Shown: one piece after another, positions 1 through 44,923 of the stretch | Layout of the letters: every line of letters begins with the position of its first letter | Position numbering within the stretch: the stretch's first letter is position 1 | From: Candidatus Poribacteria bacterium | GTDB lineage: Bacteria; Abyssobacteria; SURF-5 | DNA: 44,923 nt | Direction: 5' to 3' | NCBI GenBank assembly: GCA_016215705.1 | Contig: JACRIR010000049.1 | Coordinates: 1-44,923 of the forward strand | Notes under the pieces: model-generated | The model's input: the letters and a program-made list of their open reading frames with translations, nothing else | What the model was told of the DNA's origin: nothing | Database searches by the model: none | Program-made: the position numbers and the translations under genes

Positions 1-2
1 CG

Positions 3-938
3 TTTCCGCTGAAACAATGCTTCATAGTCTCGCGACATAACAAGGTGTCACTCGGCGCATTGGAGCCGCGAAGCGGGAAGGATTTCGAGTTGCGTATTCT
101 TCCGCCTCCGTCACTGGACGGAATCAGACTGACGGCTTATGGCAAGCAGCGGGCAAGAGAGAATATTTTTCATAAGATCTTCTGGGAAAAAGAGAACCTT
201 GATGACTCGCAACTCAAGCTGCTGGAATCGGTTTTCGCGTCGTACCGCAGCCATTTCGAAACGCCCGTTCTCATAGGGTGGGCAGACTCTCCACCTACTG
301 ACGTGGAAACCGGAAGAGAATGGAAAGGCGCGGAGTTGGCCTCACACCTCATGGTCTTCAAGCTGCCCTTGTTTCTTGACGGAAACCAGGTTGACGTTCC
401 GATCGGACTCTCAAAACGCGCCTGTGCGGAAGAAAGCTGGTGGTGCAATCCCTTCGCGCTTTCCGTTTCGAGCTATTTGCCGGGCAGCCTGGAGTTGGAA
501 CTACCTTTCGCAGCGCATGAGAAATTCGCAGTCGACGAGTTGGTCGTCCATATGTCGCGGCCGGCAGCCAGGGATTTCGCAGGCACAGAGGAGGGAATGG
601 ATGAACCCTCTCTGGCGATTTCGGTTTACGATTGGACAACCAAAAGGTGGACACAATTGCTTAGTACGAAGGAAAGAGAAGTCCATTACCTTGTCCGTGA
701 AGCACCGGAGAAGTACATACTCTTTCCCCAGGGACTTATTCGTTTGAAAGCAGAATTGGTCGGAGGAGGAGAGCTATCTCGCTTCTACGACAGCAGCGAC
801 TATTTTGATTTCTATTACGGCTACCTCTCCCTGAACCTGGAGCGTCCGAGGTTGCGGCCGTTCGATGGTGTGCCCTTGATTCTTCTCGACGTGTCCCTGA
901 AAGGAAAGTCTAGCGAAAGGTTGAAAGTTACGCCATGA
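3..938 (+). CDS. C-terminal part of an unrecognised protein of an ABC-transporter operon
   Basis: The frame is open from the window edge without a stop, so the GTG at 45 is probably internal and the true start lies outside. The visible 312 residues have no clear membrane segment or signature motif. They look like a soluble, beta-rich domain with many aromatic residues (a Y-F-D-F-Y-Y-G-Y stretch near the end). The stop overlaps the start of the ABC ATPase (ATGA), so the three genes are translationally coupled. I infer an accessory or substrate-facing subunit of the exporter. I do not recognise the family. Confidence 0.75.
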   Translation, partial: FPLKQCFIVSRHNKVSLGALEPRSGKDFELRILPPPSLDGIRLTAYGKQRARENIFHKIFWEKENLDDSQLKLLESVFASYRSHFETPVLIGWADSPPTDVETGREWKGAELASHLMVFKLPLFLDGNQVDVPIGLSKRACAEESWWCNPFALSVSSYLPGSLELELPFAAHEKFAVDELVVHMSRPAARDFAGTEEGMDEPSLAISVYDWTTKRWTQLLSTKEREVHYLVREAPEKYILFPQGLIRLKAELVGGGELSRFYDSSDYFDFYYGYLSLNLERPRLRPFDGVPLILLDVSLKGKSSERLKVTP

Positions 939-1861
939 TCGCCCGGGTTGAAAACCTGACCGTCAAATACGATGATTTCACGGCCGTGAGCGAACTCAAC
1001 CTCAGTATCGAGGAGGGCGACATTTACGGCTTTATCGGGCCGAACGGGGCAGGCAAGACTACGACTATCCGCGTGATGGCAACCCTGTTACTCCCCTTTG
1101 CAGGCAAGGTGACGATTGCCGGAATGGATGTCGAACGATATCCCGAGAAGGTCAAGCCGCTTGTCGGCTACATGCCGGATTTCTTCGGCGTCTATGACAA
1201 TCTGAAGGTGTGGGAATATCTGGATTTCTTTGCGCGCGTCTACGGAATGGAGCCCGCGGGAATTCCTTCAAAGATAAATGAAGCGTTGGAAATCACAAAA
1301 CTCGAAGGGAAGAGAGAGGCATACGTTGATTTCCTTTCGCGGGGAATGAAGCAACGGCTTTGCCTGGCGAAGACTCTCATACACGATCCTAAACTCCTGA
1401 TCCTTGACGAACCCGCTTCGGGATTGGACCCGAATGCGCGCGTTGAAATTCGGGAACTGTTGAGAACGCTTAGCAGAGAGGGGAAAACGATCTTCATATC
1501 CTCCCACATTCTTTCCGAACTTGCCGACATCTGCAATCGAGTAGGGATTATTGAAGTCGGCAAATTGGTCAGTGAAGGCACAATGGACCAAATAACTAAA
1601 CAGTTGCAGCCGGGAAGACTGCTTAAGGTCAGGGCGCGAGATATCGAGGCGGCGGCAAGATTCGCGGCGGCTTCCAGAATCGTTTTGTCTTCTGAGATGA
1701 AGGAAGGTTGTTTATTGCTAAGAATAGAAGACACGGACGGAGTCGCCGAAAGACTTATCAAGACGCTGGTTGACTCCGGCGCCGGAATCCTGAGCGTTTC
1801 CGAGGAGAAGCCCGGCCTCGAAAGTCTGTTTCAAAAACTCACACGCGGAACGGTCAGTTGA
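935..1861 (+). CDS. ABC transporter ATP-binding protein (ABC-2 type exporter)
   Basis: This is the 308-residue nucleotide-binding subunit of an ABC-2 exporter and hydrolyses ATP at the cytoplasmic face. Visible motifs are Walker A GPNGAGKTT at about residue 35, the signature LSRGMKQRL at about 134, Walker B LLILDEPASGLDP at about 153, and an H-loop in ISSHILSEL. The C-terminal third is the extra domain common in the CcmA/NatA branch. The start overlaps the previous gene by 4 nt and the stop lies next to the permease start, so this is a tight operon. The substrate cannot be read from the sequence. Confidence 0.95.
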   Translation: MIARVENLTVKYDDFTAVSELNLSIEEGDIYGFIGPNGAGKTTTIRVMATLLLPFAGKVTIAGMDVERYPEKVKPLVGYMPDFFGVYDNLKVWEYLDFFARVYGMEPAGIPSKINEALEITKLEGKREAYVDFLSRGMKQRLCLAKTLIHDPKLLILDEPASGLDPNARVEIRELLRTLSREGKTIFISSHILSELADICNRVGIIEVGKLVSEGTMDQITKQLQPGRLLKVRARDIEAAARFAAASRIVLSSEMKEGCLLLRIEDTDGVAERLIKTLVDSGAGILSVSEEKPGLESLFQKLTRGTVS

Positions 1862-1872
1862 GAGCATATGGA

Positions 1873-3408
1873 ATGAATGCGCTGCTTAAAAAAGAGATTC
1901 GCACACGCATGCGCGGGAAGACGATCTTCGCAATTGAGAACGTCTATCTCGTGCTACTCACCGGCATTTTCCTGATTGTGCTCGCTATCTCGTCGGCGGG
2001 GCGCGAGAGCTTCGCGTGGGAGACCGGAAGAAGCCTGTTCGAGACCGTGAACTACGTGCAGATTCTGCTTCTCGTGATCGCGAGTCCGACAATAGTGGCG
2101 TCCGCATTCACCCTTGAGCGCGAACAAAAAACCCTTGACATGCTTCTTGCCACGCCGCTATCCCTAGTGCAGATAGCACGGACAAAGCTCCTTGCCTCTC
2201 TTTCGGTGTTCTTTGTTCTCGTGCTGGTATCGCTTCCGATGCTCTCGGTATGCTTCATACTCGGCGGCGTGTCGCCATCCGAAATCTTTTGGGCGTATTT
2301 CTTGACCTTGGAAGGAATCCTCCTTGCGGGCGCAATAGGCCTCTGCTATTCCGCCCTCCTCAAACGGACTCTTGCGGCCGTGCCGATAAGCAGTCTCACG
2401 ATCATAGTGTTTCTGATCGCCACTCTTCTGATTGCCAAACTTCTTTCGCCCGCTCTCGGGACTCTTAACCCTCTATATGCGTTTCACCTTATGACGTCGC
2501 GCTGGACGACTAAATTCTTTGCGTTCGAGACTCCTTTCTGGGTTCCGAGTCTCGTTCTCACGAGTCTGCTCTTCCTGTGCGTTTTCAGCTATACGGTTGA
2601 GATTCTGAATGAAGAAAAGCGGAGAACATCCTCGCAACCACGCGCGCTTCGCCTACTATTCTATTGCGCCATGCTGTTATTCTTGCTGTCCTCGACAATT
2701 GAATATGGCCCGAGATCGGCAGACATAGCGGCGGGACTGGAGAGGTTTGTCTGGGTTTCTTATCTCTTCTGTGTCGCACAAGCCATTGTCGTTTCAGGAG
2801 GCAGTTTGAGCGGCTTCGAGCGGAAGAAACTGCTATCGTCATGGAAAGAAAAATGCCTGCGGCTGAAAGGCTGGTTGGGACCGGGACTTTGTGTGGGCCC
2901 GCGGTATTCTCTGCTCATCGCGTTCATGAGCGTAGTCATCTTCTCATTCGGCGCTTTTCAGGTGGACATGGTCAAAAGGAGGATGCTTTCCATTCTCCTC
3001 GTTGGTTGTTTGTTTGTCACCGGCACGTTGACATGCGCTATGCTGGCAAGGTTCTTCTCACTTGTTCGCCGAACCAAGGGAAACAGCCTGCCGCGCATTC
3101 TGGCGTCCTTCTGCTTTCTAATAGTCCTGGTTGCGCCGCATCTGATCACTTATGTCCATCGGAGAGGAAAGACCGAAATCCCGGAAACTGCCTGGGACTT
3201 GTCTGTCTTCTTCAGCCCTCTTATTGCACTTGGGTATGCCGTGGAACCGACCAGAACGCCTGCCTCTTATCCGTATTGCGCAAAACTTCTTGGCAGCGTC
3301 CCGTTCTCCGTGGTAACAAGCCTCCTCTATTTCTCTCTACTCATTGTCCTCTGGGCGCTCAATCTGCGGTGGGAACGAAAAATCAGGTTGTCGACCGAGC
3401 AGATTTGA
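1873..3408 (+). CDS. ABC-2 type transporter permease
   Basis: This polytopic membrane protein is the partner of the ATPase just upstream. It has about 12 hydrophobic segments, the first at residues 20-42 after a basic N-terminus that begins MNALLKKEIRTR, a common opening of ABC-2 permeases. The motif LEREQKTLDMLLATPLS after the second helix is typical of the family. I chose the ATG at 1873 because GAGAG lies 8 nt upstream. A TTG at 1858, overlapping the ATPase stop, would add five residues. Cargo is unknown. Confidence 0.9.
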   Translation: MNALLKKEIRTRMRGKTIFAIENVYLVLLTGIFLIVLAISSAGRESFAWETGRSLFETVNYVQILLLVIASPTIVASAFTLEREQKTLDMLLATPLSLVQIARTKLLASLSVFFVLVLVSLPMLSVCFILGGVSPSEIFWAYFLTLEGILLAGAIGLCYSALLKRTLAAVPISSLTIIVFLIATLLIAKLLSPALGTLNPLYAFHLMTSRWTTKFFAFETPFWVPSLVLTSLLFLCVFSYTVEILNEEKRRTSSQPRALRLLFYCAMLLFLLSSTIEYGPRSADIAAGLERFVWVSYLFCVAQAIVVSGGSLSGFERKKLLSSWKEKCLRLKGWLGPGLCVGPRYSLLIAFMSVVIFSFGAFQVDMVKRRMLSILLVGCLFVTGTLTCAMLARFFSLVRRTKGNSLPRILASFCFLIVLVAPHLITYVHRRGKTEIPETAWDLSVFFSPLIALGYAVEPTRTPASYPYCAKLLGSVPFSVVTSLLYFSLLIVLWALNLRWERKIRLSTEQI

Positions 3409-3489
3409 TGATCCAAACCGGCAATTCAGACCCGCCTCACCCCATTGCGAAGTCATCTCCGGGAAGAGCAACGTTGCTCGGGGCATATC

Positions 3490-4506
3490 TCAAAATCCCT
3501 GAATCACCTTTCGCGCATTATCGCAATAGATTCTTCTGAGCACGTCATCAGGCAGATTGATCCCGTCGATTTTCCAGTTGCGCGTGCGCGGCTCGGTCGG
3601 CGGAATCGCTTTGTCGGAAGTTTCATAGAAACGGAAGATGGTCGAGTTGTATCGCGCCATGTCATCGACCCATCGCCGGACATCGTCAGGCCCGTCGCAC
3701 GCTGTCAGAACAATGGTATCGGTTCCGTGCATGATGCGGTCGGAATACTTCATGAAAAGCTCGCGGGTCGTCTCGGGATGCCGGCCGATTTCATCGACAA
3801 CGGCCGAGGCGTCAACGTAGAAGTTCCGGAACTCGTCGAGATTTGCCATGACGTCGGCAACCTCCATGTCCCACGCTCCGCTCCCCAAATGAGCTCCGAT
3901 GAATGTGGTTCCTGGGTGCTTCCGCAGGATATTGTTGCGGCGCGCCATCAAATCGTCGAAGTTCGGATAGCCTTCACGCCCATGATAGGACCAGCCGGGA
4001 AGTTCGTCGAGCATTATGCGCCACGGATTGTTTTCGTCAACCGGCCGCCAGAATGCCGGGGGGTCACCGACATGGATTAGCACGGGCAGACGGAGCTCGC
4101 CCGCCTTGTCCCATATGGGGTCCAGCCTCGGATCATCGACAATTATCAATTTGCCGGCGGAGTCCCTTGCGAAAAGCCCGAGTTCCTTTGCCACCTTCAC
4201 GCCGACGGCGCCCGCTTCCTTGCCGCGTTCAAGTCGCTCCATTTCGCGTTTCGCGTATCCTTTCTCGTCGATTCTCGAAAGATCGAAGGAGACCATGATT
4301 GCGAGACGGTCGGGATGATTGCGTCTGTGCTTGAAACATATCGACTCGTTATATGAGAGGACTTCCGGATTGTCCATGCCCATAACGAGCAGCGTCGATT
4401 TCTCTATCCCATGCCTGTCCATAAGATTCACGAGACAGTCAGCGTCAGCGAACAGGTGCGTATGAACGTCGATCTTTTGGCGAATGCGGCTGCGGTAGAT
4501 TTCCAT
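3490..4506 (-). CDS. Amidohydrolase-2 family metal-dependent hydrolase
   Basis: This 338-residue TIM-barrel hydrolase is of the amidohydrolase_2 type (decarboxylase or lactonase relatives). Metal-site residues are visible in order: DVHTHLF at the N-terminus (HxH), a lysine in GVKVAKELG, histidines in LIHVGDP and IGAHLGS, and an aspartate in MHGTDT. The open frame extends to 4614, but the ATG at 4506 has GGGAG 7 nt upstream and begins just before the HxH strand, so it is preferred. The gene converges with the ABC operon and diverges from the Cys-rich gene. The substrate is unknown. Confidence 0.85.
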   Translation of the reverse strand: MEIYRSRIRQKIDVHTHLFADADCLVNLMDRHGIEKSTLLVMGMDNPEVLSYNESICFKHRRNHPDRLAIMVSFDLSRIDEKGYAKREMERLERGKEAGAVGVKVAKELGLFARDSAGKLIIVDDPRLDPIWDKAGELRLPVLIHVGDPPAFWRPVDENNPWRIMLDELPGWSYHGREGYPNFDDLMARRNNILRKHPGTTFIGAHLGSGAWDMEVADVMANLDEFRNFYVDASAVVDEIGRHPETTRELFMKYSDRIMHGTDTIVLTACDGPDDVRRWVDDMARYNSTIFRFYETSDKAIPPTEPRTRNWKIDGINLPDDVLRRIYCDNARKVIQGF

Positions 4507-4740
4507 AAAGGGCTCCCTTCGGGTGTGATTACGTTGGTCAGCGCATATCATATCGGAACCCCCCATGCGGCGCAATACGGGTCCGGCCGGTTGACTCTTG
4601 AGAGATAATTCCACTTAAGGAAAAATACATAAGGTGTACGGGAAATTCTGCCCGGCATATTGCCTTTTCGACGAAACGTTTGAATAGTAAATACATAGTT
4701 GTACGACTTAGAGCGCAGATGTTTCCGGCAGGAGGACCGG

Positions 4741-5013
4741 ATGTATCGTTCAGGCAGGGCTACCATGACAGAAGCGCCGAACTCGCGGGTGCTGCACGTG
4801 GTAAAGTGTTGGCATTGCAAAAAGGAATTTGAATTAGTTGGCGCGACGTGGTGCGGGTGTGGCGCCCACGTTGAGCGTCCTTCCAAGGTATGTCCTCATT
4901 GTCTGCAATGCGCCTGCTCCCATCCCGATTATGGCAACGAGGCCCTCTGGGGAAGCCCCCCGCCGTTTCTCAAGCAACACGGTTTCAACAAGCTGTTCTA
5001 TCTCTACTTGTAG
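4741..5013 (+). CDS. Small cysteine-rich (zinc-ribbon-like) protein
   Basis: This 90-residue protein has the pattern CWHC, then CGC, then CPHCLQCAC, plus a conserved-looking WGSPPPF near the C-terminus. The cysteine pairs suggest a treble-clef or zinc-ribbon metal site, and there is no CxxCH haem motif. The start is set by AGGAGG 5 nt upstream of ATG 4741; an upstream in-frame ATG at 4699 lacks this. It precedes a multihaem cytochrome on the same strand by 165 nt. I recognise the general type but no named family, and assign no function. Confidence 0.7.
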   Translation: MYRSGRATMTEAPNSRVLHVVKCWHCKKEFELVGATWCGCGAHVERPSKVCPHCLQCACSHPDYGNEALWGSPPPFLKQHGFNKLFYLYL

Positions 5014-5146
5014 AATTCCTCCAACGAAGCAAAAGCCTGAACGGCGGGAGAACCGGCGGAGCGGGATTTGCGCAGAAAGAAAACGCGAATTCTTGTGAAA
5101 GGGAGGTGAGCGTTTCTGGTAGATGTATCTTAAGATTTAGCGATTG

Positions 5147-5160
5147 GTGGCGGAAGCCAC
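5147..5160 (+). other. GGAA-tetraloop hairpin before the cytochrome ribosome-binding site
   Basis: GTGGC and GCCAC pair across a GGAA loop, ending 4 nt before the strong purine-rich ribosome-binding site AAGGAGAGGAG at 5164-5174. A stable GNRA-type hairpin here could influence translation of the cytochrome. No T-tract follows, so it is not a terminator. No known riboswitch was recognised in the 5014-5178 leader. Confidence 0.3.
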
Positions 5161-5178
5161 TCAAAGGAGAGGAGAACA

Positions 5179-6492
5179 ATGAGAATGACTAATCGTGTGG
5201 CGATTCACATGAGAGCCTTTGCAGCCCGCGGCTCCGGGGGGGTCTGGTTGACGCACAAAGCAGGCGCGCGGGGCGCAGCCGTGATGGCAGCATGCGCAGT
5301 GTCCGTTGCGTTGATCATCGGATTGGCGTGGTCAGCCCCGGTGGCTGACGCGGCGGAAACTTCTGCGGTCAACAGGGCATACAAGGTTCTGGCGTGGAAT
5401 GATCTGGGAATGCACTGCTATAACGCGGATTTCCGCGAGTTGGGTGTTCTTCCCCCTTACAATAATCTGTGGGCTCAGGTTGTGCGCGTGGGCAATCCGC
5501 CGCAGATCGTCACAAGCGGCATAATTGTCAAATACCAAATCGTGAGAAACACGAGTTCGGTAACCAAAACCAATTTCTGGACGTACGCGCAGTCACTCTT
5601 CAATCTGGCCGAGCCTTTGCCACCCGACATCGGGCTTACAGGGAAAGGGCTCAGCGGCACAATGGACCTGGCTGGCGATCACTTTGTCGCGGAGGGTATC
5701 CCCGTTACCGAGTATCGCGATGGAGCGACCCGGCCCGATCCTTATCAGTTGGCGTATGTGAGCGTTTGGAATGCAACCACGATGCAGTTGCTTGCTCACA
5801 ATTTGGCGGTCGTGCCGGTTTCCTCCGAGATGCATTGTGACACTTGCCACAACGACGTGGGCGATGCCACAACGGCATATCCCATAAAGCCGACCGGCAA
5901 GGTTGAGACCAACATTCTGACACTGCACGACTATCTCAACCAGGGAAAATACCAGCCTTCATTGATGAATAGCCGACCCGTCTTGTGCGCCAACTGTCAT
6001 GCCTCGAACGCACTCGGAATGCCCGGCGCGGTCGGTGTCTCAAACCTCTCTCATGCCATGCACAACCATCACCAGAATCTGCCTGACATCACTCCTGATA
6101 CGGAGGGTTGCTACAATTGTCATCCGGGCCCGGTGACCAAATGCCTGCGATGCGTGATGACCCAAAAATACGGCTTCAATTGTACAACTTGTCACGGAGA
6201 TATGGCGTTGGTCGCCGGCAACCCCGATCCATGGCTGCACGAGCCGCGCTGCGACGCGGCGCATTGCCACGGCGGGCAGGTTGCGCTCAATCAGCCGTTG
6301 TACAGAAAGTCTACGGGCCATAACGGCATTTATTGCGCCGGATGCCATGACAGTCCGCATGCAATCGCGCCCAGCCGCGAGCGCAAGGATGCGTACAAAT
6401 TCATGATCCTGCAAGGTGAGCCCGGAACGTTGGAAAAGTGCACCGTGTGTCATGCCACGGAACCGGCAGGTGATTTTCGGCATCTGCCGTAG
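5179..6492 (+). CDS. Exported multihaem c-type cytochrome
   Basis: This 437-residue exported protein has a long basic N-terminus, a hydrophobic segment at about residues 34-52 and probable signal cleavage near ADAA at 56-59. Six canonical haem sites CxxCH start at residues 220, 270, 311, 335, 386 and 421. There is also a CX4CH at 358, and a CLRCVM at 322 that lacks the histidine. The N-terminal 160 residues form a haem-free domain opening with WNDLGMHCYN. The ribosome-binding site AGGAGAGGAG is strong. It probably carries electrons in the periplasm or on the cell surface. Redox partners are not in the window. Confidence 0.92.
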   Translation: MRMTNRVAIHMRAFAARGSGGVWLTHKAGARGAAVMAACAVSVALIIGLAWSAPVADAAETSAVNRAYKVLAWNDLGMHCYNADFRELGVLPPYNNLWAQVVRVGNPPQIVTSGIIVKYQIVRNTSSVTKTNFWTYAQSLFNLAEPLPPDIGLTGKGLSGTMDLAGDHFVAEGIPVTEYRDGATRPDPYQLAYVSVWNATTMQLLAHNLAVVPVSSEMHCDTCHNDVGDATTAYPIKPTGKVETNILTLHDYLNQGKYQPSLMNSRPVLCANCHASNALGMPGAVGVSNLSHAMHNHHQNLPDITPDTEGCYNCHPGPVTKCLRCVMTQKYGFNCTTCHGDMALVAGNPDPWLHEPRCDAAHCHGGQVALNQPLYRKSTGHNGIYCAGCHDSPHAIAPSRERKDAYKFMILQGEPGTLEKCTVCHATEPAGDFRHLP

Positions 6493-6576
6493 ACGTTGAT
6501 CGCACGGACAGATGCGACGGGGGAATCCCCATGCAGAGGGCGAATCCCCCCTTTGAGACTGTCCCATAATTCTTTG

Positions 6577-6603
6577 TAGGGGCGACCCGCCGGGTCGCCC
6601 CTA
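6577..6603. repeat. Perfect 13-bp-arm palindrome (GGGGCGACCCG family)
   Basis: TAGGGGCGACCCG, a single C, then the exact reverse complement. A second, slightly diverged copy lies at 21037-21063. It lies in the convergent spacer between the cytochrome and the cdaA operon, with no adjacent T-tract. It is probably a dispersed extragenic palindrome that may also end transcripts from both sides. Confidence 0.8.
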
Positions 6604-6704
6604 CGCCCGGAATGCAGGTCATTATAAGAAAAGGAATTTGTGGGATGGATCTATAACGATACGGGTTACACTATGATGCGCATTTGTCAAAACCTGTCCT
6701 AGTC

Positions 6705-8147
6705 CTATCGTCTCTTGCGGATTTCGATCTTGACCTTCACTTCCGGTGTCTCGCGATCGGCAAACCTGACATCTTCCGGCAGAATAATTTCGGGAGTGAA
6801 GGTCGTGGACGCAGTCAAGGCGGAGAGGTCAATCGGTTCCGTTTGGATTTTCAGAGAGCCGTTGTAACGCCTGTTGGGCGCCATGACTGTAATCGACGGC
6901 GGCGAAACTTCCATTCCGGCCAGATTCAGTCCGTTCGGGAGCCGTCCGCTTGTTTGAACCTTGACAGGCAGACTGATAGGGATCATTTGATGGGCGGTGA
7001 GCGATATCTTGTCGGGCTCGATCGACAAGACGGCCAAGCTTGAGGGATGCGTGACCGAATTCGTTGAAACGACTATCTGCTGAGGCCCTTCTTTTAGCGC
7101 AGACACGTCGAGCGTAATTATCAATGTTTGAGGGTCCATGAGGTCGAATGCCGGCTTGCGACCGAGAAGAGTGACAGTCGCTTCTTTCGGCTTCGGTTCC
7201 TCGATGAACCAATCCGATGCGAGGTTGTGGTATTCGATGGGCGCCACAAAATCGCGGCTGATGGTTCCCGCCTGATACACGAGCACGAACCATAGGCCGC
7301 ACGAAAACAGGACCGCCACCGCTTTTTCCCACAAGTTTTCGGTCGGCCACTGGCGCCATGTCTTTTGGGCCGGTTTTGGAAAACAGTCCTTATAGAATCT
7401 CTCGAGGATAGCGCAAAGCTCCGAGGGCTCGTCCATCTCAGTGAGTCTTTCTTCCCGGGCGGTTGATATCCTCCCGCGCTCCTCTGAGACCACAATGGAG
7501 AGAGCGTCGCAACGCTCGGCCAGCCCAAGGGCGGCGCTATGGCGGGTGCCCATCGCCCCCGCCTTCCCGCTGTGAACCGAAAGCGGAAGGTGACATCCGA
7601 ATCTCGTGACCTTTCCATTCTCGATGACAAGGGCCCCGTCATGACCGGGCGAATGCGGGTCGAATATGCTCTCGAGCAGAGCTTCACTCAATTTGCCGTC
7701 CAGGTCAAAGCCGCCTTCAATGTGACGCTCGATCGGGTCTTTGCCGCGAATCACCACCAGCGCGCCTATCTTCCTCCGGGCAAGGTTCGTTAACGCATTT
7801 GTGAGCGTTTCAATCTCGGGATATCCGGAGAGCACGTCATAATGAGCGCGCAGCGGGCCCCAGATGCTTATGCGCTCGAAGAAACGGCGAAGTTCTTCCT
7901 GAAAAATGACAACGAGAGCAATCAACAGAATGGCAAAGAAGGATTGCAGCACCGTGGTGGACAAATACATGTGAAAAAAACGGGCAACGATATAGATGAT
8001 CCCGAGGATAGTCATTCCCAAGAGAACGAATCGGGATGCTGTCGCCTTGAACCATACGAGCAGCATATAAATCAATACTGAAATGATGGCAATGTCGAAG
8101 AAATCGGCTATCCGCAATGTCTGGATAAGTTCGTTCAGAGTTTTCAT
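6705..8147 (-). CDS. cdaA: Membrane diadenylate cyclase (CdaA type) fused to YbbR/CdaR-like domains
   Basis: This enzyme makes c-di-AMP from two ATP. It has three N-terminal membrane helices (about residues 16-33, 38-58, 66-83), then a DAC domain at about 100-245 with GHDGALVI (DGA at 170-172) and GTRHSAALG (201-204). The second catalytic motif is usually RHR; here it is RHS. After one more helix at about 272-292, residues 300-480 look like two YbbR repeats. In Firmicutes these parts are the separate proteins CdaA and CdaR. The start overlaps the glgB stop by 4 nt, so glgB and cdaA are co-translated. Confidence 0.9.
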
Positions 8148-10363
8148 CGAGGTTCAAGGATCAAACAGCCCAATGGAGGCAATGTGAGAGAGACTGATTG
8201 AGGATAACAGTGGAATGGAATCGGGGCAACATGGACCTCCCCCAGGTTGCCCACATTCCCGCCGCCGTATAATTCGGAATCGGTGTTCAAACGTTCGATA
8301 TACGCGCTTGCTTCCGGCGTTCCGACGCGGTAGTTGTGGCGCATAACAGGAGTCAGATTGAATACGCAAACAAGATGCCCTCTCGAGCACGAACGGATGT
8401 ACGAGACCACTGACTGTCTCCAGTCCCGGCAATCGATCCATGAGAAGCCTTGCGGGTCGTGGTCCGATTCCCAGAACGCAGGGTTCTCACGGTAAAGGGC
8501 GCCGATATCTTTGAGGAATTTCTGAAATCCTCGTCTGAGAGGGTCACCCTCGATACGCCAGTCGAGCCCGCAGTCGTGGTTCCATTCATCATCAGGGGCA
8601 AGTTCCGCTCCCATAAAGAGCAGCTTCTTACCCGGGAAGGAGTACAGATACGCCATGAGGAGTCTCAGGTTGGCGAATTTCTGCCACCTGTCGCCGGGCA
8701 TCTTTCCGAGCAGGGATTTCTTTCCATGAACTACCTCGTCATGCGATAGCGGCAACACAAAGTTTTCGCTGTAAGCATAAAGCATCGAGAACGTCAGATC
8801 GTTGTGGTGAAAACTCCGGTGGATGGGGTCCTTGCCGAAGTAACGGAGCGTATCATGCATCCACCCCATGTTCCATTTAAAGCCGAATCCGAGACCTCCC
8901 AGATACGTCGGGAGAGTCACCCCTTGCCACGAGGTTGATTCCTCGGCAATTGTGAAACAGCCCGGGAATTGTCCGTAGACCGCCTCGTTCAGTCGGCGCA
9001 GGAATTCAATCGCCTCGAGGTTCTCGTTCCCCCCAAAGCGGTTCGGGACCCATTCGCCGGACTTCTTGCTGTAATCGAGGTAGAGCATAGATGCGACCGC
9101 ATCGACTCTCAGGCCGTCGATATGGTATTCATCGAGCCAGAAAAGGGCGTTCGCAAGCAGGAAATTGCGCACCTCGTTTCGCCCGAAATTGAAGACAAGC
9201 GTTCCCCACTCAGGCTGCTCGCCCTGACGCGGGTCCAGGTGCTCGTACAATGCCGTGCCGTCAAACCAGCGCAGACTATGATCATCCTTCGGGAAATGGG
9301 CCGGAACCCAGTCCAGGATAACACCGATTCCGTTCCGGTGGCAGACATCCACGAACAGTCTGAAGTCGTCCGGTGTTCCATAGCGAGCGGTTGGAGCGAA
9401 GTACCCAGTCACCTGGTAGCCCCAGGAGCCGTCAAACGGGTGCTCCGCGACCGGCATGAGTTCGATGTGCGTGTAACCGAATTCCTTGACGTGCTTCACC
9501 AGCCGGTCGGCGAGCTCGCGGTATGTCAGCCACCGGCCTCCATCTTTCTCGATCCGCATCCACGACCCGAGATGAACTTCATAGACGGCCAACGGACTAC
9601 GTCTCGGCTCTCGAAGAGACCTCTCGCTCATCCATTCCCCGTCGCCCCATTTGTATTTGCAGGTGTCCCAAATGACTGAACCGCTCTTGGGCGGGATTTC
9701 CATAGCGAAGGCATAGGGGTCAGCCTTCAGGCGCAATGCGCCGTCGAGGGCCTTGATTTCGAATTTATAGACCGCGCCGGGCTCGATGTCGGGAACAAAG
9801 AGTTCCCATATACCGGAAGAGCCCATTGTCCGCATCGGATACAGCCGCCCATCCCACCTGTTGAAATCGCCGACGATGCTCACTCTTCTGGCGTTGGGAG
9901 CCCACACGGCGAACGTGACGCCCGGGTGACCATCCTGCGTGCCCATGTGTGCGCCAAGTCGTTCATACAGCCGTTTGTGTGTTCCCTCGCCGTGGAGGTA
10001 AAGGTCCATCTCGCCGAGTGTGGGCAAGAACGCATATGGGTCTTTGCGTTCCCATACGCCACCGTCGGGAAACGTGAACCGGACCTTGTACGGAAACGGC
10101 CATTGCTTGCCTTTCACGGCAGCGGCAAACAGGCCTCCTTCGTGGATACGGGTCATCGGTAGGATTTTGTCTTTGTCAAACCTTATTTCGGCCTCGGAGG
10201 CGTCAGGATGGAGAGATCGAATAACAACGGTCTTGCCGCCGGAATCCTCGAGCGGGTGCGCTCCGAGTATCTTGTGAGGGTCTCGCGACTCTCCGGCGAC
10301 AAGTTGCTCTACTTCCTCGGCTGAAGGATGACTAAGGATATCTAACGGTGTTTTTCTGACCAT
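8144..10363 (-). CDS. glgB: 1,4-alpha-glucan branching enzyme
   Basis: This 739-residue GH13 enzyme makes alpha-1,6 branches in glycogen. The N-terminus carries GlgB N-domain and CBM48-type modules (FAVWAPNA at 151, VGDFNRWDG at 164). Catalytic regions are intact: DWVPAHF with D351, GLRVDAV with nucleophile D421, IAEEST with acid/base E474 or E475, and [10 protein letters not shown] with H541 and D542. The length matches the family (about 730). The ATG at 10363 is preceded by CAGGAA. The open frame runs 119 codons further upstream, but that part is not GlgB-like. No other glycogen genes are in the window. Confidence 0.96.
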
Positions 10364-10456
10364 ATCATTCCTGTGAGATGCCTTTGCGCATACCGCTAAT
10401 AGGATAACATAAAGACGGCCGAATATGCACGCGCCATGCGAATAGCGCTGATTTTC

Positions 10457-10485
10457 TTGACACGGTGTGCGCCCTGTGTTAACAT
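10457..10485 (+). promoter_or_regulatory. Sigma-70-type promoter of the infC operon
   Basis: A consensus -35 TTGACA (10457-10462), a 17-nt spacer and -10 TAACAT (10480-10485, 4 of 6). Transcription would begin near 10492, giving an untranslated leader of about 210 nt before infC. It points away from the divergent glgB-cdaA operon. Confidence 0.7.
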
Positions 10486-10543
10486 ATAAGTCAAGCAGAA
10501 ACGGAATATTAAGACCATAGAGCACAAATTTCGTTGAAAAGCA

Positions 10544-10613
10544 GAAGCCACAGCTTCTCACCCTCAGGCGCTCGAATGCTGCCGGGAGGGTTATCGAGCT
10601 CACATGAGAGAAG
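10544..10613 (+). promoter_or_regulatory. Structured infC leader with interleaved (pseudoknot-type) pairings
   Basis: The leader contains four possible helices. GAAGC/GCTTC form a small hairpin (10544-10557). CTTCTC (10554-10559) can instead pair with GAGAAG (10608-10613). Inside that, ACCCTC (10560-10565) pairs with GAGGGT (10586-10591) and GCTCGA (10570-10575) pairs with TCGAGC (10594-10599). The last two interleave, so they form a pseudoknot or exclude each other. Position before infC-rpmI-rplT and the terminator downstream suggest autoregulation of the L20-leader kind. That is inference; I could not match a named RNA family. Confidence 0.5.
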
Positions 10614-10625
10614 TATGTCATGTGC

Positions 10626-10651
10626 AAGGTGGCGTTTTGCCACCTTTTTTG
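10626..10651 (+). terminator. Intrinsic terminator (attenuator) before infC
   Basis: The 8-bp stem AAGGTGGC/GCCACCTT with loop GTTTT is followed by six T. It lies inside the leader, after the promoter and before the infC ribosome-binding site, so it would act as an attenuator. Confidence 0.8.
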
Positions 10652-10701
10652 TTTTAAGAAACGGTCCCTTTTAAACCACATTTCTTTGGAGGTGATGTCC
10701 G

Positions 10702-11214
10702 ATAAGAGCTGATGAAACAAGAATAAATCACAGAATTCGCGCCAAGTCTATACGCCTCATCGGCGTGGAGGGAGAACAACTCGGCATTGTGTCGGTCGAG
10801 GAAGGTCTCAGGCTGGCGCGAGAGCGGGAATTGGACCTCGTGGAGGTGGCGCCGAAGGCTTCCCCGCCGGTTTGCCGCATTATGGACTACGGCAAATACA
10901 AGTATGAGCAGAGCAAGCGGGCCAAGGAAGCCAAGAAGCATCAGCACATGATCGTCGTGAAAGAGATGAAGTTTCGGCCAAAGACCGAGGAGCACGACTA
11001 TCAGTTCAAATTGAAACACATCCAGACTTTTCTTGCCGACGGGAACAAGACGAAGGTAACCATCATGTTCCGCGGCCGTGAAATGCTTTATACCGAGCTC
11101 GGCAAGAAGATATTGAGCAGGCTGATCGAGGACACGCAGGAAATAGCGGTCGTCGAGCAATTGCCGAGGCTTGAGGGTCGAAACATGACCCTTGTCATAG
11201 CGCCCAAACACTGA
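10702..11214 (+). CDS. infC: Translation initiation factor IF-3 (AUA start)
   Basis: IF-3 binds the 30S subunit, prevents premature 50S joining and checks the start codon. From 10702 the frame reads ATA then [20 protein letters not shown], the conserved IF-3 N-terminus, giving 170 residues. A strong Shine-Dalgarno GGAGGTGAT at 10688-10696 sits correctly for this ATA. The frame closes with TGA at 10693-10695, and no ATG, GTG or TTG lies between that stop and the GTG at 10765. Starting at 10765 would drop about 21 conserved residues. E. coli infC uses AUU for autocontrol; AUA should behave alike. rpmI follows after 73 nt and rplT after that. Confidence 0.93.
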
Positions 11215-11287
11215 ATCGGGTGAAAAGGAGCCGCGCGTATTACGAAGAGGGAAGGGGTGTGTCCCGTTCCGGGAAAGGAAATGTGAA

Positions 11288-11482
11288 ATGCCTAAGATGA
11301 AAAGCAACCGCTCCGCCGCCAAACGCTTTCGGCGGACCGCCGGCGGCAAGTTCAAGCACGCGCAGGCGGGCAAAGGGCATCTGCTGACCAAGAAGACCAG
11401 CGGACGGAAGCGAAGACTGAGAAGATCCAGCGTGGTTTCAAAATCTGACCAGAAACGAATCGAACTGATGCTGCCGGTCTGA
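11288..11482 (+). CDS. rpmI: 50S ribosomal protein L35
   Basis: This 64-residue basic protein begins [20 protein letters not shown] and carries KGHLLTKK, both L35 signatures. Length is standard. It lies between infC and rplT in the universal infC-rpmI-rplT order, with AAAGGA 8 nt upstream of the ATG. Confidence 0.98.
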
Positions 11483-11528
11483 CGGCGCGCGGCCTGGTTC
11501 GAGTATTTGAAAGGGAGTGAGTTGAGCA

Positions 11529-11885
11529 ATGTCAAGAGCAACCAACAGCCGAGCATCACGCAACCGGCGGCGCAAGGTCTTGAAGGAGGCGAAGGGCTAC
11601 TACGGCGGGAAGAGCAGAATGTTTCGGTCCGCGAACGAGGCGGTCATGCGGAGCCTCCGCTACGCCTACCGCGACCGGAAAGTGCGGAAGGCTCAGTTCC
11701 GCCGCCTGTGGATTACGCGCATCAACGCCGCCGCTCGCCTTAACGGACTATCCTACAACAGACTCATTGACGGACTGAACAAAGCATCAATCGAGGTGGA
11801 CAGGAAAATGCTGGCCGAACTCGCCGTCAATGACCGGCCCGTCTTCAACCAGTTGGTGGAAGTGGCCAAAGCGCATCTGAGCTAG
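11529..11885 (+). CDS. rplT: 50S ribosomal protein L20
   Basis: This 118-residue, strongly basic L20 binds 23S rRNA early in 50S assembly. Family motifs [35 protein letters not shown] and NGLSYNRLI are present. The first residues ([14 protein letters not shown]) differ from the usual MPRVKRG opening but are equally basic. In other bacteria L20 represses its own operon by binding the leader RNA, which makes the structured infC leader notable. Confidence 0.98.
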
Positions 11886-11887
11886 AA

Positions 11888-12619
11888 ATGATCGTAATTC
11901 CGGCAATTGACCTCAAGGGAGGCCGCTGCGTGCGCCTCGAACAGGGTAAACCAGAAAAAGAAAAAGTGTATTCCGGCGACCCTCTCGAAGTGGCGCGAAA
12001 CTGGGCTCAGCAGGGGGCGGAATGGCTTCATGTGGTAGACCTCGACGGCGCATTTGCCGGAGAGCCGCAGAACCTGCGAGTCCTGGGTGAAATCCGCAAT
12101 GCGATCACCATCCCAATTCAATTCGGCGGCGGCGTGCGCACCTTGGAGAACCTGGAGAAGGTTCTCCGAATGGGTGTAAACCGCGTGGTGCTGGGAACAG
12201 CGGCCATCGAGTCGCCCGGCTTCCTCCGGCAGGCATGCGAGAAATTCGGAGACAAGATCGTCGCCGGCATAGACGCCCGTGACGGAAAGGTCGCCGTGAA
12301 AGGGTGGCACGATGTTACGACCGTCGATGCGATCCGGTTCGGCGAAAGCGCCGCCGGAGAAGGGGCGCGGTTCATAGTGTACACCGACATCTCGCGCGAT
12401 GGGATGCTGTCCGGCCCAAACAAGGAAGCACTGAAGAGAATGGCCGATGCCGTCCCGGTCTCCATCATCGCATCGGGTGGAATATCGACCCTTGCGGACG
12501 TGGCCGAGATCACAAGACTTGCGCCCGGCCGGATCATCGGGATGATAATAGGCAAGGCGCTGTATGAGGGCGCCTTCAGCCTCAAACGCGCCATCGACAT
12601 CGCAGCGACAAGCGCGTGA
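11888..12619 (+). CDS. hisA: ProFAR isomerase (phosphoribosylformimino-AICAR-P isomerase)
   Basis: HisA performs the Amadori rearrangement of ProFAR to PRFAR in histidine synthesis. This 243-residue beta/alpha barrel opens with VIPAIDLKGGRCVRL, containing the catalytic Asp, and has the phosphate-binding FGGGVRT, the second catalytic Asp in VYTDISRDG, and ASGGIS. It starts 2 nt after the rplT stop, so it appears to be co-transcribed with ribosomal protein genes. No other his genes are nearby, which suggests dispersed his genes in this genome. Confidence 0.96.
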   Translation: MIVIPAIDLKGGRCVRLEQGKPEKEKVYSGDPLEVARNWAQQGAEWLHVVDLDGAFAGEPQNLRVLGEIRNAITIPIQFGGGVRTLENLEKVLRMGVNRVVLGTAAIESPGFLRQACEKFGDKIVAGIDARDGKVAVKGWHDVTTVDAIRFGESAAGEGARFIVYTDISRDGMLSGPNKEALKRMADAVPVSIIASGGISTLADVAEITRLAPGRIIGMIIGKALYEGAFSLKRAIDIAATSA

Positions 12620-12655
12620 ATCCGTTCCGTAGGCATGTTTCTCAATGAAGTCAAC

Positions 12656-12683
12656 TCTGGACATTAGACTTCGGACCTTGGAC
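12656..12683 (+). repeat. Four tandem degenerate heptads, NTNRGAC (CNTRRAC family)
   Basis: TCTGGAC, ATTAGAC, TTCGGAC and CTTGGAC stand in perfect 7-nt phase in the 74-bp hisA-tyrA spacer. Six further CNTRRAC arrays occur in this window (19182, 22840, 31927, 36886, 37574, 44449). Confidence 0.65.
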
Positions 12684-12693
12684 TTCGCGTTCC

Positions 12694-13566
12694 GTGAACC
12701 CGTTTTTCGATAAAGTCGCGATCATAGGCGTCGGACTTCTCGGCGGGTCCGTTGGGCTCGCGCTGAAGGCCAGAGGCATGTGTGGCAAAGTCGTCGGCGT
12801 GGGACGCAGTCAAAGCTCAATTGAAGCCGGTCTCAGGGTGGGCGCCATCGACGAAGCCACCGAAGAGGTCGTGGACGCCGCAAAGGGAGCAAACCTTGTT
12901 GTTGTTTCCACGCCCGTTGGCTCGGTAGCAGGAATCATAGCCGAATTGGAAAACTCTATCGAGAGCGACTGCATCATCACGGACGTCGGAAGCACAAAAC
13001 GAAGCATCGTGTACGAAGTGGAGCAACTGCGTCGGGCCGGCCCCAGATTCGTTGGCAGTCATCCACTCGCAGGTTCCGAAAGAAAAGGCGTTCAGCACGC
13101 CTCCGCGAGTCTTTTCGAGAACGCCTTCGTATTTGTTACCTTGACACCGGTAACCGACCGGAGCGCCGCAAATGAAATCCGGGAAATGTGGAAACAACTC
13201 GGGGGAAAGGTTGTCGACCTTGAACCGGATGCTCACGACCGGATTGTCGCCCGCACCAGCCATTCGCCACACATTGTGGCCGCGTTACTGGTGGCGGGGC
13301 TAAGAGCGCTCCCTGAGGAGTACAGCAAACTCGTCGGCAAAGGCTTCCTCGACACTACAAGAATCGCTTCGAGTGATCCGGAAATGTGGGCCGACATCTG
13401 CATAAGCAACGCTGAAGAAATCAAAGAAGCCCTGGCTACGCTCCGCGACGACCTGGACGAGTTTGAAATGTACTTGAACGAAGGCGAATACGAGAAATTC
13501 TTCGACTTCTTCAATTCAATAAAACGCTTGAGAGACTCTCTCAACCAGAAAGATTCAAATGCGTAA
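12694..13566 (+). CDS. tyrA: Prephenate dehydrogenase
   Basis: This 290-residue enzyme oxidatively decarboxylates prephenate to 4-hydroxyphenylpyruvate for tyrosine synthesis. The N-terminal Rossmann fold has IIGVGLLGGSVGLAL, and the conserved prephenate-site motifs DVGSTK, GSHPLAGSER and the catalytic histidine in RTSHSPHIVA are present. There is no ACT domain, so no tyrosine-feedback module. The start is GTG at 12694 without a clear ribosome-binding site. The 3' end overlaps tmk by 8 nt. Confidence 0.93.
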   Translation: MNPFFDKVAIIGVGLLGGSVGLALKARGMCGKVVGVGRSQSSIEAGLRVGAIDEATEEVVDAAKGANLVVVSTPVGSVAGIIAELENSIESDCIITDVGSTKRSIVYEVEQLRRAGPRFVGSHPLAGSERKGVQHASASLFENAFVFVTLTPVTDRSAANEIREMWKQLGGKVVDLEPDAHDRIVARTSHSPHIVAALLVAGLRALPEEYSKLVGKGFLDTTRIASSDPEMWADICISNAEEIKEALATLRDDLDEFEMYLNEGEYEKFFDFFNSIKRLRDSLNQKDSNA

Positions 13567-14215
13567 GAGTGGCAAATTCATCACCATAGAGGGAGTAGAG
13601 GGAAGCGGCAAGACGACACAGTGCGCATTGCTGGCCGACTATCTGCGCGAGCAAGGGATCGACGTCGTAGTAACAAGAGAACCGGGGGGAACACGCGCGG
13701 GAGAACAAATTCGGCAGATACTGCTGTCCCCTTCAAACAACGCCCTATCCCCCATTGCCGAACTCATGCTCTTTCTCGCCGCCCGCGCCCAACAGGTCGC
13801 CGAAATCGTATTGCCCTCACTCGAGAGCGGAAAATGCGTAATCTGCGACAGATTCAGCGACGCAACGATCGCGTACCAGGGTTACGGACGCGGTCTTGAT
13901 CTCGACTCGATCTCGCAAGTGAACGAAATCGCCACACAAGGACTCAAGCCCGACTTGACAATTCTGTTGGACCTGGACATCGAAACCGGCATCAGCCGGG
14001 CCGTCACGCACAAAAGAGAATTCAGGGAAAGCAAGGACGGCGACCGAATAGAGAAACAGGATAAAGAGTTTCACCGCCGAGTGCGCGAGGGATACATCGA
14101 GCTCGCGAGGCGGGAACCGGAACGCATTGTGGTTGTTCCTGTAACCGGCTCCATTAAGGACATTCATAGAATAGTAGTCTCGCTTGTAGCCCCCTTTCTG
14201 GTCAAAACACCATGA
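13559..14215 (+). CDS. tmk: Thymidylate kinase
   Basis: This 218-residue enzyme phosphorylates dTMP to dTDP. P-loop EGVEGSGKTT, the DR-type motif VVTREPGGT and the dTMP-site CDRFSDATIAYQGYGRGLD are all present. The lid region contains the run HKREFRESKDGDRIE. It overlaps tyrA by 8 nt and holB by 4 nt. The tmk-holB-ricT order is common across bacteria. Confidence 0.97.
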   Translation: MRKSGKFITIEGVEGSGKTTQCALLADYLREQGIDVVVTREPGGTRAGEQIRQILLSPSNNALSPIAELMLFLAARAQQVAEIVLPSLESGKCVICDRFSDATIAYQGYGRGLDLDSISQVNEIATQGLKPDLTILLDLDIETGISRAVTHKREFRESKDGDRIEKQDKEFHRRVREGYIELARREPERIVVVPVTGSIKDIHRIVVSLVAPFLVKTP

Positions 14216-15309
14216 GCTTCAATAGAATACTTGATCAATCCTTGGCTGTGCGGACACTCCAATCGGCTCTTGAAAAAGACAGAGTGGCGCACGCATACCT
14301 CTTCATTGGGCCAGCAGGCGTCGGCAGAAAACTCACCGCCTCGGTTTTAGCCAAATCGCTCAATTGTGAAAAACTCCGTGGTCATAATCCTTGCGGAACG
14401 TGCTCGAGCTGCCACTTGATTGCGGAGGGTAAACATCCCGACGTTCAAACGATTATGCCCACAAAAAGGTCCTCCACAATAGGGGTAAAACAGATCGAAG
14501 AGCTGCTTCCCATCGCATACATGCGGCCCATCAGCGGAAAATGTAAGGTATTCGTGCTTTCCGAAGCGGACCGCATGGGGCTGGAAACAGCCAACAAACT
14601 GCTAAAGACGCTCGAAGAACCCCCCCCTTCTACCGTTTTTGTTCTTATAACCGAGCGGCCGGAGAGCGTGCTGCCGACTGTTGCCTCACGCTGCCAGCCA
14701 ATCAAGTTCGGCAGGCTCCACACCGAATCGGTCGCCCAAATACTCGTTTCGGATTTCCATATAGATCAGGAACGAGCATCCGTGGCCGCCAGCCTCGCCG
14801 ACGGACAGGTGACTCGCGGATTGGAGTTTGCCGACCCGAAGCGTTTGGATACAGTACTGGGCCTTGTGGATGAGCTGAACACTTGTTCAGGAAAACTGAA
14901 AGCGTCCGATCAATTGCTCGAGTTCCTTGCCGAACAACAACAGTCAATCCAGGAGGAGGCCGAGAAGAAGATAACCTCGCCTGACGAGTCGGCGACGGCT
15001 TCAAGGTCCACCTTAGAAGATTTACGTAAGTCATTTGTCGATAGATATTACCGCAGCCTGATAAACGATTGTTTAGGCTTGCTGCTGGTCTTCTACCGCG
15101 ACATATTGGTTTTGAAGGAAACAAATGCGGAAGAGCTCGTCATCAATCGGAACAGGCTCGGGATGATTCGCAAACATGCGAAGTCAATGAGCCTTGCGGC
15201 AATTGTTCAAAACATGGAAGATATTGAGAGGGCCTCTAAGTATTGCGCGCATTATGTCGGAGAGGACCGCGTATTTGCAGATCTGCTCATGGGGCTCCGA
15301 ACCGCGTAG
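14212..15309 (+). CDS. holB: DNA polymerase III delta-prime subunit
   Basis: This is a clamp-loader subunit of 365 residues. The N-terminal AAA+ module has HAYLFIGPAGVGRK, with zinc ligands in CEKLRGHNPCGTCSSC. A conserved EADRM and the arginine-finger-type SRCQPIKF (an SRC motif) follow. The C-terminal half is diverged, with a charged insertion around residues 245-260. It overlaps tmk by 4 nt. The 150 nt to the next gene hold no recognised element. Confidence 0.93.
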   Translation: MSFNRILDQSLAVRTLQSALEKDRVAHAYLFIGPAGVGRKLTASVLAKSLNCEKLRGHNPCGTCSSCHLIAEGKHPDVQTIMPTKRSSTIGVKQIEELLPIAYMRPISGKCKVFVLSEADRMGLETANKLLKTLEEPPPSTVFVLITERPESVLPTVASRCQPIKFGRLHTESVAQILVSDFHIDQERASVAASLADGQVTRGLEFADPKRLDTVLGLVDELNTCSGKLKASDQLLEFLAEQQQSIQEEAEKKITSPDESATASRSTLEDLRKSFVDRYYRSLINDCLGLLLVFYRDILVLKETNAEELVINRNRLGMIRKHAKSMSLAAIVQNMEDIERASKYCAHYVGEDRVFADLLMGLRTA

Positions 15310-15459
15310 TAATGGTAATCGAATGAATTCGACTACACGGATTGCAATGGATTCTCGAGGATGCGAATTCATCCTCACAGAAATAAGAAACAGAAAAGCG
15401 CTGAGGCAAGAGCTTCGACTTTGGAGCTTTGAGTTGTCTGGAAACGCAGAGGTGCTGAA

Positions 15460-16197
15460 ATGATAGGTGTAGGAAAGATAAAGTTCAAGGAACCCGGCCG
15501 AATTCACACGTTCCAATCCGAAGGATTAAACCTGAAGGCCGGCGATGCCTGTATCGTCAAGACCGAAATCGGCCTTAAGCTCGGGGAGGTTGTCGTAGAG
15601 CCGCGCCATATCGCCCTCGACGCGGTATGCCTGGATAGACTCATGAAGGCTGTTCGAAAGGCGACCAAAGAGGATATTGACCGCTATGAAGAGTTGAAGA
15701 AGCTCGAGGAAGAGGCATTTAAGGTCGGCGAAAATAAAATCGAGGAGCGCGAGCTGCCCATGAAACTTGTCGGGGTTGAGGCAACCTTCGACAAGACGAA
15801 GATTCTGTTCTATTTCCGTTCTGAGACCCGCGTTGATTTTCGGGAATTGGTCAAGGACTTGGCCCACCAGTTTCGTACGCGCATAGAGCTGCGTCAAATA
15901 GGAGTGCGCGACGAAGCGCGCATCGTGGGCGGGATGGGATGCTGTGGCAGGGCTCTCTGCTGTGCGACGTTCTTGCAGGATTTCTCGCCTGTCTCCATCA
16001 AGATGGCCAAGAAGCAAAGCCTGGCGCTGAATCCGACGAAGATATCCGGCCAATGCGGACGCCTGATGTGCTGCATCCAGTATGAATATGCGTGCTATAC
16101 GGAACCAGGAGCCCAGGCGGAAACCACTCCAAAGGAAGCTGCTAACGAAACTCCGGAAGAAGGCGAAAAAGAGGGGACTGACTCCGCTCATGACTAA
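15460..16197 (+). CDS. PSP1/RicT (YaaT)-family regulatory protein
   Basis: This 245-residue protein of the PSP1 domain family typically lies next to tmk and holB. The core has FYFRSETRVDFRELVKDLA and the conserved cysteine clusters GGMGCCGRALCC and GQCGRLMCC. In B. subtilis RicT acts with RicA and RicF as an Fe-S-containing complex affecting RNase Y. Whether that holds here is unknown; RicA and RicF are not in the window. The C-terminal 30 residues are acidic and low-complexity. Ribosome-binding site GAGGTG precedes the ATG. The end overlaps metG by 8 nt. Confidence 0.9.
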   Translation: MIGVGKIKFKEPGRIHTFQSEGLNLKAGDACIVKTEIGLKLGEVVVEPRHIALDAVCLDRLMKAVRKATKEDIDRYEELKKLEEEAFKVGENKIEERELPMKLVGVEATFDKTKILFYFRSETRVDFRELVKDLAHQFRTRIELRQIGVRDEARIVGGMGCCGRALCCATFLQDFSPVSIKMAKKQSLALNPTKISGQCGRLMCCIQYEYACYTEPGAQAETTPKEAANETPEEGEKEGTDSAHD

Positions 16198-17722
16198 AGG
16201 CAGATTCTACCTCACGACTCCGGCATACTACGTCAACGATGTTCCCCATATCGGCCATGCATACTGCGAGATAGCAGCCGACGTTCTTGCTCGCTTCAAG
16301 CGGATGGAAGGATACGAAGTCTTCTTTGTGACCGGCAGCGACGAGCACGGAAACAAGATAGCCCAGTCGGCGGAACAGCACGGGAAAAAGCCGAAGGAAT
16401 GGGCCGACAAAGTGGTTGCGAAGTTCAAAGAGGCATGGGAGAAACTCAATATCAGTTACGATCTCCTTATCCGAACCACCGACGACTATCACGAGTCGGG
16501 TGTCCAAAAACTCTTTGAGGTCATCAGGGATAATGGCTTTATTTACCTCGGCGACTACGAGGGATGGTATTGCGTGCCCGATGAGGCGTTCTGGACCGAA
16601 ACACAGATTGTGAATGGGAATTGTCCTGATTGCGGTCGGCCGGTCGAACGGGTAAAGGAAAAAAGTTATTTCTTCAAATTATCCGCTTTCCAGGAAAAAC
16701 TGCTCGAACACGTCCGCTCCAATCCAACTTTTATCGAGCCCGAGACGAGACGCAATGAGGTCGTGAGCCGGATTCAACAAGGGCTCAATGACCTTAGCAT
16801 CAGCCGGATCACGGTGAAATGGGGTATCCCTGTGCCCGGCGATGAGGCGCATACAATTTATGTCTGGGTTGACGCGCTCATAAACTACGTCACCGCCTGC
16901 GGCTATGGGACTGACGAGAAACGGTTCCGCGATATCTGGCCGGCCGACCTGCACTTGATCGGAAAAGAGATTCTGTGGTTCCACACAGTGATATGGCCCG
17001 CTATGCTCATGGCGGCCGGGCTCCCGCTGCCGAAGCGCGTGTTCGGGCACGGCTGGTGGACGGTCGAAGGCCAGAAGATGTCGAAATCGCTCGGCAACGT
17101 GGTCGATCCCATCGAGTTGGCCGACAAGTACAGCGCCGACGCGGTTCGCTATTTCCTTCTGCGGGAAGGCGCATTCGGCAAGGACAGCGATTTCTCGCTT
17201 TCATCGGTGATTTCCAGGATAAACAATGAGCTTGCGAACGACCTGGGGAACCTCTTGAGTCGCACCCTCGCGATGATTAAGAAGTATAACAAAGGCGCTG
17301 TGCCGCGAGCCGACAGCGTGACGGCGGCTGATAATGAGCTTCTGGACATGGCGAAAGGACTGTTTGCTCGAGTGAAGGCGCAGATGGAGCAATTGCAGTT
17401 CAGCTTCGCTCTCGATGAACTATGGAGCTTTGTCCGGAGGTGCAACAAGTACGTCGAGGAAAACGCGCCATGGGAACTGGCCAAGTCTCCCGAGAAAAAA
17501 GCGCGGCTTGATACGGTCCTCTATAACCTTGCAGAATCGCTCAGGATAATAACCGTTTTGCTGAGGCCATTCATGCCGACCGCCACCGCAAGAATGTGGA
17601 GCCAGCTCGGTCTCGACGATAGTGCCGACCTCAGCTTCGACCAAGCGAACACGTGGGGTGTTCTGCAAGCAGGCGCGGCGACCAATCCGGGCGAGGCGCT
17701 CTTCCCGAAGGTGAAAACGTGA
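16190..17722 (+). CDS. metG: Methionyl-tRNA synthetase
   Basis: This class I synthetase of 510 residues is translated from the ATG at 16190, which lies after GAGGGG and overlaps the previous stop. The open frame extends to 16082 but that part overlaps the RicT gene. Signatures: PHIGHAY (HIGH box), DEHGNK, a short zinc-type knuckle with CPDC, and KMSKS in GQKMSKSLGN. The anticodon-binding domain ends the protein. The C-terminal EMAP/Trbp111 tRNA-binding domain is absent. The tatD fusion follows with a GTGA overlap. Confidence 0.96.
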   Translation: MTKGRFYLTTPAYYVNDVPHIGHAYCEIAADVLARFKRMEGYEVFFVTGSDEHGNKIAQSAEQHGKKPKEWADKVVAKFKEAWEKLNISYDLLIRTTDDYHESGVQKLFEVIRDNGFIYLGDYEGWYCVPDEAFWTETQIVNGNCPDCGRPVERVKEKSYFFKLSAFQEKLLEHVRSNPTFIEPETRRNEVVSRIQQGLNDLSISRITVKWGIPVPGDEAHTIYVWVDALINYVTACGYGTDEKRFRDIWPADLHLIGKEILWFHTVIWPAMLMAAGLPLPKRVFGHGWWTVEGQKMSKSLGNVVDPIELADKYSADAVRYFLLREGAFGKDSDFSLSSVISRINNELANDLGNLLSRTLAMIKKYNKGAVPRADSVTAADNELLDMAKGLFARVKAQMEQLQFSFALDELWSFVRRCNKYVEENAPWELAKSPEKKARLDTVLYNLAESLRIITVLLRPFMPTATARMWSQLGLDDSADLSFDQANTWGVLQAGAATNPGEALFPKVKT

Positions 17723-19095
17723 TCGACAGCCACGCGCATCTTCAGATGCCGGATTTCGCCGGCGATTGGGCCAAGGTTCTCGATGACGCTGAAGCGGCCG
17801 GAATCGAGTATGTGGCCGTAATCGGCTTTGACCTCGAATCGAGTAAACGGGCCGTTGCGTTATGCGAGCAAAATGGCGCATTACTGGCCGCGGTAGGCGT
17901 GCATCCACACGATGCGTCTTCGCTTGACGACTCCGCGATGGACGAATTGCGGAGGCTGGCGCGGCATCCCAAAGTGGTCGCCATTGGCGAGACGGGCCTC
18001 GACTTCTATCGCAATCTTTCCCCGCGAGCCGAACAGCGTGCGGCATTCGAGACCCATTTGGCGATAGCGGAGGAACTCGGTCTGCCGGTCGTCGTTCATG
18101 ACCGAGACGCTCATGCTGAAGTGCGGCAAATACTGTCGCTCCACGCCTCGAAGCTCGTGGGCGGAGTGATGCATTGTTTCTCGGGCGATGAGCAGCTTGC
18201 CCGGGAGACGTTGGAATGGGGTTTCTACATCTCGATTGCCGGTCCACTGACTTATCCGAACGCGGAGAGACTGCGCTCGGTCGTGCGGCAAATCCCTATT
18301 GAGAGAATGCTCATCGAGACCGATGCCCCTTACTTGACTCCGCAGCCGAAAAGGGGATCACGGAATGAGCCCGCTTTTGTCCGTTTAGTTGCAGAGGAAT
18401 TGGCGCGCGTGAAGGGGTTGAGCCTCGAAGACGTCGACCGAATCACGACTCTCAACGCCAAACAACTCTTCGGCTTGCCGTTGAATGAGAACGGAGACGT
18501 GATTGTCTACCCCATCCGGAATTCGCTCTATATCAACGTGACGGGCGCATGCACCAACGAATGTTCTTTCTGTACGCGCTTCAAGAGCCCATACGTCAAA
18601 GGGCACAATCTCTCGCTCAAGCGGGACCCATCCGCGGAGGAAATCGTGCATGCGCTCACAACGCGACACGGCCGCTCATTCAAAGAGGTGGTTTTCTGCG
18701 GATTGGGTGAGCCGTTCCTGCGGCTGGACGTGATAAAACAAGTCGCAAAGCATCTCAAGGGCATCGGCTGCAAAATAAGGATCAACACGAACGGCCAAGC
18801 CAATCTCATATATGGTCGCAACATCGCGCCCGAGCTGGAAGGACTGGTCGATTCAATTTCGATAAGCCTGAACAGCTCCGACGCAGCGAAATACTTCGAG
18901 TTGTGCAGGCCGAGATTCGGGCCGGAGACGTATTCGGCAGTGCTCGATTTCATTCGCGAATGCAAGAAGTACATTCCGGAAGTCAGCGTAACCGCTCTCG
19001 ATATCGATCCTTCGGAAATCGAAGCATGCAAGAAGCTGGCGCGCGAGGAACTCGGCGTCGGATTCCGGGAGCGCCACTACGACGAAGTGGGCTGA
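17719..19095 (+). CDS. TatD-family metal-dependent hydrolase fused to a radical SAM domain
   Basis: This 458-residue fusion starts at GTG 17719, overlapping the metG stop by 4 nt, and the first residues are VIDSHAHL. Residues 1-255 are TatD-like with all metal ligands: H5, H7, E91 in GETGLDF, H127, H152 in MHCFSG, and D202. Residues 265-458 are a radical SAM domain with CTNECSFC (C278, C282, C285), binding the 4Fe-4S cluster that cleaves S-adenosylmethionine, followed by FCGLGEP. A TatD-associated radical SAM family is known; its substrate is not. TatD proteins are DNases or proofreading-type hydrolases. Confidence 0.93.
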   Translation: MIDSHAHLQMPDFAGDWAKVLDDAEAAGIEYVAVIGFDLESSKRAVALCEQNGALLAAVGVHPHDASSLDDSAMDELRRLARHPKVVAIGETGLDFYRNLSPRAEQRAAFETHLAIAEELGLPVVVHDRDAHAEVRQILSLHASKLVGGVMHCFSGDEQLARETLEWGFYISIAGPLTYPNAERLRSVVRQIPIERMLIETDAPYLTPQPKRGSRNEPAFVRLVAEELARVKGLSLEDVDRITTLNAKQLFGLPLNENGDVIVYPIRNSLYINVTGACTNECSFCTRFKSPYVKGHNLSLKRDPSAEEIVHALTTRHGRSFKEVVFCGLGEPFLRLDVIKQVAKHLKGIGCKIRINTNGQANLIYGRNIAPELEGLVDSISISLNSSDAAKYFELCRPRFGPETYSAVLDFIRECKKYIPEVSVTALDIDPSEIEACKKLAREELGVGFRERHYDEVG

Positions 19096-19096
19096 G

Positions 19097-19169
19097 GCGC
19101 TTATTCGGGGACACGATGCAACATAGCGCTTATTCGGGGACACGATGCGGCATCGTGTCCCCGAATAAG
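19097..19169. repeat. REP palindrome copy 1 with a duplicated left half
   Basis: The 19-bp-arm palindrome 19129-19169 has core GGGGACACGATG, centre CGG, CATCGTGTCCCC, and outer arms TTATTC/GAATAA. A left half-copy (GCGCTTATTCGGGGACACG..) precedes it at 19097, offset by 29 nt. It lies between the tatD fusion and trpS. Confidence 0.85.
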
Positions 19170-19181
19170 TAAATAGCAGGC

Positions 19182-19209
19182 CGTGAACTCTAAACCCTAA
19201 ACCATGAAC
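19182..19209 (+). repeat. Four CNTRRAC heptads
   Basis: CGTGAAC, TCTAAAC, CCTAAAC and CATGAAC run in phase directly after REP copy 1 and before the trpS ribosome-binding site. Confidence 0.7.
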
Positions 19210-19240
19210 CGCCTTCCTTGGAAGGAAGCGGGAGAATCGG

Positions 19241-20227
19241 ATGGCAAGAATGAGAATACTGAGCGGTATGCGCCCCAGCGGAAAACTTCACATCGGCCAC
19301 TTGCTGGGCGCGCTCGCAAACTGGAAACGCCTCCAGGATGAAGGCGCTGAAACCTACTACATGGTCGCCGACTGGCATGCCTTGACGACCGAGTACATGA
19401 AGTCCGAGACCGTCCAATCCAACATAAGCGAAATGGTGCTCGACTGGCTTGCGGCAGGCCTGGATCCGGAAAAAAGCGTTATCTTCGTTCAGTCACACGT
19501 CAAGGAACACGCCGAGCTTTACCTGCTGTTCTCGATGATCACGCCGCTTGGATGGCTGGAGCGAGTGCCGACATATAAAGAAGCTCTCGAGGAATACAAA
19601 GACCGCGAGATTGCGACCCACGGTTTTCTCGGATACCCTCTGCTCCAGGCGGCGGACATCCTCGTCTACAAGGCTGATGGCGTACCGGTCGGACAAGACC
19701 AGTTGCCCCATCTCGAGTTCACGCGCGAGCTCGCCAGGAGGTTTCATCACCTTTTCAGTGAAGTTTTTCCCGAACCGCAATCACTCCTCACGCAGACCCC
19801 GCTCATCCGCGGAATCGACGGAAGAAAGATGAGCAAACGGTATGGCAATGCCATACTTCTTTCGGACACTGAAGAAGACACGCGCAAGAAAGTGATGCAG
19901 ATGATGACCGATCCCGCACGCAAGCGCAGGAGCGATCCGGGCAATCCCGACGTTTGCCCCGTGTTCGACCTCCAGAAGATATTCGGCGCGCCGGAGTGGG
20001 TGGCGCGCGTCAATCGTGAATGCCGCACCGCCGAGATCGGCTGCGTCGAGGATAAACAGGCTCTCGCCGATTCTCTCAATGGCGCCCTTCGACCGTTCAG
20101 GACGCGACGCGCCGAACTGGCATCCGACCCGCAGGGAGTAAAGAGGATACTCACCGACGGCGCGCAAAGGGCGCGGGCCACGGCAGCGGCCACCATGTCG
20201 GAAGTTCGAAAGGCGATACATATATGA
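19241..20227 (+). CDS. trpS: Tryptophanyl-tRNA synthetase
   Basis: This class I synthetase of 328 residues charges tRNA-Trp. HIGH box is in SGKLHIGHLLGAL, the tryptophan pocket includes the GYPLLQAADILVYKA and VGQDQ segments, and the KMSKS loop is KMSKRYG. Length is standard. The ATG at 19241 follows GGGAGA by 6 nt. The stop overlaps scpA by 4 nt. Confidence 0.97.
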   Translation: MARMRILSGMRPSGKLHIGHLLGALANWKRLQDEGAETYYMVADWHALTTEYMKSETVQSNISEMVLDWLAAGLDPEKSVIFVQSHVKEHAELYLLFSMITPLGWLERVPTYKEALEEYKDREIATHGFLGYPLLQAADILVYKADGVPVGQDQLPHLEFTRELARRFHHLFSEVFPEPQSLLTQTPLIRGIDGRKMSKRYGNAILLSDTEEDTRKKVMQMMTDPARKRRSDPGNPDVCPVFDLQKIFGAPEWVARVNRECRTAEIGCVEDKQALADSLNGALRPFRTRRAELASDPQGVKRILTDGAQRARATAAATMSEVRKAIHI

Positions 20228-20955
20228 CTTACAAGCTCAAGCTCAGCAATTTCGAGGGGCCTCTCGACCTGCTCCTGCATCTCATCAAGCTGAACGAAGT
20301 GGATATCTATGATATCCCCATTTCCACCATTACCGACCAGTACATAGCGTACCTCGAGATGATGAAGGAACTCGACCTCGATATCGCCAGCGAGTTCCTC
20401 GTGATGGCGGCCACGCTCATGGAGATAAAATCGCGCATGCTGCTGCCGACCCAGGAGGGTGAAGAGGAACAGGAAGAGGACCCGAGGTTTGAGCTCATCG
20501 AACAGATTCTCGAATACAGAAAATACAAAGACCTTGCCTCGCATCTCGACGAGAAAGCCTCCAGGGAAAGAGACATCTATCAGCGGGATTTCAGAGAGTC
20601 TGCGGACACCGAGACGGGCGAGCCCATGTTCGACGTATCCCTCTTTGAACTGCTTCAGGCCTTCAAGCGAGTGCTGGAATACGCGACGGTGGAGCCTTTC
20701 AGAGAGATAACGCTCGAGGACGTCAGCATCGAGGAGAAGATGGAAGAACTCAGGAAGAAACTGCGGGAAAAGAACAACATGCTGCTCGATGAGATATTCG
20801 AGGGAGGCGTGAAGACCAAGGCGCTCCTGATCGCCACTTTCCTCGCATTACTCGAACTGATAAGACTCAAAGAAGTCGCCGCCAGGCAGGCAAAATTGTT
20901 CGACGAAATCCGATTGTTTCTGCTGCCGAAGGAGGGCGATTCGCAAGTTTCGTGA
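20224..20955 (+). CDS. scpA: Segregation and condensation protein A
   Basis: This is the kleisin subunit of the SMC-ScpAB condensin (243 residues). The N-terminal family motif FEGPLDLLLHLI and IYDIPIS are present, as is LVMAATLMEIKSRMLLP. An acidic linker (EGEEEQEED) and a C-terminal winged helix bind ScpB and the SMC head. It is coupled to trpS by a 4-nt overlap. scpB, which often follows, is absent here; a repeat-bearing spacer and yraN come next. Confidence 0.96.
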   Translation: MTYKLKLSNFEGPLDLLLHLIKLNEVDIYDIPISTITDQYIAYLEMMKELDLDIASEFLVMAATLMEIKSRMLLPTQEGEEEQEEDPRFELIEQILEYRKYKDLASHLDEKASRERDIYQRDFRESADTETGEPMFDVSLFELLQAFKRVLEYATVEPFREITLEDVSIEEKMEELRKKLREKNNMLLDEIFEGGVKTKALLIATFLALLELIRLKEVAARQAKLFDEIRLFLLPKEGDSQVS

Positions 20956-20995
20956 CCTATTCGCTCGCATTTTGCGGCATTTTTGCCCGGGTTCT

Positions 20996-21064
20996 GTAAG
21001 GACGGCTCGCTCAGTCGCCGGTATGTGTGTCCCCCGTAGGGGCGACTCGCCGAGTCGCCCTTAC
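20996..21064. repeat. GGGGCGACTCG palindrome with a decayed neighbour copy
   Basis: TAGGGGCGACTCG, a C, then CGAGTCGCCCTTA (21037-21063, one mismatch). Just upstream, 20997-21019 reads like a decayed copy in the opposite order (TAAGGACGGCTCGCTCAGTCG). Same family as the palindrome at 6577. Confidence 0.7.
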
Positions 21065-21085
21065 AGAATGTGAAGGACCAACGCT

Positions 21086-21463
21086 TTGGCTGCAAATAAC
21101 ATCGAGCGCGGCGCCGAAGGCGAAGACACGGCGACCCGCGCTCTACTGAAATCACGGTACAGAATCCTGGAACGTAACTTCCGCACGCCGGCGGGCGAAA
21201 TCGATATCGTGGCGCTCGACGGCAAATGCCTCGTCTTTGTCGAGGTCAGAACACGCGGCTCGATTGAATACGGGCTGCCGCAGGAGACAATAGTCGCTCG
21301 CAAGAGAAAACGGCTCTGCAATGCTGCCCGTTGGTACCTGCAAAAGAACCGCGCCAACGAATCGGAATGCCGGTTCGACGTGGTCGCGGTGGTGATGGAT
21401 GATGAAGAAGACCCAATTATCGAAATTATCAAAGACGCCTTCAGACCTGACAAAACATGGTGA
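21086..21463 (+). CDS. yraN: UPF0102 (YraN) family endonuclease-like protein
   Basis: This 125-residue protein has a restriction-endonuclease-like fold. Opening GAEGEDTATRALLKSRYRILERNFR, then GEIDIVALDGKCLVFVEVRTR with the D-ExV-type nuclease residues. The function of the family is not established. The start is TTG at 21086: the frame opens only 15 nt upstream, there is no ATG or GTG, and AAGGA precedes it by 8 nt. The end overlaps the next gene. Confidence 0.88.
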   Translation: MAANNIERGAEGEDTATRALLKSRYRILERNFRTPAGEIDIVALDGKCLVFVEVRTRGSIEYGLPQETIVARKRKRLCNAARWYLQKNRANESECRFDVVAVVMDDEEDPIIEIIKDAFRPDKTW

Positions 21464-22262
21464 TCACCAGCGGACCGAGAACTCGCGTTACGCTGTCACT
21501 GTTCCGTTCGACGGGCTTGAAGCAAACCTCGAATTCCTGAGGGCAAACAATCTCGACGTCGAAGTCATGATGTACGACACGGAATGGATTCGAAATTTCC
21601 CGCGCGCGGCGGTCGAGGCGATGGGAAAGCGGCTCGAAGCCGCGGGGCTGGGCGTGAGCGTGCACGGCCCTCTCTTCGACCTTAATCCAGGAAGCCAGGA
21701 CACCATCATCCGCGACTACACGAAGTTCAACTTCATGAGGTCGCTCAACATCAGCGCCTTGCTGAAGGCGAAGATCGTGGTGTTCCATCTCGGCCTAAAC
21801 CCGCTGATCCCGCAGGACTACCGCGACCTCTGGCTCAAAACCAGCATGAAGACGTGGGAGCCGGTCGTCAATCACGCCAGGAGACTCGGTATCACGATCG
21901 CAATCGAAAACATGTTCTTGAACGCGCCCTACTTCCTACGGAAAGTGATCGAGATGGTTGACTCGTCCAACATGCAAGTGTGCCTGGACGTCGGACATGT
22001 GAACGTCTATTCGGTTGTGCCACTCGAGGAATGGGTCGACGTGCTCGGTAAGTACATCGTGAAGGTCCACATCAACGATAACGACGCCCAGAACGACCTG
22101 CATCTCGCCTTCGGCGAAGGCAACATCGACTACCTGAGAACATACCGACTGCTGCGGGAAAAGAACGTGCATGCGCTAATGACGCTCGAGATGACGCCCG
22201 ACAAGCTGCCGGCCACCCTGAAATATATCAAGAATCAGAACCTGCGCCTTCCGACATTCTGA
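21399..22262 (+). CDS. Sugar phosphate isomerase/epimerase-like TIM-barrel protein
   Basis: The protein belongs to the xylose-isomerase-like (AP endonuclease 2) superfamily. Metal-site motifs are visible: SVHGPLFDLNPGS, VVFHLGLNP, IAIENMFLN, CLDVGHVN, KVHINDND and LEMTP. The in-frame ATG at 21399 lies 65 nt inside yraN and lacks a good ribosome-binding site. The ATG at 21457, overlapping the yraN stop, is in another frame. The family N-terminus really begins near RYAVTVPFDGLE, so either a start inside yraN is used or a small indel lies near 21480. The substrate is unknown. Confidence 0.8.
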   Translation: MMKKTQLSKLSKTPSDLTKHGDHQRTENSRYAVTVPFDGLEANLEFLRANNLDVEVMMYDTEWIRNFPRAAVEAMGKRLEAAGLGVSVHGPLFDLNPGSQDTIIRDYTKFNFMRSLNISALLKAKIVVFHLGLNPLIPQDYRDLWLKTSMKTWEPVVNHARRLGITIAIENMFLNAPYFLRKVIEMVDSSNMQVCLDVGHVNVYSVVPLEEWVDVLGKYIVKVHINDNDAQNDLHLAFGEGNIDYLRTYRLLREKNVHALMTLEMTPDKLPATLKYIKNQNLRLPTF

Positions 22263-22307
22263 GAAGGAAACGAATCGCGATTTTGAGCAAATCAGACAAA
22301 TTCCTTG

Positions 22308-22372
22308 GAGAAAACCGGGGACACGGAGAAGATCGGGGACACGATGCCACATCGTGTCCCCGATTTTCTCCA
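22308..22372. repeat. REP palindrome copy 2 with a duplicated left arm
   Basis: The core palindrome 22332-22364 has 15-bp arms and centre CCA. A second left arm at 22308-22325 can pair with the extended right arm through GGAGAAAA/TTTTCTCC. It lies in the convergent spacer between the TIM-barrel and PilZ genes, so it could also stop transcription. Confidence 0.85.
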
Positions 22373-22379
22373 GGCGGGA

Positions 22380-22775
22380 CTACTCAAACATTGAGACATT
22401 CATCGACAGCTTGGGAGTCCCGATGAATCTGAGCGCGACATTGACGTTGAAGCCGTCGTTCTCGCCCGCGACTTGCTCAGAGCGGACAACAACTGCGGCG
22501 GCATCGAGTTGGCTCGGCGGGAGAAACTGTGAGTAGGTCGGGGGAATAGCTATGGCCACGTCCACTTCAGCGCCAGGACTGAGTGTCTTCGAATAGGCGA
22601 ACATCACGCCGTCCGGTGAGATATTTCTGGTATGCGAAAAGTGCTCGCGCATGTCGCCGGACGGCCCCATGAGGCGGATACGAATAGGATAATTGGAGTC
22701 TGTTCGACGCGACTTGCGCCTGTCAGTCCCCAGATAGGCGGACACCGCGTTGGTCATGTTTTGGGCAGGTTGCAT
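22380..22775 (-). CDS. PilZ-domain protein (candidate c-di-GMP receptor)
   Basis: This 131-residue protein has the two PilZ ligand motifs: an RxxxR-type run TDRRKSRR at about residues 17-24, and NISPDGVMF (the NxSxxG motif) at about 52. A conserved FIGTP-type ending follows. It should bind c-di-GMP, but the target is unknown. A second PilZ-like gene lies upstream on the same strand, separated by a 151-bp spacer filled with heptad repeats. An internal ATG at 22757 is an alternative start. Confidence 0.85.
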   Translation of the reverse strand: MQPAQNMTNAVSAYLGTDRRKSRRTDSNYPIRIRLMGPSGDMREHFSHTRNISPDGVMFAYSKTLSPGAEVDVAIAIPPTYSQFLPPSQLDAAAVVVRSEQVAGENDGFNVNVALRFIGTPKLSMNVSMFE

Positions 22776-22839
22776 TTACCAGATATCCCTATTTACATTG
22801 TAAACCGTCGCCGCAAATCGAACGACCTGAACTGTAAGA

Positions 22840-22906
22840 TGTAAACTCTAAACCGTAGACCGTGAACCGTAAATGAACCCTGAACCGTAGACCGTAGACC
22901 GCAAAC
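22840..22906 (+). repeat. Nine CNTRRAC heptads
   Basis: TGTAAAC, TCTAAAC, CGTAGAC, CGTGAAC, CGTAAAT, then a 4-nt phase shift, then CCTGAAC, CGTAGAC, CGTAGAC and CGCAAAC. Weaker units extend left to about 22793. The array fills the spacer between the two PilZ genes. Confidence 0.75.
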
Positions 22907-22926
22907 CATCCATCAATCGCGCGCGC

Positions 22927-23292
22927 TCACCACAGTTCCTTCCTCACTTGAGCGATGAGTTTCATGAACCTGAACCAATCAGTGAAGCGGATTCTATGTA
23001 TGGAAAAGCCCACCACGTGCGAGGAACCCTCACACTCGGGAGGCGTTACCCACCGAACGCGCGCATACACCTTGACTGGTGCAACGTAAGTGCTTCTCAC
23101 CTCGACTTCGGCCTGGGCTCCTTCAGTAAAAGCCGCCGACGTCCTTGCGCTCAGCCCTCGCAGGCTTAGGTTCTCAATAGTGGCATTCTCGTCAGTCGCT
23201 GCGTCGCTCTTGATGCGGGCGGAGAAAAAAGGCGGGCACACATATCTTTCGATATTGCGATGCGGGCTTCTTTTGGTCGAGGTTTCAGACAT
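22927..23292 (-). CDS. Second PilZ-like domain protein
   Basis: This 121-residue protein carries ENLSLRGLSARTS, matching the NxSxxG motif, and an N-terminal RNIERYVC with basic residues in place of a textbook RxxxR. The VEVRSTYVAPVKVYARVRWV segment fits the PilZ beta-barrel. The weaker first motif leaves c-di-GMP binding uncertain. It is upstream of the first PilZ gene on the same strand; the heptad-filled spacer separates them. Confidence 0.75.
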   Translation of the reverse strand: MSETSTKRSPHRNIERYVCPPFFSARIKSDAATDENATIENLSLRGLSARTSAAFTEGAQAEVEVRSTYVAPVKVYARVRWVTPPECEGSSHVVGFSIHRIRFTDWFRFMKLIAQVRKELW

Positions 23293-23462
23293 GATTTTTC
23301 ACAAGTCCTTCACGAACATGGGGCTTATGCCGCTGCCCTCTGCCTCGATAATAACCTATAACCTAAAATCAACATACCACATTCCGCCAAAAAAAGCAAG
23401 AAGCCCGGAACACGAATCACAAATGCCAAACATCTACTCTTCCATTACTCTTCCATCCCCAC

Positions 23463-23491
23463 TTGCCCCAATATCGGCGTTCCGGTATAAT
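23463..23491 (+). promoter_or_regulatory. Sigma-70-type promoter of the small membrane protein gene
   Basis: -35 TTGCCC, a 17-nt spacer, and a perfect -10 TATAAT (23486-23491). A start near 23498 would give a 38-nt leader to the ATG at 23536. Confidence 0.7.
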
Positions 23492-23535
23492 GATGTGAGA
23501 TTTCAGACAACCACAAAACCAATCATCGGAAGAGC

Positions 23536-23691
23536 ATGGCAAAACGAAAACGCACAAAACCCAAGAAGGGTGAGTACACCCGCACCATTCCGGAGACAGC
23601 CAATCCTGTAAGGTTCTTCATTATCCTCGGGATAGGCGTCGTCCTCTTCCTCGCCTTATTCTTCTTCGCGGTCATCCGCGCCGGAAAGTAG
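23536..23691 (+). CDS. 51-residue single-pass membrane protein
   Basis: The ATG at 23536 follows GGAAGAG. The product begins MAKRKRTKPKKGEYTRTIPE, a strongly basic cytoplasmic segment, then has a hydrophobic helix at about residues 27-46 (FFIILGIGVVLFLALFFF) and ends VIRAGK. The promoter at 23463 and the ribosome-binding site support a real gene. It resembles short tail-anchored or N-in proteins often left unannotated. No function is assigned. Confidence 0.7.
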   Translation: MAKRKRTKPKKGEYTRTIPETANPVRFFIILGIGVVLFLALFFFAVIRAGK

Positions 23692-23876
23692 TCAAGAGAC
23701 TATCCGCAAAGACACAAGGTGCGTAAGTCGGAGCGTGAGTGACGCAGACGCTGATAGATGGTACGAATGAGGGCCGCGCCTTTACGATGCAATTTCTGTC
23801 TCTTCCCCGTTTCACCTTTTTACTCTTGCCTTTACAGTCCTCTTTCGTCTTGTTTCTTCCGCCTCCTTTGCGTTGT

Positions 23877-23905
23877 TTGACAGCATGATGCGTATTTGCT
23901 ATAAT
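23877..23905 (+). promoter_or_regulatory. Consensus promoter of the tRNA cluster
   Basis: Perfect -35 TTGACA (23877-23882), 17-nt spacer, perfect -10 TATAAT (23900-23905). It lies about 40 nt before tRNA-Ser(UGA). Confidence 0.85.
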
Positions 23906-23945
23906 TTTCGCGGAAGATACAAGTTCAGGCGCCGAAAGAGATTCA

Positions 23946-24026
23946 GGAGGGATAGCATAACTGGTAATGCACCGGTCTTGAAAACCGGCGCCTTCGGGCT
24001 TGGGGGTTCGAGTCCCCCTCCCTCCG
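23946..24026 (+). tRNA. tRNA-Ser(UGA)
   Basis: Acceptor GGAGGGA/TCCCTCC, 4-bp D stem, anticodon stem CCGGT/ACCGG with loop CTTGAAA (anticodon TGA), long variable arm with a GCC-TTCG-GGC hairpin, T arm GGGGG-TTCGAGT-CCCCC, discriminator G. The long variable arm confirms a serine tRNA. CCA is not encoded. Confidence 0.97.
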
Positions 24027-24032
24027 CTCCTC

Positions 24033-24180
24033 AGTAAGGCGAAAGGGCAAAGGCGAAAGGGACAAGAGGACAGAGGGAAAAGGTTAAAAAGAGAAGAGAA
24101 GATGGGGGGCGTGCGGTTTTAGGGTCATGTGTGTTGTTTTGTTTCTTTTGTTCAGTTCTTCCTTTCGCCTTTCGCCTCAG
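24033..24180. repeat. Purine-rich/pyrimidine-rich period-7 inverted repeat between tRNA-Ser genes
   Basis: AAGGCGA, AAGGGCA, AAGGCGA, AAGGGAC at 24035-24062 is purine-rich and near 7-nt phased. TTTCGCCTTTCGCC at about 24161-24177 is its complement. The rest is purine-rich to 24105, then pyrimidine-rich. Related tracts occur at 23805-23870 and 38185-38275. Confidence 0.5.
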
Positions 24181-24185
24181 TGTTA

Positions 24186-24277
24186 GGAGAGGTGGCCGAG
24201 CTGGTCGAAGGCGGCACCCTGCTAAGGTGTTATAGGGGCTTAAACCTCTATCGAGGGTTCGAATCCCTCCCTCTCCG
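24186..24277 (+). tRNA. tRNA-Ser(GCU)
   Basis: Acceptor GGAGAGG/CCTCTCC, anticodon loop CTGCTAA (anticodon GCT), long variable arm ATAGGGG..CCTCTAT, T arm GAGGG-TTCGAAT-CCCTC, discriminator G, no encoded CCA. Confidence 0.97.
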
Positions 24278-24294
24278 CCGATAGTTGACTTAAT

Positions 24295-24369
24295 GCGCCA
24301 TTAGCTCAGCTGGATTAGAGCGTCTGACTACGGATCAGAAGGCCGGGGGTTCAAATCCCTCATGGCGCG
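24295..24369 (+). tRNA. tRNA-Arg(ACG)
   Basis: Acceptor GCGCCAT/ATGGCGC, anticodon stem TCTGA/TCAGA with loop CTACGGA (anticodon ACG, normally edited to ICG), T arm GGGGG-TTCAAAT-CCCTC, discriminator G, no encoded CCA. It is 17 nt after tRNA-Ser(GCU). Confidence 0.97.
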
Positions 24370-24376
24370 CTTGAAA

Positions 24377-24416
24377 GGCCGCTCAGGGTGTATATCACCG
24401 AGCGGTCTTCTTTTTT
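24377..24416 (+). terminator. Intrinsic terminator of the tRNA cluster
   Basis: An 8-bp stem GGCCGCTC/GAGCGGTC encloses an inner GGTG/CACC helix and is followed by TTCTTTTTT. It begins 8 nt after tRNA-Arg. Confidence 0.85.
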
Positions 24417-24661
24417 CAGACACTAACCAAGCTCACTGACCCCCTTTCTGCCTGACTTCGAGAACGAAATAATTAACCACGGCTAGCACGAAGAACAAGG
24501 CGAAAAGCTGTCCCTCTTTGGCAAATCTCCTTTTTGCCGCTGATTCTGTCTTTGCGCCCTTTGCGCCTTTACGGTGCAAAAAGCCCTTTTGGACAGCAGT
24601 GATTTTGGAGCAAAGTAGCACAGATTTTATTATTGCTTGTCTTTTTCCTTAGCAAAAAGTG

Positions 24662-24690
24662 TTGACAGAAATGCCCCGTCCCGATATAAT
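24662..24690 (+). promoter_or_regulatory. Consensus promoter of the amidohydrolase gene
   Basis: Perfect TTGACA (24662-24667), 17-nt spacer, perfect TATAAT (24685-24690). The implied 5' untranslated leader is about 165 nt and contains the palindrome at 24743. The preceding 24417-24660 shows only a CTTTGCGCC-type dispersed repeat at 24550-24576. Confidence 0.85.
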
Positions 24691-24742
24691 CACGTCACCC
24701 GAGGACCCGAACAAATGACACAGGTTCCAATTGTTGAGCTTC

Positions 24743-24800
24743 GGGGACAATCCCTATTCTACGGCCTAAAGAACTGGGCCCGTAAATAGGGACAGTCCCC
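24743..24800. repeat. Variant REP palindrome in a 5' untranslated leader
   Basis: Arms GGGGACAATCCCTATT..ACGG and CCGTAAATAGGGACAGTCCCC pair imperfectly around a 14-16 nt loop. It is related to the GGGGAC..GTCCCC family but lacks the CACGATG core. Confidence 0.7.
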
Positions 24801-24860
24801 TTCGTGACCCTGCGCTTTGTCTTGAGTTTGCGCAGGGAATTATGGTTTCTGGAGAATCCC

Positions 24861-25949
24861 ATGAAGTTTGACATACATTTTCATATGCTCGGAAATGGCA
24901 AAGAAATAACCGAGGTGGACGAAGACGTTTATCTCGGCATGGACGATAACCACCACTGGTTCACAAGGATACTGGCTAATTTGCTCGACAAAGAGCTAAA
25001 ACTGATGGGAGCCGATTTTGACAAGAGCGGCGAAATTTCCACGTGCGAGTATCTCGCATTCACTTATGGTTTGCTTGCGACCTCTGAGGAAATCGACGCG
25101 CTCGTGTTGCTCGCATTAGACGGAGTCTACGAGGATGGGAAGCTCGACAAGCGGAAAACCGATTTAATGATATCAAACAGGTTCCTGTCCGAGAAAGTAA
25201 AGATATTGAACGCACATCTCCAGGCGGAGGATGACCCAAAGAAAAGGGAAAAAAGATTCTTCTTCGGGGCGTCCGTGAGCCCTAACCGAAAAGAAGACGA
25301 CTTGCGGCAGGAACTCGCCTTTGTGCTCGAGGAGACGGATGCCGTCCTGATGAAACTGATTCCTTCCACCCAGCACATCCGTCTCCGGAATGCCGGGCAT
25401 AAGGGATTCTTTGAGGCCCTGCGAAAGGCAGGCATGCCCCTTCTCTGTCACGTGGGGCCGGAATACTCGTTCCCGGAGGGAATCCAGAACAAACAGTTGG
25501 ACCATTTTCGGCATCTCGAACACCCTCTCGATTGCGGGGTGACCGTGATTGCCGCGCATTGTGCGACACCGGTGTTCCCGGTAGTTGACCCCAACACGAC
25601 AAAGGATTTCCTGACGTTCATGAAGGAAAGAAATGCAGGTGGTAGGACGCGGTTATATGCGGATACGTCGGCCCTGTCTCTCGCGACCAGAACCCATCTC
25701 ATTCCCGGAATTGTCAAAGAGTTTCCTCCTGAATGGCTTGTGCATGGCTCGGATTTCCCTATTCCGATTGATGGGTGGCCACACCTTCCATGGGTGACCC
25801 ATGATATGACGCCCGCCGAATACACCGAGATCGTCAGAACGAAGAATCCATTGGACAGGGACGTGAGAATCAAACGGGCTCATGGCTTTTCTAAAACAAT
25901 CCTTGAGAATGCGGAGAAGGTTCTTCGCCTTCCCAAACCTCCGCTTTAG
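24861..25949 (+). CDS. Amidohydrolase-2 family TIM-barrel hydrolase
   Basis: This 362-residue protein starts at ATG 24861 with GGAGA 5 nt upstream; the open frame starts earlier at 24804 but without such a site. Metal-site residues: FDIHFHM (HxH), VLMKLIPSTQH, LLCHVGPE, VIAAHCATP and HGSDFPIP (Asp). Residues 50-130 hold a charged helical insertion before the second half of the barrel. A strong promoter precedes it and a phosphoesterase gene follows on the same strand after 190 nt. The substrate is unknown. Confidence 0.88.
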   Translation: MKFDIHFHMLGNGKEITEVDEDVYLGMDDNHHWFTRILANLLDKELKLMGADFDKSGEISTCEYLAFTYGLLATSEEIDALVLLALDGVYEDGKLDKRKTDLMISNRFLSEKVKILNAHLQAEDDPKKREKRFFFGASVSPNRKEDDLRQELAFVLEETDAVLMKLIPSTQHIRLRNAGHKGFFEALRKAGMPLLCHVGPEYSFPEGIQNKQLDHFRHLEHPLDCGVTVIAAHCATPVFPVVDPNTTKDFLTFMKERNAGGRTRLYADTSALSLATRTHLIPGIVKEFPPEWLVHGSDFPIPIDGWPHLPWVTHDMTPAEYTEIVRTKNPLDRDVRIKRAHGFSKTILENAEKVLRLPKPPL

Positions 25950-25987
25950 CCAACTCGGACCCGAGAGGCCGGGATAGAGTTCAAAGC

Positions 25988-26124
25988 GGCCTGTTGCCCA
26001 AATGAATTCCCATGGATTCCCAACTCAGCAGGTCCCGATATTTGAGGAATTCTTTGGGTTTTTGTCATTCCCGCGAAGGCGGGAATCCATTTTTCTTGCT
26101 GCCGTGACATTTGGGCAACACGCC
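25988..26124. repeat. Composite palindromic element 1 (GGCCTGTTGCCCAAAT ends)
   Basis: Terminal inverted repeats GGCCTGTTGCCCAAAT (25988-26003) and its complement at 26109-26124 match at 15 of 16 positions. Inside, ATGGATTCCC (26013) pairs with GGGAATCCAT (26083), and CATTCCCGCGAAGGCGGGAATCC is itself a hairpin. About 137 bp with no coding capacity, so MITE-like. Confidence 0.75.
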
Positions 26125-26139
26125 CCAAAGGAGTCGAAT

Positions 26140-27534
26140 ATGCTTGTTGTTATGAGCGACTTTCATTTTCAAGACACCGTCTCAGATATCGTAAAAGATG
26201 GGAAAGGCAACTCGCTGATACCCGTGGACCGTAACGTTAGCGCAGAAGCTTTCCGCATTGTTTTCGACCATCTCATTCAGATTGCCGGACGGAACCATGC
26301 GCAAGAACTCAAGATCGTCCTGGCCGGCGACGTTTTTGATCTTCATCGCAGCCAGCAATGGTTTAAGAACAATAATCCTGTGCGCCCTTATGGTCGCTAC
26401 GGTCCTGCAGACTGGGGGCCGATTGCGCAGGGCATTCTTAACGACATCATACGAAGCAACATCGAAACATTCACCATCTTCCAGACATTTGGAAGTCAGC
26501 AGACTGTGAAACTACCGGGCCATGATAAGGAGATTCCGTTTCAGTTTGAATACATACCTGGCAACCATGACCGCATCATCAATCTTTATCCCCCTCTGCT
26601 CGACGCAGTATGCAACCTGTTAGGAATGCAGTTCCAAAATAATATGCCCTTTCAAAATGTAGGACTATTTGAGAAATATGGAGCTTTTGTGTGCCACGGA
26701 CACGAATATGACCGGTACAATTTTGCGGGAGCAAGCCCGGGAAACCAAGCCTCTCCGACGCCTTCCAGCGTCTATAATGATGCTCCGATCGGCGACTACA
26801 TGACGATCGATATTGCCACGCGAATGGCATACGAGTATCGTGAACAGAACGAGAGTAAGATGATAGATGGGCCGGACGCCGGGATGCATCGAGCGGCATA
26901 TCAAAAACTGCTTGAGTTTGATGACGTGCGTCCGCAATCGGAACTCATTGCTTTCATGGAGGCGGAAATCGGCTGGCAGGCGGAAAACAAGTTGTGGGAG
27001 TCGATTCGCCCCGTTTTGGTTAAGGTGATACAGCAAGCGCTCGAGAGCGAATTCATGGCTGATTGGCTGAACAGACTCAACAAGCCGGGACTGGACTGGC
27101 AGGACCTCATCCGCTTCTCATTGGAGCGTAAATTGTGGAGCAGTATGACGGCGATCTCTTCCGAAGAGTTGATCCGGTTCCTTATCAAGCTCTTCTCCGG
27201 CATGAAATGGGACGAAGCAAAACTTTGGGAAAGAGTTTCCCATGAGCCGATCCTGAAGAACAAAGCCTACCGATATGTGGTGGCGGGTCACACACACAAT
27301 CCGGCTGTCGAGTTTCTCTGCCACCGCCAAAGCGACAGAAGAGACATCTTCTTCTTTGACACCGGCACGTGGCGGCAGCAAATCAGAAAGTGCAGGGATA
27401 ATCGGACTTTTGCCCGCGCCAAGGCGCTCACATATGTCATCTTCTACGGGCCGAATGAAGACCCCTCGCGGACCAGCAAAACAAAAGGCTACAGCTTTGA
27501 CTATTGGAGCGGGTTTACAAAGAAAGAAGTGTGA
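26140..27534 (+). CDS. Calcineurin-like metallophosphoesterase
   Basis: This 464-residue phosphoesterase has the two-metal motifs SDFHF (DxH), LAGDVFDLH, PGNHDR, HGHEYDR and VVAGHTHNP. The start is ATG 26140, set by AAAGGAG 6 nt upstream. The longer open frame back to 26002 is repeat sequence read as protein (FPRRRESI). A helical insertion at about residues 240-350 separates the last motifs. It probably forms a unit with the upstream amidohydrolase. The substrate is unknown. Confidence 0.9.
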   Translation: MLVVMSDFHFQDTVSDIVKDGKGNSLIPVDRNVSAEAFRIVFDHLIQIAGRNHAQELKIVLAGDVFDLHRSQQWFKNNNPVRPYGRYGPADWGPIAQGILNDIIRSNIETFTIFQTFGSQQTVKLPGHDKEIPFQFEYIPGNHDRIINLYPPLLDAVCNLLGMQFQNNMPFQNVGLFEKYGAFVCHGHEYDRYNFAGASPGNQASPTPSSVYNDAPIGDYMTIDIATRMAYEYREQNESKMIDGPDAGMHRAAYQKLLEFDDVRPQSELIAFMEAEIGWQAENKLWESIRPVLVKVIQQALESEFMADWLNRLNKPGLDWQDLIRFSLERKLWSSMTAISSEELIRFLIKLFSGMKWDEAKLWERVSHEPILKNKAYRYVVAGHTHNPAVEFLCHRQSDRRDIFFFDTGTWRQQIRKCRDNRTFARAKALTYVIFYGPNEDPSRTSKTKGYSFDYWSGFTKKEV

Positions 27535-27560
27535 AGGGGTGGATCGAAGTGAATCGGCGG

Positions 27561-29144
27561 TCAGGGATTAAGGCGGTTCAGCCGATCGTACAGGCGTTTG
27601 TTGTTCTTGTATATCTCTAGGAAGGCGGCGAAAAGTTCGTTGTAGATTGCACGGTTGGCAGGATTGGGAGAATAAGTGTTTTCGTATGAGATGACGTTTG
27701 GGATGTCGGCGAAAGTGATATGGCCCAGGCCGACCGATGCGATAAAAGCCGCGCCGCGCGCGTTGGCCTGCAAGGGGTCCTTTACCTGCCGGATATCCCT
27801 GTTTAGCACGTCGGCGAATATCTGACACCACACCGATGATTTCGCCCCGCCGCCGATCATGTTCAGCGGATTCAGCTTTCGTTTGACAAACCGCTCGACA
27901 TACATGAGGCTCCAGCGCGTGTTGTAAGCGACGCCCTCCATAAATGCTCTCACGACGTCATCCTGGTTCGTGGTCTTTGAAATGTTGTGGAGACCTCCTC
28001 TGAGGGTCGTGCTGTCGACCGGCGTCCGTTCGCCATTGAGCCACGGCGTGAAAATCAGCTTGTGACTCCCGGGAGGAACGCGGCTTGCGATCTCATCCAT
28101 TTGCTTGTACGGATTCTCCGGCAGCTCGCTTGCAACAAATCCGTTCTTGTGAAAAAGGATATTGTCCACGAGGAATCCGAGGCATCCGCCCGCGAGGTCT
28201 TGCTCGTTGACGCTCTGATATCTGCCCGGTATTGCGGTTGGGAACGAGGCAATGGCGTGGAACACATCGGACTTTTTGAATGGAACGATGCATTGAACCC
28301 ACGACGACGTGCCGATATATATGTGGCCCTCGAAATCCCTCACCGCGCCCGAACCTATCAGAGCGCACTGATGATCGGGCGAGCCCATCACCACTTTCAC
28401 GTCTCTGCCAAGACCGATCTCGTCGGCCACCGTTGCCGACAAAGTGCCAAGAACGTCGGTCGAAGCCTTGAGCGGAGGGAGCTTATTTCTGTCGATGTCA
28501 AGCGAATGGATCAGTTTGTCGTCGTAGCGGATATTGTTGATGTCGCGTGTGTCAGTAACCCAAAAGAGCTGCATCGAGTCGTACGACGCGGCAAACTGGC
28601 CGGTCAGTCGCAGATTCAAGTAGTCCTTACTCGGCAGGAACATGTGAGTCTTCTTGTATATGTCAGGGAATTCGTGCTTCCAGAGGAGCACGTGCGCGAT
28701 GTCGTCTTTGCCGGAAAGCGACGGCGCGCCAGCGGTCTTTTTCACCCACGTCATCACTTTGAACAACCCATAGCCCATCACATTCGGAAACCCACTCATC
28801 GCCTTTTGTACATAGGGGGCTCCGCGCGAATCCATCCATGTGAGTGAATTCCCAAGATGATTGCCGTCTCTGTCGACGGCGACAGTGCTGGAAAAAGTGC
28901 TCGAGACACAGACGGCTACGATCTCCTGCGCAGGAACGACTCCCTTGCGCGCGAGTCGCTTCGAGGTTGCGAGAGCGGCGTTCCACCAGTCTAGCGGGTC
29001 TTGCTCGGCGCCGCCGTCGGGCAGAAAATAGATGGGGGTTTTCTCGAAATCAGAAGCGACGACCTCCCCTCGGGTGGAAATGATCGATGTCTTCACGCCG
29101 GACGTGCCGTGATCAAAAGCGAGAATGTACTTATGTTCATTCAT
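27561..29144 (-). CDS. FGGY-family carbohydrate kinase (xylulokinase-like)
   Basis: This 527-residue sugar kinase has two actin-like domains. The N-terminal phosphate loop is FDHGTSGVKTSI, the catalytic Asp lies in GSPDHQCALIGSG, and the C-terminal ATP site has MIGGGAKSSVWCQIFADVL. It resembles XylB more than glycerol kinase, but no pentose isomerase or transporter is nearby, so the sugar is not assigned. It ends 27 nt from the convergent phosphoesterase gene and follows the saccharopine-dehydrogenase-like gene by 52 nt on the same strand. Confidence 0.92.
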   Translation of the reverse strand: MNEHKYILAFDHGTSGVKTSIISTRGEVVASDFEKTPIYFLPDGGAEQDPLDWWNAALATSKRLARKGVVPAQEIVAVCVSSTFSSTVAVDRDGNHLGNSLTWMDSRGAPYVQKAMSGFPNVMGYGLFKVMTWVKKTAGAPSLSGKDDIAHVLLWKHEFPDIYKKTHMFLPSKDYLNLRLTGQFAASYDSMQLFWVTDTRDINNIRYDDKLIHSLDIDRNKLPPLKASTDVLGTLSATVADEIGLGRDVKVVMGSPDHQCALIGSGAVRDFEGHIYIGTSSWVQCIVPFKKSDVFHAIASFPTAIPGRYQSVNEQDLAGGCLGFLVDNILFHKNGFVASELPENPYKQMDEIASRVPPGSHKLIFTPWLNGERTPVDSTTLRGGLHNISKTTNQDDVVRAFMEGVAYNTRWSLMYVERFVKRKLNPLNMIGGGAKSSVWCQIFADVLNRDIRQVKDPLQANARGAAFIASVGLGHITFADIPNVISYENTYSPNPANRAIYNELFAAFLEIYKNNKRLYDRLNRLNP

Positions 29145-29196
29145 GCGTCTGCTGTCCTTGAGACAAGAGCAGATCGAATTCTTGCAGATGCGGCGT

Positions 29197-30417
29197 TTAC
29201 AAATCTATCTTGGTCACGTTTCCCTGCGAGTCGATTCGTTCTGCGTAGAGGACTCGCACAATTTTCTTCTTGCCTTTGGTCTTAACCGGCTTCATCCTGC
29301 CCTGCAATCCGAGAAAATCCTTGGCGTCGATGCATCCTTCGGGAGGCAGCACGCCTTTGGCCGTGACTTTCCCCTCCTGCATGAGGACCACTCCCATAGC
29401 GGCCGGCTCGCCGGTTCCTTCGCCAAGCGCCGCCCCTTCAGAGGCCATGTGCACCCTGTACTCCTGACGCTCTCCGTCTTTCTTCCCTTTGACAACGACC
29501 GACATTGCTCCGCGCTGTATGCCAAACTTCGTCCTCTTCAGTATCCGGTCTCTCTCGCGGATGATATAGGCGACGGCGAAGTCATAAGGGACAACGGCTT
29601 TGCCTGCCACCTCGAGCGGCTCCTTGCTCGCGAGACCGAGTTTGCAGACGCTGCCGGTCAGCTCGTAGTATTCGATCGGAAGCACCGAGCCTTTGTTCGT
29701 GACTTGCCTGACCTTGATATAATTCGGCAGCGTCACTTGCTCAGGATGCGGATACGGATAGAGTGGAACGTTGCCGACAATCGGGAACTCGAATGTCTGC
29801 CTGAGCGCTATCCCGTCTTCTCTAAAGTATTTCACATACTTGAGTTCGCCGTCGAGGAACATGGGGATGTCGATCGTCATGCAGTGGAACCGATGGCCGA
29901 TGACGCCCGGGCCTTCAATCGGTTCGCCGCCATGGGTATGAAAGATATCGACCGAATCGGTTTCGTCGAGAAGAGTATCGGCCACGAACTTTGCGAATAA
30001 ATTGGTGACACCCGGCGACGCGCCCATGCCGATGACCGCCATGACTCCGGCTTTTCTCGCAGCCTTGTCCATCTTCAGAATGTCAACGGTAACGTCAACG
30101 TCGTCGCATATATCGACATAGTTGATGCCCGACTCAATAACCGCGCCCAAAACGGTCTTCACGCTCTTGTAAAAAGGTCCGACACAATTAAGGACAATGT
30201 CGCACCCTTTGATGGCGTTCTTGACGCTCTTGGGGTCTTCCGCGTTTACCTTGACAGCCGTGACGCTCTTCGAGCCTGTCTCAGCGATCAATGCCTTCGC
30301 TTTGGCCATGTTCATGTCACCGATCACGACCTTCGAGAATGTGCCCTGAGCGGCCAATGTCTTCACTGCAACGCTGCCCACCGCCCCACACCCGCCAAGA
30401 ACAATTACTTTCGGCAT
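29197..30417 (-). CDS. Saccharopine dehydrogenase-like NAD(P)-binding protein
   Basis: This 406-residue protein has an N-terminal Rossmann fold, VIVLGGCGAVGSVAVKTLA, and the NCVGPFY and INYVDICDD segments typical of the saccharopine dehydrogenase / homospermidine synthase-like superfamily. GASPGVTNLFAKF follows. AAGGAG precedes the ATG. Family members reduce or oxidise amino-acid conjugates; the exact substrate here is open. It lies just upstream of the FGGY kinase (52 nt) and is probably co-transcribed with it. Confidence 0.88.
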   Translation of the reverse strand: MPKVIVLGGCGAVGSVAVKTLAAQGTFSKVVIGDMNMAKAKALIAETGSKSVTAVKVNAEDPKSVKNAIKGCDIVLNCVGPFYKSVKTVLGAVIESGINYVDICDDVDVTVDILKMDKAARKAGVMAVIGMGASPGVTNLFAKFVADTLLDETDSVDIFHTHGGEPIEGPGVIGHRFHCMTIDIPMFLDGELKYVKYFREDGIALRQTFEFPIVGNVPLYPYPHPEQVTLPNYIKVRQVTNKGSVLPIEYYELTGSVCKLGLASKEPLEVAGKAVVPYDFAVAYIIRERDRILKRTKFGIQRGAMSVVVKGKKDGERQEYRVHMASEGAALGEGTGEPAAMGVVLMQEGKVTAKGVLPPEGCIDAKDFLGLQGRMKPVKTKGKKKIVRVLYAERIDSQGNVTKIDL

Positions 30418-30481
30418 ATGGCTCTCTCCTTATCAAGAAACTCCAATTCGCACCCACACAACTACGGGACAGATTTATATG

Positions 30482-30650
30482 GGCCTGTTGCCCAAATAAG
30501 ATTATACTTGACAGCTTTATCAGGATTGTCATTCTGAGGAGCGAAGCGACGAAGAATCTCTCTTTTTCCTGCAAATCTGCGGCTCCAAACAGGGATTCTT
30601 CGCTTCGCTCAGAATGACAAATATGGTTACTGCTATTTGGGCACCGCGCC
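30482..30650. repeat. Composite palindromic element 2
   Basis: The same outer end GGCCTGTTGCCCAAAT (30482-30497) with a decayed partner at 30635-30650. A different inner inverted repeat, TTGTCATTCTGAGGAGCG (30526) against CGCTCAGAATGACAA (30606), extends through GAAGAATC/GATTCTTC. The outer ends match composite element 1, but the inner part does not. Confidence 0.7.
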
Positions 30651-30670
30651 GTGCATAATCCGATTCGCGC

Positions 30671-31795
30671 TCACAGGTTCTCGATCGCCAGTTCGATTTC
30701 CTGTTTCACCATGCCATTTTCGCACGCCCGGCGAGATTCGAGCGCGGCTTTGGCCTGGCTGCCGCCCAGCCTGCCGAGAGCCCACGCGCACATACCGCGC
30801 ACGGTTTCGTCAGGGTTGTCATCGAGGACTTTGATCAAAAGCGGAATGTCGCCCCGGTCACCCTGATTGCCGATTGCGCGGGCGGCGTTCATTTTCCACT
30901 TCGCGATGTTTTTCCTGGAAATATAGAACGCCAGCGGCCAGACCTTGTTGACATAGTGATCCTCGTTCATGGTGAGCAACGTGACGAGCCGGAAGTCGTT
31001 GGCGCGCACTTCGAGAGACGGATTCGGCGGCAAGTCCTGGTGCATCCACGCCTGGTTTCGCGGGCAGACTTCCTGGCAGCGGTCGCACCCGTACACCCAT
31101 ATTCCCATTGGCTCTCTGATCTCGAGCGGAGTCATCCCCTCTGTATAATAGCTGTTGAATGCGATGCATTTGCGTGGATTCATCTTCTTGGGTGCATAGA
31201 GAGCGCCGGTGGGACATGCTGCGATGCAGGCGTTCTTGCACCACGACGGGCAGCCGAGTTCTACCGAAGGCTCATCAGGTTCGATCTCGGCGTCAAGAAG
31301 CACCGGGATGCTGATAAGCCACGAGGCGCCCAGCATGGACTTCCGGGCATAGGCAAAGCAGTTCTTGCCATAAGTCGCCACGCCGGCACGGGCCGCTGAC
31401 ATTCGCGCGGGAATTTCCTCGCCGAAATGGAAGCGGATATTTTCCTCGCCGAGGAAACTGATGAAACTCATGATATTCAGGTACCAATCCTGCTGCAATT
31501 GGCGATCGTCGGCCAGGTACACGCGCCCGATCTTGCCGGTAAGTTGAGGCGGAAACGCGCGTCGATGGTAGTTGAGGACAAGCACCATGAGGGATTTTGC
31601 CCACGGATGGTTCTGTGAGAGATGCGCTCCCTGTTTGAGGTCCACCCCCTCGACGCTTGATATCCAATCATACATTTCGGGAGGCCGCGAACCGATCTCT
31701 TGAATGTACAAGTCGAGTGGCTCAGCAGTTGTGAACCCGATGTCGTCGAAGCCTAATTCGGAGGCTTTTTCTATCAAACGCTGCTTCAGATTCAT
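30671..31795 (-). CDS. QueG-like (epoxyqueuosine reductase-like) double 4Fe-4S protein
   Basis: This 374-residue protein begins MNLKQRLIEKASELGFDDIG at ATG 31795, after GAGGA. It has two cluster-binding regions, CPSWCKNACIAACPTGALY and YGCDRCQEVCPRN, and C-terminal HEAT-type repeats (AARAIGNQGD, CAWALGRLGG). Layout matches QueG, which uses cobalamin and two 4Fe-4S clusters to make queuosine in tRNA. The first cluster is spaced CX3CX3CX3CP rather than CX2CX2CX3CP, so a different activity is possible. No other queuosine genes are present. Confidence 0.82.
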   Translation of the reverse strand: MNLKQRLIEKASELGFDDIGFTTAEPLDLYIQEIGSRPPEMYDWISSVEGVDLKQGAHLSQNHPWAKSLMVLVLNYHRRAFPPQLTGKIGRVYLADDRQLQQDWYLNIMSFISFLGEENIRFHFGEEIPARMSAARAGVATYGKNCFAYARKSMLGASWLISIPVLLDAEIEPDEPSVELGCPSWCKNACIAACPTGALYAPKKMNPRKCIAFNSYYTEGMTPLEIREPMGIWVYGCDRCQEVCPRNQAWMHQDLPPNPSLEVRANDFRLVTLLTMNEDHYVNKVWPLAFYISRKNIAKWKMNAARAIGNQGDRGDIPLLIKVLDDNPDETVRGMCAWALGRLGGSQAKAALESRRACENGMVKQEIELAIENL

Positions 31796-31832
31796 TTGTG
31801 TGTCCTCATTTCTGCTAAATCCGGGTCTATTC

Positions 31833-31874
31833 GAAAATAGGGGGACACGATGAGGCATCATGCCCCCTATTTTC
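31833..31874. repeat. REP palindrome copy 3
   Basis: Arms GAAAATAGGGGGACACGATG and CATCATGCCCCCTATTTTC around centre AGG, with one bulged base. It lies between the M24 gene and the QueG-like gene. Confidence 0.85.
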
Positions 31875-31926
31875 CAAGAACGGGGAAAGGGGGCCACACA
31901 AAGCGCGGGCTTTCCGCTTTCTCGTT

Positions 31927-31954
31927 TCTGAACTCTAGACCCTAAACTCTGAAT
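31927..31954 (+). repeat. Four CNTRRAC heptads
   Basis: TCTGAAC, TCTAGAC, CCTAAAC and TCTGAAT stand in phase, 53 nt from REP copy 3 and next to the M24 stop codon. Confidence 0.65.
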
Positions 31955-31960
31955 CGGTTT

Positions 31961-33130
31961 CTACTGCACCGGAATAATCAGGTCTTCCAGCTTGTCCGGG
32001 GCGGGTGTCAGGTTGAGGTTGCCGGTTTCGGTTATCAAGACTGTGTCTGAATGACGGAACCCGCCCTTACCCTTGATGTAAACTCCCGGCTCTATGCTGA
32101 TAATCATGCCGGGAACAAGTTCTCTGTCGTCTCCGAGGGCTACATATGGCGCTTCGTGGCCGGTTATGCCGAGGCCATGCCCCGTGCGGTGCAAAATATT
32201 GTCGCCATAGCCTGCGCCGACGATGACTTTCCGCACCTTTGCGTCTATCTCGCTCAGGACGGCGCCGGGTTTTGCCATTTCATACGCAAGGGCTCGAGCC
32301 TCCATCGAGACGGAGAAAGGCTTCTTTGCGTCCTCGGGGACGTGCCCGAGGAAAAAGGTCCGTTCTACCTCGACGCCGTAACCGTCCACCTTGCCGGCGA
32401 CAATCGACACATGCGGGCCGCCTTCTTCCATGGCGGTGAACGGCGTCAGAACATAGTGAGGATCATGGGATATGCTGGGAGGCCAAACGGCCGCTGTCAG
32501 CGAAGTTACCATGACATTGAAGGCCGGAATATCGGCAACCACTCTCTCCATCATGAGTCTTTGGACTTCGCTGTATATCATGAGCACTAGCACGCCGGGC
32601 CTCGTGATCTCGAAAAGTTTCTTCTGGCCTTCATTAATAACATCGCAGGCGTGGACGGTTCGGCCGATTTCGTATTCCGTCTTTACGAGCCGGAGGTCTT
32701 CGATGATATCATCGAGAACCAACTCGCCCGGAGTCTTTTTCGAGATGCCATAAGGCAGGGCCGATTCGACGCCGACACGCGCGCCGTCTTTGAAGAGGGG
32801 CCGATACACATCAAACCAGTTCTGCCCCCTAGGCGCCGGAAATTCGTAGTAAGTCGCGTATTCGAGAGGCAGCCGCGCCCGTGACTTCACGTGGGTTGTC
32901 TCAAGCAGAGGGCACACCATTTTCGGCGTTCCCTCTTTGGGTATGACGAGGATAAAGGGCCGCTCGTGAACGGAGTTTGCGAAGTTGGTGAGATAGTAGA
33001 CGTTCACGGGATCGAATGAAACGTAGTAGTCGAGCTTTCTTTGCTTCATCAGGGCGCGCACTCTGTCGAGCCGACTGGTGAGTTCCTGTGCGCTTGGGGG
33101 CGCTGTCGTCGGTTTTGGTTTCTGTGTCAT
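31961..33130 (-). CDS. M24 (pita-bread fold) protein with a degenerate metal site
   Basis: This 389-residue protein starts at ATG 33130 after GGGAGGT. It has a creatinase N-domain (RVRALMKQRKLDYYV, YYLTNF) and an M24 C-domain with HRTGHGLGITGHEAP. The usual metal ligands are changed: the DxG..D-TRT region reads IVAGKVDGYGVEVERTFF (Asp to Val and Asp to Glu), and the last RxED-type Glu region reads RHSDTVL (Glu to Ser). The histidine and IEPG glutamate remain. This pattern resembles creatinase, which needs no metal, more than aminopeptidase P. Function is open. Confidence 0.85.
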   Translation of the reverse strand: MTQKPKPTTAPPSAQELTSRLDRVRALMKQRKLDYYVSFDPVNVYYLTNFANSVHERPFILVIPKEGTPKMVCPLLETTHVKSRARLPLEYATYYEFPAPRGQNWFDVYRPLFKDGARVGVESALPYGISKKTPGELVLDDIIEDLRLVKTEYEIGRTVHACDVINEGQKKLFEITRPGVLVLMIYSEVQRLMMERVVADIPAFNVMVTSLTAAVWPPSISHDPHYVLTPFTAMEEGGPHVSIVAGKVDGYGVEVERTFFLGHVPEDAKKPFSVSMEARALAYEMAKPGAVLSEIDAKVRKVIVGAGYGDNILHRTGHGLGITGHEAPYVALGDDRELVPGMIISIEPGVYIKGKGGFRHSDTVLITETGNLNLTPAPDKLEDLIIPVQ

Positions 33131-33275
33131 GGTTACCTCCCGGGTTGCAGACAATACTATAGAAGAAATCGGGCCTTCAATCAAGTCCTCGTTGCTTACC
33201 ACAGTAGAGCCGAGAGCACAGCGCGGCATAGCCGCAGCCAGACGGCACATATCGGACACAATGAATCGCGTCTCA

Positions 33276-33316
33276 GAAAATCGGGGACATGATGCGACAT
33301 CGTGTCCCCGATTTTC
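33276..33316. repeat. REP palindrome copy 4
   Basis: 19-bp arms GAAAATCGGGGACATGATG and CATCGTGTCCCCGATTTTC (one G-T pair), centre CGA. It lies in the 452-bp divergent spacer 33131-33582. That spacer otherwise shows only a lone TTGACA at 33396 with a poor -10. Confidence 0.85.
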
Positions 33317-33582
33317 TTCATTCATGTCTGTGGGATGCGATTCATTGCACCCTCGTTACTTCCATGTAGGCTGTCGTCCGAAATCACGACAAGGATTGAC
33401 AATTTCAAACGTGAGCGGTACAGCGACCACGCCGCGGGGGAACGGATGCGCGGAATGAATTGCCGATAGCGGTATACATCTTTCCGTCAAAGTGCTAATA
33501 TAGTCACGGTCAGAAGCAAGGTCAATCGTGTAGCGGCATTTTGTCTTTCTTCGGAATAGTCGCTTGCGCCAACGGAGGACTT

Positions 33583-34305
33583 ATGAAGAACGGTTCTGTC
33601 TCTGCATCAGCGGTTCTCGGTATCACCGTAGGTCTGGGTATCATGCTCGCCGGTTTCTTCATGGGGAACGCGCTCTACAAGATTCGAGCGGCGGGACGCT
33701 ATGTGACGGTGAAAGGATTGGCTGAGCGAGAAGTGGACGCAGACCTTGCCATTTGGCCCGTCACGTTCAGGGAAACCGACAACGACCTGTCGAAACTGCA
33801 GCGTAAGATAGATGCAAACAGGAAGACCATCAAGGAGTTTCTCCTCAAGGCGGGCTTCGAGGAAGCCGACGTATCGGAGTCCCCTCTCAATGTAACCGAT
33901 TTTCAGGCCCAAACTTATGTGCAAGACAGGGAGAAGATTCCGTATCGCTATCTTGCGCAGGCCACATTGACTTTGCGCTCTAACAATGTTCCTCTTGTCA
34001 AGCAAACCATGGAAAAATCGGGTGAACTCGTAAGCAAGGGCATTGTGCTGGTGACGGAGGAGTATGGCCAACAGGCGGAGTTTCTGTTCACCGGTTTGCG
34101 CAAGATAAAGCCCGAGATGGTCGCCGAGGCGACCAAGGATGCCCGGCGGGCAGCCGAACAATTCGCGAAGGATTCGGGCAGCAGAGTGGGTGTAATACGA
34201 AATGCGGAGCAAGGTATTTTTTCAATTGAAGACAGGGACAGACATTCGCCCGACCGCAAACAGGTCAGGGTCGTGACAACCGTTCAATACTATCTGGACA
34301 AATAA
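33583..34305 (+). CDS. SIMPL-domain (DUF541, YggE-like) exported protein
   Basis: This 240-residue protein starts at ATG 33583 with GGAGGAC directly upstream. The hydrophobic segment at about residues 8-30 is an uncleaved anchor or signal. The SIMPL domain follows: RYVTVKGLAEREVDADLAIW near the start and ATKDARRAAEQFAKDSGSRV near the C-terminus. Family members are periplasmic or membrane-attached and have been linked to stress; no reaction is known. A free-standing gene, divergent from the M24 gene. Confidence 0.9.
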   Translation: MKNGSVSASAVLGITVGLGIMLAGFFMGNALYKIRAAGRYVTVKGLAEREVDADLAIWPVTFRETDNDLSKLQRKIDANRKTIKEFLLKAGFEEADVSESPLNVTDFQAQTYVQDREKIPYRYLAQATLTLRSNNVPLVKQTMEKSGELVSKGIVLVTEEYGQQAEFLFTGLRKIKPEMVAEATKDARRAAEQFAKDSGSRVGVIRNAEQGIFSIEDRDRHSPDRKQVRVVTTVQYYLDK

Positions 34306-34316
34306 AGAATTCTGGG

Positions 34317-34380
34317 TGCGAATTTATTCACAGGCGCAGACATAAAACAGGCTGGAGACATTATGCGAATAAATTCGCAT
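34317..34380. repeat. Paired GTGCGAAT-type palindromes
   Basis: TGCGAATTTATTCACA (34317-34332, one mismatch) and ATGCGAATAAATTCGCAT (34363-34380, perfect around AA) are each palindromic and also pair with each other. A related palindrome, GTGCGAATTCGTTCGCAC, is at 40070-40087. This one lies between convergent genes. Confidence 0.7.
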
Positions 34381-34477
34381 CTACAGAAGAACCCGTTTTT
34401 CGCCCTCCTTGGTTTATCACCCGTGGTCGAGCAGGAGCGGTTTTCCCCCAGCATGCTTGCGCCCGTTTGTGGGCTTA

Positions 34478-36763
34478 TCATCCACGCCTGAGCAGAAGCA
34501 GAAGAAGACTGCCGACGTTCAGCAGAGATGCCGTAAGGCAGGCGTAAGGAATTCCCATCAGCGGCACGAGAATCGTGCTTGTCAACATAGCTCCCAGGCA
34601 CGAGCCAAGCAGGTCGACTCCATAAGTGTAGCCTGCCGCGCGAGCAGCGCCCGGCGTTTGCTCGAGCCAGAGCGCACTAGCCAGCGGGAACTGAAGCCCG
34701 CCGACAAAACCTGCAAAGAATCCGAGAAACGGAAACGACACCTGGGCCTCGAAAACCAGCGCCCCCGGGCTTTCACCGGTTGCTCCTGCTCGGGAAAGCA
34801 TAAGCAGCGCGCCTAACAGAAGCAATGGATACAAACACACGATCGATTGAACCAGAAGGAATGCGCGATGGCTGGCCCCGTTACGCTCGATTGAGCGCGC
34901 CATCGCGAACGCGCCGACTGTCAACCCCGCCATAAAGGCCGTAGTAATGATCGCGACTTTGTAGTAGACAAAGCCGTGGATCGCCTGAAAGCCCAACAGG
35001 GTGACAACCTCCACCGCTATCTCGGCGAATCCGGTTGTCGCGACCGCCACGAGGAGCGATTTCTGTCCCCATGAAATCGGGAAGAGTTGTTGAATCAAGA
35101 GCGCAACCGAGACGACGACGCCGAGACCAACAAAAATCCAGAAGGGACGAACCCGTGCGAGGGAGGAAAGAATATCACCGGAAACATCCTTGAATTGTTT
35201 GCTCCACAGAACGGCATCGTAATAATAGCAGATGGGAGCGAGATCGGTGTTCAATCTCGCTTTTGCGGTCGCCAGAGCCGAGGCAAGCCGCTCCTTTCGT
35301 TCTTCGGACAACCGATACGGTAAGTAATATTCCCGTATGTACTGCAGCTTCTCCTTTATCCCTCTTGTATCGAGCCGCCTGATCAGTTCGTCGCTGTCAA
35401 GCGTCAGAACCGCAGGCTTGCAACACGCGAGAAAAACATTCGACTCGCCCGGTATGACTTTAACGTCAGGGAACACCTCGCGCAGCGTCTTGTCGAGACA
35501 TCCGAGAAACTGCTGCAGCTCGGGAGAAATATAATTCTCGGCCGACCCCACGCGAAACGATAGTATGCCGTCGGACGCAAGCCTGTTCTTGCACTCGCGG
35601 AAAAACTCGAGAGTATAGAATCGGTTGATCAGCGCAGTGTAGGGGTCGGGCAGATTTATTATTATGACGTCATAAGTTTCGTGCGTTGTCTTGACATATA
35701 GCCGCCCATCGACCGTGTGAACGGCCGCCCTCGGATTTTCGAGCCCGGAGGTAATGTCAGACGGAAAGAATTTTCCCACGATTCCGATAACGCGCGGGTC
35801 GAGCTCGATATAATCAGCTTTTTCGACAGGATGCTTGAGCACTTCAGTAAGAGAGCCGTTGACGCCGCCGCCGATGAGCAAAACGCTCTTGGGCAGTGGA
35901 TGCTCGAGGAGCGCGAAATGCACAGCCTCCTCGGCCGAGAATCTGTCCGGGTACGAGAACATAAGAAGGCCGTTTTCATACAGCGTTTTCTGTTCTTCTT
36001 TTTCAACAAACGCGATGTTTCCGTAGATGGAGTCTTCGGAGTGCGTGACCTTCAGTTCCCGCCAAAGCCACTCGAGGCTTTGCGCGCGAAGCCACGCCGA
36101 TCCCCCAAAGAAGGCTGTGACGGCCGTCGCAACCGCTAGGGCAGAAACCGCAAGTACTTCCCAACGGTGACGCCTGTCCAGCGCCAGTATTGCAGCCGCC
36201 GCACCCATATTGATAACAAGCAGCAGCCACGCGATCTCTGACGGTTCGAGGACCTTGACAAGAATCCAGGCAAAGGCGACGCCGCCCGACGCCGCGCCCA
36301 GCGCCTCGAATACATAGACCGACCCTATCGAGGCGGCTGCATCTTCCTCTCCGCTCCACACGTGACAGAAGGCATCGAATAGGAACCCGAGAAGCAGACA
36401 CATTGGTGAGAGCATTAGAAACGAGGAGACGACAATGGGAGCATAGCCGAGTATTTCCCCGACCGAAGCATGCCTGAGGAGAGACGGAAGCGCACGGGCT
36501 GCCAGAAACGAACCTACTGCCGCCAGCCCGAGGAGGGCCTGCGAGAGCGCAAGCGCCCTTAGCCGGCTGAACACCTTGAACCTCGGCAGAAGGACTGCCG
36601 CAAGAAGACTCCCGACACCCACCCAGAACAGCCATGCGCCGAGCATGATGCCGAGCGACAGTTCGTTCCCGTAGAAGACGACGATCATCTCGCGCATGAG
36701 CAAAATCTGGCCCAGCATCGAGGTGAATCCAAGCGCAGCGAACAGGTGGAAGGGTTTTCCCAT
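34478..36763 (-). CDS. Membrane-embedded spermidine synthase-like protein
   Basis: This 761-residue protein has about seven N-terminal helices, a soluble SpeE-like methyltransferase fold at roughly residues 235-480, and about seven C-terminal helices. The central domain has LLIGGGVNGSLTEVL, YIELDPRVI, VHTVDGRLYV and YDVIIINLPDPYTALINRFYT. Classical SpeE reads GGGDG and DSSDP, so one catalytic Asp is replaced in NLPDP. Such fused-MFS/SpeE proteins are widespread but uncharacterised. Polyamine synthesis cannot be assumed. No clear ribosome-binding site precedes the ATG. Confidence 0.88.
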   Translation of the reverse strand: MGKPFHLFAALGFTSMLGQILLMREMIVVFYGNELSLGIMLGAWLFWVGVGSLLAAVLLPRFKVFSRLRALALSQALLGLAAVGSFLAARALPSLLRHASVGEILGYAPIVVSSFLMLSPMCLLLGFLFDAFCHVWSGEEDAAASIGSVYVFEALGAASGGVAFAWILVKVLEPSEIAWLLLVINMGAAAAILALDRRHRWEVLAVSALAVATAVTAFFGGSAWLRAQSLEWLWRELKVTHSEDSIYGNIAFVEKEEQKTLYENGLLMFSYPDRFSAEEAVHFALLEHPLPKSVLLIGGGVNGSLTEVLKHPVEKADYIELDPRVIGIVGKFFPSDITSGLENPRAAVHTVDGRLYVKTTHETYDVIIINLPDPYTALINRFYTLEFFRECKNRLASDGILSFRVGSAENYISPELQQFLGCLDKTLREVFPDVKVIPGESNVFLACCKPAVLTLDSDELIRRLDTRGIKEKLQYIREYYLPYRLSEERKERLASALATAKARLNTDLAPICYYYDAVLWSKQFKDVSGDILSSLARVRPFWIFVGLGVVVSVALLIQQLFPISWGQKSLLVAVATTGFAEIAVEVVTLLGFQAIHGFVYYKVAIITTAFMAGLTVGAFAMARSIERNGASHRAFLLVQSIVCLYPLLLLGALLMLSRAGATGESPGALVFEAQVSFPFLGFFAGFVGGLQFPLASALWLEQTPGAARAAGYTYGVDLLGSCLGAMLTSTILVPLMGIPYACLTASLLNVGSLLLLLLRRG

Positions 36764-36784
36764 AGTGTGATGAACGGCACGCGC

Positions 36785-36827
36785 CTTGATTCGGGGACAC
36801 GATGCGGCGTCGCGTCCCCGAATTAAG
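36785..36827. repeat. REP palindrome copy 5
   Basis: CTTGATTCGGGGACACGATG and CGTCGCGTCCCCGAATTAAG around centre CGG. Differences between arms are mostly A/G, giving G-U pairs in one RNA strand. It is 22 nt upstream of the membrane SpeE-like gene. Confidence 0.8.
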
Positions 36828-36885
36828 GGCGACAGTCGCCGCTTTCCTGGGAGCGAAGCGGAGAATCTCTTTGGCCTCTTTCAAC

Positions 36886-36899
36886 CATTAACCATGAAC
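36886..36899 (+). repeat. Two CNTRRAC heptads
   Basis: CATTAAC and CATGAAC, preceded by a decayed GAGCGAAGCGGAGAATCTC segment like that inside composite element 2. Short, so weak on its own. Confidence 0.45.
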
Positions 36900-36943
36900 C
36901 GGTTTCTCTTCTCGAGAGGTCCTTCGCTTCGGTTAGAATAGAA

Positions 36944-37564
36944 TCAGGATGATGCTTGCAGGATTATCGAGATTATGCCCCTTCGGATCATCATCACGCC
37001 AATGGCAGCGAGCAGAAGACCGATCACTTTCGCCATGCCCTTGGTCCCGCTCTCTCCGATGAACCGCAGGAGTCTCTCGGCGTTGAGCAATACGATGGCG
37101 ACGATCCCGAGGTTGATGAGCACGCTTGCCATTGTGGGTACGATGCCGTGCAAGTCAACCATCATGATGATCACGGTAAGCACGGCGGGCCCGATAATCA
37201 GGGGCGTGCCGATGGGCACGACTCCGATCTCAGTGTCCGGTTCCCGCTGCGGCTTGCCTCCCGAGACCAGATCGAGGACAGCCAGCACGAAAAGCAGAGC
37301 GCCGCCGGCTATCTGGAAATCTGCGACCGTTATGCCTAGGAGTTTAAACACCCATTTTCCGATGAAAAGAAAGATGACGGAGATAATAAAGGCCGTCACA
37401 ATCGACTGCATGACTATCTTGCGCCGCTGTTGTTCCGGGATTCCGGAGGTAAGACCCGCATACACCGGGACAATTCCGATGGTGTCGATGGCGACAAACA
37501 ACGGGATGAACGTATAGATGTATGGCCGCATCAGCCTGAGATACTCAGTCCAAAAAGAATTCAT
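36944..37564 (-). CDS. MarC-family integral membrane protein
   Basis: This 206-residue protein has six hydrophobic helices and the MarC/SNARE-like motifs FVAIDTIGIVPVY, FQIAGGALLFVLAV and VPIGTPLIIGPAVLT. Family members (YhgN, YchE) are proposed transporters with no proven substrate. Transcription would run toward the SpeE-like gene, but a 180-bp spacer with REP copy 5 separates them. Confidence 0.93.
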   Translation of the reverse strand: MNSFWTEYLRLMRPYIYTFIPLFVAIDTIGIVPVYAGLTSGIPEQQRRKIVMQSIVTAFIISVIFLFIGKWVFKLLGITVADFQIAGGALLFVLAVLDLVSGGKPQREPDTEIGVVPIGTPLIIGPAVLTVIIMMVDLHGIVPTMASVLINLGIVAIVLLNAERLLRFIGESGTKGMAKVIGLLLAAIGVMMIRRGIISIILQASS

Positions 37565-37573
37565 AGGGAGCCC

Positions 37574-37594
37574 GTTCAGAGTTTAGAGTTGACG
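37574..37594 (-). repeat. Three heptads in reverse orientation
   Basis: GTTCAGA, GTTTAGA and GTTGACG are the complement of the CNTRRAC unit. They lie directly upstream of the MarC start. Confidence 0.5.
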
Positions 37595-37638
37595 GCCTCT
37601 TGCCAAAATAAATTATCATACATTCTCCGGCCAGGCGG

Positions 37639-37681
37639 GGGAAATAGGGGACACGATGCGACATCGTGTCCCCTATTTCCC
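37639..37681. repeat. REP palindrome copy 6
   Basis: A nearly perfect 20-bp stem: GGAAATAGGGGACACGATG, centre CGA, CATCGTGTCCCCTATTTCC. The outer arms (AAATA/TATTT) differ from those of the other copies but remain complementary. Confidence 0.88.
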
Positions 37682-37978
37682 GGTCGAAGACAAATATCAC
37701 GCCCTCGTACAAACGCGATTGCACGGATTTATGCGCAATTATAGAGAATCAAACAGGGCATGTCAATCAGACAGGACCACCTTCTGGTTTCATGCTAAAG
37801 AAGAGACAGTTGAAGGTTATCTTATATTGGATTTGGTTTGGTTTGGGTTTCCTTCGCTCCGATGGCAATGACATCTCCTCCGGCCTTCGATGCCTTGGGT
37901 CTCACGTCTCTTTGCGCCTTTGCGGTGGAAATTCGTTCAGAAGGGAATGGTGGATTGAGCTTCGGTGAATAAAAATGT

Positions 37979-38014
37979 GAGAGGAGCGGATAGGGAGATC
38001 TGCCCGCCCCTCTC
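37979..38014 (-). terminator. Candidate terminator of the minus-strand SDR/GcvP-like operon
   Basis: GAGAGGAGCGG and CCGCCCCTCTC pair with one mismatch. On the minus strand the hairpin is followed by ACATTTTTATT, a usable but interrupted T-tract. It is about 260 nt beyond the last stop codon of the operon. Confidence 0.5.
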
Positions 38015-38273
38015 GGAAAAAAGATGGGTGGTGGGAAACTTATGATTCCGTTCTCAAGAAACCACCTTGCGCTTACTTATACAACATTATACGAAAATAG
38101 TCAAGTGTTTTCCGTCTGAGGCGGCGCCCTCTCAGCCAACCATCTTAGGATTATCTTTTAGTAAATATATTATTTGCTGGTTATCTCTATTCTTTGCCTT
38201 TTCGCCTCTTTTCCCTTTTACCGTTTTCCCCCTGTCTTCTGATTCTCTTTCGTCTTGCCCTTTCACCTATTTA

Positions 38274-39101
38274 TCAGTTTGCTCCTCTTTCTTTCCTTAC
38301 CTTGTCAACAGTGCTATCGAGGACCCTGGTCACGAGCGACGGCGCAAACCGGTTCAGTATCCAGAGCATCTTACCTGCGAAGTTGGGGATAATAATCAGC
38401 CTTCCTTTCTCCAGACCGCTGATCGCAGATCGGGCCACGTCCTCCGGCTGCATGATGCTCGCGCCTTCGGATATCCTTCGCGTCTCAATCGGCTTCATCT
38501 TTATATCGTCCACCAGCATGGGAGTATCGGTGTCAGGCGGGCAGAGCACTGAAACCACAATGCCGTACGGACGAAGTTCCGCCTTCACGGCTTCCGAAAA
38601 CCCGATGATCGCAAACTTTGAAGCGCCATAGCCCGCGTAACCGAAAATGCCCTTGACTCCGGCGAGGCTCGAGACATTGAGTATCCACCCGCGCCGTCTT
38701 TGTATCATCCCGTCTATGACGCTCCTGACCATATAGACAGTGCCGAGGTAATTCACTGTTATTTCTGCTTCTATGTTTGAGATGGGGGTCTTCTCGATAT
38801 AGCCTGCGTTCGAGACGCCCGCCGAATTCACAAGAACCACCGGAGGCCCGCACGCGGCCTCGGCGGCTTTGACCGCCGCCTGCACCTGGCTCAGGACAGC
38901 GACATCGGCCTTGAAACAGCCGAACTGCTGCGACGGGCTCACGGCGTGCTTTTTGACCTCTTCAAGCGTCGCCTTCAGCAGGTCTTCCCTGCGGGCTATC
39001 AGGAACACGTTCGCGCCGCGACGAGCAAGCTCCTTGGCAATCGCCTTTCCGATGCCGCTCGACCCGCCGGTTACAATCGCGCATCCACCCCGAATGTCCA
39101 T
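38274..39101 (-). CDS. Short-chain dehydrogenase (3-ketodihydrosphingosine reductase-like)
   Basis: This 275-residue SDR has the cofactor motif TGGSSGIGKAIA with an ARR that suggests NADPH, NSAG, and the catalytic S..YxxxK in VSSLAGVKGIFGYAGYGASK. The segment LCPPDTDTPML matches the PPDTDTP motif characteristic of the KDSR branch that reduces 3-ketosphinganine. The C-terminus is hydrophobic and basic, fitting membrane contact. This could mean sphingolipid synthesis, but no serine palmitoyltransferase is present. AAGGAGTGA precedes the ATG. Last gene of the minus-strand run. Confidence 0.85.
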   Translation of the reverse strand: MDIRGGCAIVTGGSSGIGKAIAKELARRGANVFLIARREDLLKATLEEVKKHAVSPSQQFGCFKADVAVLSQVQAAVKAAEAACGPPVVLVNSAGVSNAGYIEKTPISNIEAEITVNYLGTVYMVRSVIDGMIQRRRGWILNVSSLAGVKGIFGYAGYGASKFAIIGFSEAVKAELRPYGIVVSVLCPPDTDTPMLVDDIKMKPIETRRISEGASIMQPEDVARSAISGLEKGRLIIIPNFAGKMLWILNRFAPSLVTRVLDSTVDKVRKERGAN

Positions 39102-39181
39102 GTCACTTCACTCCTTATTTTCACACAAACCCCGCCGCAGGCTGGTCCGGCGCGCCCCGAATGACATCTCTTTCCTCCGAC

Positions 39182-39202
39182 CCTAGACTCGCGATTCGAG
39201 AC
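39182..39202 (+). repeat. Three decayed heptads
   Basis: CCTAGAC, TCGCGAT and TCGAGAC in 7-nt phase, in the spacer between the two SDR genes. Only two fit the RAC ending, so this is weak. Confidence 0.35.
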
Positions 39203-39229
39203 TTCTCTTCCCTTTCGCCTATTCTGTCG

Positions 39230-40015
39230 TTACGGCGTCGGGACTTCCGGTAAAGAGTTGCCGCCGTCTATGACCACCTGCGTGCCCGTGATATACGTGG
39301 ATTCGTCGGAAGCGAGGAACGACGCAAGTTCGCCGATCTCGAGAGGGTTGCCGAGCCTGCCCATCGGTATCGTGCTTGCGATCATATCAAGGATGGGTTC
39401 GGGGTCGTCGGGGCTGAATTCCCGAGCGGCGTTTTCGACCATCGGCGTTCGAATCATTCCCGGACATATGGCGTTCACGGTTATGTTGTCTTTGACGACT
39501 TCGATGGCGAGCGCTTTTGTGAATCCCCAGAGCGCCGCCTTTGTGGTGGCATATGCCGTCTCGCCGGAATTCACAACCATTGGCCCCGTCACGGACGACA
39601 TGATTACAATTCTTCCGTATTTCTTTTCGATCATATGAGGGAGAACGGCCTTCGTGCAGTTCCACACCCCTTTAATGTTGACGTCAAAATGGAAATCCCT
39701 GACCTCGTCGCTCATTTCCAGGAATTTGATCATTCGAGTGACGCCCGCGTTGTTGCACAGGATGTCTATTTTGCCGAGTTTGTTCGCGATGTCGTCAGCG
39801 GCAGCCTTGCAGTCGCCGAATTTCCTGACATCTACTTTGAACGGCGACGCTTTGTAGCCTTCAGATTGGATCGCTTTTGCGGTCTCGAACACCTTGTCGG
39901 AAATATCCCATAGCGCGACATGCGCGCCGTATTTTGCCATCACTCGCGCTATCCCCTCGCCGTTGCCCATGGCGGCCCCCGTGACTACAGCAATTCTTCC
40001 GTCGAGCTTGCCCAT
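39230..40015 (-). CDS. Short-chain dehydrogenase (UcpA-like)
   Basis: This 261-residue classical SDR begins MGKLDGRIAVVTGAAMGNG at ATG 40015. The frame extends to 40066, but the shorter start matches the UcpA-type N-terminus. It has NNAGV, the catalytic SS..YATTK motif in MSSVTGPMVVNSGETAYATTK, and ICPGMIRTPM. The glycine motif is TGAAMGNGEG (TGxxxGxG). Part of the run with the AcoX-type and P-protein-like genes. The substrate is unknown. Confidence 0.9.
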   Translation of the reverse strand: MGKLDGRIAVVTGAAMGNGEGIARVMAKYGAHVALWDISDKVFETAKAIQSEGYKASPFKVDVRKFGDCKAAADDIANKLGKIDILCNNAGVTRMIKFLEMSDEVRDFHFDVNIKGVWNCTKAVLPHMIEKKYGRIVIMSSVTGPMVVNSGETAYATTKAALWGFTKALAIEVVKDNITVNAICPGMIRTPMVENAAREFSPDDPEPILDMIASTIPMGRLGNPLEIGELASFLASDESTYITGTQVVIDGGNSLPEVPTP

Positions 40016-40069
40016 TTTGTCCCGCCTTTCGTAAATTCCCCTCAAGAATCTGTCCCGCAATCCCACAGG

Positions 40070-40087
40070 TGCGAATTCGTTCGCACG
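40070..40087. repeat. GTGCGAA-type palindrome
   Basis: GTGCGAA, TTCG, TTCGCAC: a 7-bp perfect stem with a UUCG-type loop. Same family as 34317-34380. Lies in the spacer between the AcoX-type and UcpA-like genes. Confidence 0.6.
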
Positions 40088-40121
40088 CGCGACTCTCTCT
40101 TAGTCCCCCTCTCACCTTCTA

Positions 40122-41237
40122 TCAGTACCCGACCTTGTGCATCACATAATCTCTATAGCCGGTGACCACTCGAACGTAACCCTTGAGTTCTTGATCCAGC
40201 GCTTCGTCGCCCGTGTCAACAAGTAGCGGCCTGCCAGACAATGATATGAGTTTTTCTTTGGTGGCAATAACGATTATGTTCTCCTTGCCGACCTCGCGGA
40301 TGACGCGGGGGCTGATCTGCTGATTGCCGCGACCGAAGACGTGTCCCTGTCCGCCGATAATAGTTACTATGATCTTGGCCTTATGTCCTTTCACAAGCCC
40401 AATCAGTTGGCTCTCGGTGACGTCGTTCGCAATAAGCCGTTTGTTACCAATAACGTCGATGCCGAGAAGCGTATTCCTGAGGCCCAGCCTGTCCATGATA
40501 ACTCTTGTAGTGGTTCCGGGACCTATTATGTAGAAACATTCATCATTCATCTCAGAGATGACGTCGTCGGCAATTCCGTGCAGCGCTCGCTGCTCAGACA
40601 CGATTGCGCCTGATTTGACACTCTGAATGAATCGCCTCTCGTCGGGCACGGTGAGATAACCATAGAGCCGGGCAGCGACAACTCCATTTCGAAAGGCGTC
40701 CTCATCGATATCCATGACTTCCGCCGAGCGAGTGTTCTTCAATCTGCCGTCGAGAAACATCGCCGCCACCTCACCGGCGCTTTTCGGCGAAACAGCGTAC
40801 ACTGCCGAGTGGATTTTCACGCCCGCGGGCACGCCAAGCGCCGGCGCACTCTCCCCTATCGCATCGCAGATGTTGCGCGCAGTGCCGTCGCCACCGGCGA
40901 AGAGCAGCAGCGAAACTCCGGCGGCTGCCATTTCCTTAGCAGCCCGTTGTGTGTCCCGAGAGGTGGTCTCTCCGCTGCTTATGGCGCCGACTACCGTGGG
41001 ATTAAACCCGGCCGAGCGGCATTCGTTCTCCCCCATCTCTGACGGATACGCTATGACTTCGATATGGTCTTTGAGGCGGGCGATCACCTTGAGCGCCTCG
41101 ATTGCCTTCTGTGGAGACTCAGGTTGCGCGCCCAATTGGCGGGCCTGCCCGAGAATTTCCGTGCCGTCGGTCCCCTTAAGACCGACGCGCCCGCCCATGC
41201 CTGCAATCGGATTGACAACAACACCCAGTTTCTTCAT
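40122..41237 (-). CDS. ATP-NAD kinase / AcoX-family protein
   Basis: This 371-residue protein starts MKKLGVVVNPIAGMGGRVGL (ATG 41237); the frame opens earlier at 41300, overlapping the upstream gene. The NAD-kinase fold is marked by NPIAGMGG, then the ATP-site FAGGDGTARNI (GGDGT) and GVPAGVKIHSAVYAVSP. It belongs to the long AcoX-like branch first seen in acetoin operons, whose reaction is unproven. It is 26 nt after the P-protein-like subunit 2 gene, which implies a linked role such as cofactor or substrate phosphorylation. Confidence 0.88.
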   Translation of the reverse strand: MKKLGVVVNPIAGMGGRVGLKGTDGTEILGQARQLGAQPESPQKAIEALKVIARLKDHIEVIAYPSEMGENECRSAGFNPTVVGAISSGETTSRDTQRAAKEMAAAGVSLLLFAGGDGTARNICDAIGESAPALGVPAGVKIHSAVYAVSPKSAGEVAAMFLDGRLKNTRSAEVMDIDEDAFRNGVVAARLYGYLTVPDERRFIQSVKSGAIVSEQRALHGIADDVISEMNDECFYIIGPGTTTRVIMDRLGLRNTLLGIDVIGNKRLIANDVTESQLIGLVKGHKAKIIVTIIGGQGHVFGRGNQQISPRVIREVGKENIIVIATKEKLISLSGRPLLVDTGDEALDQELKGYVRVVTGYRDYVMHKVGY

Positions 41238-41263
41238 CGATTTTGGATTTCGGAACCATCCCC

Positions 41264-42826
41264 CTATTGCATCCCCTTTATTCTCTTGTACTGCCTCCAC
41301 GTGGTCGCAATATTTTCCGGATCGAGGATAGCCGGCACAGGGATATCGTGGATGGGCGCATTGTGCGGAGCGCCAAAAAGGATTTCGGAATTCTCATACG
41401 CCTCCTTCGATATCTGGCGCAGAACGGCGGCAAACTCGTCGATGTCATCCTTCGAGTATGACTCGCACGGCTCGAGCGTGAATGGCTCGGGGACCACCAT
41501 TGGATGATGACTTTGGAAGTAGTGCTGCACGCCGTAGTCAACCATTCGCCGCTCAACCTGGTCGCTTCCAACCCCCGTCTCTTCCGTCAATTTCTCCCAC
41601 GAGTACCGCACCTGCTCCAGCCTGCGCTTGCCTTGCGCGTACCAAACGACAACACCGGGGATTTCCCTTATCTTCTTCTCGAGATAGTTGTTGTTGAGCA
41701 CGGACACTTCGGCGGCCTCTCTCAGGCCGTCGGCCCCATGCTGCATGATCCACGCATACGCCTTCAGAGCTAGAGGCGCGTTCCCGAAAAATGACCGGAC
41801 ACGGCCGATGCTCTCGGGCCGATTATAGTCCAGATAGTACCTCTTACCGTCGAACTCGACTCTCGGGACGGGCAGGAACTTTGCGAGTTCCTTGGTTACG
41901 CCCAACGCCCCCATAGCCGGCCCCATGCAGCCGTGCGGCGCCGAGAACGTCTTATGAATGTTGAAGTGGCAGAGATCAAACCCGGCCTCTTTTGCCCGCG
42001 CAATACCCAGAAGCCCGTTTGCGTTGGCCTGGTCGTATGAGCATAACGCTCCGACTTCATGCGCCGCCCTGACGTAGTCGTCTATCTCGGGATTATAGAT
42101 GCCTGTGTCTTCGGGGTTCGTGATAAATATGCCGGCTGTGTGTTTGGAGAGCGCTCCCTTCAGCGCGCCCATGTCCGGATAGCCGTTCTCCCCCGGCATA
42201 AGCGTTATGACCTTGTAGCCGGCTGTCGCGGGCGCAGCCGCGTCAACCGGATGCGAGAACATGGTGGTGATGATTTCATTCCGTTCGCGGTCACCGCGTG
42301 ACGCATGATATGCTCTGATAATGCAGGCGTTCGTGTAAATGGCCTGACTGCCGCTGCTCGGCTGCAAGCAGAAATAATCGAGGCCGGAAATCTCTTTGAG
42401 GAAGCGCTCCATCTTGTAATATACTTCAAGGATTCCCTGGAGCGTATCGTCATCCTGCAAAGGATGTATTTCAGTCATGCCCGGATGCCGCGCGGCCAAA
42501 TGTTCCTGGACCTTCGGGCTGTATTTCATCGTGCAGGTGCCTTCCCCGATATCAATCGTCACGTCAGCGCCCATAGTCTCCTGCGACAGGCGCATGAAAT
42601 GCCTGAGAACACGCATTTGACCGACCTCCGGCAGCGCAGGCGGCTGTCTTCTCCGCAAGCTTTCAGGGATTGCCGACACTCCGTCTCCCGCTTCGGCGCA
42701 TATTGCTTGTTCGGCTTTGGGAACAAGGATTCCCCTCTCGCCCGGCACGCTCATTTCGAAAATGATTTCCTCATCCCATCGAGCCTGGTGAAATTTTCGA
42801 AGCAGCGTCTCTTTATTTCTGCCCAT
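41264..42826 (-). CDS. Divergent glycine dehydrogenase subunit 2-like PLP enzyme (GcvPB-like)
   Basis: This 520-residue fold-type I PLP protein aligns with GcvPB along its length. It keeps GTCTMKYSPK (98-107), Asp265 in SYDQANANGLLG and the PLP lysine K292 in HKTFSAPHG. It departs at signature sites: PAAGAHGE becomes PSSGSQAI (the PLP-stacking His is lost), SAHGTNPAS becomes FSHPVDAAA, and HGGGGPGxGPV becomes HGCMGPAMGAL. AAGGAG lies 8 nt before the ATG, 12 nt after the partner gene. I infer a paralogue with another substrate. Confidence 0.9.
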   Translation of the reverse strand: MGRNKETLLRKFHQARWDEEIIFEMSVPGERGILVPKAEQAICAEAGDGVSAIPESLRRRQPPALPEVGQMRVLRHFMRLSQETMGADVTIDIGEGTCTMKYSPKVQEHLAARHPGMTEIHPLQDDDTLQGILEVYYKMERFLKEISGLDYFCLQPSSGSQAIYTNACIIRAYHASRGDRERNEIITTMFSHPVDAAAPATAGYKVITLMPGENGYPDMGALKGALSKHTAGIFITNPEDTGIYNPEIDDYVRAAHEVGALCSYDQANANGLLGIARAKEAGFDLCHFNIHKTFSAPHGCMGPAMGALGVTKELAKFLPVPRVEFDGKRYYLDYNRPESIGRVRSFFGNAPLALKAYAWIMQHGADGLREAAEVSVLNNNYLEKKIREIPGVVVWYAQGKRRLEQVRYSWEKLTEETGVGSDQVERRMVDYGVQHYFQSHHPMVVPEPFTLEPCESYSKDDIDEFAAVLRQISKEAYENSEILFGAPHNAPIHDIPVPAILDPENIATTWRQYKRIKGMQ

Positions 42827-42838
42827 TGCTGATTCTCC

Positions 42839-44242
42839 TTATTCTATTGCGTCGCCCAGGGCGCTCACGAGCCTGTCTATGTCTTCTTTTGTCACGATCT
42901 CGGTAACGCAGTAAAGAGCGCTCTGGCCGAGGTCAGAGAACTCGCCGGAAACATCTTTCCCGCCGAAAATCTTGTGCTCGAGCAATGCTTTGTTTATCCG
43001 CTTGACGCTCTTGCCCGTTCCGTCAAAATTGACGACGAATTCCTTGAAAAACGGCGACGCAAACGCGAGCTTGACTCCCTTGAGGGAGGATATGCGCTTG
43101 GCCGCATACTGCGCCTTCTGCATGATTGTCTGGCCGAGTTCTTCCATTCCTTTGGGACCCATCAAGGACAAATACACCGCCGCAGTAATCGCCCAAAGAC
43201 CGGTGTTTGTTCCGGTGAATTCATTGGCCTCCTCTCGCCCGAAGTATGAGAGATTTATGGGAAGCACTACACCGAAACCGTGTTCGCCCTCTTTGACCGT
43301 ATCCGTGATGCTGACAATGATGTCTTTGAATTTGGTCGCATGGTCCATGTCGAATACGCTCGCGATGAAGCCCGATTGGCCGCCTCCGCACTGCATATGA
43401 ATTCCGAGGGAGTGCAAATCACCACAGACAATTGTTGCGCCATATTGGGCAGGCGGTTTGACGACGCCAAGTGAGATCGGATCCGCATACACAATGAACT
43501 CCGCGCCTTTTTCTCGAGCGAGCTTCCCTATCTCTTCGGCCTGTGTCTCGAGCGAGCCGAGATATGTCGGGTTCTCGATGAAAACGGCTGCAGTTTCAGC
43601 GGAAAGCTTGGATTTCAAATCGTTCAAATCGAGCAAGCCGGTCTCGCGGTTGAATTCAATGGTCTCGATTGCGACAGGAGTTCCCGATGCCCGTTTGAGA
43701 TAGTTTCTCACGACCATCAAGACCTCGGGGTTCATCGATTTCGGGATGAGCACGTGGCTGCGACCGGTGAGACGGGTGGCCATGCTGAGCGCCGTCGCTG
43801 CCGCCTGCGCGCCGTCGTAAGTGGGAATGCTCAGAAAATCCATGTCGAGCAACTCGCCCATCAGGCTCTGATACTCGAACCACGCCTGCCATTTTCCGTG
43901 GTCGGCCCACATGAGGCTCGAGTACGCCGTCAAGAACTCGCCGCGCCCGTTAATCTCGTCGCAGACGGCAGGCACAAAGTGTTGCGCGCACCCTGCACCC
44001 AGGAAATTCAGGTATTCGGAGCAGTTCTTGTTCTTGTTCAAAAGTCCTTCGACGTGTCTCCGAATCGAATACTCGTCGAGGATCGGTTCCGGCAGATTCA
44101 TTCTCCCTTTGAAGCGCAAATGTTCCGGTATCTCGGCGTATAGTTCCATGATGTCGCTCACGCCGACTTCCTTGAGCATTTGCGCCTTCACTTCGGGCAC
44201 GGAGTTGGGGATATAGGGAAACACGATTTTCTTTTCGGTCAT
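42839..44242 (-). CDS. Divergent glycine dehydrogenase subunit 1-like protein (GcvPA-like)
   Basis: This 467-residue partner subunit starts at ATG 44242 with AAGGAG 5 nt upstream; an earlier ATG at 44257 would place that site inside the gene. The N-terminal YIPNSVPEVKAQMLKEVGVS and FEYQSLMGELLDMD clearly match GcvPA. The signature TAYTPYQPExxQG is replaced by TAYSSLMWADHG (105-116), GGGxYDH by GAGCAQH, and the late RREKATSNICTNQAL block by EEANEFTGTNTGLWA. In true P-protein these segments shape the glycine/lipoyl site, so substrate use has probably changed. Confidence 0.9.
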   Translation of the reverse strand: MTEKKIVFPYIPNSVPEVKAQMLKEVGVSDIMELYAEIPEHLRFKGRMNLPEPILDEYSIRRHVEGLLNKNKNCSEYLNFLGAGCAQHFVPAVCDEINGRGEFLTAYSSLMWADHGKWQAWFEYQSLMGELLDMDFLSIPTYDGAQAAATALSMATRLTGRSHVLIPKSMNPEVLMVVRNYLKRASGTPVAIETIEFNRETGLLDLNDLKSKLSAETAAVFIENPTYLGSLETQAEEIGKLAREKGAEFIVYADPISLGVVKPPAQYGATIVCGDLHSLGIHMQCGGGQSGFIASVFDMDHATKFKDIIVSITDTVKEGEHGFGVVLPINLSYFGREEANEFTGTNTGLWAITAAVYLSLMGPKGMEELGQTIMQKAQYAAKRISSLKGVKLAFASPFFKEFVVNFDGTGKSVKRINKALLEHKIFGGKDVSGEFSDLGQSALYCVTEIVTKEDIDRLVSALGDAIE

Positions 44243-44294
44243 ACACACTCCTTCCACTTAAGCCGGGTTGCGGATTTCTTCAGAAACCGATAGC

Positions 44295-44323
44295 ACTATA
44301 ATGATGCATTTATGTCTTGTCAA
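44295..44323 (-). promoter_or_regulatory. Consensus promoter of the GcvPA/PB-like operon
   Basis: On the minus strand: perfect -35 TTGACA (44323-44318), 17-nt spacer, -10 TATAGT (44300-44295, 5 of 6). A start near 44288 would give a leader of about 45 nt before the GcvPA-like ATG. Confidence 0.85.
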
Positions 44324-44448
44324 GAAATACATGAATATTATGCGCAAAAGAGCAACACTTGCTTCCAAAATTGATGCAATTTCGTAAATCGAGGGAATTT
44401 CCAATGTCGCTGCGAGTGGATCGCCGACTTCGCCGGATCATTTGATTG

Positions 44449-44587
44449 GTTTCTGGTTCACGGTTCATCGTTCATGGTTCTCAACCTCAAACCCCAAACC
44501 TTGAACTTTGAACCTTGAACTTCTAACCTTGAACCTTGCCCTTCTTCGCAACCATAAACCATAAACCATAAACCATGAACCATGAAC
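44449..44587. repeat. Long heptad array with an orientation switch
   Basis: Five reverse units (GTTTCTG, GTTCACG, GTTCATC, GTTCATG, GTTCTCA) run to 44483. Forward units then follow: CTCAAAC, CCCAAAC, CTTGAAC, TTTGAAC, CTTGAAC, TTCTAAC, CTTGAAC and CTTGCCC. After a break come CATAAAC three times and CATGAAC twice (44553-44587). About 18 units in total. Confidence 0.85.
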
Positions 44588-44923
44588 CCCGCGCGCTTCG
44601 CGCCGCCCCTTTCGCCTTGTTCCTTCCGTCTCTACGTGTCCACGTCCATCAGCCCGCGTCGGCGGTTAATAAGCAGTTTCTCGTTCCTTCTTTCTGGTTC
44701 AATCCAAAACATGTCCTCGACTCCGATCGGGGATCCAAAATCACTCTTGTCCAAGATAACAGAAAGGAATCCCCGAAAGAGTCTGTCACTACTGAGTAAC
44801 ACTGACATGCACAAACCAGGAAACCCCTTTGTCATGAACAGCAGAGGCGAAACAACTTGCACAAATCATCAACCGCAGAGTACGCAGAGTTCGCTGAGGA
44901 TATTGGCTTTTGCCGTTTTCCTC
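44588..44923. other. Spacer at the right edge, no gene recognised
   Basis: It contains a pyrimidine-rich CCTTTCGCC segment (44608) and a CCGCAGAGTACGCAGAG dispersed repeat (44873-44899). A minus-strand open frame 44632-44862 has no clear ribosome-binding site or family and is not called. Confidence 0.4.

Follow-up and report, generated by a model that had tools for sequence, protein, structure and literature searches.

A CdaA-YbbR fusion protein linked to glgB and its clade of putative diadenylate cyclases

Known cyclases and the window protein

The closest described system is the cyclase CdaA (DacA; TIGR00159) with its YbbR-domain partner CdaR. In Firmicutes cdaR and glmM are separate genes downstream of cdaA. 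CdaR contacts the membrane part of CdaA in L. monocytogenes, and the mode by which it regulates CdaA is called unclear (PMC8573169). Deletion of cdaR in P. gingivalis is reported to give higher c-di-AMP (PMC9259658). In cyanobacteria c-di-AMP is described as acting on the glycogen branching enzyme GlgB via SbtB (PMC10117731). MgtE is reported to be bound by c-di-AMP (PMC8844918), and the B. subtilis ydaO riboswitch to control kimA and ktrAB (PMC10284832). The literature searches listed no publication that describes a fusion of DAC with YbbR or a DAC gene next to GlgE; the architecture may stand in public databases.

The window is the whole stretch of DNA analysed here, 44,923 nucleotides long. 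It differs from the Firmicutes arrangement in having the cyclase domain and YbbR in one open reading frame. The features discussed below are:

6705..8147, minus strand: DAC-YbbR fusion protein, 480 aa from an ATG start, with CdaA_N, DAC, a fourth helix and two YbbR domains
7890..8120, minus strand: CdaA_N transmembrane domain, residues 10-86 (Pfam PF19293, E 3.9e-8, 33.8 bits, cut-off 23.8)
7446..7799, minus strand: DAC (diadenylate cyclase) domain, residues 117-234 (PF02457, E 4.2e-36, 123.6 bits, cut-off 27)
7632..7640, minus strand: DGA motif, residues 170-172, equivalent to B. subtilis D171GA; HDGA at window residues 169-172
7536..7544, minus strand: RHS in place of the RHR motif, residues 202-204, read from the sequence
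7281..7334, minus strand: fourth helix, between the DAC and YbbR parts, residues 272-289; a helix in the model, predicted to cross the membrane
6984..7262, minus strand: first YbbR-like domain, residues 296-388 (structure match to YbbR 3lyw, Z 11.6, rmsd 1.8, 86 aligned)
6726..6968, minus strand: second YbbR domain, residues 394-474 (PF07949, E 5.9e-13, 49.4 bits, cut-off 22.3)
8144..10363, minus strand: glgB, 1,4-alpha-glucan branching enzyme, 739 aa from an ATG (TIGR01515, 935.8 bits, cut-off 463.95)
8144..8147, minus strand: overlap of the glgB stop and the fusion start, ATGA, 4 nt, read from the sequence
3490-4614, minus strand: amidohydrolase gene near the fusion; a homologue is also near the SURF_17 fusion (L031)
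5179-6492, plus strand: 437-aa protein that carries several CxxCH motifs and weakly matches cytochrome c7, just past the end of the fusion

The window protein is a single CdaA-YbbR fusion of 480 residues. A reading of the sequence alone had described one protein with three membrane helices, a DAC domain with DGA, a fourth helix and YbbR repeats, and Pfam and the structural model agree on this. It had proposed a domain search as a check, which places CdaA_N, DAC and YbbR all above their Pfam cut-offs and adds a second, weaker YbbR stretch. The AlphaFold2 model, for which 30 clade sequences were used, has a mean pLDDT of 83.7 and a pTM of 0.42, with long helices at residues 13-35, 39-57, 61-102 and 272-289. 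For the DAC part the structural match is to B. subtilis CdaA 9g0g, with Z 26.0. On the YbbR side, residues 382-480 match 2kxy with Z 8.2 and residues 285-479 match 4qdy with Z 10.8. What the window shares with CdaA and CdaR is thus CdaA_N plus DAC, the DGA motif, the DAC fold and a YbbR partner. As in CdaR (PF07949; 3lyw, 4qdy), the YbbR folds follow a helix taken as transmembrane. Unlike in CdaR, they sit behind a DAC domain, as one or two repeats across the clade. The fixed 1:1 ratio of cyclase to YbbR proposed earlier follows from the fusion itself. No separate YbbR was found in the window's genome (G000), where the fusion is the sole YbbR match.

The 4-nt overlap with the glgB stop, also noted earlier, is present as ATGA. 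This glgB is the one match over the TIGR01515 cut-off in the whole genome, so it is the only clear copy. Beyond the fusion are the cytochrome c7-like and amidohydrolase genes and not glmM, which in Firmicutes follows in the operon. Rfam finds three tRNAs in the window and nothing else, and a scan for promoters and terminators gave no clear excess over shuffled sequences.

The family includes a named Abyssobacteria genome, SURF_17 (G002, contig of L031), whose protein is beside that of the window in the tree. Absence of the fusion and its glgB neighbour from close relatives had been named as what would count against the sequence-only reading. The fusion is kept in 3 of the 3 family genomes compared. 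The glgB link is kept in two of them, the window and L162/L002, and is absent in L003/L164. In L002/L162 glgC is next, on the opposite strand, and passes three curated cut-offs.

A separate clade of DAC domains

Relatives were collected by a scan of one genome per species (84,980 species) with two patterns in the membrane part rather than the DAC motif. It gave 75 loci, 59 of them fusion-like (L031-L088 and L096; 30-65% identity) and 16 of them Bacteroidales CdaA. Assembly labels place the fusion-like loci in Myxococcota (many titled 'Deltaproteobacteria'), Thermodesulfobacteriota, Omnitrophota, Elusimicrobiota, Nitrospirota, Binatota, Verrucomicrobiota, Planctomycetota and further groups, and such labels can be wrong. 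Motifs were compared between 62 clade DACs and 67 others: 25 from surveyed genomes, 25 canonical paralogues from clade genomes, the 16 Bacteroidales proteins and L088. The last was assigned to the canonical set before the tree was made because it reads RHR. L087, whose DAC is cut by a contig end, is in no count, L021, which lies on the strand opposite to the frame read, did not enter the canonical set, and L041 was kept in the counts though it is frame-broken in its assembly.

Residues are numbered as in B. subtilis CdaA (D171GA, R203HR, as given in PMC8573169). All 129 DACs share H170, D171, G172, R203, H204 and S222. E223 is kept in 62/62 clade members and A173 in 61/62. Position 205 is where the two sets part. 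It is Arg in 67/67 others, and in the 62 clade DACs it is S (25), A (23), T (13) or V (1). The RHS reading therefore holds, and a lone mutation or sequencing error is ruled out since the Arg is missing there in 62/62. The clade also has D at position 164 (61/62), G at 169 (60/62; L in 49 and I in 16 of the others), F at 184 (58/62; A in 55 and V in 10 of the others), R at 142 (60/62) and H at 143 (57/62). Position 187 is His in 51/62 and varies in the canonical set, the commonest residues being I (28), L (19), F (12), V (5) and Y (3).

In the tree a single branch with SH-aLRT 100 and a stem of 0.88 separates the clade from the rest. The support is still 99 after 23 signature columns are removed, which rules out that the grouping is due to these columns alone. 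The TIGR00159 equivalog cut-off is 188.8 bits, and the window protein scores 180.2. Five further clade members score 178.3, 182.9, 191.5, 177.1 and 185.5 (4/5 below the cut-off), against 209.5-246.2 for five canonical paralogues. Because RHR is missing and the score is below the cut-off, the window protein should be assigned to a variant clade rather than to CdaA itself. The proposed fusion of cdaA and cdaR is thus right as to the joined domains. It does not stand as a simply joined Firmicutes-type pair, since the DAC clade is separate, the pocket is rebuilt, and S, A, T or V replaces Arg205.

The YbbR part itself varies. Eight members (Elusimicrobiota or unplaced) end about 90 residues past RHx, which corresponds to the end of the fourth helix in the window protein, and are without YbbR. 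They nest inside the clade, which suggests that YbbR was lost. L084 is cut by a contig end. Pfam matches YbbR in 15 of 30 clade members. One could argue that the roughly 100 residues past the fourth helix in the forms of about 400 aa are not YbbR, and this is ruled out by the model of L064, a single-YbbR form, where this part matches 3lyw with Z 11.4 (its DAC matches with Z 25.8). In L181, from about 1865 on the plus strand (G133:C494), a clade DAC beside GlgE is without most of the membrane part and the DAC start, from deletion or assembly error. It must be noted that L088 (9947-11173, plus strand; Syntrophaceae UBA1163) also has CdaA_N, DAC and YbbR in one protein, with RHR and PLHDGA. It is outside the clade, so it is probably a second, separate fusion.

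Gene neighbours and c-di-AMP machinery

Neighbour gene clusters were named by profile search of representatives. They include GlgE, TreS-maltokinase, MalQ, GlgB, TreZ, a stand-alone DHH-DHHA1 protein and MgtE with CBS domains. Linkage was scored by tblastn (at least 45% identity, or at least 30% for DHH) in 58 non-redundant loci, which are the 62 clade rows minus the near-copies L061, L075, L080 and L081. An alpha-glucan/trehalose gene is found in 17, a DHH-DHHA1 gene in 16, mgtE in 10, and at least one of the three in 34. Canonical cdaA loci from the clade genomes have any partner in 0/25 cases and Bacteroidales loci in 0/16. Fisher's test of clade against canonical loci gives 7e-8 for any partner (34/58 vs 0/25) and 0.002 for glucan/trehalose alone (17/58 vs 0/25), both P values counting kin genomes as independent. 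Seen from the other side, a glucan/trehalose gene is missing from the available DNA at 41/58 clade loci, and 24/58 are without any of the three partners.

The glucan/trehalose genes are on the same strand as the DAC in 14/17 loci, the exceptions being L048, L086 and L163. The DAC genes of L044 and L064 are followed by GlgE (after 5 and 27 nt), then by TreS, MalQ (L064) and GlgB. Of 25 genomes with GlgE, 11 have it no more than 10 kb from a clade DAC, where 0.15 is expected and canonical DACs give 0; G133 enters this count via a partial DAC (L181), without which it is 10/25. Seven of these 11 genomes (G109-G111, G124, G130, G132, G133) share one subclade, which implies fewer independent cases. 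For the DHH gene, the count at this distance from a clade DAC is 12/42 genomes, against 0.33 expected and 0 for canonical DACs. Counting that subclade, glucan links span about six lineages, the others being Abyssobacteria, Omnitrophota, Elusimicrobiota, Nitrospirota and G089. The glgB linkage from which a tie between c-di-AMP and carbon storage was suggested earlier is real, with one family genome lacking it, and linkage to alpha-glucan/trehalose genes recurs.

Two other neighbourhoods were seen. In L046 a Na/H-exchanger-TrkA_N gene overlaps the DAC end by 11 nt. The YbbR-less Elusimicrobiota or unplaced DACs (L051, L070, L071, L075, L076, L079, L081) have respiratory complex I (nuo) genes near and a DHH gene adjoining.

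Whole-genome searches covered 52 genomes, those of 49 of the 59 fusion-like scan loci plus G000-G002 and G089. The set leaves out L070, L071, L075, L076, L079-L081, L084, L087, L031 (same genome as G002) and the 16 Bacteroidales loci. Three features were found in the window's genome:

L176 7152-7289 (G000:C44), minus strand: c-di-AMP riboswitch RF00379, 93.4 bits
L176 5087-7096, minus strand: KimA-like permease (E 1.7e-61), 55 nt after the riboswitch
L161 7016-8101 (G000:C232), minus strand: DisA, the second DAC of the genome, with DAC, linker and a weak HHH match; it reads RHR

This genome also has a 7TM-HD phosphodiesterase domain and a DHH homologue. Since DisA is present too, the fusion need not be its c-di-AMP source. 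Across the set the riboswitch is found in 6/52 genomes and the 7TM-HD phosphodiesterase in 23/52. In L174 and L175 (G106:C251 and G145:C288, from the genomes of L040 and L096), RHR DACs are about 2 kb or less from a 7TM-HD phosphodiesterase domain. A clade member is the only DAC match in 19/52 genomes, and a canonical RHR CdaA is also present in 24/51 clade genomes. G102 and G117 have the clade-type DAC alone among DAC matches, and riboswitches upstream of a Kup gene and of one for an APC permease. This favours c-di-AMP as the product, if both assemblies are complete enough.

Alternatives and a proposed role

One can imagine that this is an ordinary housekeeping CdaA that had its regulator fused by chance, works as CdaA and CdaR do in Firmicutes, and has incidental neighbours. 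The domain content is that of CdaA plus CdaR, the fold matches with Z 26, 19 of the 52 genomes have no other DAC match, and 24 loci have none of the three partner genes. Against this, the protein belongs to a separate clade on a long stem, it would be redundant in the 24 genomes that also have a canonical RHR CdaA, the window's genome has no separate YbbR match, and the partner genes occur around clade loci, with none around the 25 canonical loci. We consider the housekeeping scenario unlikely.

Somewhat less likely again is that the DAC is a receptor or pseudo-cyclase. Without Arg205 it would bind ATP or c-di-AMP without cyclisation, and signal via the YbbR side or to the neighbouring enzymes. 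An AAA replacement of the whole RHR triplet is reported to inactivate both M. tuberculosis DacA and M. bovis CdaM (PMC3328451, PMC13022847), so loss of the last Arg could lower or abolish activity. That residue is gone throughout the clade, the base-stacking position 187 is mostly His, and 164, 169, 184, 142 and 143 are altered. However, the DGA aspartate, R203, H204, S222 and E223 are all retained in 62/62. The clade-only genomes, two of them with a c-di-AMP riboswitch, also argue against a dead enzyme if those two assemblies are complete.

It is very improbable that the clade makes a different cyclic or linear dinucleotide because of its rebuilt base pocket: the changes do cluster at and around the adenine site as described for Listeria CdaA, where Tyr187 stacks on adenine and segment 140-146 flanks its strand (187, 184, 142, 143; PMC10167629), but 187 varies in the canonical set too, the Leu188 contact to adenine is given as one by main-chain atoms (PMC10167629, PMC11066881), and the riboswitches in the two genomes with a clade DAC only are of the c-di-AMP class.

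We argue, with somewhat better than even confidence, that the window protein is a membrane diadenylate cyclase from a separate clade, with a CdaR-like part built into the same chain, and that it ties c-di-AMP to ion and alpha-glucan/trehalose balance. In this clade, which we call F-type, three helices would hold a cytoplasmic DAC domain. The fourth helix would take one or two YbbR domains across the membrane, so a CdaR-like sensing and regulating part would be built in. The DAC and the outside YbbR parts may act on each other via the four helices. c-di-AMP would be made from ATP, and the linked DHH-DHHA1 phosphodiesterase would remove it. The output may be tied by co-translation or close linkage to GlgB in the window, and to GlgE, TreS-maltokinase, MalQ and TreZ elsewhere, as well as to Mg2+ and K+ transport. 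K+/Mg2+ transport and glucan/trehalose are the likely outputs because of the riboswitch, the linkage, the SbtB-GlgB case (PMC10117731) and the reported MgtE binding (PMC8844918). GlgB would be the first candidate target in the window. The protein would probably serve to adjust storage glucan and compatible solutes to turgor and ion state. The proposed tie to a glycogen branching enzyme would be like that described in cyanobacteria. There the link is a PII-like receptor (PMC10117731), whereas in the clade it is gene linkage and a fused predicted cyclase. The neighbours, the S, A, T or V in place of the last Arg, and the signature 164D, 169G, 184F, 142R and 143H set the clade apart from canonical CdaA.

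A wider claim is possible, and we offer it tentatively. The clade may be a separate class of diadenylate cyclase in many little-studied phyla, often alongside a canonical CdaA, that senses the envelope via its own YbbR, has a site without the last Arg of RHR and its own DHH phosphodiesterase, and is devoted to alpha-glucan/trehalose (GlgE/TreS/GlgB) and Mg2+/K+ balance.

CdaA and CdaR parts in one protein make a simpler object for structure and assay, and the natural variants of the clade allow a test of whether the last Arg of RHR is needed. Outside the cyanobacteria, the genes around these DACs suggest that c-di-AMP is connected with glycogen and trehalose. Relatives in many bacterial groups beside sugar-storage and osmolyte genes hint at a little-explored link of c-di-AMP to carbon or osmotic balance.

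What the first reader, a model, noticed from the sequence alone, without database searches (positions are those of the whole stretch)
38274..44323. P-protein-like PLP heterodimer with lost glycine-decarboxylase signatures, in a cluster with an AcoX kinase and two SDRs
Seen: GcvPA-like and GcvPB-like subunits are full length and adjacent behind a consensus promoter, with the PLP Lys292 and Asp265 intact. Both lack the family's marker motifs. TAYTPYQPExxQG became TAYSSLMWADHG, GGGxYDH became GAGCAQH, PAAGAHGE became PSSGSQAI and HGGGGPG became HGCMGPA. No gcvT, gcvH or lpd is in the window. Followed by an AcoX/NAD-kinase-type protein at 26 nt and two SDRs. Inferred: a distinct PLP pathway using the P-protein scaffold on another amino acid or lipid-amino substrate, with the SDRs reducing a keto product. 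The KDSR-like SDR allows an amino-lipid idea.
Basis: partly seen in the sequence, partly recalled or inferred. Interest (0 to 1): 0.78.

Follow-up and report, generated by a model that had tools for sequence, protein, structure and literature searches.

The report
Repurposed glycine-decarboxylase pair with kinase partner
Two genes that databases call glycine decarboxylase belong to a separate, widespread enzyme family that travels with a kinase-like protein and occurs even in bacteria with no glycine-cleavage system or lipoic-acid machinery, so it must do some other, still unknown reaction on an amine or amino acid.

Summary
A GcvPA-like (42839-44242) and a GcvPB-like gene (41264-42826), an ATP-NAD-kinase/AcoX-type gene X (40122-41237) and two SDR genes form one minus-strand cluster. 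The subunits pass NCBI's gcvPA/gcvPB cut-offs, yet trees of A and B put them with relatives from many phyla on one fully supported branch apart from canonical P-proteins, including the solved T. thermophilus enzyme. The same genome has a complete canonical gcvT-gcvH-gcvPA-gcvPB set elsewhere. Of 68 genomes with the divergent pair, 29 have no H-protein and no canonical P-protein; 22 of those 29 have no LplA/LipB-type ligase. It therefore works without H-protein and probably without lipoate, and cannot be a glycine-cleavage P-protein there. X is an obligate partner in Synergistota (22/22 carriers, 0/20 non-carriers); SDRs are common but interchangeable. I infer a catabolic module in which X and the PLP heterodimer together break down an amino alcohol or hydroxy-amino acid, with SDR/ADH enzymes handling the carbonyl. 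Reaction and substrate are not shown. Glycosidase-containing operons in some lineages make hydroxylysine a testable candidate.

The parts
42839..44242 (-). A subunit: GcvPA-like half of the divergent PLP heterodimer (467 aa; alternative GTG start at 44257)
   Evidence: PF02347 183 bits and NF001696 457 bits (cut-off 364); divergent clade in the A tree, SH-aLRT 100; best PDB fold matches 9a73_A and 1wyt_A
41264..42826 (-). B subunit: GcvPB-like catalytic half with PLP Lys292 and Asp265 (520 aa)
   Evidence: NF003346 534 bits (cut-off 441); divergent clade in the B tree, SH-aLRT 100; clade-specific N-terminal FHxAxWxE and C-terminal DDPxxWAxTWRAY extensions
40122..41237 (-). X: ATP-NAD-kinase-family / AcoX-type protein (371 aa; ORF open to GTG 41300)
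   Evidence: PF01513 and PF20143 over cut-off; GGDG motif in 73/73 relatives; obligate partner of A/B in Synergistota
39230..40015 (-). SDR1: UcpA-type short-chain dehydrogenase, recurrent with the module (ORF open to GTG 40066)
   Evidence: NF006080 390 bits (cut-off 356); orthologues 56-83% identical at nine other A/B loci; nearest solved structure 6qhe
38274..39101 (-). SDR2: second SDR, not conserved with the module
   Evidence: at most 33% identity to any SDR at related loci; generic SDR profile matches only
44295..44323 (-). sigma-70-type promoter match TTGACA-17-TATAGT upstream of A
   Evidence: 11 of 12 consensus positions; not tested for function

Best explanation
Shown by sequence: A and B form a distinct family of the glycine-decarboxylase superfamily that works without H-protein, and in many hosts without the known lipoate-attachment enzymes; X is its obligate partner. 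Inferred: the module is a catabolic lyase system for a 1,2-amino alcohol or hydroxy-amino acid. X, from the NAD kinase/diacylglycerol kinase/sphingosine kinase fold group, phosphorylates a hydroxyl group of the substrate or otherwise activates it with ATP. The A2B2 heterodimer binds the amine on PLP and removes the activated group or cleaves the adjacent C-C bond, in the manner of phosphohydroxylysine phospho-lyase or sphingosine-1-phosphate lyase, releasing a carbonyl product. SDR1 in this organism, and various SDR, Fe-ADH, Zn-ADH or aldo-keto reductase proteins elsewhere, reduce or oxidise that carbonyl. The identity of the substrate and the bond cleaved are not shown.
For: Not glycine cleavage: both trees split divergent from canonical at one branch with SH-aLRT 100. 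Signature residues are replaced in every member, including deletion of the Tyr equivalent to human GLDC Y164, an active-site residue (PMC7259800). 29 of 68 carriers lack H-protein and canonical P-protein; 22 of these 29 lack LplA/LipB, while 9 of 9 H-positive controls have it. At 68 divergent loci with enough flank X is near in 62, an SDR in 49, H and T in 0; at 28 canonical loci X 0, SDR 0, H 25, T 24. X occurs in 22/22 Synergistota carriers and 0/20 non-carriers, and genomes with two A/B copies have two X. X keeps the GGDG kinase motif. Transport and hydrolysis neighbours fit amino-acid catabolism: APC, NhaC/ArcD-type, TRAP, ArgE/DapE deacylase, FCD-type GntR regulator. SDR1's nearest solved relative is an alcohol dehydrogenase of Arthrobacter TS-15, the strain of the (pseudo)ephedrine dehydrogenases. 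After P-proteins the nearest folds are S1P lyases.
Against: X could simply be an NAD kinase supplying NADP. One carrier with a neighbourhood view (L061/G065, a MAG) has no X in its genome and Natronosalvus has none beside A/B. The fold match to S1P lyase is shared by many fold-type I decarboxylases. Neighbours differ between lineages, so one common substrate is not certain. No substrate, product or activity has been tested. The heterodimer could not be modelled as a complex, and the B model is only of moderate quality (mean pLDDT 67).
Confidence: 0.35

Rival explanations
1. SDR-first route: the SDR oxidises a 1,2-amino alcohol to an alpha-aminoketone and A/B cleaves the bond between the carbonyl and the amino carbon (retro-Claisen). 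This uses the aminomethyl-type carbanion that P-protein already stabilises, with an acyl group in place of CO2. X supplies NADP or has a side role.
For: SDR within 5.5 kb at 49/68 loci; SDR1 orthologues conserved across phyla with nearest structure from an ephedrine-oxidising strain; acyl-CoA synthetases beside the module in Gemmobacter and Rhodococcus, and a primary-amine oxidase in Gemmobacter.
Against: Does not explain why X is the obligate partner while the oxidoreductase varies or is absent at 19/68 loci.
Confidence: 0.25
2. X is a dedicated NAD kinase and A/B is a lipoate-independent amino-acid decarboxylase, racemase or transaminase-like enzyme on a non-glycine amino acid.
For: X is over the Pfam NAD_kinase cut-offs; the ancestral chemistry of A/B is decarboxylation; primary-amine oxidase neighbour in Gemmobacter.
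Against: Cells normally have a housekeeping NAD kinase, so strict phyletic coupling of a second one to A/B would be odd; two invariant new arginines in the C-terminal domain of B (R402, R407) would fit retention of an acidic group (inference).
Confidence: 0.25
3. It is a divergent but genuine glycine-decarboxylase P-protein using the genome's H-protein, that is, the database annotation is right.
For: Passes the NCBIfam gcvPA and gcvPB equivalog cut-offs; the own genome has an H-protein.
Against: Present in 29 genomes with no H-protein or canonical P-protein, 22 of them without LplA/LipB; never beside gcvH or gcvT; no glycine riboswitch at seven sampled divergent loci, while four of eleven sampled canonical loci have one, three of them in the same genomes; active-site motif deleted.
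Confidence: 0.04

Closest known systems
Glycine cleavage system P-protein, two-subunit type (GcvPA/GcvPB; T. thermophilus 1wyt, 9a73)
   Same: fold, two-subunit organisation, PLP lysine and aspartate, 31-34% identity, NCBIfam equivalog hits
   Different: separate clade with SH-aLRT 100, deleted or replaced signature residues, extra N- and C-terminal segments, no H-protein or lipoate dependence, partner X instead of gcvT/gcvH
Sphingosine-1-phosphate lyase and other fold-type I lyases/decarboxylases
   Same: next nearest fold after P-proteins; kinase plus PLP lyase would be the same logic as sphingosine kinase plus S1P lyase
   Different: only 14-16% identity; not a heterodimer; no evidence here for a lipid substrate
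Human hydroxylysine kinase plus phosphohydroxylysine phospho-lyase (HYKK, PHYKPL; own knowledge)
   Same: working logic proposed here: phosphorylate an amino alcohol, then PLP elimination to an aldehyde
   Different: both proteins are of unrelated families (own knowledge); not compared by sequence here
AcoX of acetoin operons / ATP-NAD kinase family
   Same: X has the Pfam NAD_kinase N- and C-terminal domains and GGDG motif
   Different: here coupled to A/B; AcoX itself has no assigned reaction (own knowledge)
SDR of the (pseudo)ephedrine-oxidising strain Arthrobacter TS-15 (6qhe) and UcpA
   Same: closest solved structure and NCBIfam equivalog for SDR1
   Different: moderate similarity (214 bits over 254 residues); substrate of SDR1 unknown

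Membership tests
Glycine cleavage P-protein (GcvPA/GcvPB) | PLP-binding Lys and Asp in the B subunit | tested here: met
   K292 and D265 invariant in 20 divergent B sequences
Glycine cleavage P-protein (GcvPA/GcvPB) | groups with verified P-proteins in a tree | tested here: not met
   A and B each on their own side of one branch, SH-aLRT 100, against sets including T. thermophilus 1wyt
Glycine cleavage P-protein (GcvPA/GcvPB) | invariant active-site motif TPYQPExSQ in the A subunit | tested here: not met
   P97, Y98, Q99, E101, S103, Q104 replaced or deleted across 52 divergent A; human Y161/Y164 listed as active-site residues in PMC7259800
Glycine cleavage P-protein (GcvPA/GcvPB) | occurs with lipoylated H-protein | tested here: not met
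   29 of 68 carrier genomes have no H-protein and 22 of those no LplA/LipB over cut-off
Glycine cleavage P-protein (GcvPA/GcvPB) | decarboxylates glycine | not testable with these tools
   needs an enzyme assay
NCBIfam equivalogs NF001696 / NF003346 (gcvPA / gcvPB) | score over the curated cut-off | tested here: met
   457 over 364 and 534 over 441 bits; shows that the cut-offs do not separate the two clades
ATP-NAD kinase family (AcoX-like) | NAD_kinase N- and C-terminal domains with GGDG | tested here: met
ATP-NAD kinase family (AcoX-like) | phosphorylates NAD | not testable with these tools
   needs an enzyme assay
3-ketodihydrosphingosine reductase (KDSR/TSC10) for SDR2 | closest to KDSR among solved SDRs | tested here: not met
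   TSC10 8jat at 91.5 bits ranks below about 15 generic SDRs; best is 98 bits to an acetoin reductase

The most novel reading that the evidence does not exclude
The A/B/X module is a previously undescribed, lipoate-free bacterial pathway for 5-hydroxylysine, the amino acid peculiar to collagen-type proteins: glycosidases strip glucose and galactose, X and A/B break the amino-alcohol end, and SDRs process the carbonyl. Basis: at L063, L065, L066 and L057 the module sits with an MGH1-like (GH63-type) glycosidase and sugar ABC or LacI genes, with a GH42 or GH2 beta-galactosidase at L057, L065 and L066; at L061 with GH42, a dipeptidyl-peptidase IV and an ornithine-cyclodeaminase relative; ArgE/DapE-type deacylases and an ArcD-like carrier occur at other loci. 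That collagen carries Glc-alpha-1,2-Gal-beta-O-hydroxylysine is own knowledge.
Probability: 0.2. Interest if true: 0.85.

Novelty: new variant of a known kind. Interest (0 to 1): 0.68.

Why it matters
Curated annotation rules call these genes gcvPA/gcvPB, so metabolic models will credit glycine cleavage to organisms that lack it: 29 carrier genomes here have no H-protein. The family shows that the two-subunit glycine-decarboxylase scaffold, usually thought to be tied to H-protein and lipoate, has been released from both and reused with a kinase-like partner. It occurs in about a third of Synergistota (58 of 188 genomes), anaerobes known for amino-acid fermentation (own knowledge), and on plasmids of Alphaproteobacteria, Rhodococcus and a haloarchaeon, so an amino-acid catabolic route of some ecological weight may be unrecognised. 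X also offers a way to find out what AcoX-type kinase-like proteins do.

Tried and rejected
Amino-lipid pathway with SDR2 as KDSR: rejected because SDR2 is not conserved with the module and its KDSR match is not its best. Apparent B-X fusion in Kitasatospora (923-aa open frame): an out-of-frame, high-GC extension upstream of X, not a fusion. Homologue search for X in PDB sequences: no hit. Literature: nothing found on this pair with AcoX, on DUF436 in this context, or on bacterial hydroxylysine gene clusters; the ephedrine-degradation paper and the P-protein structure papers are not held. Structure of the heterodimer: only single chains can be folded here. The idea that the divergent pair is the genome's only P-protein was excluded.
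Full report
What is in the window. On the minus strand lie A (GcvPA-like, 42839-44242), B (GcvPB-like, 41264-42826), X (ATP-NAD-kinase family, 40122-41237), SDR1 (39230-40015) and SDR2 (38274-39101). A 12-nt gap separates A from B and 26 nt separate B from X. An 11-of-12 sigma-70-type match lies at 44323-44295; the scan found 5 sites of at least 9 of 12 against 3.9 expected, so only the high score of this one stands out. No RNA family other than three tRNAs is found in the window, hence no glycine riboswitch. Pfam and NCBIfam assign A and B to the P-protein family, over the gcvPA and gcvPB equivalog cut-offs. The nearest solved structures by sequence and by predicted fold are P-proteins, 31-34% identical. 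The predicted models are moderate (mean pLDDT 67 for B, 80 for A).

Is it the genome's glycine decarboxylase? No. Contig C165 of the same genome carries gcvT, gcvH, gcvPA and gcvPB with the usual motifs. The canonical GcvPA scores 423 bits against PF02347, the window's A 183.

A separate family. A scan of 84,980 species genomes with B returned 30 loci from Abyssobacteria, Desulfobacterota, Syntrophomonadaceae, Acidobacteriota, Synergistota, Sedimentibacter, Actinomycetota, Bacteroidota and a MAG labelled Thaumarchaeota. Plasmid relatives at 43-50% identity occur in Gemmobacter, Rhodococcus, Sphingomonas, Paracoccus, Antarctobacter, Roseicitreum and Natronosalvus. A profile from B finds 58 of 188 Synergistota, 5 of 297 genomes in the phylum of Desulfospira and 2 of 296 in that of Salinibacterium, counting the centre genome in each case. 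In trees of 83 B and 102 A sequences, with T. thermophilus 1wyt among the canonical rows, divergent and canonical rows are separated by one branch with SH-aLRT 100 (quick search, no bootstrap). The change from canonical to divergent is fixed at many columns. In A, T. thermophilus Y98 is deleted in 52/52, P97 becomes G in 49/52, and S103 becomes D in 52/52. In B, T214 becomes D, C373 R, V378 R, Y405 H and M415 T, each in 41/41, with extra N- and C-terminal segments. The human counterparts of Y95 and Y98 (Y161, Y164) are listed as active-site residues in PMC7259800; the residue mapping is mine. The window and its nearest relative L040 depart further from the clade's TAYxGExYxDHG consensus (SSLMWADHG, SGFFWGDHG).

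Independence from H-protein and lipoate. In 68 genomes that carry the divergent pair, PF02347 scores for the A subunit fall into two groups: canonical 360-590 bits in 37 genomes, divergent about 130-260 bits in all. A full GCV_H match (80 bits or more) is present in 39; all 37 genomes with canonical P have it, and 29 have neither (27 no match, G800 and G841 only fragments under 24 bits). Of these 29, 22 have no LplA/LipB match over the cut-off, while 9 of 9 H-positive controls do. Many are MAGs, but G795 (contig C1 of 3,585,187 bases, genome about 3.6 Mb) and G781 (C1 2,630,170 bases, about 2.6 Mb) look essentially complete (contig lengths) and lack both. Other lipoylation routes were not searched.

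Neighbourhood. Comparing 68 divergent with 28 canonical loci, within about 5.5 kb: X 62 against 0, SDR 49 against 0, H-protein 0 against 25, T-protein 0 against 24. X occurs in 22 of 22 Synergistota carriers tested and 0 of 20 non-carriers; genomes with two A/B copies (G669, G696, G064) have two X; one carrier MAG, G065, has none. The kinase motif GGDG is present in 73 of 73 X proteins. SDR1 has orthologues (56-83%) at nine other A/B loci, whereas SDR2 has none and other loci use other SDR subfamilies. Other recurrent neighbours are APC permeases, DUF436, a B12-binding radical SAM protein, ArgE/DapE-type M20 deacylases, Fe-ADH, sigma-54 regulators, FCD-type GntR regulators, NhaC-type carriers, TRAP transporters, DUF819, Tdh-like Zn-ADH and, on plasmids, acyl-CoA synthetases and a primary-amine oxidase. 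Glycine riboswitches were found at 4 of 11 canonical loci scanned (L199, L201, L202, L212) and at none of 7 divergent loci, three of which (L062, L066, L163) are from the same genomes as riboswitch-bearing canonical loci.

How it may work. Shown: A/B is a separate family, does not need H-protein, and is coupled to X. Inferred: the substrate is an amine or amino acid taken up by amino-acid-type carriers; X activates it with ATP; A/B, on PLP, eliminates the activated group or cleaves a C-C bond; SDR/ADH/AKR enzymes process the carbonyl. The kinase-first version is preferred because X is obligate and the oxidoreductase is not. SDR1's nearest solved relative, 6qhe, is an alcohol dehydrogenase from Arthrobacter TS-15 (PMC7656694), the strain from which the ephedrine and pseudoephedrine dehydrogenases come (PMC11842280); that suggests a 1,2-amino alcohol, weakly. 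The argument from R402/R407 to an acidic group on the substrate is inference without coordinates.

Substrate lead. At L066 an MGH1-like glycosidase, sugar ABC genes, a GH42 beta-galactosidase, A, B, X, SDR and an aldo-keto reductase follow each other on one strand. L065 has GH42, A, B and SDR in the same order, and its first ORF is in the same cluster as the L066 MGH1-like protein; L063 has A, B, X, SDR, an ABC permease and an MGH1-like protein; L057 has A, B, X, a GH2 beta-galactosidase, an MGH1-like protein and LacI; L061 has SDR, A, B, GH42, DPP IV and an ornithine-cyclodeaminase relative. A glucose-galactose unit on an amino-alcohol aglycone fits glucosylgalactosyl-hydroxylysine. This rests on five loci, and the family may well serve several substrates.

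Novelty. No paper in the searchable library was found that describes this clade, but most subscription journals are not held, so prior description cannot be excluded.

Noticed in passing
own genome G000: C225:29155-31137 and C2:9588-9884: Four extra GcvH-like proteins of about 254-279 aa, three of them in tandem, besides the canonical H-protein.
   Followed up: no
L142 and L143 (G439:C239, G363:C413): Canonical gcvPA-gcvPB and the divergent A-B pair lie back to back on opposite strands in two genomes of the Desulfospira phylum.
   Followed up: partly
L055, L056, L058, L059, L060, L149: DUF436 (UPF0340) and a B12-binding radical SAM protein sit with the module in Acetomicrobium, Synergistaceae, a Caldisericota MAG and a Clostridia genome; neither has a known role here.
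   Followed up: partly
window 29197-33325: A saccharopine-dehydrogenase-like protein, a 4Fe-4S/HEAT-repeat protein and an M24 (creatinase/prolidase-like) peptidase lie on the same strand 5-9 kb downstream of the cluster.
   Followed up: no
window 34478-36763: A 761-aa protein, membrane-protein-like by its sequence, with a spermine/spermidine synthase domain.
   Followed up: no
window 44430-44600: Stretch upstream of the cluster with short near-repeated words such as aaccataaaccat and ttgaaccttgaa; not analysed.
   Followed up: no
G776:C1:410497-411602: X is split into two overlapping open frames in this genome, possibly a frameshift.
   Followed up: no
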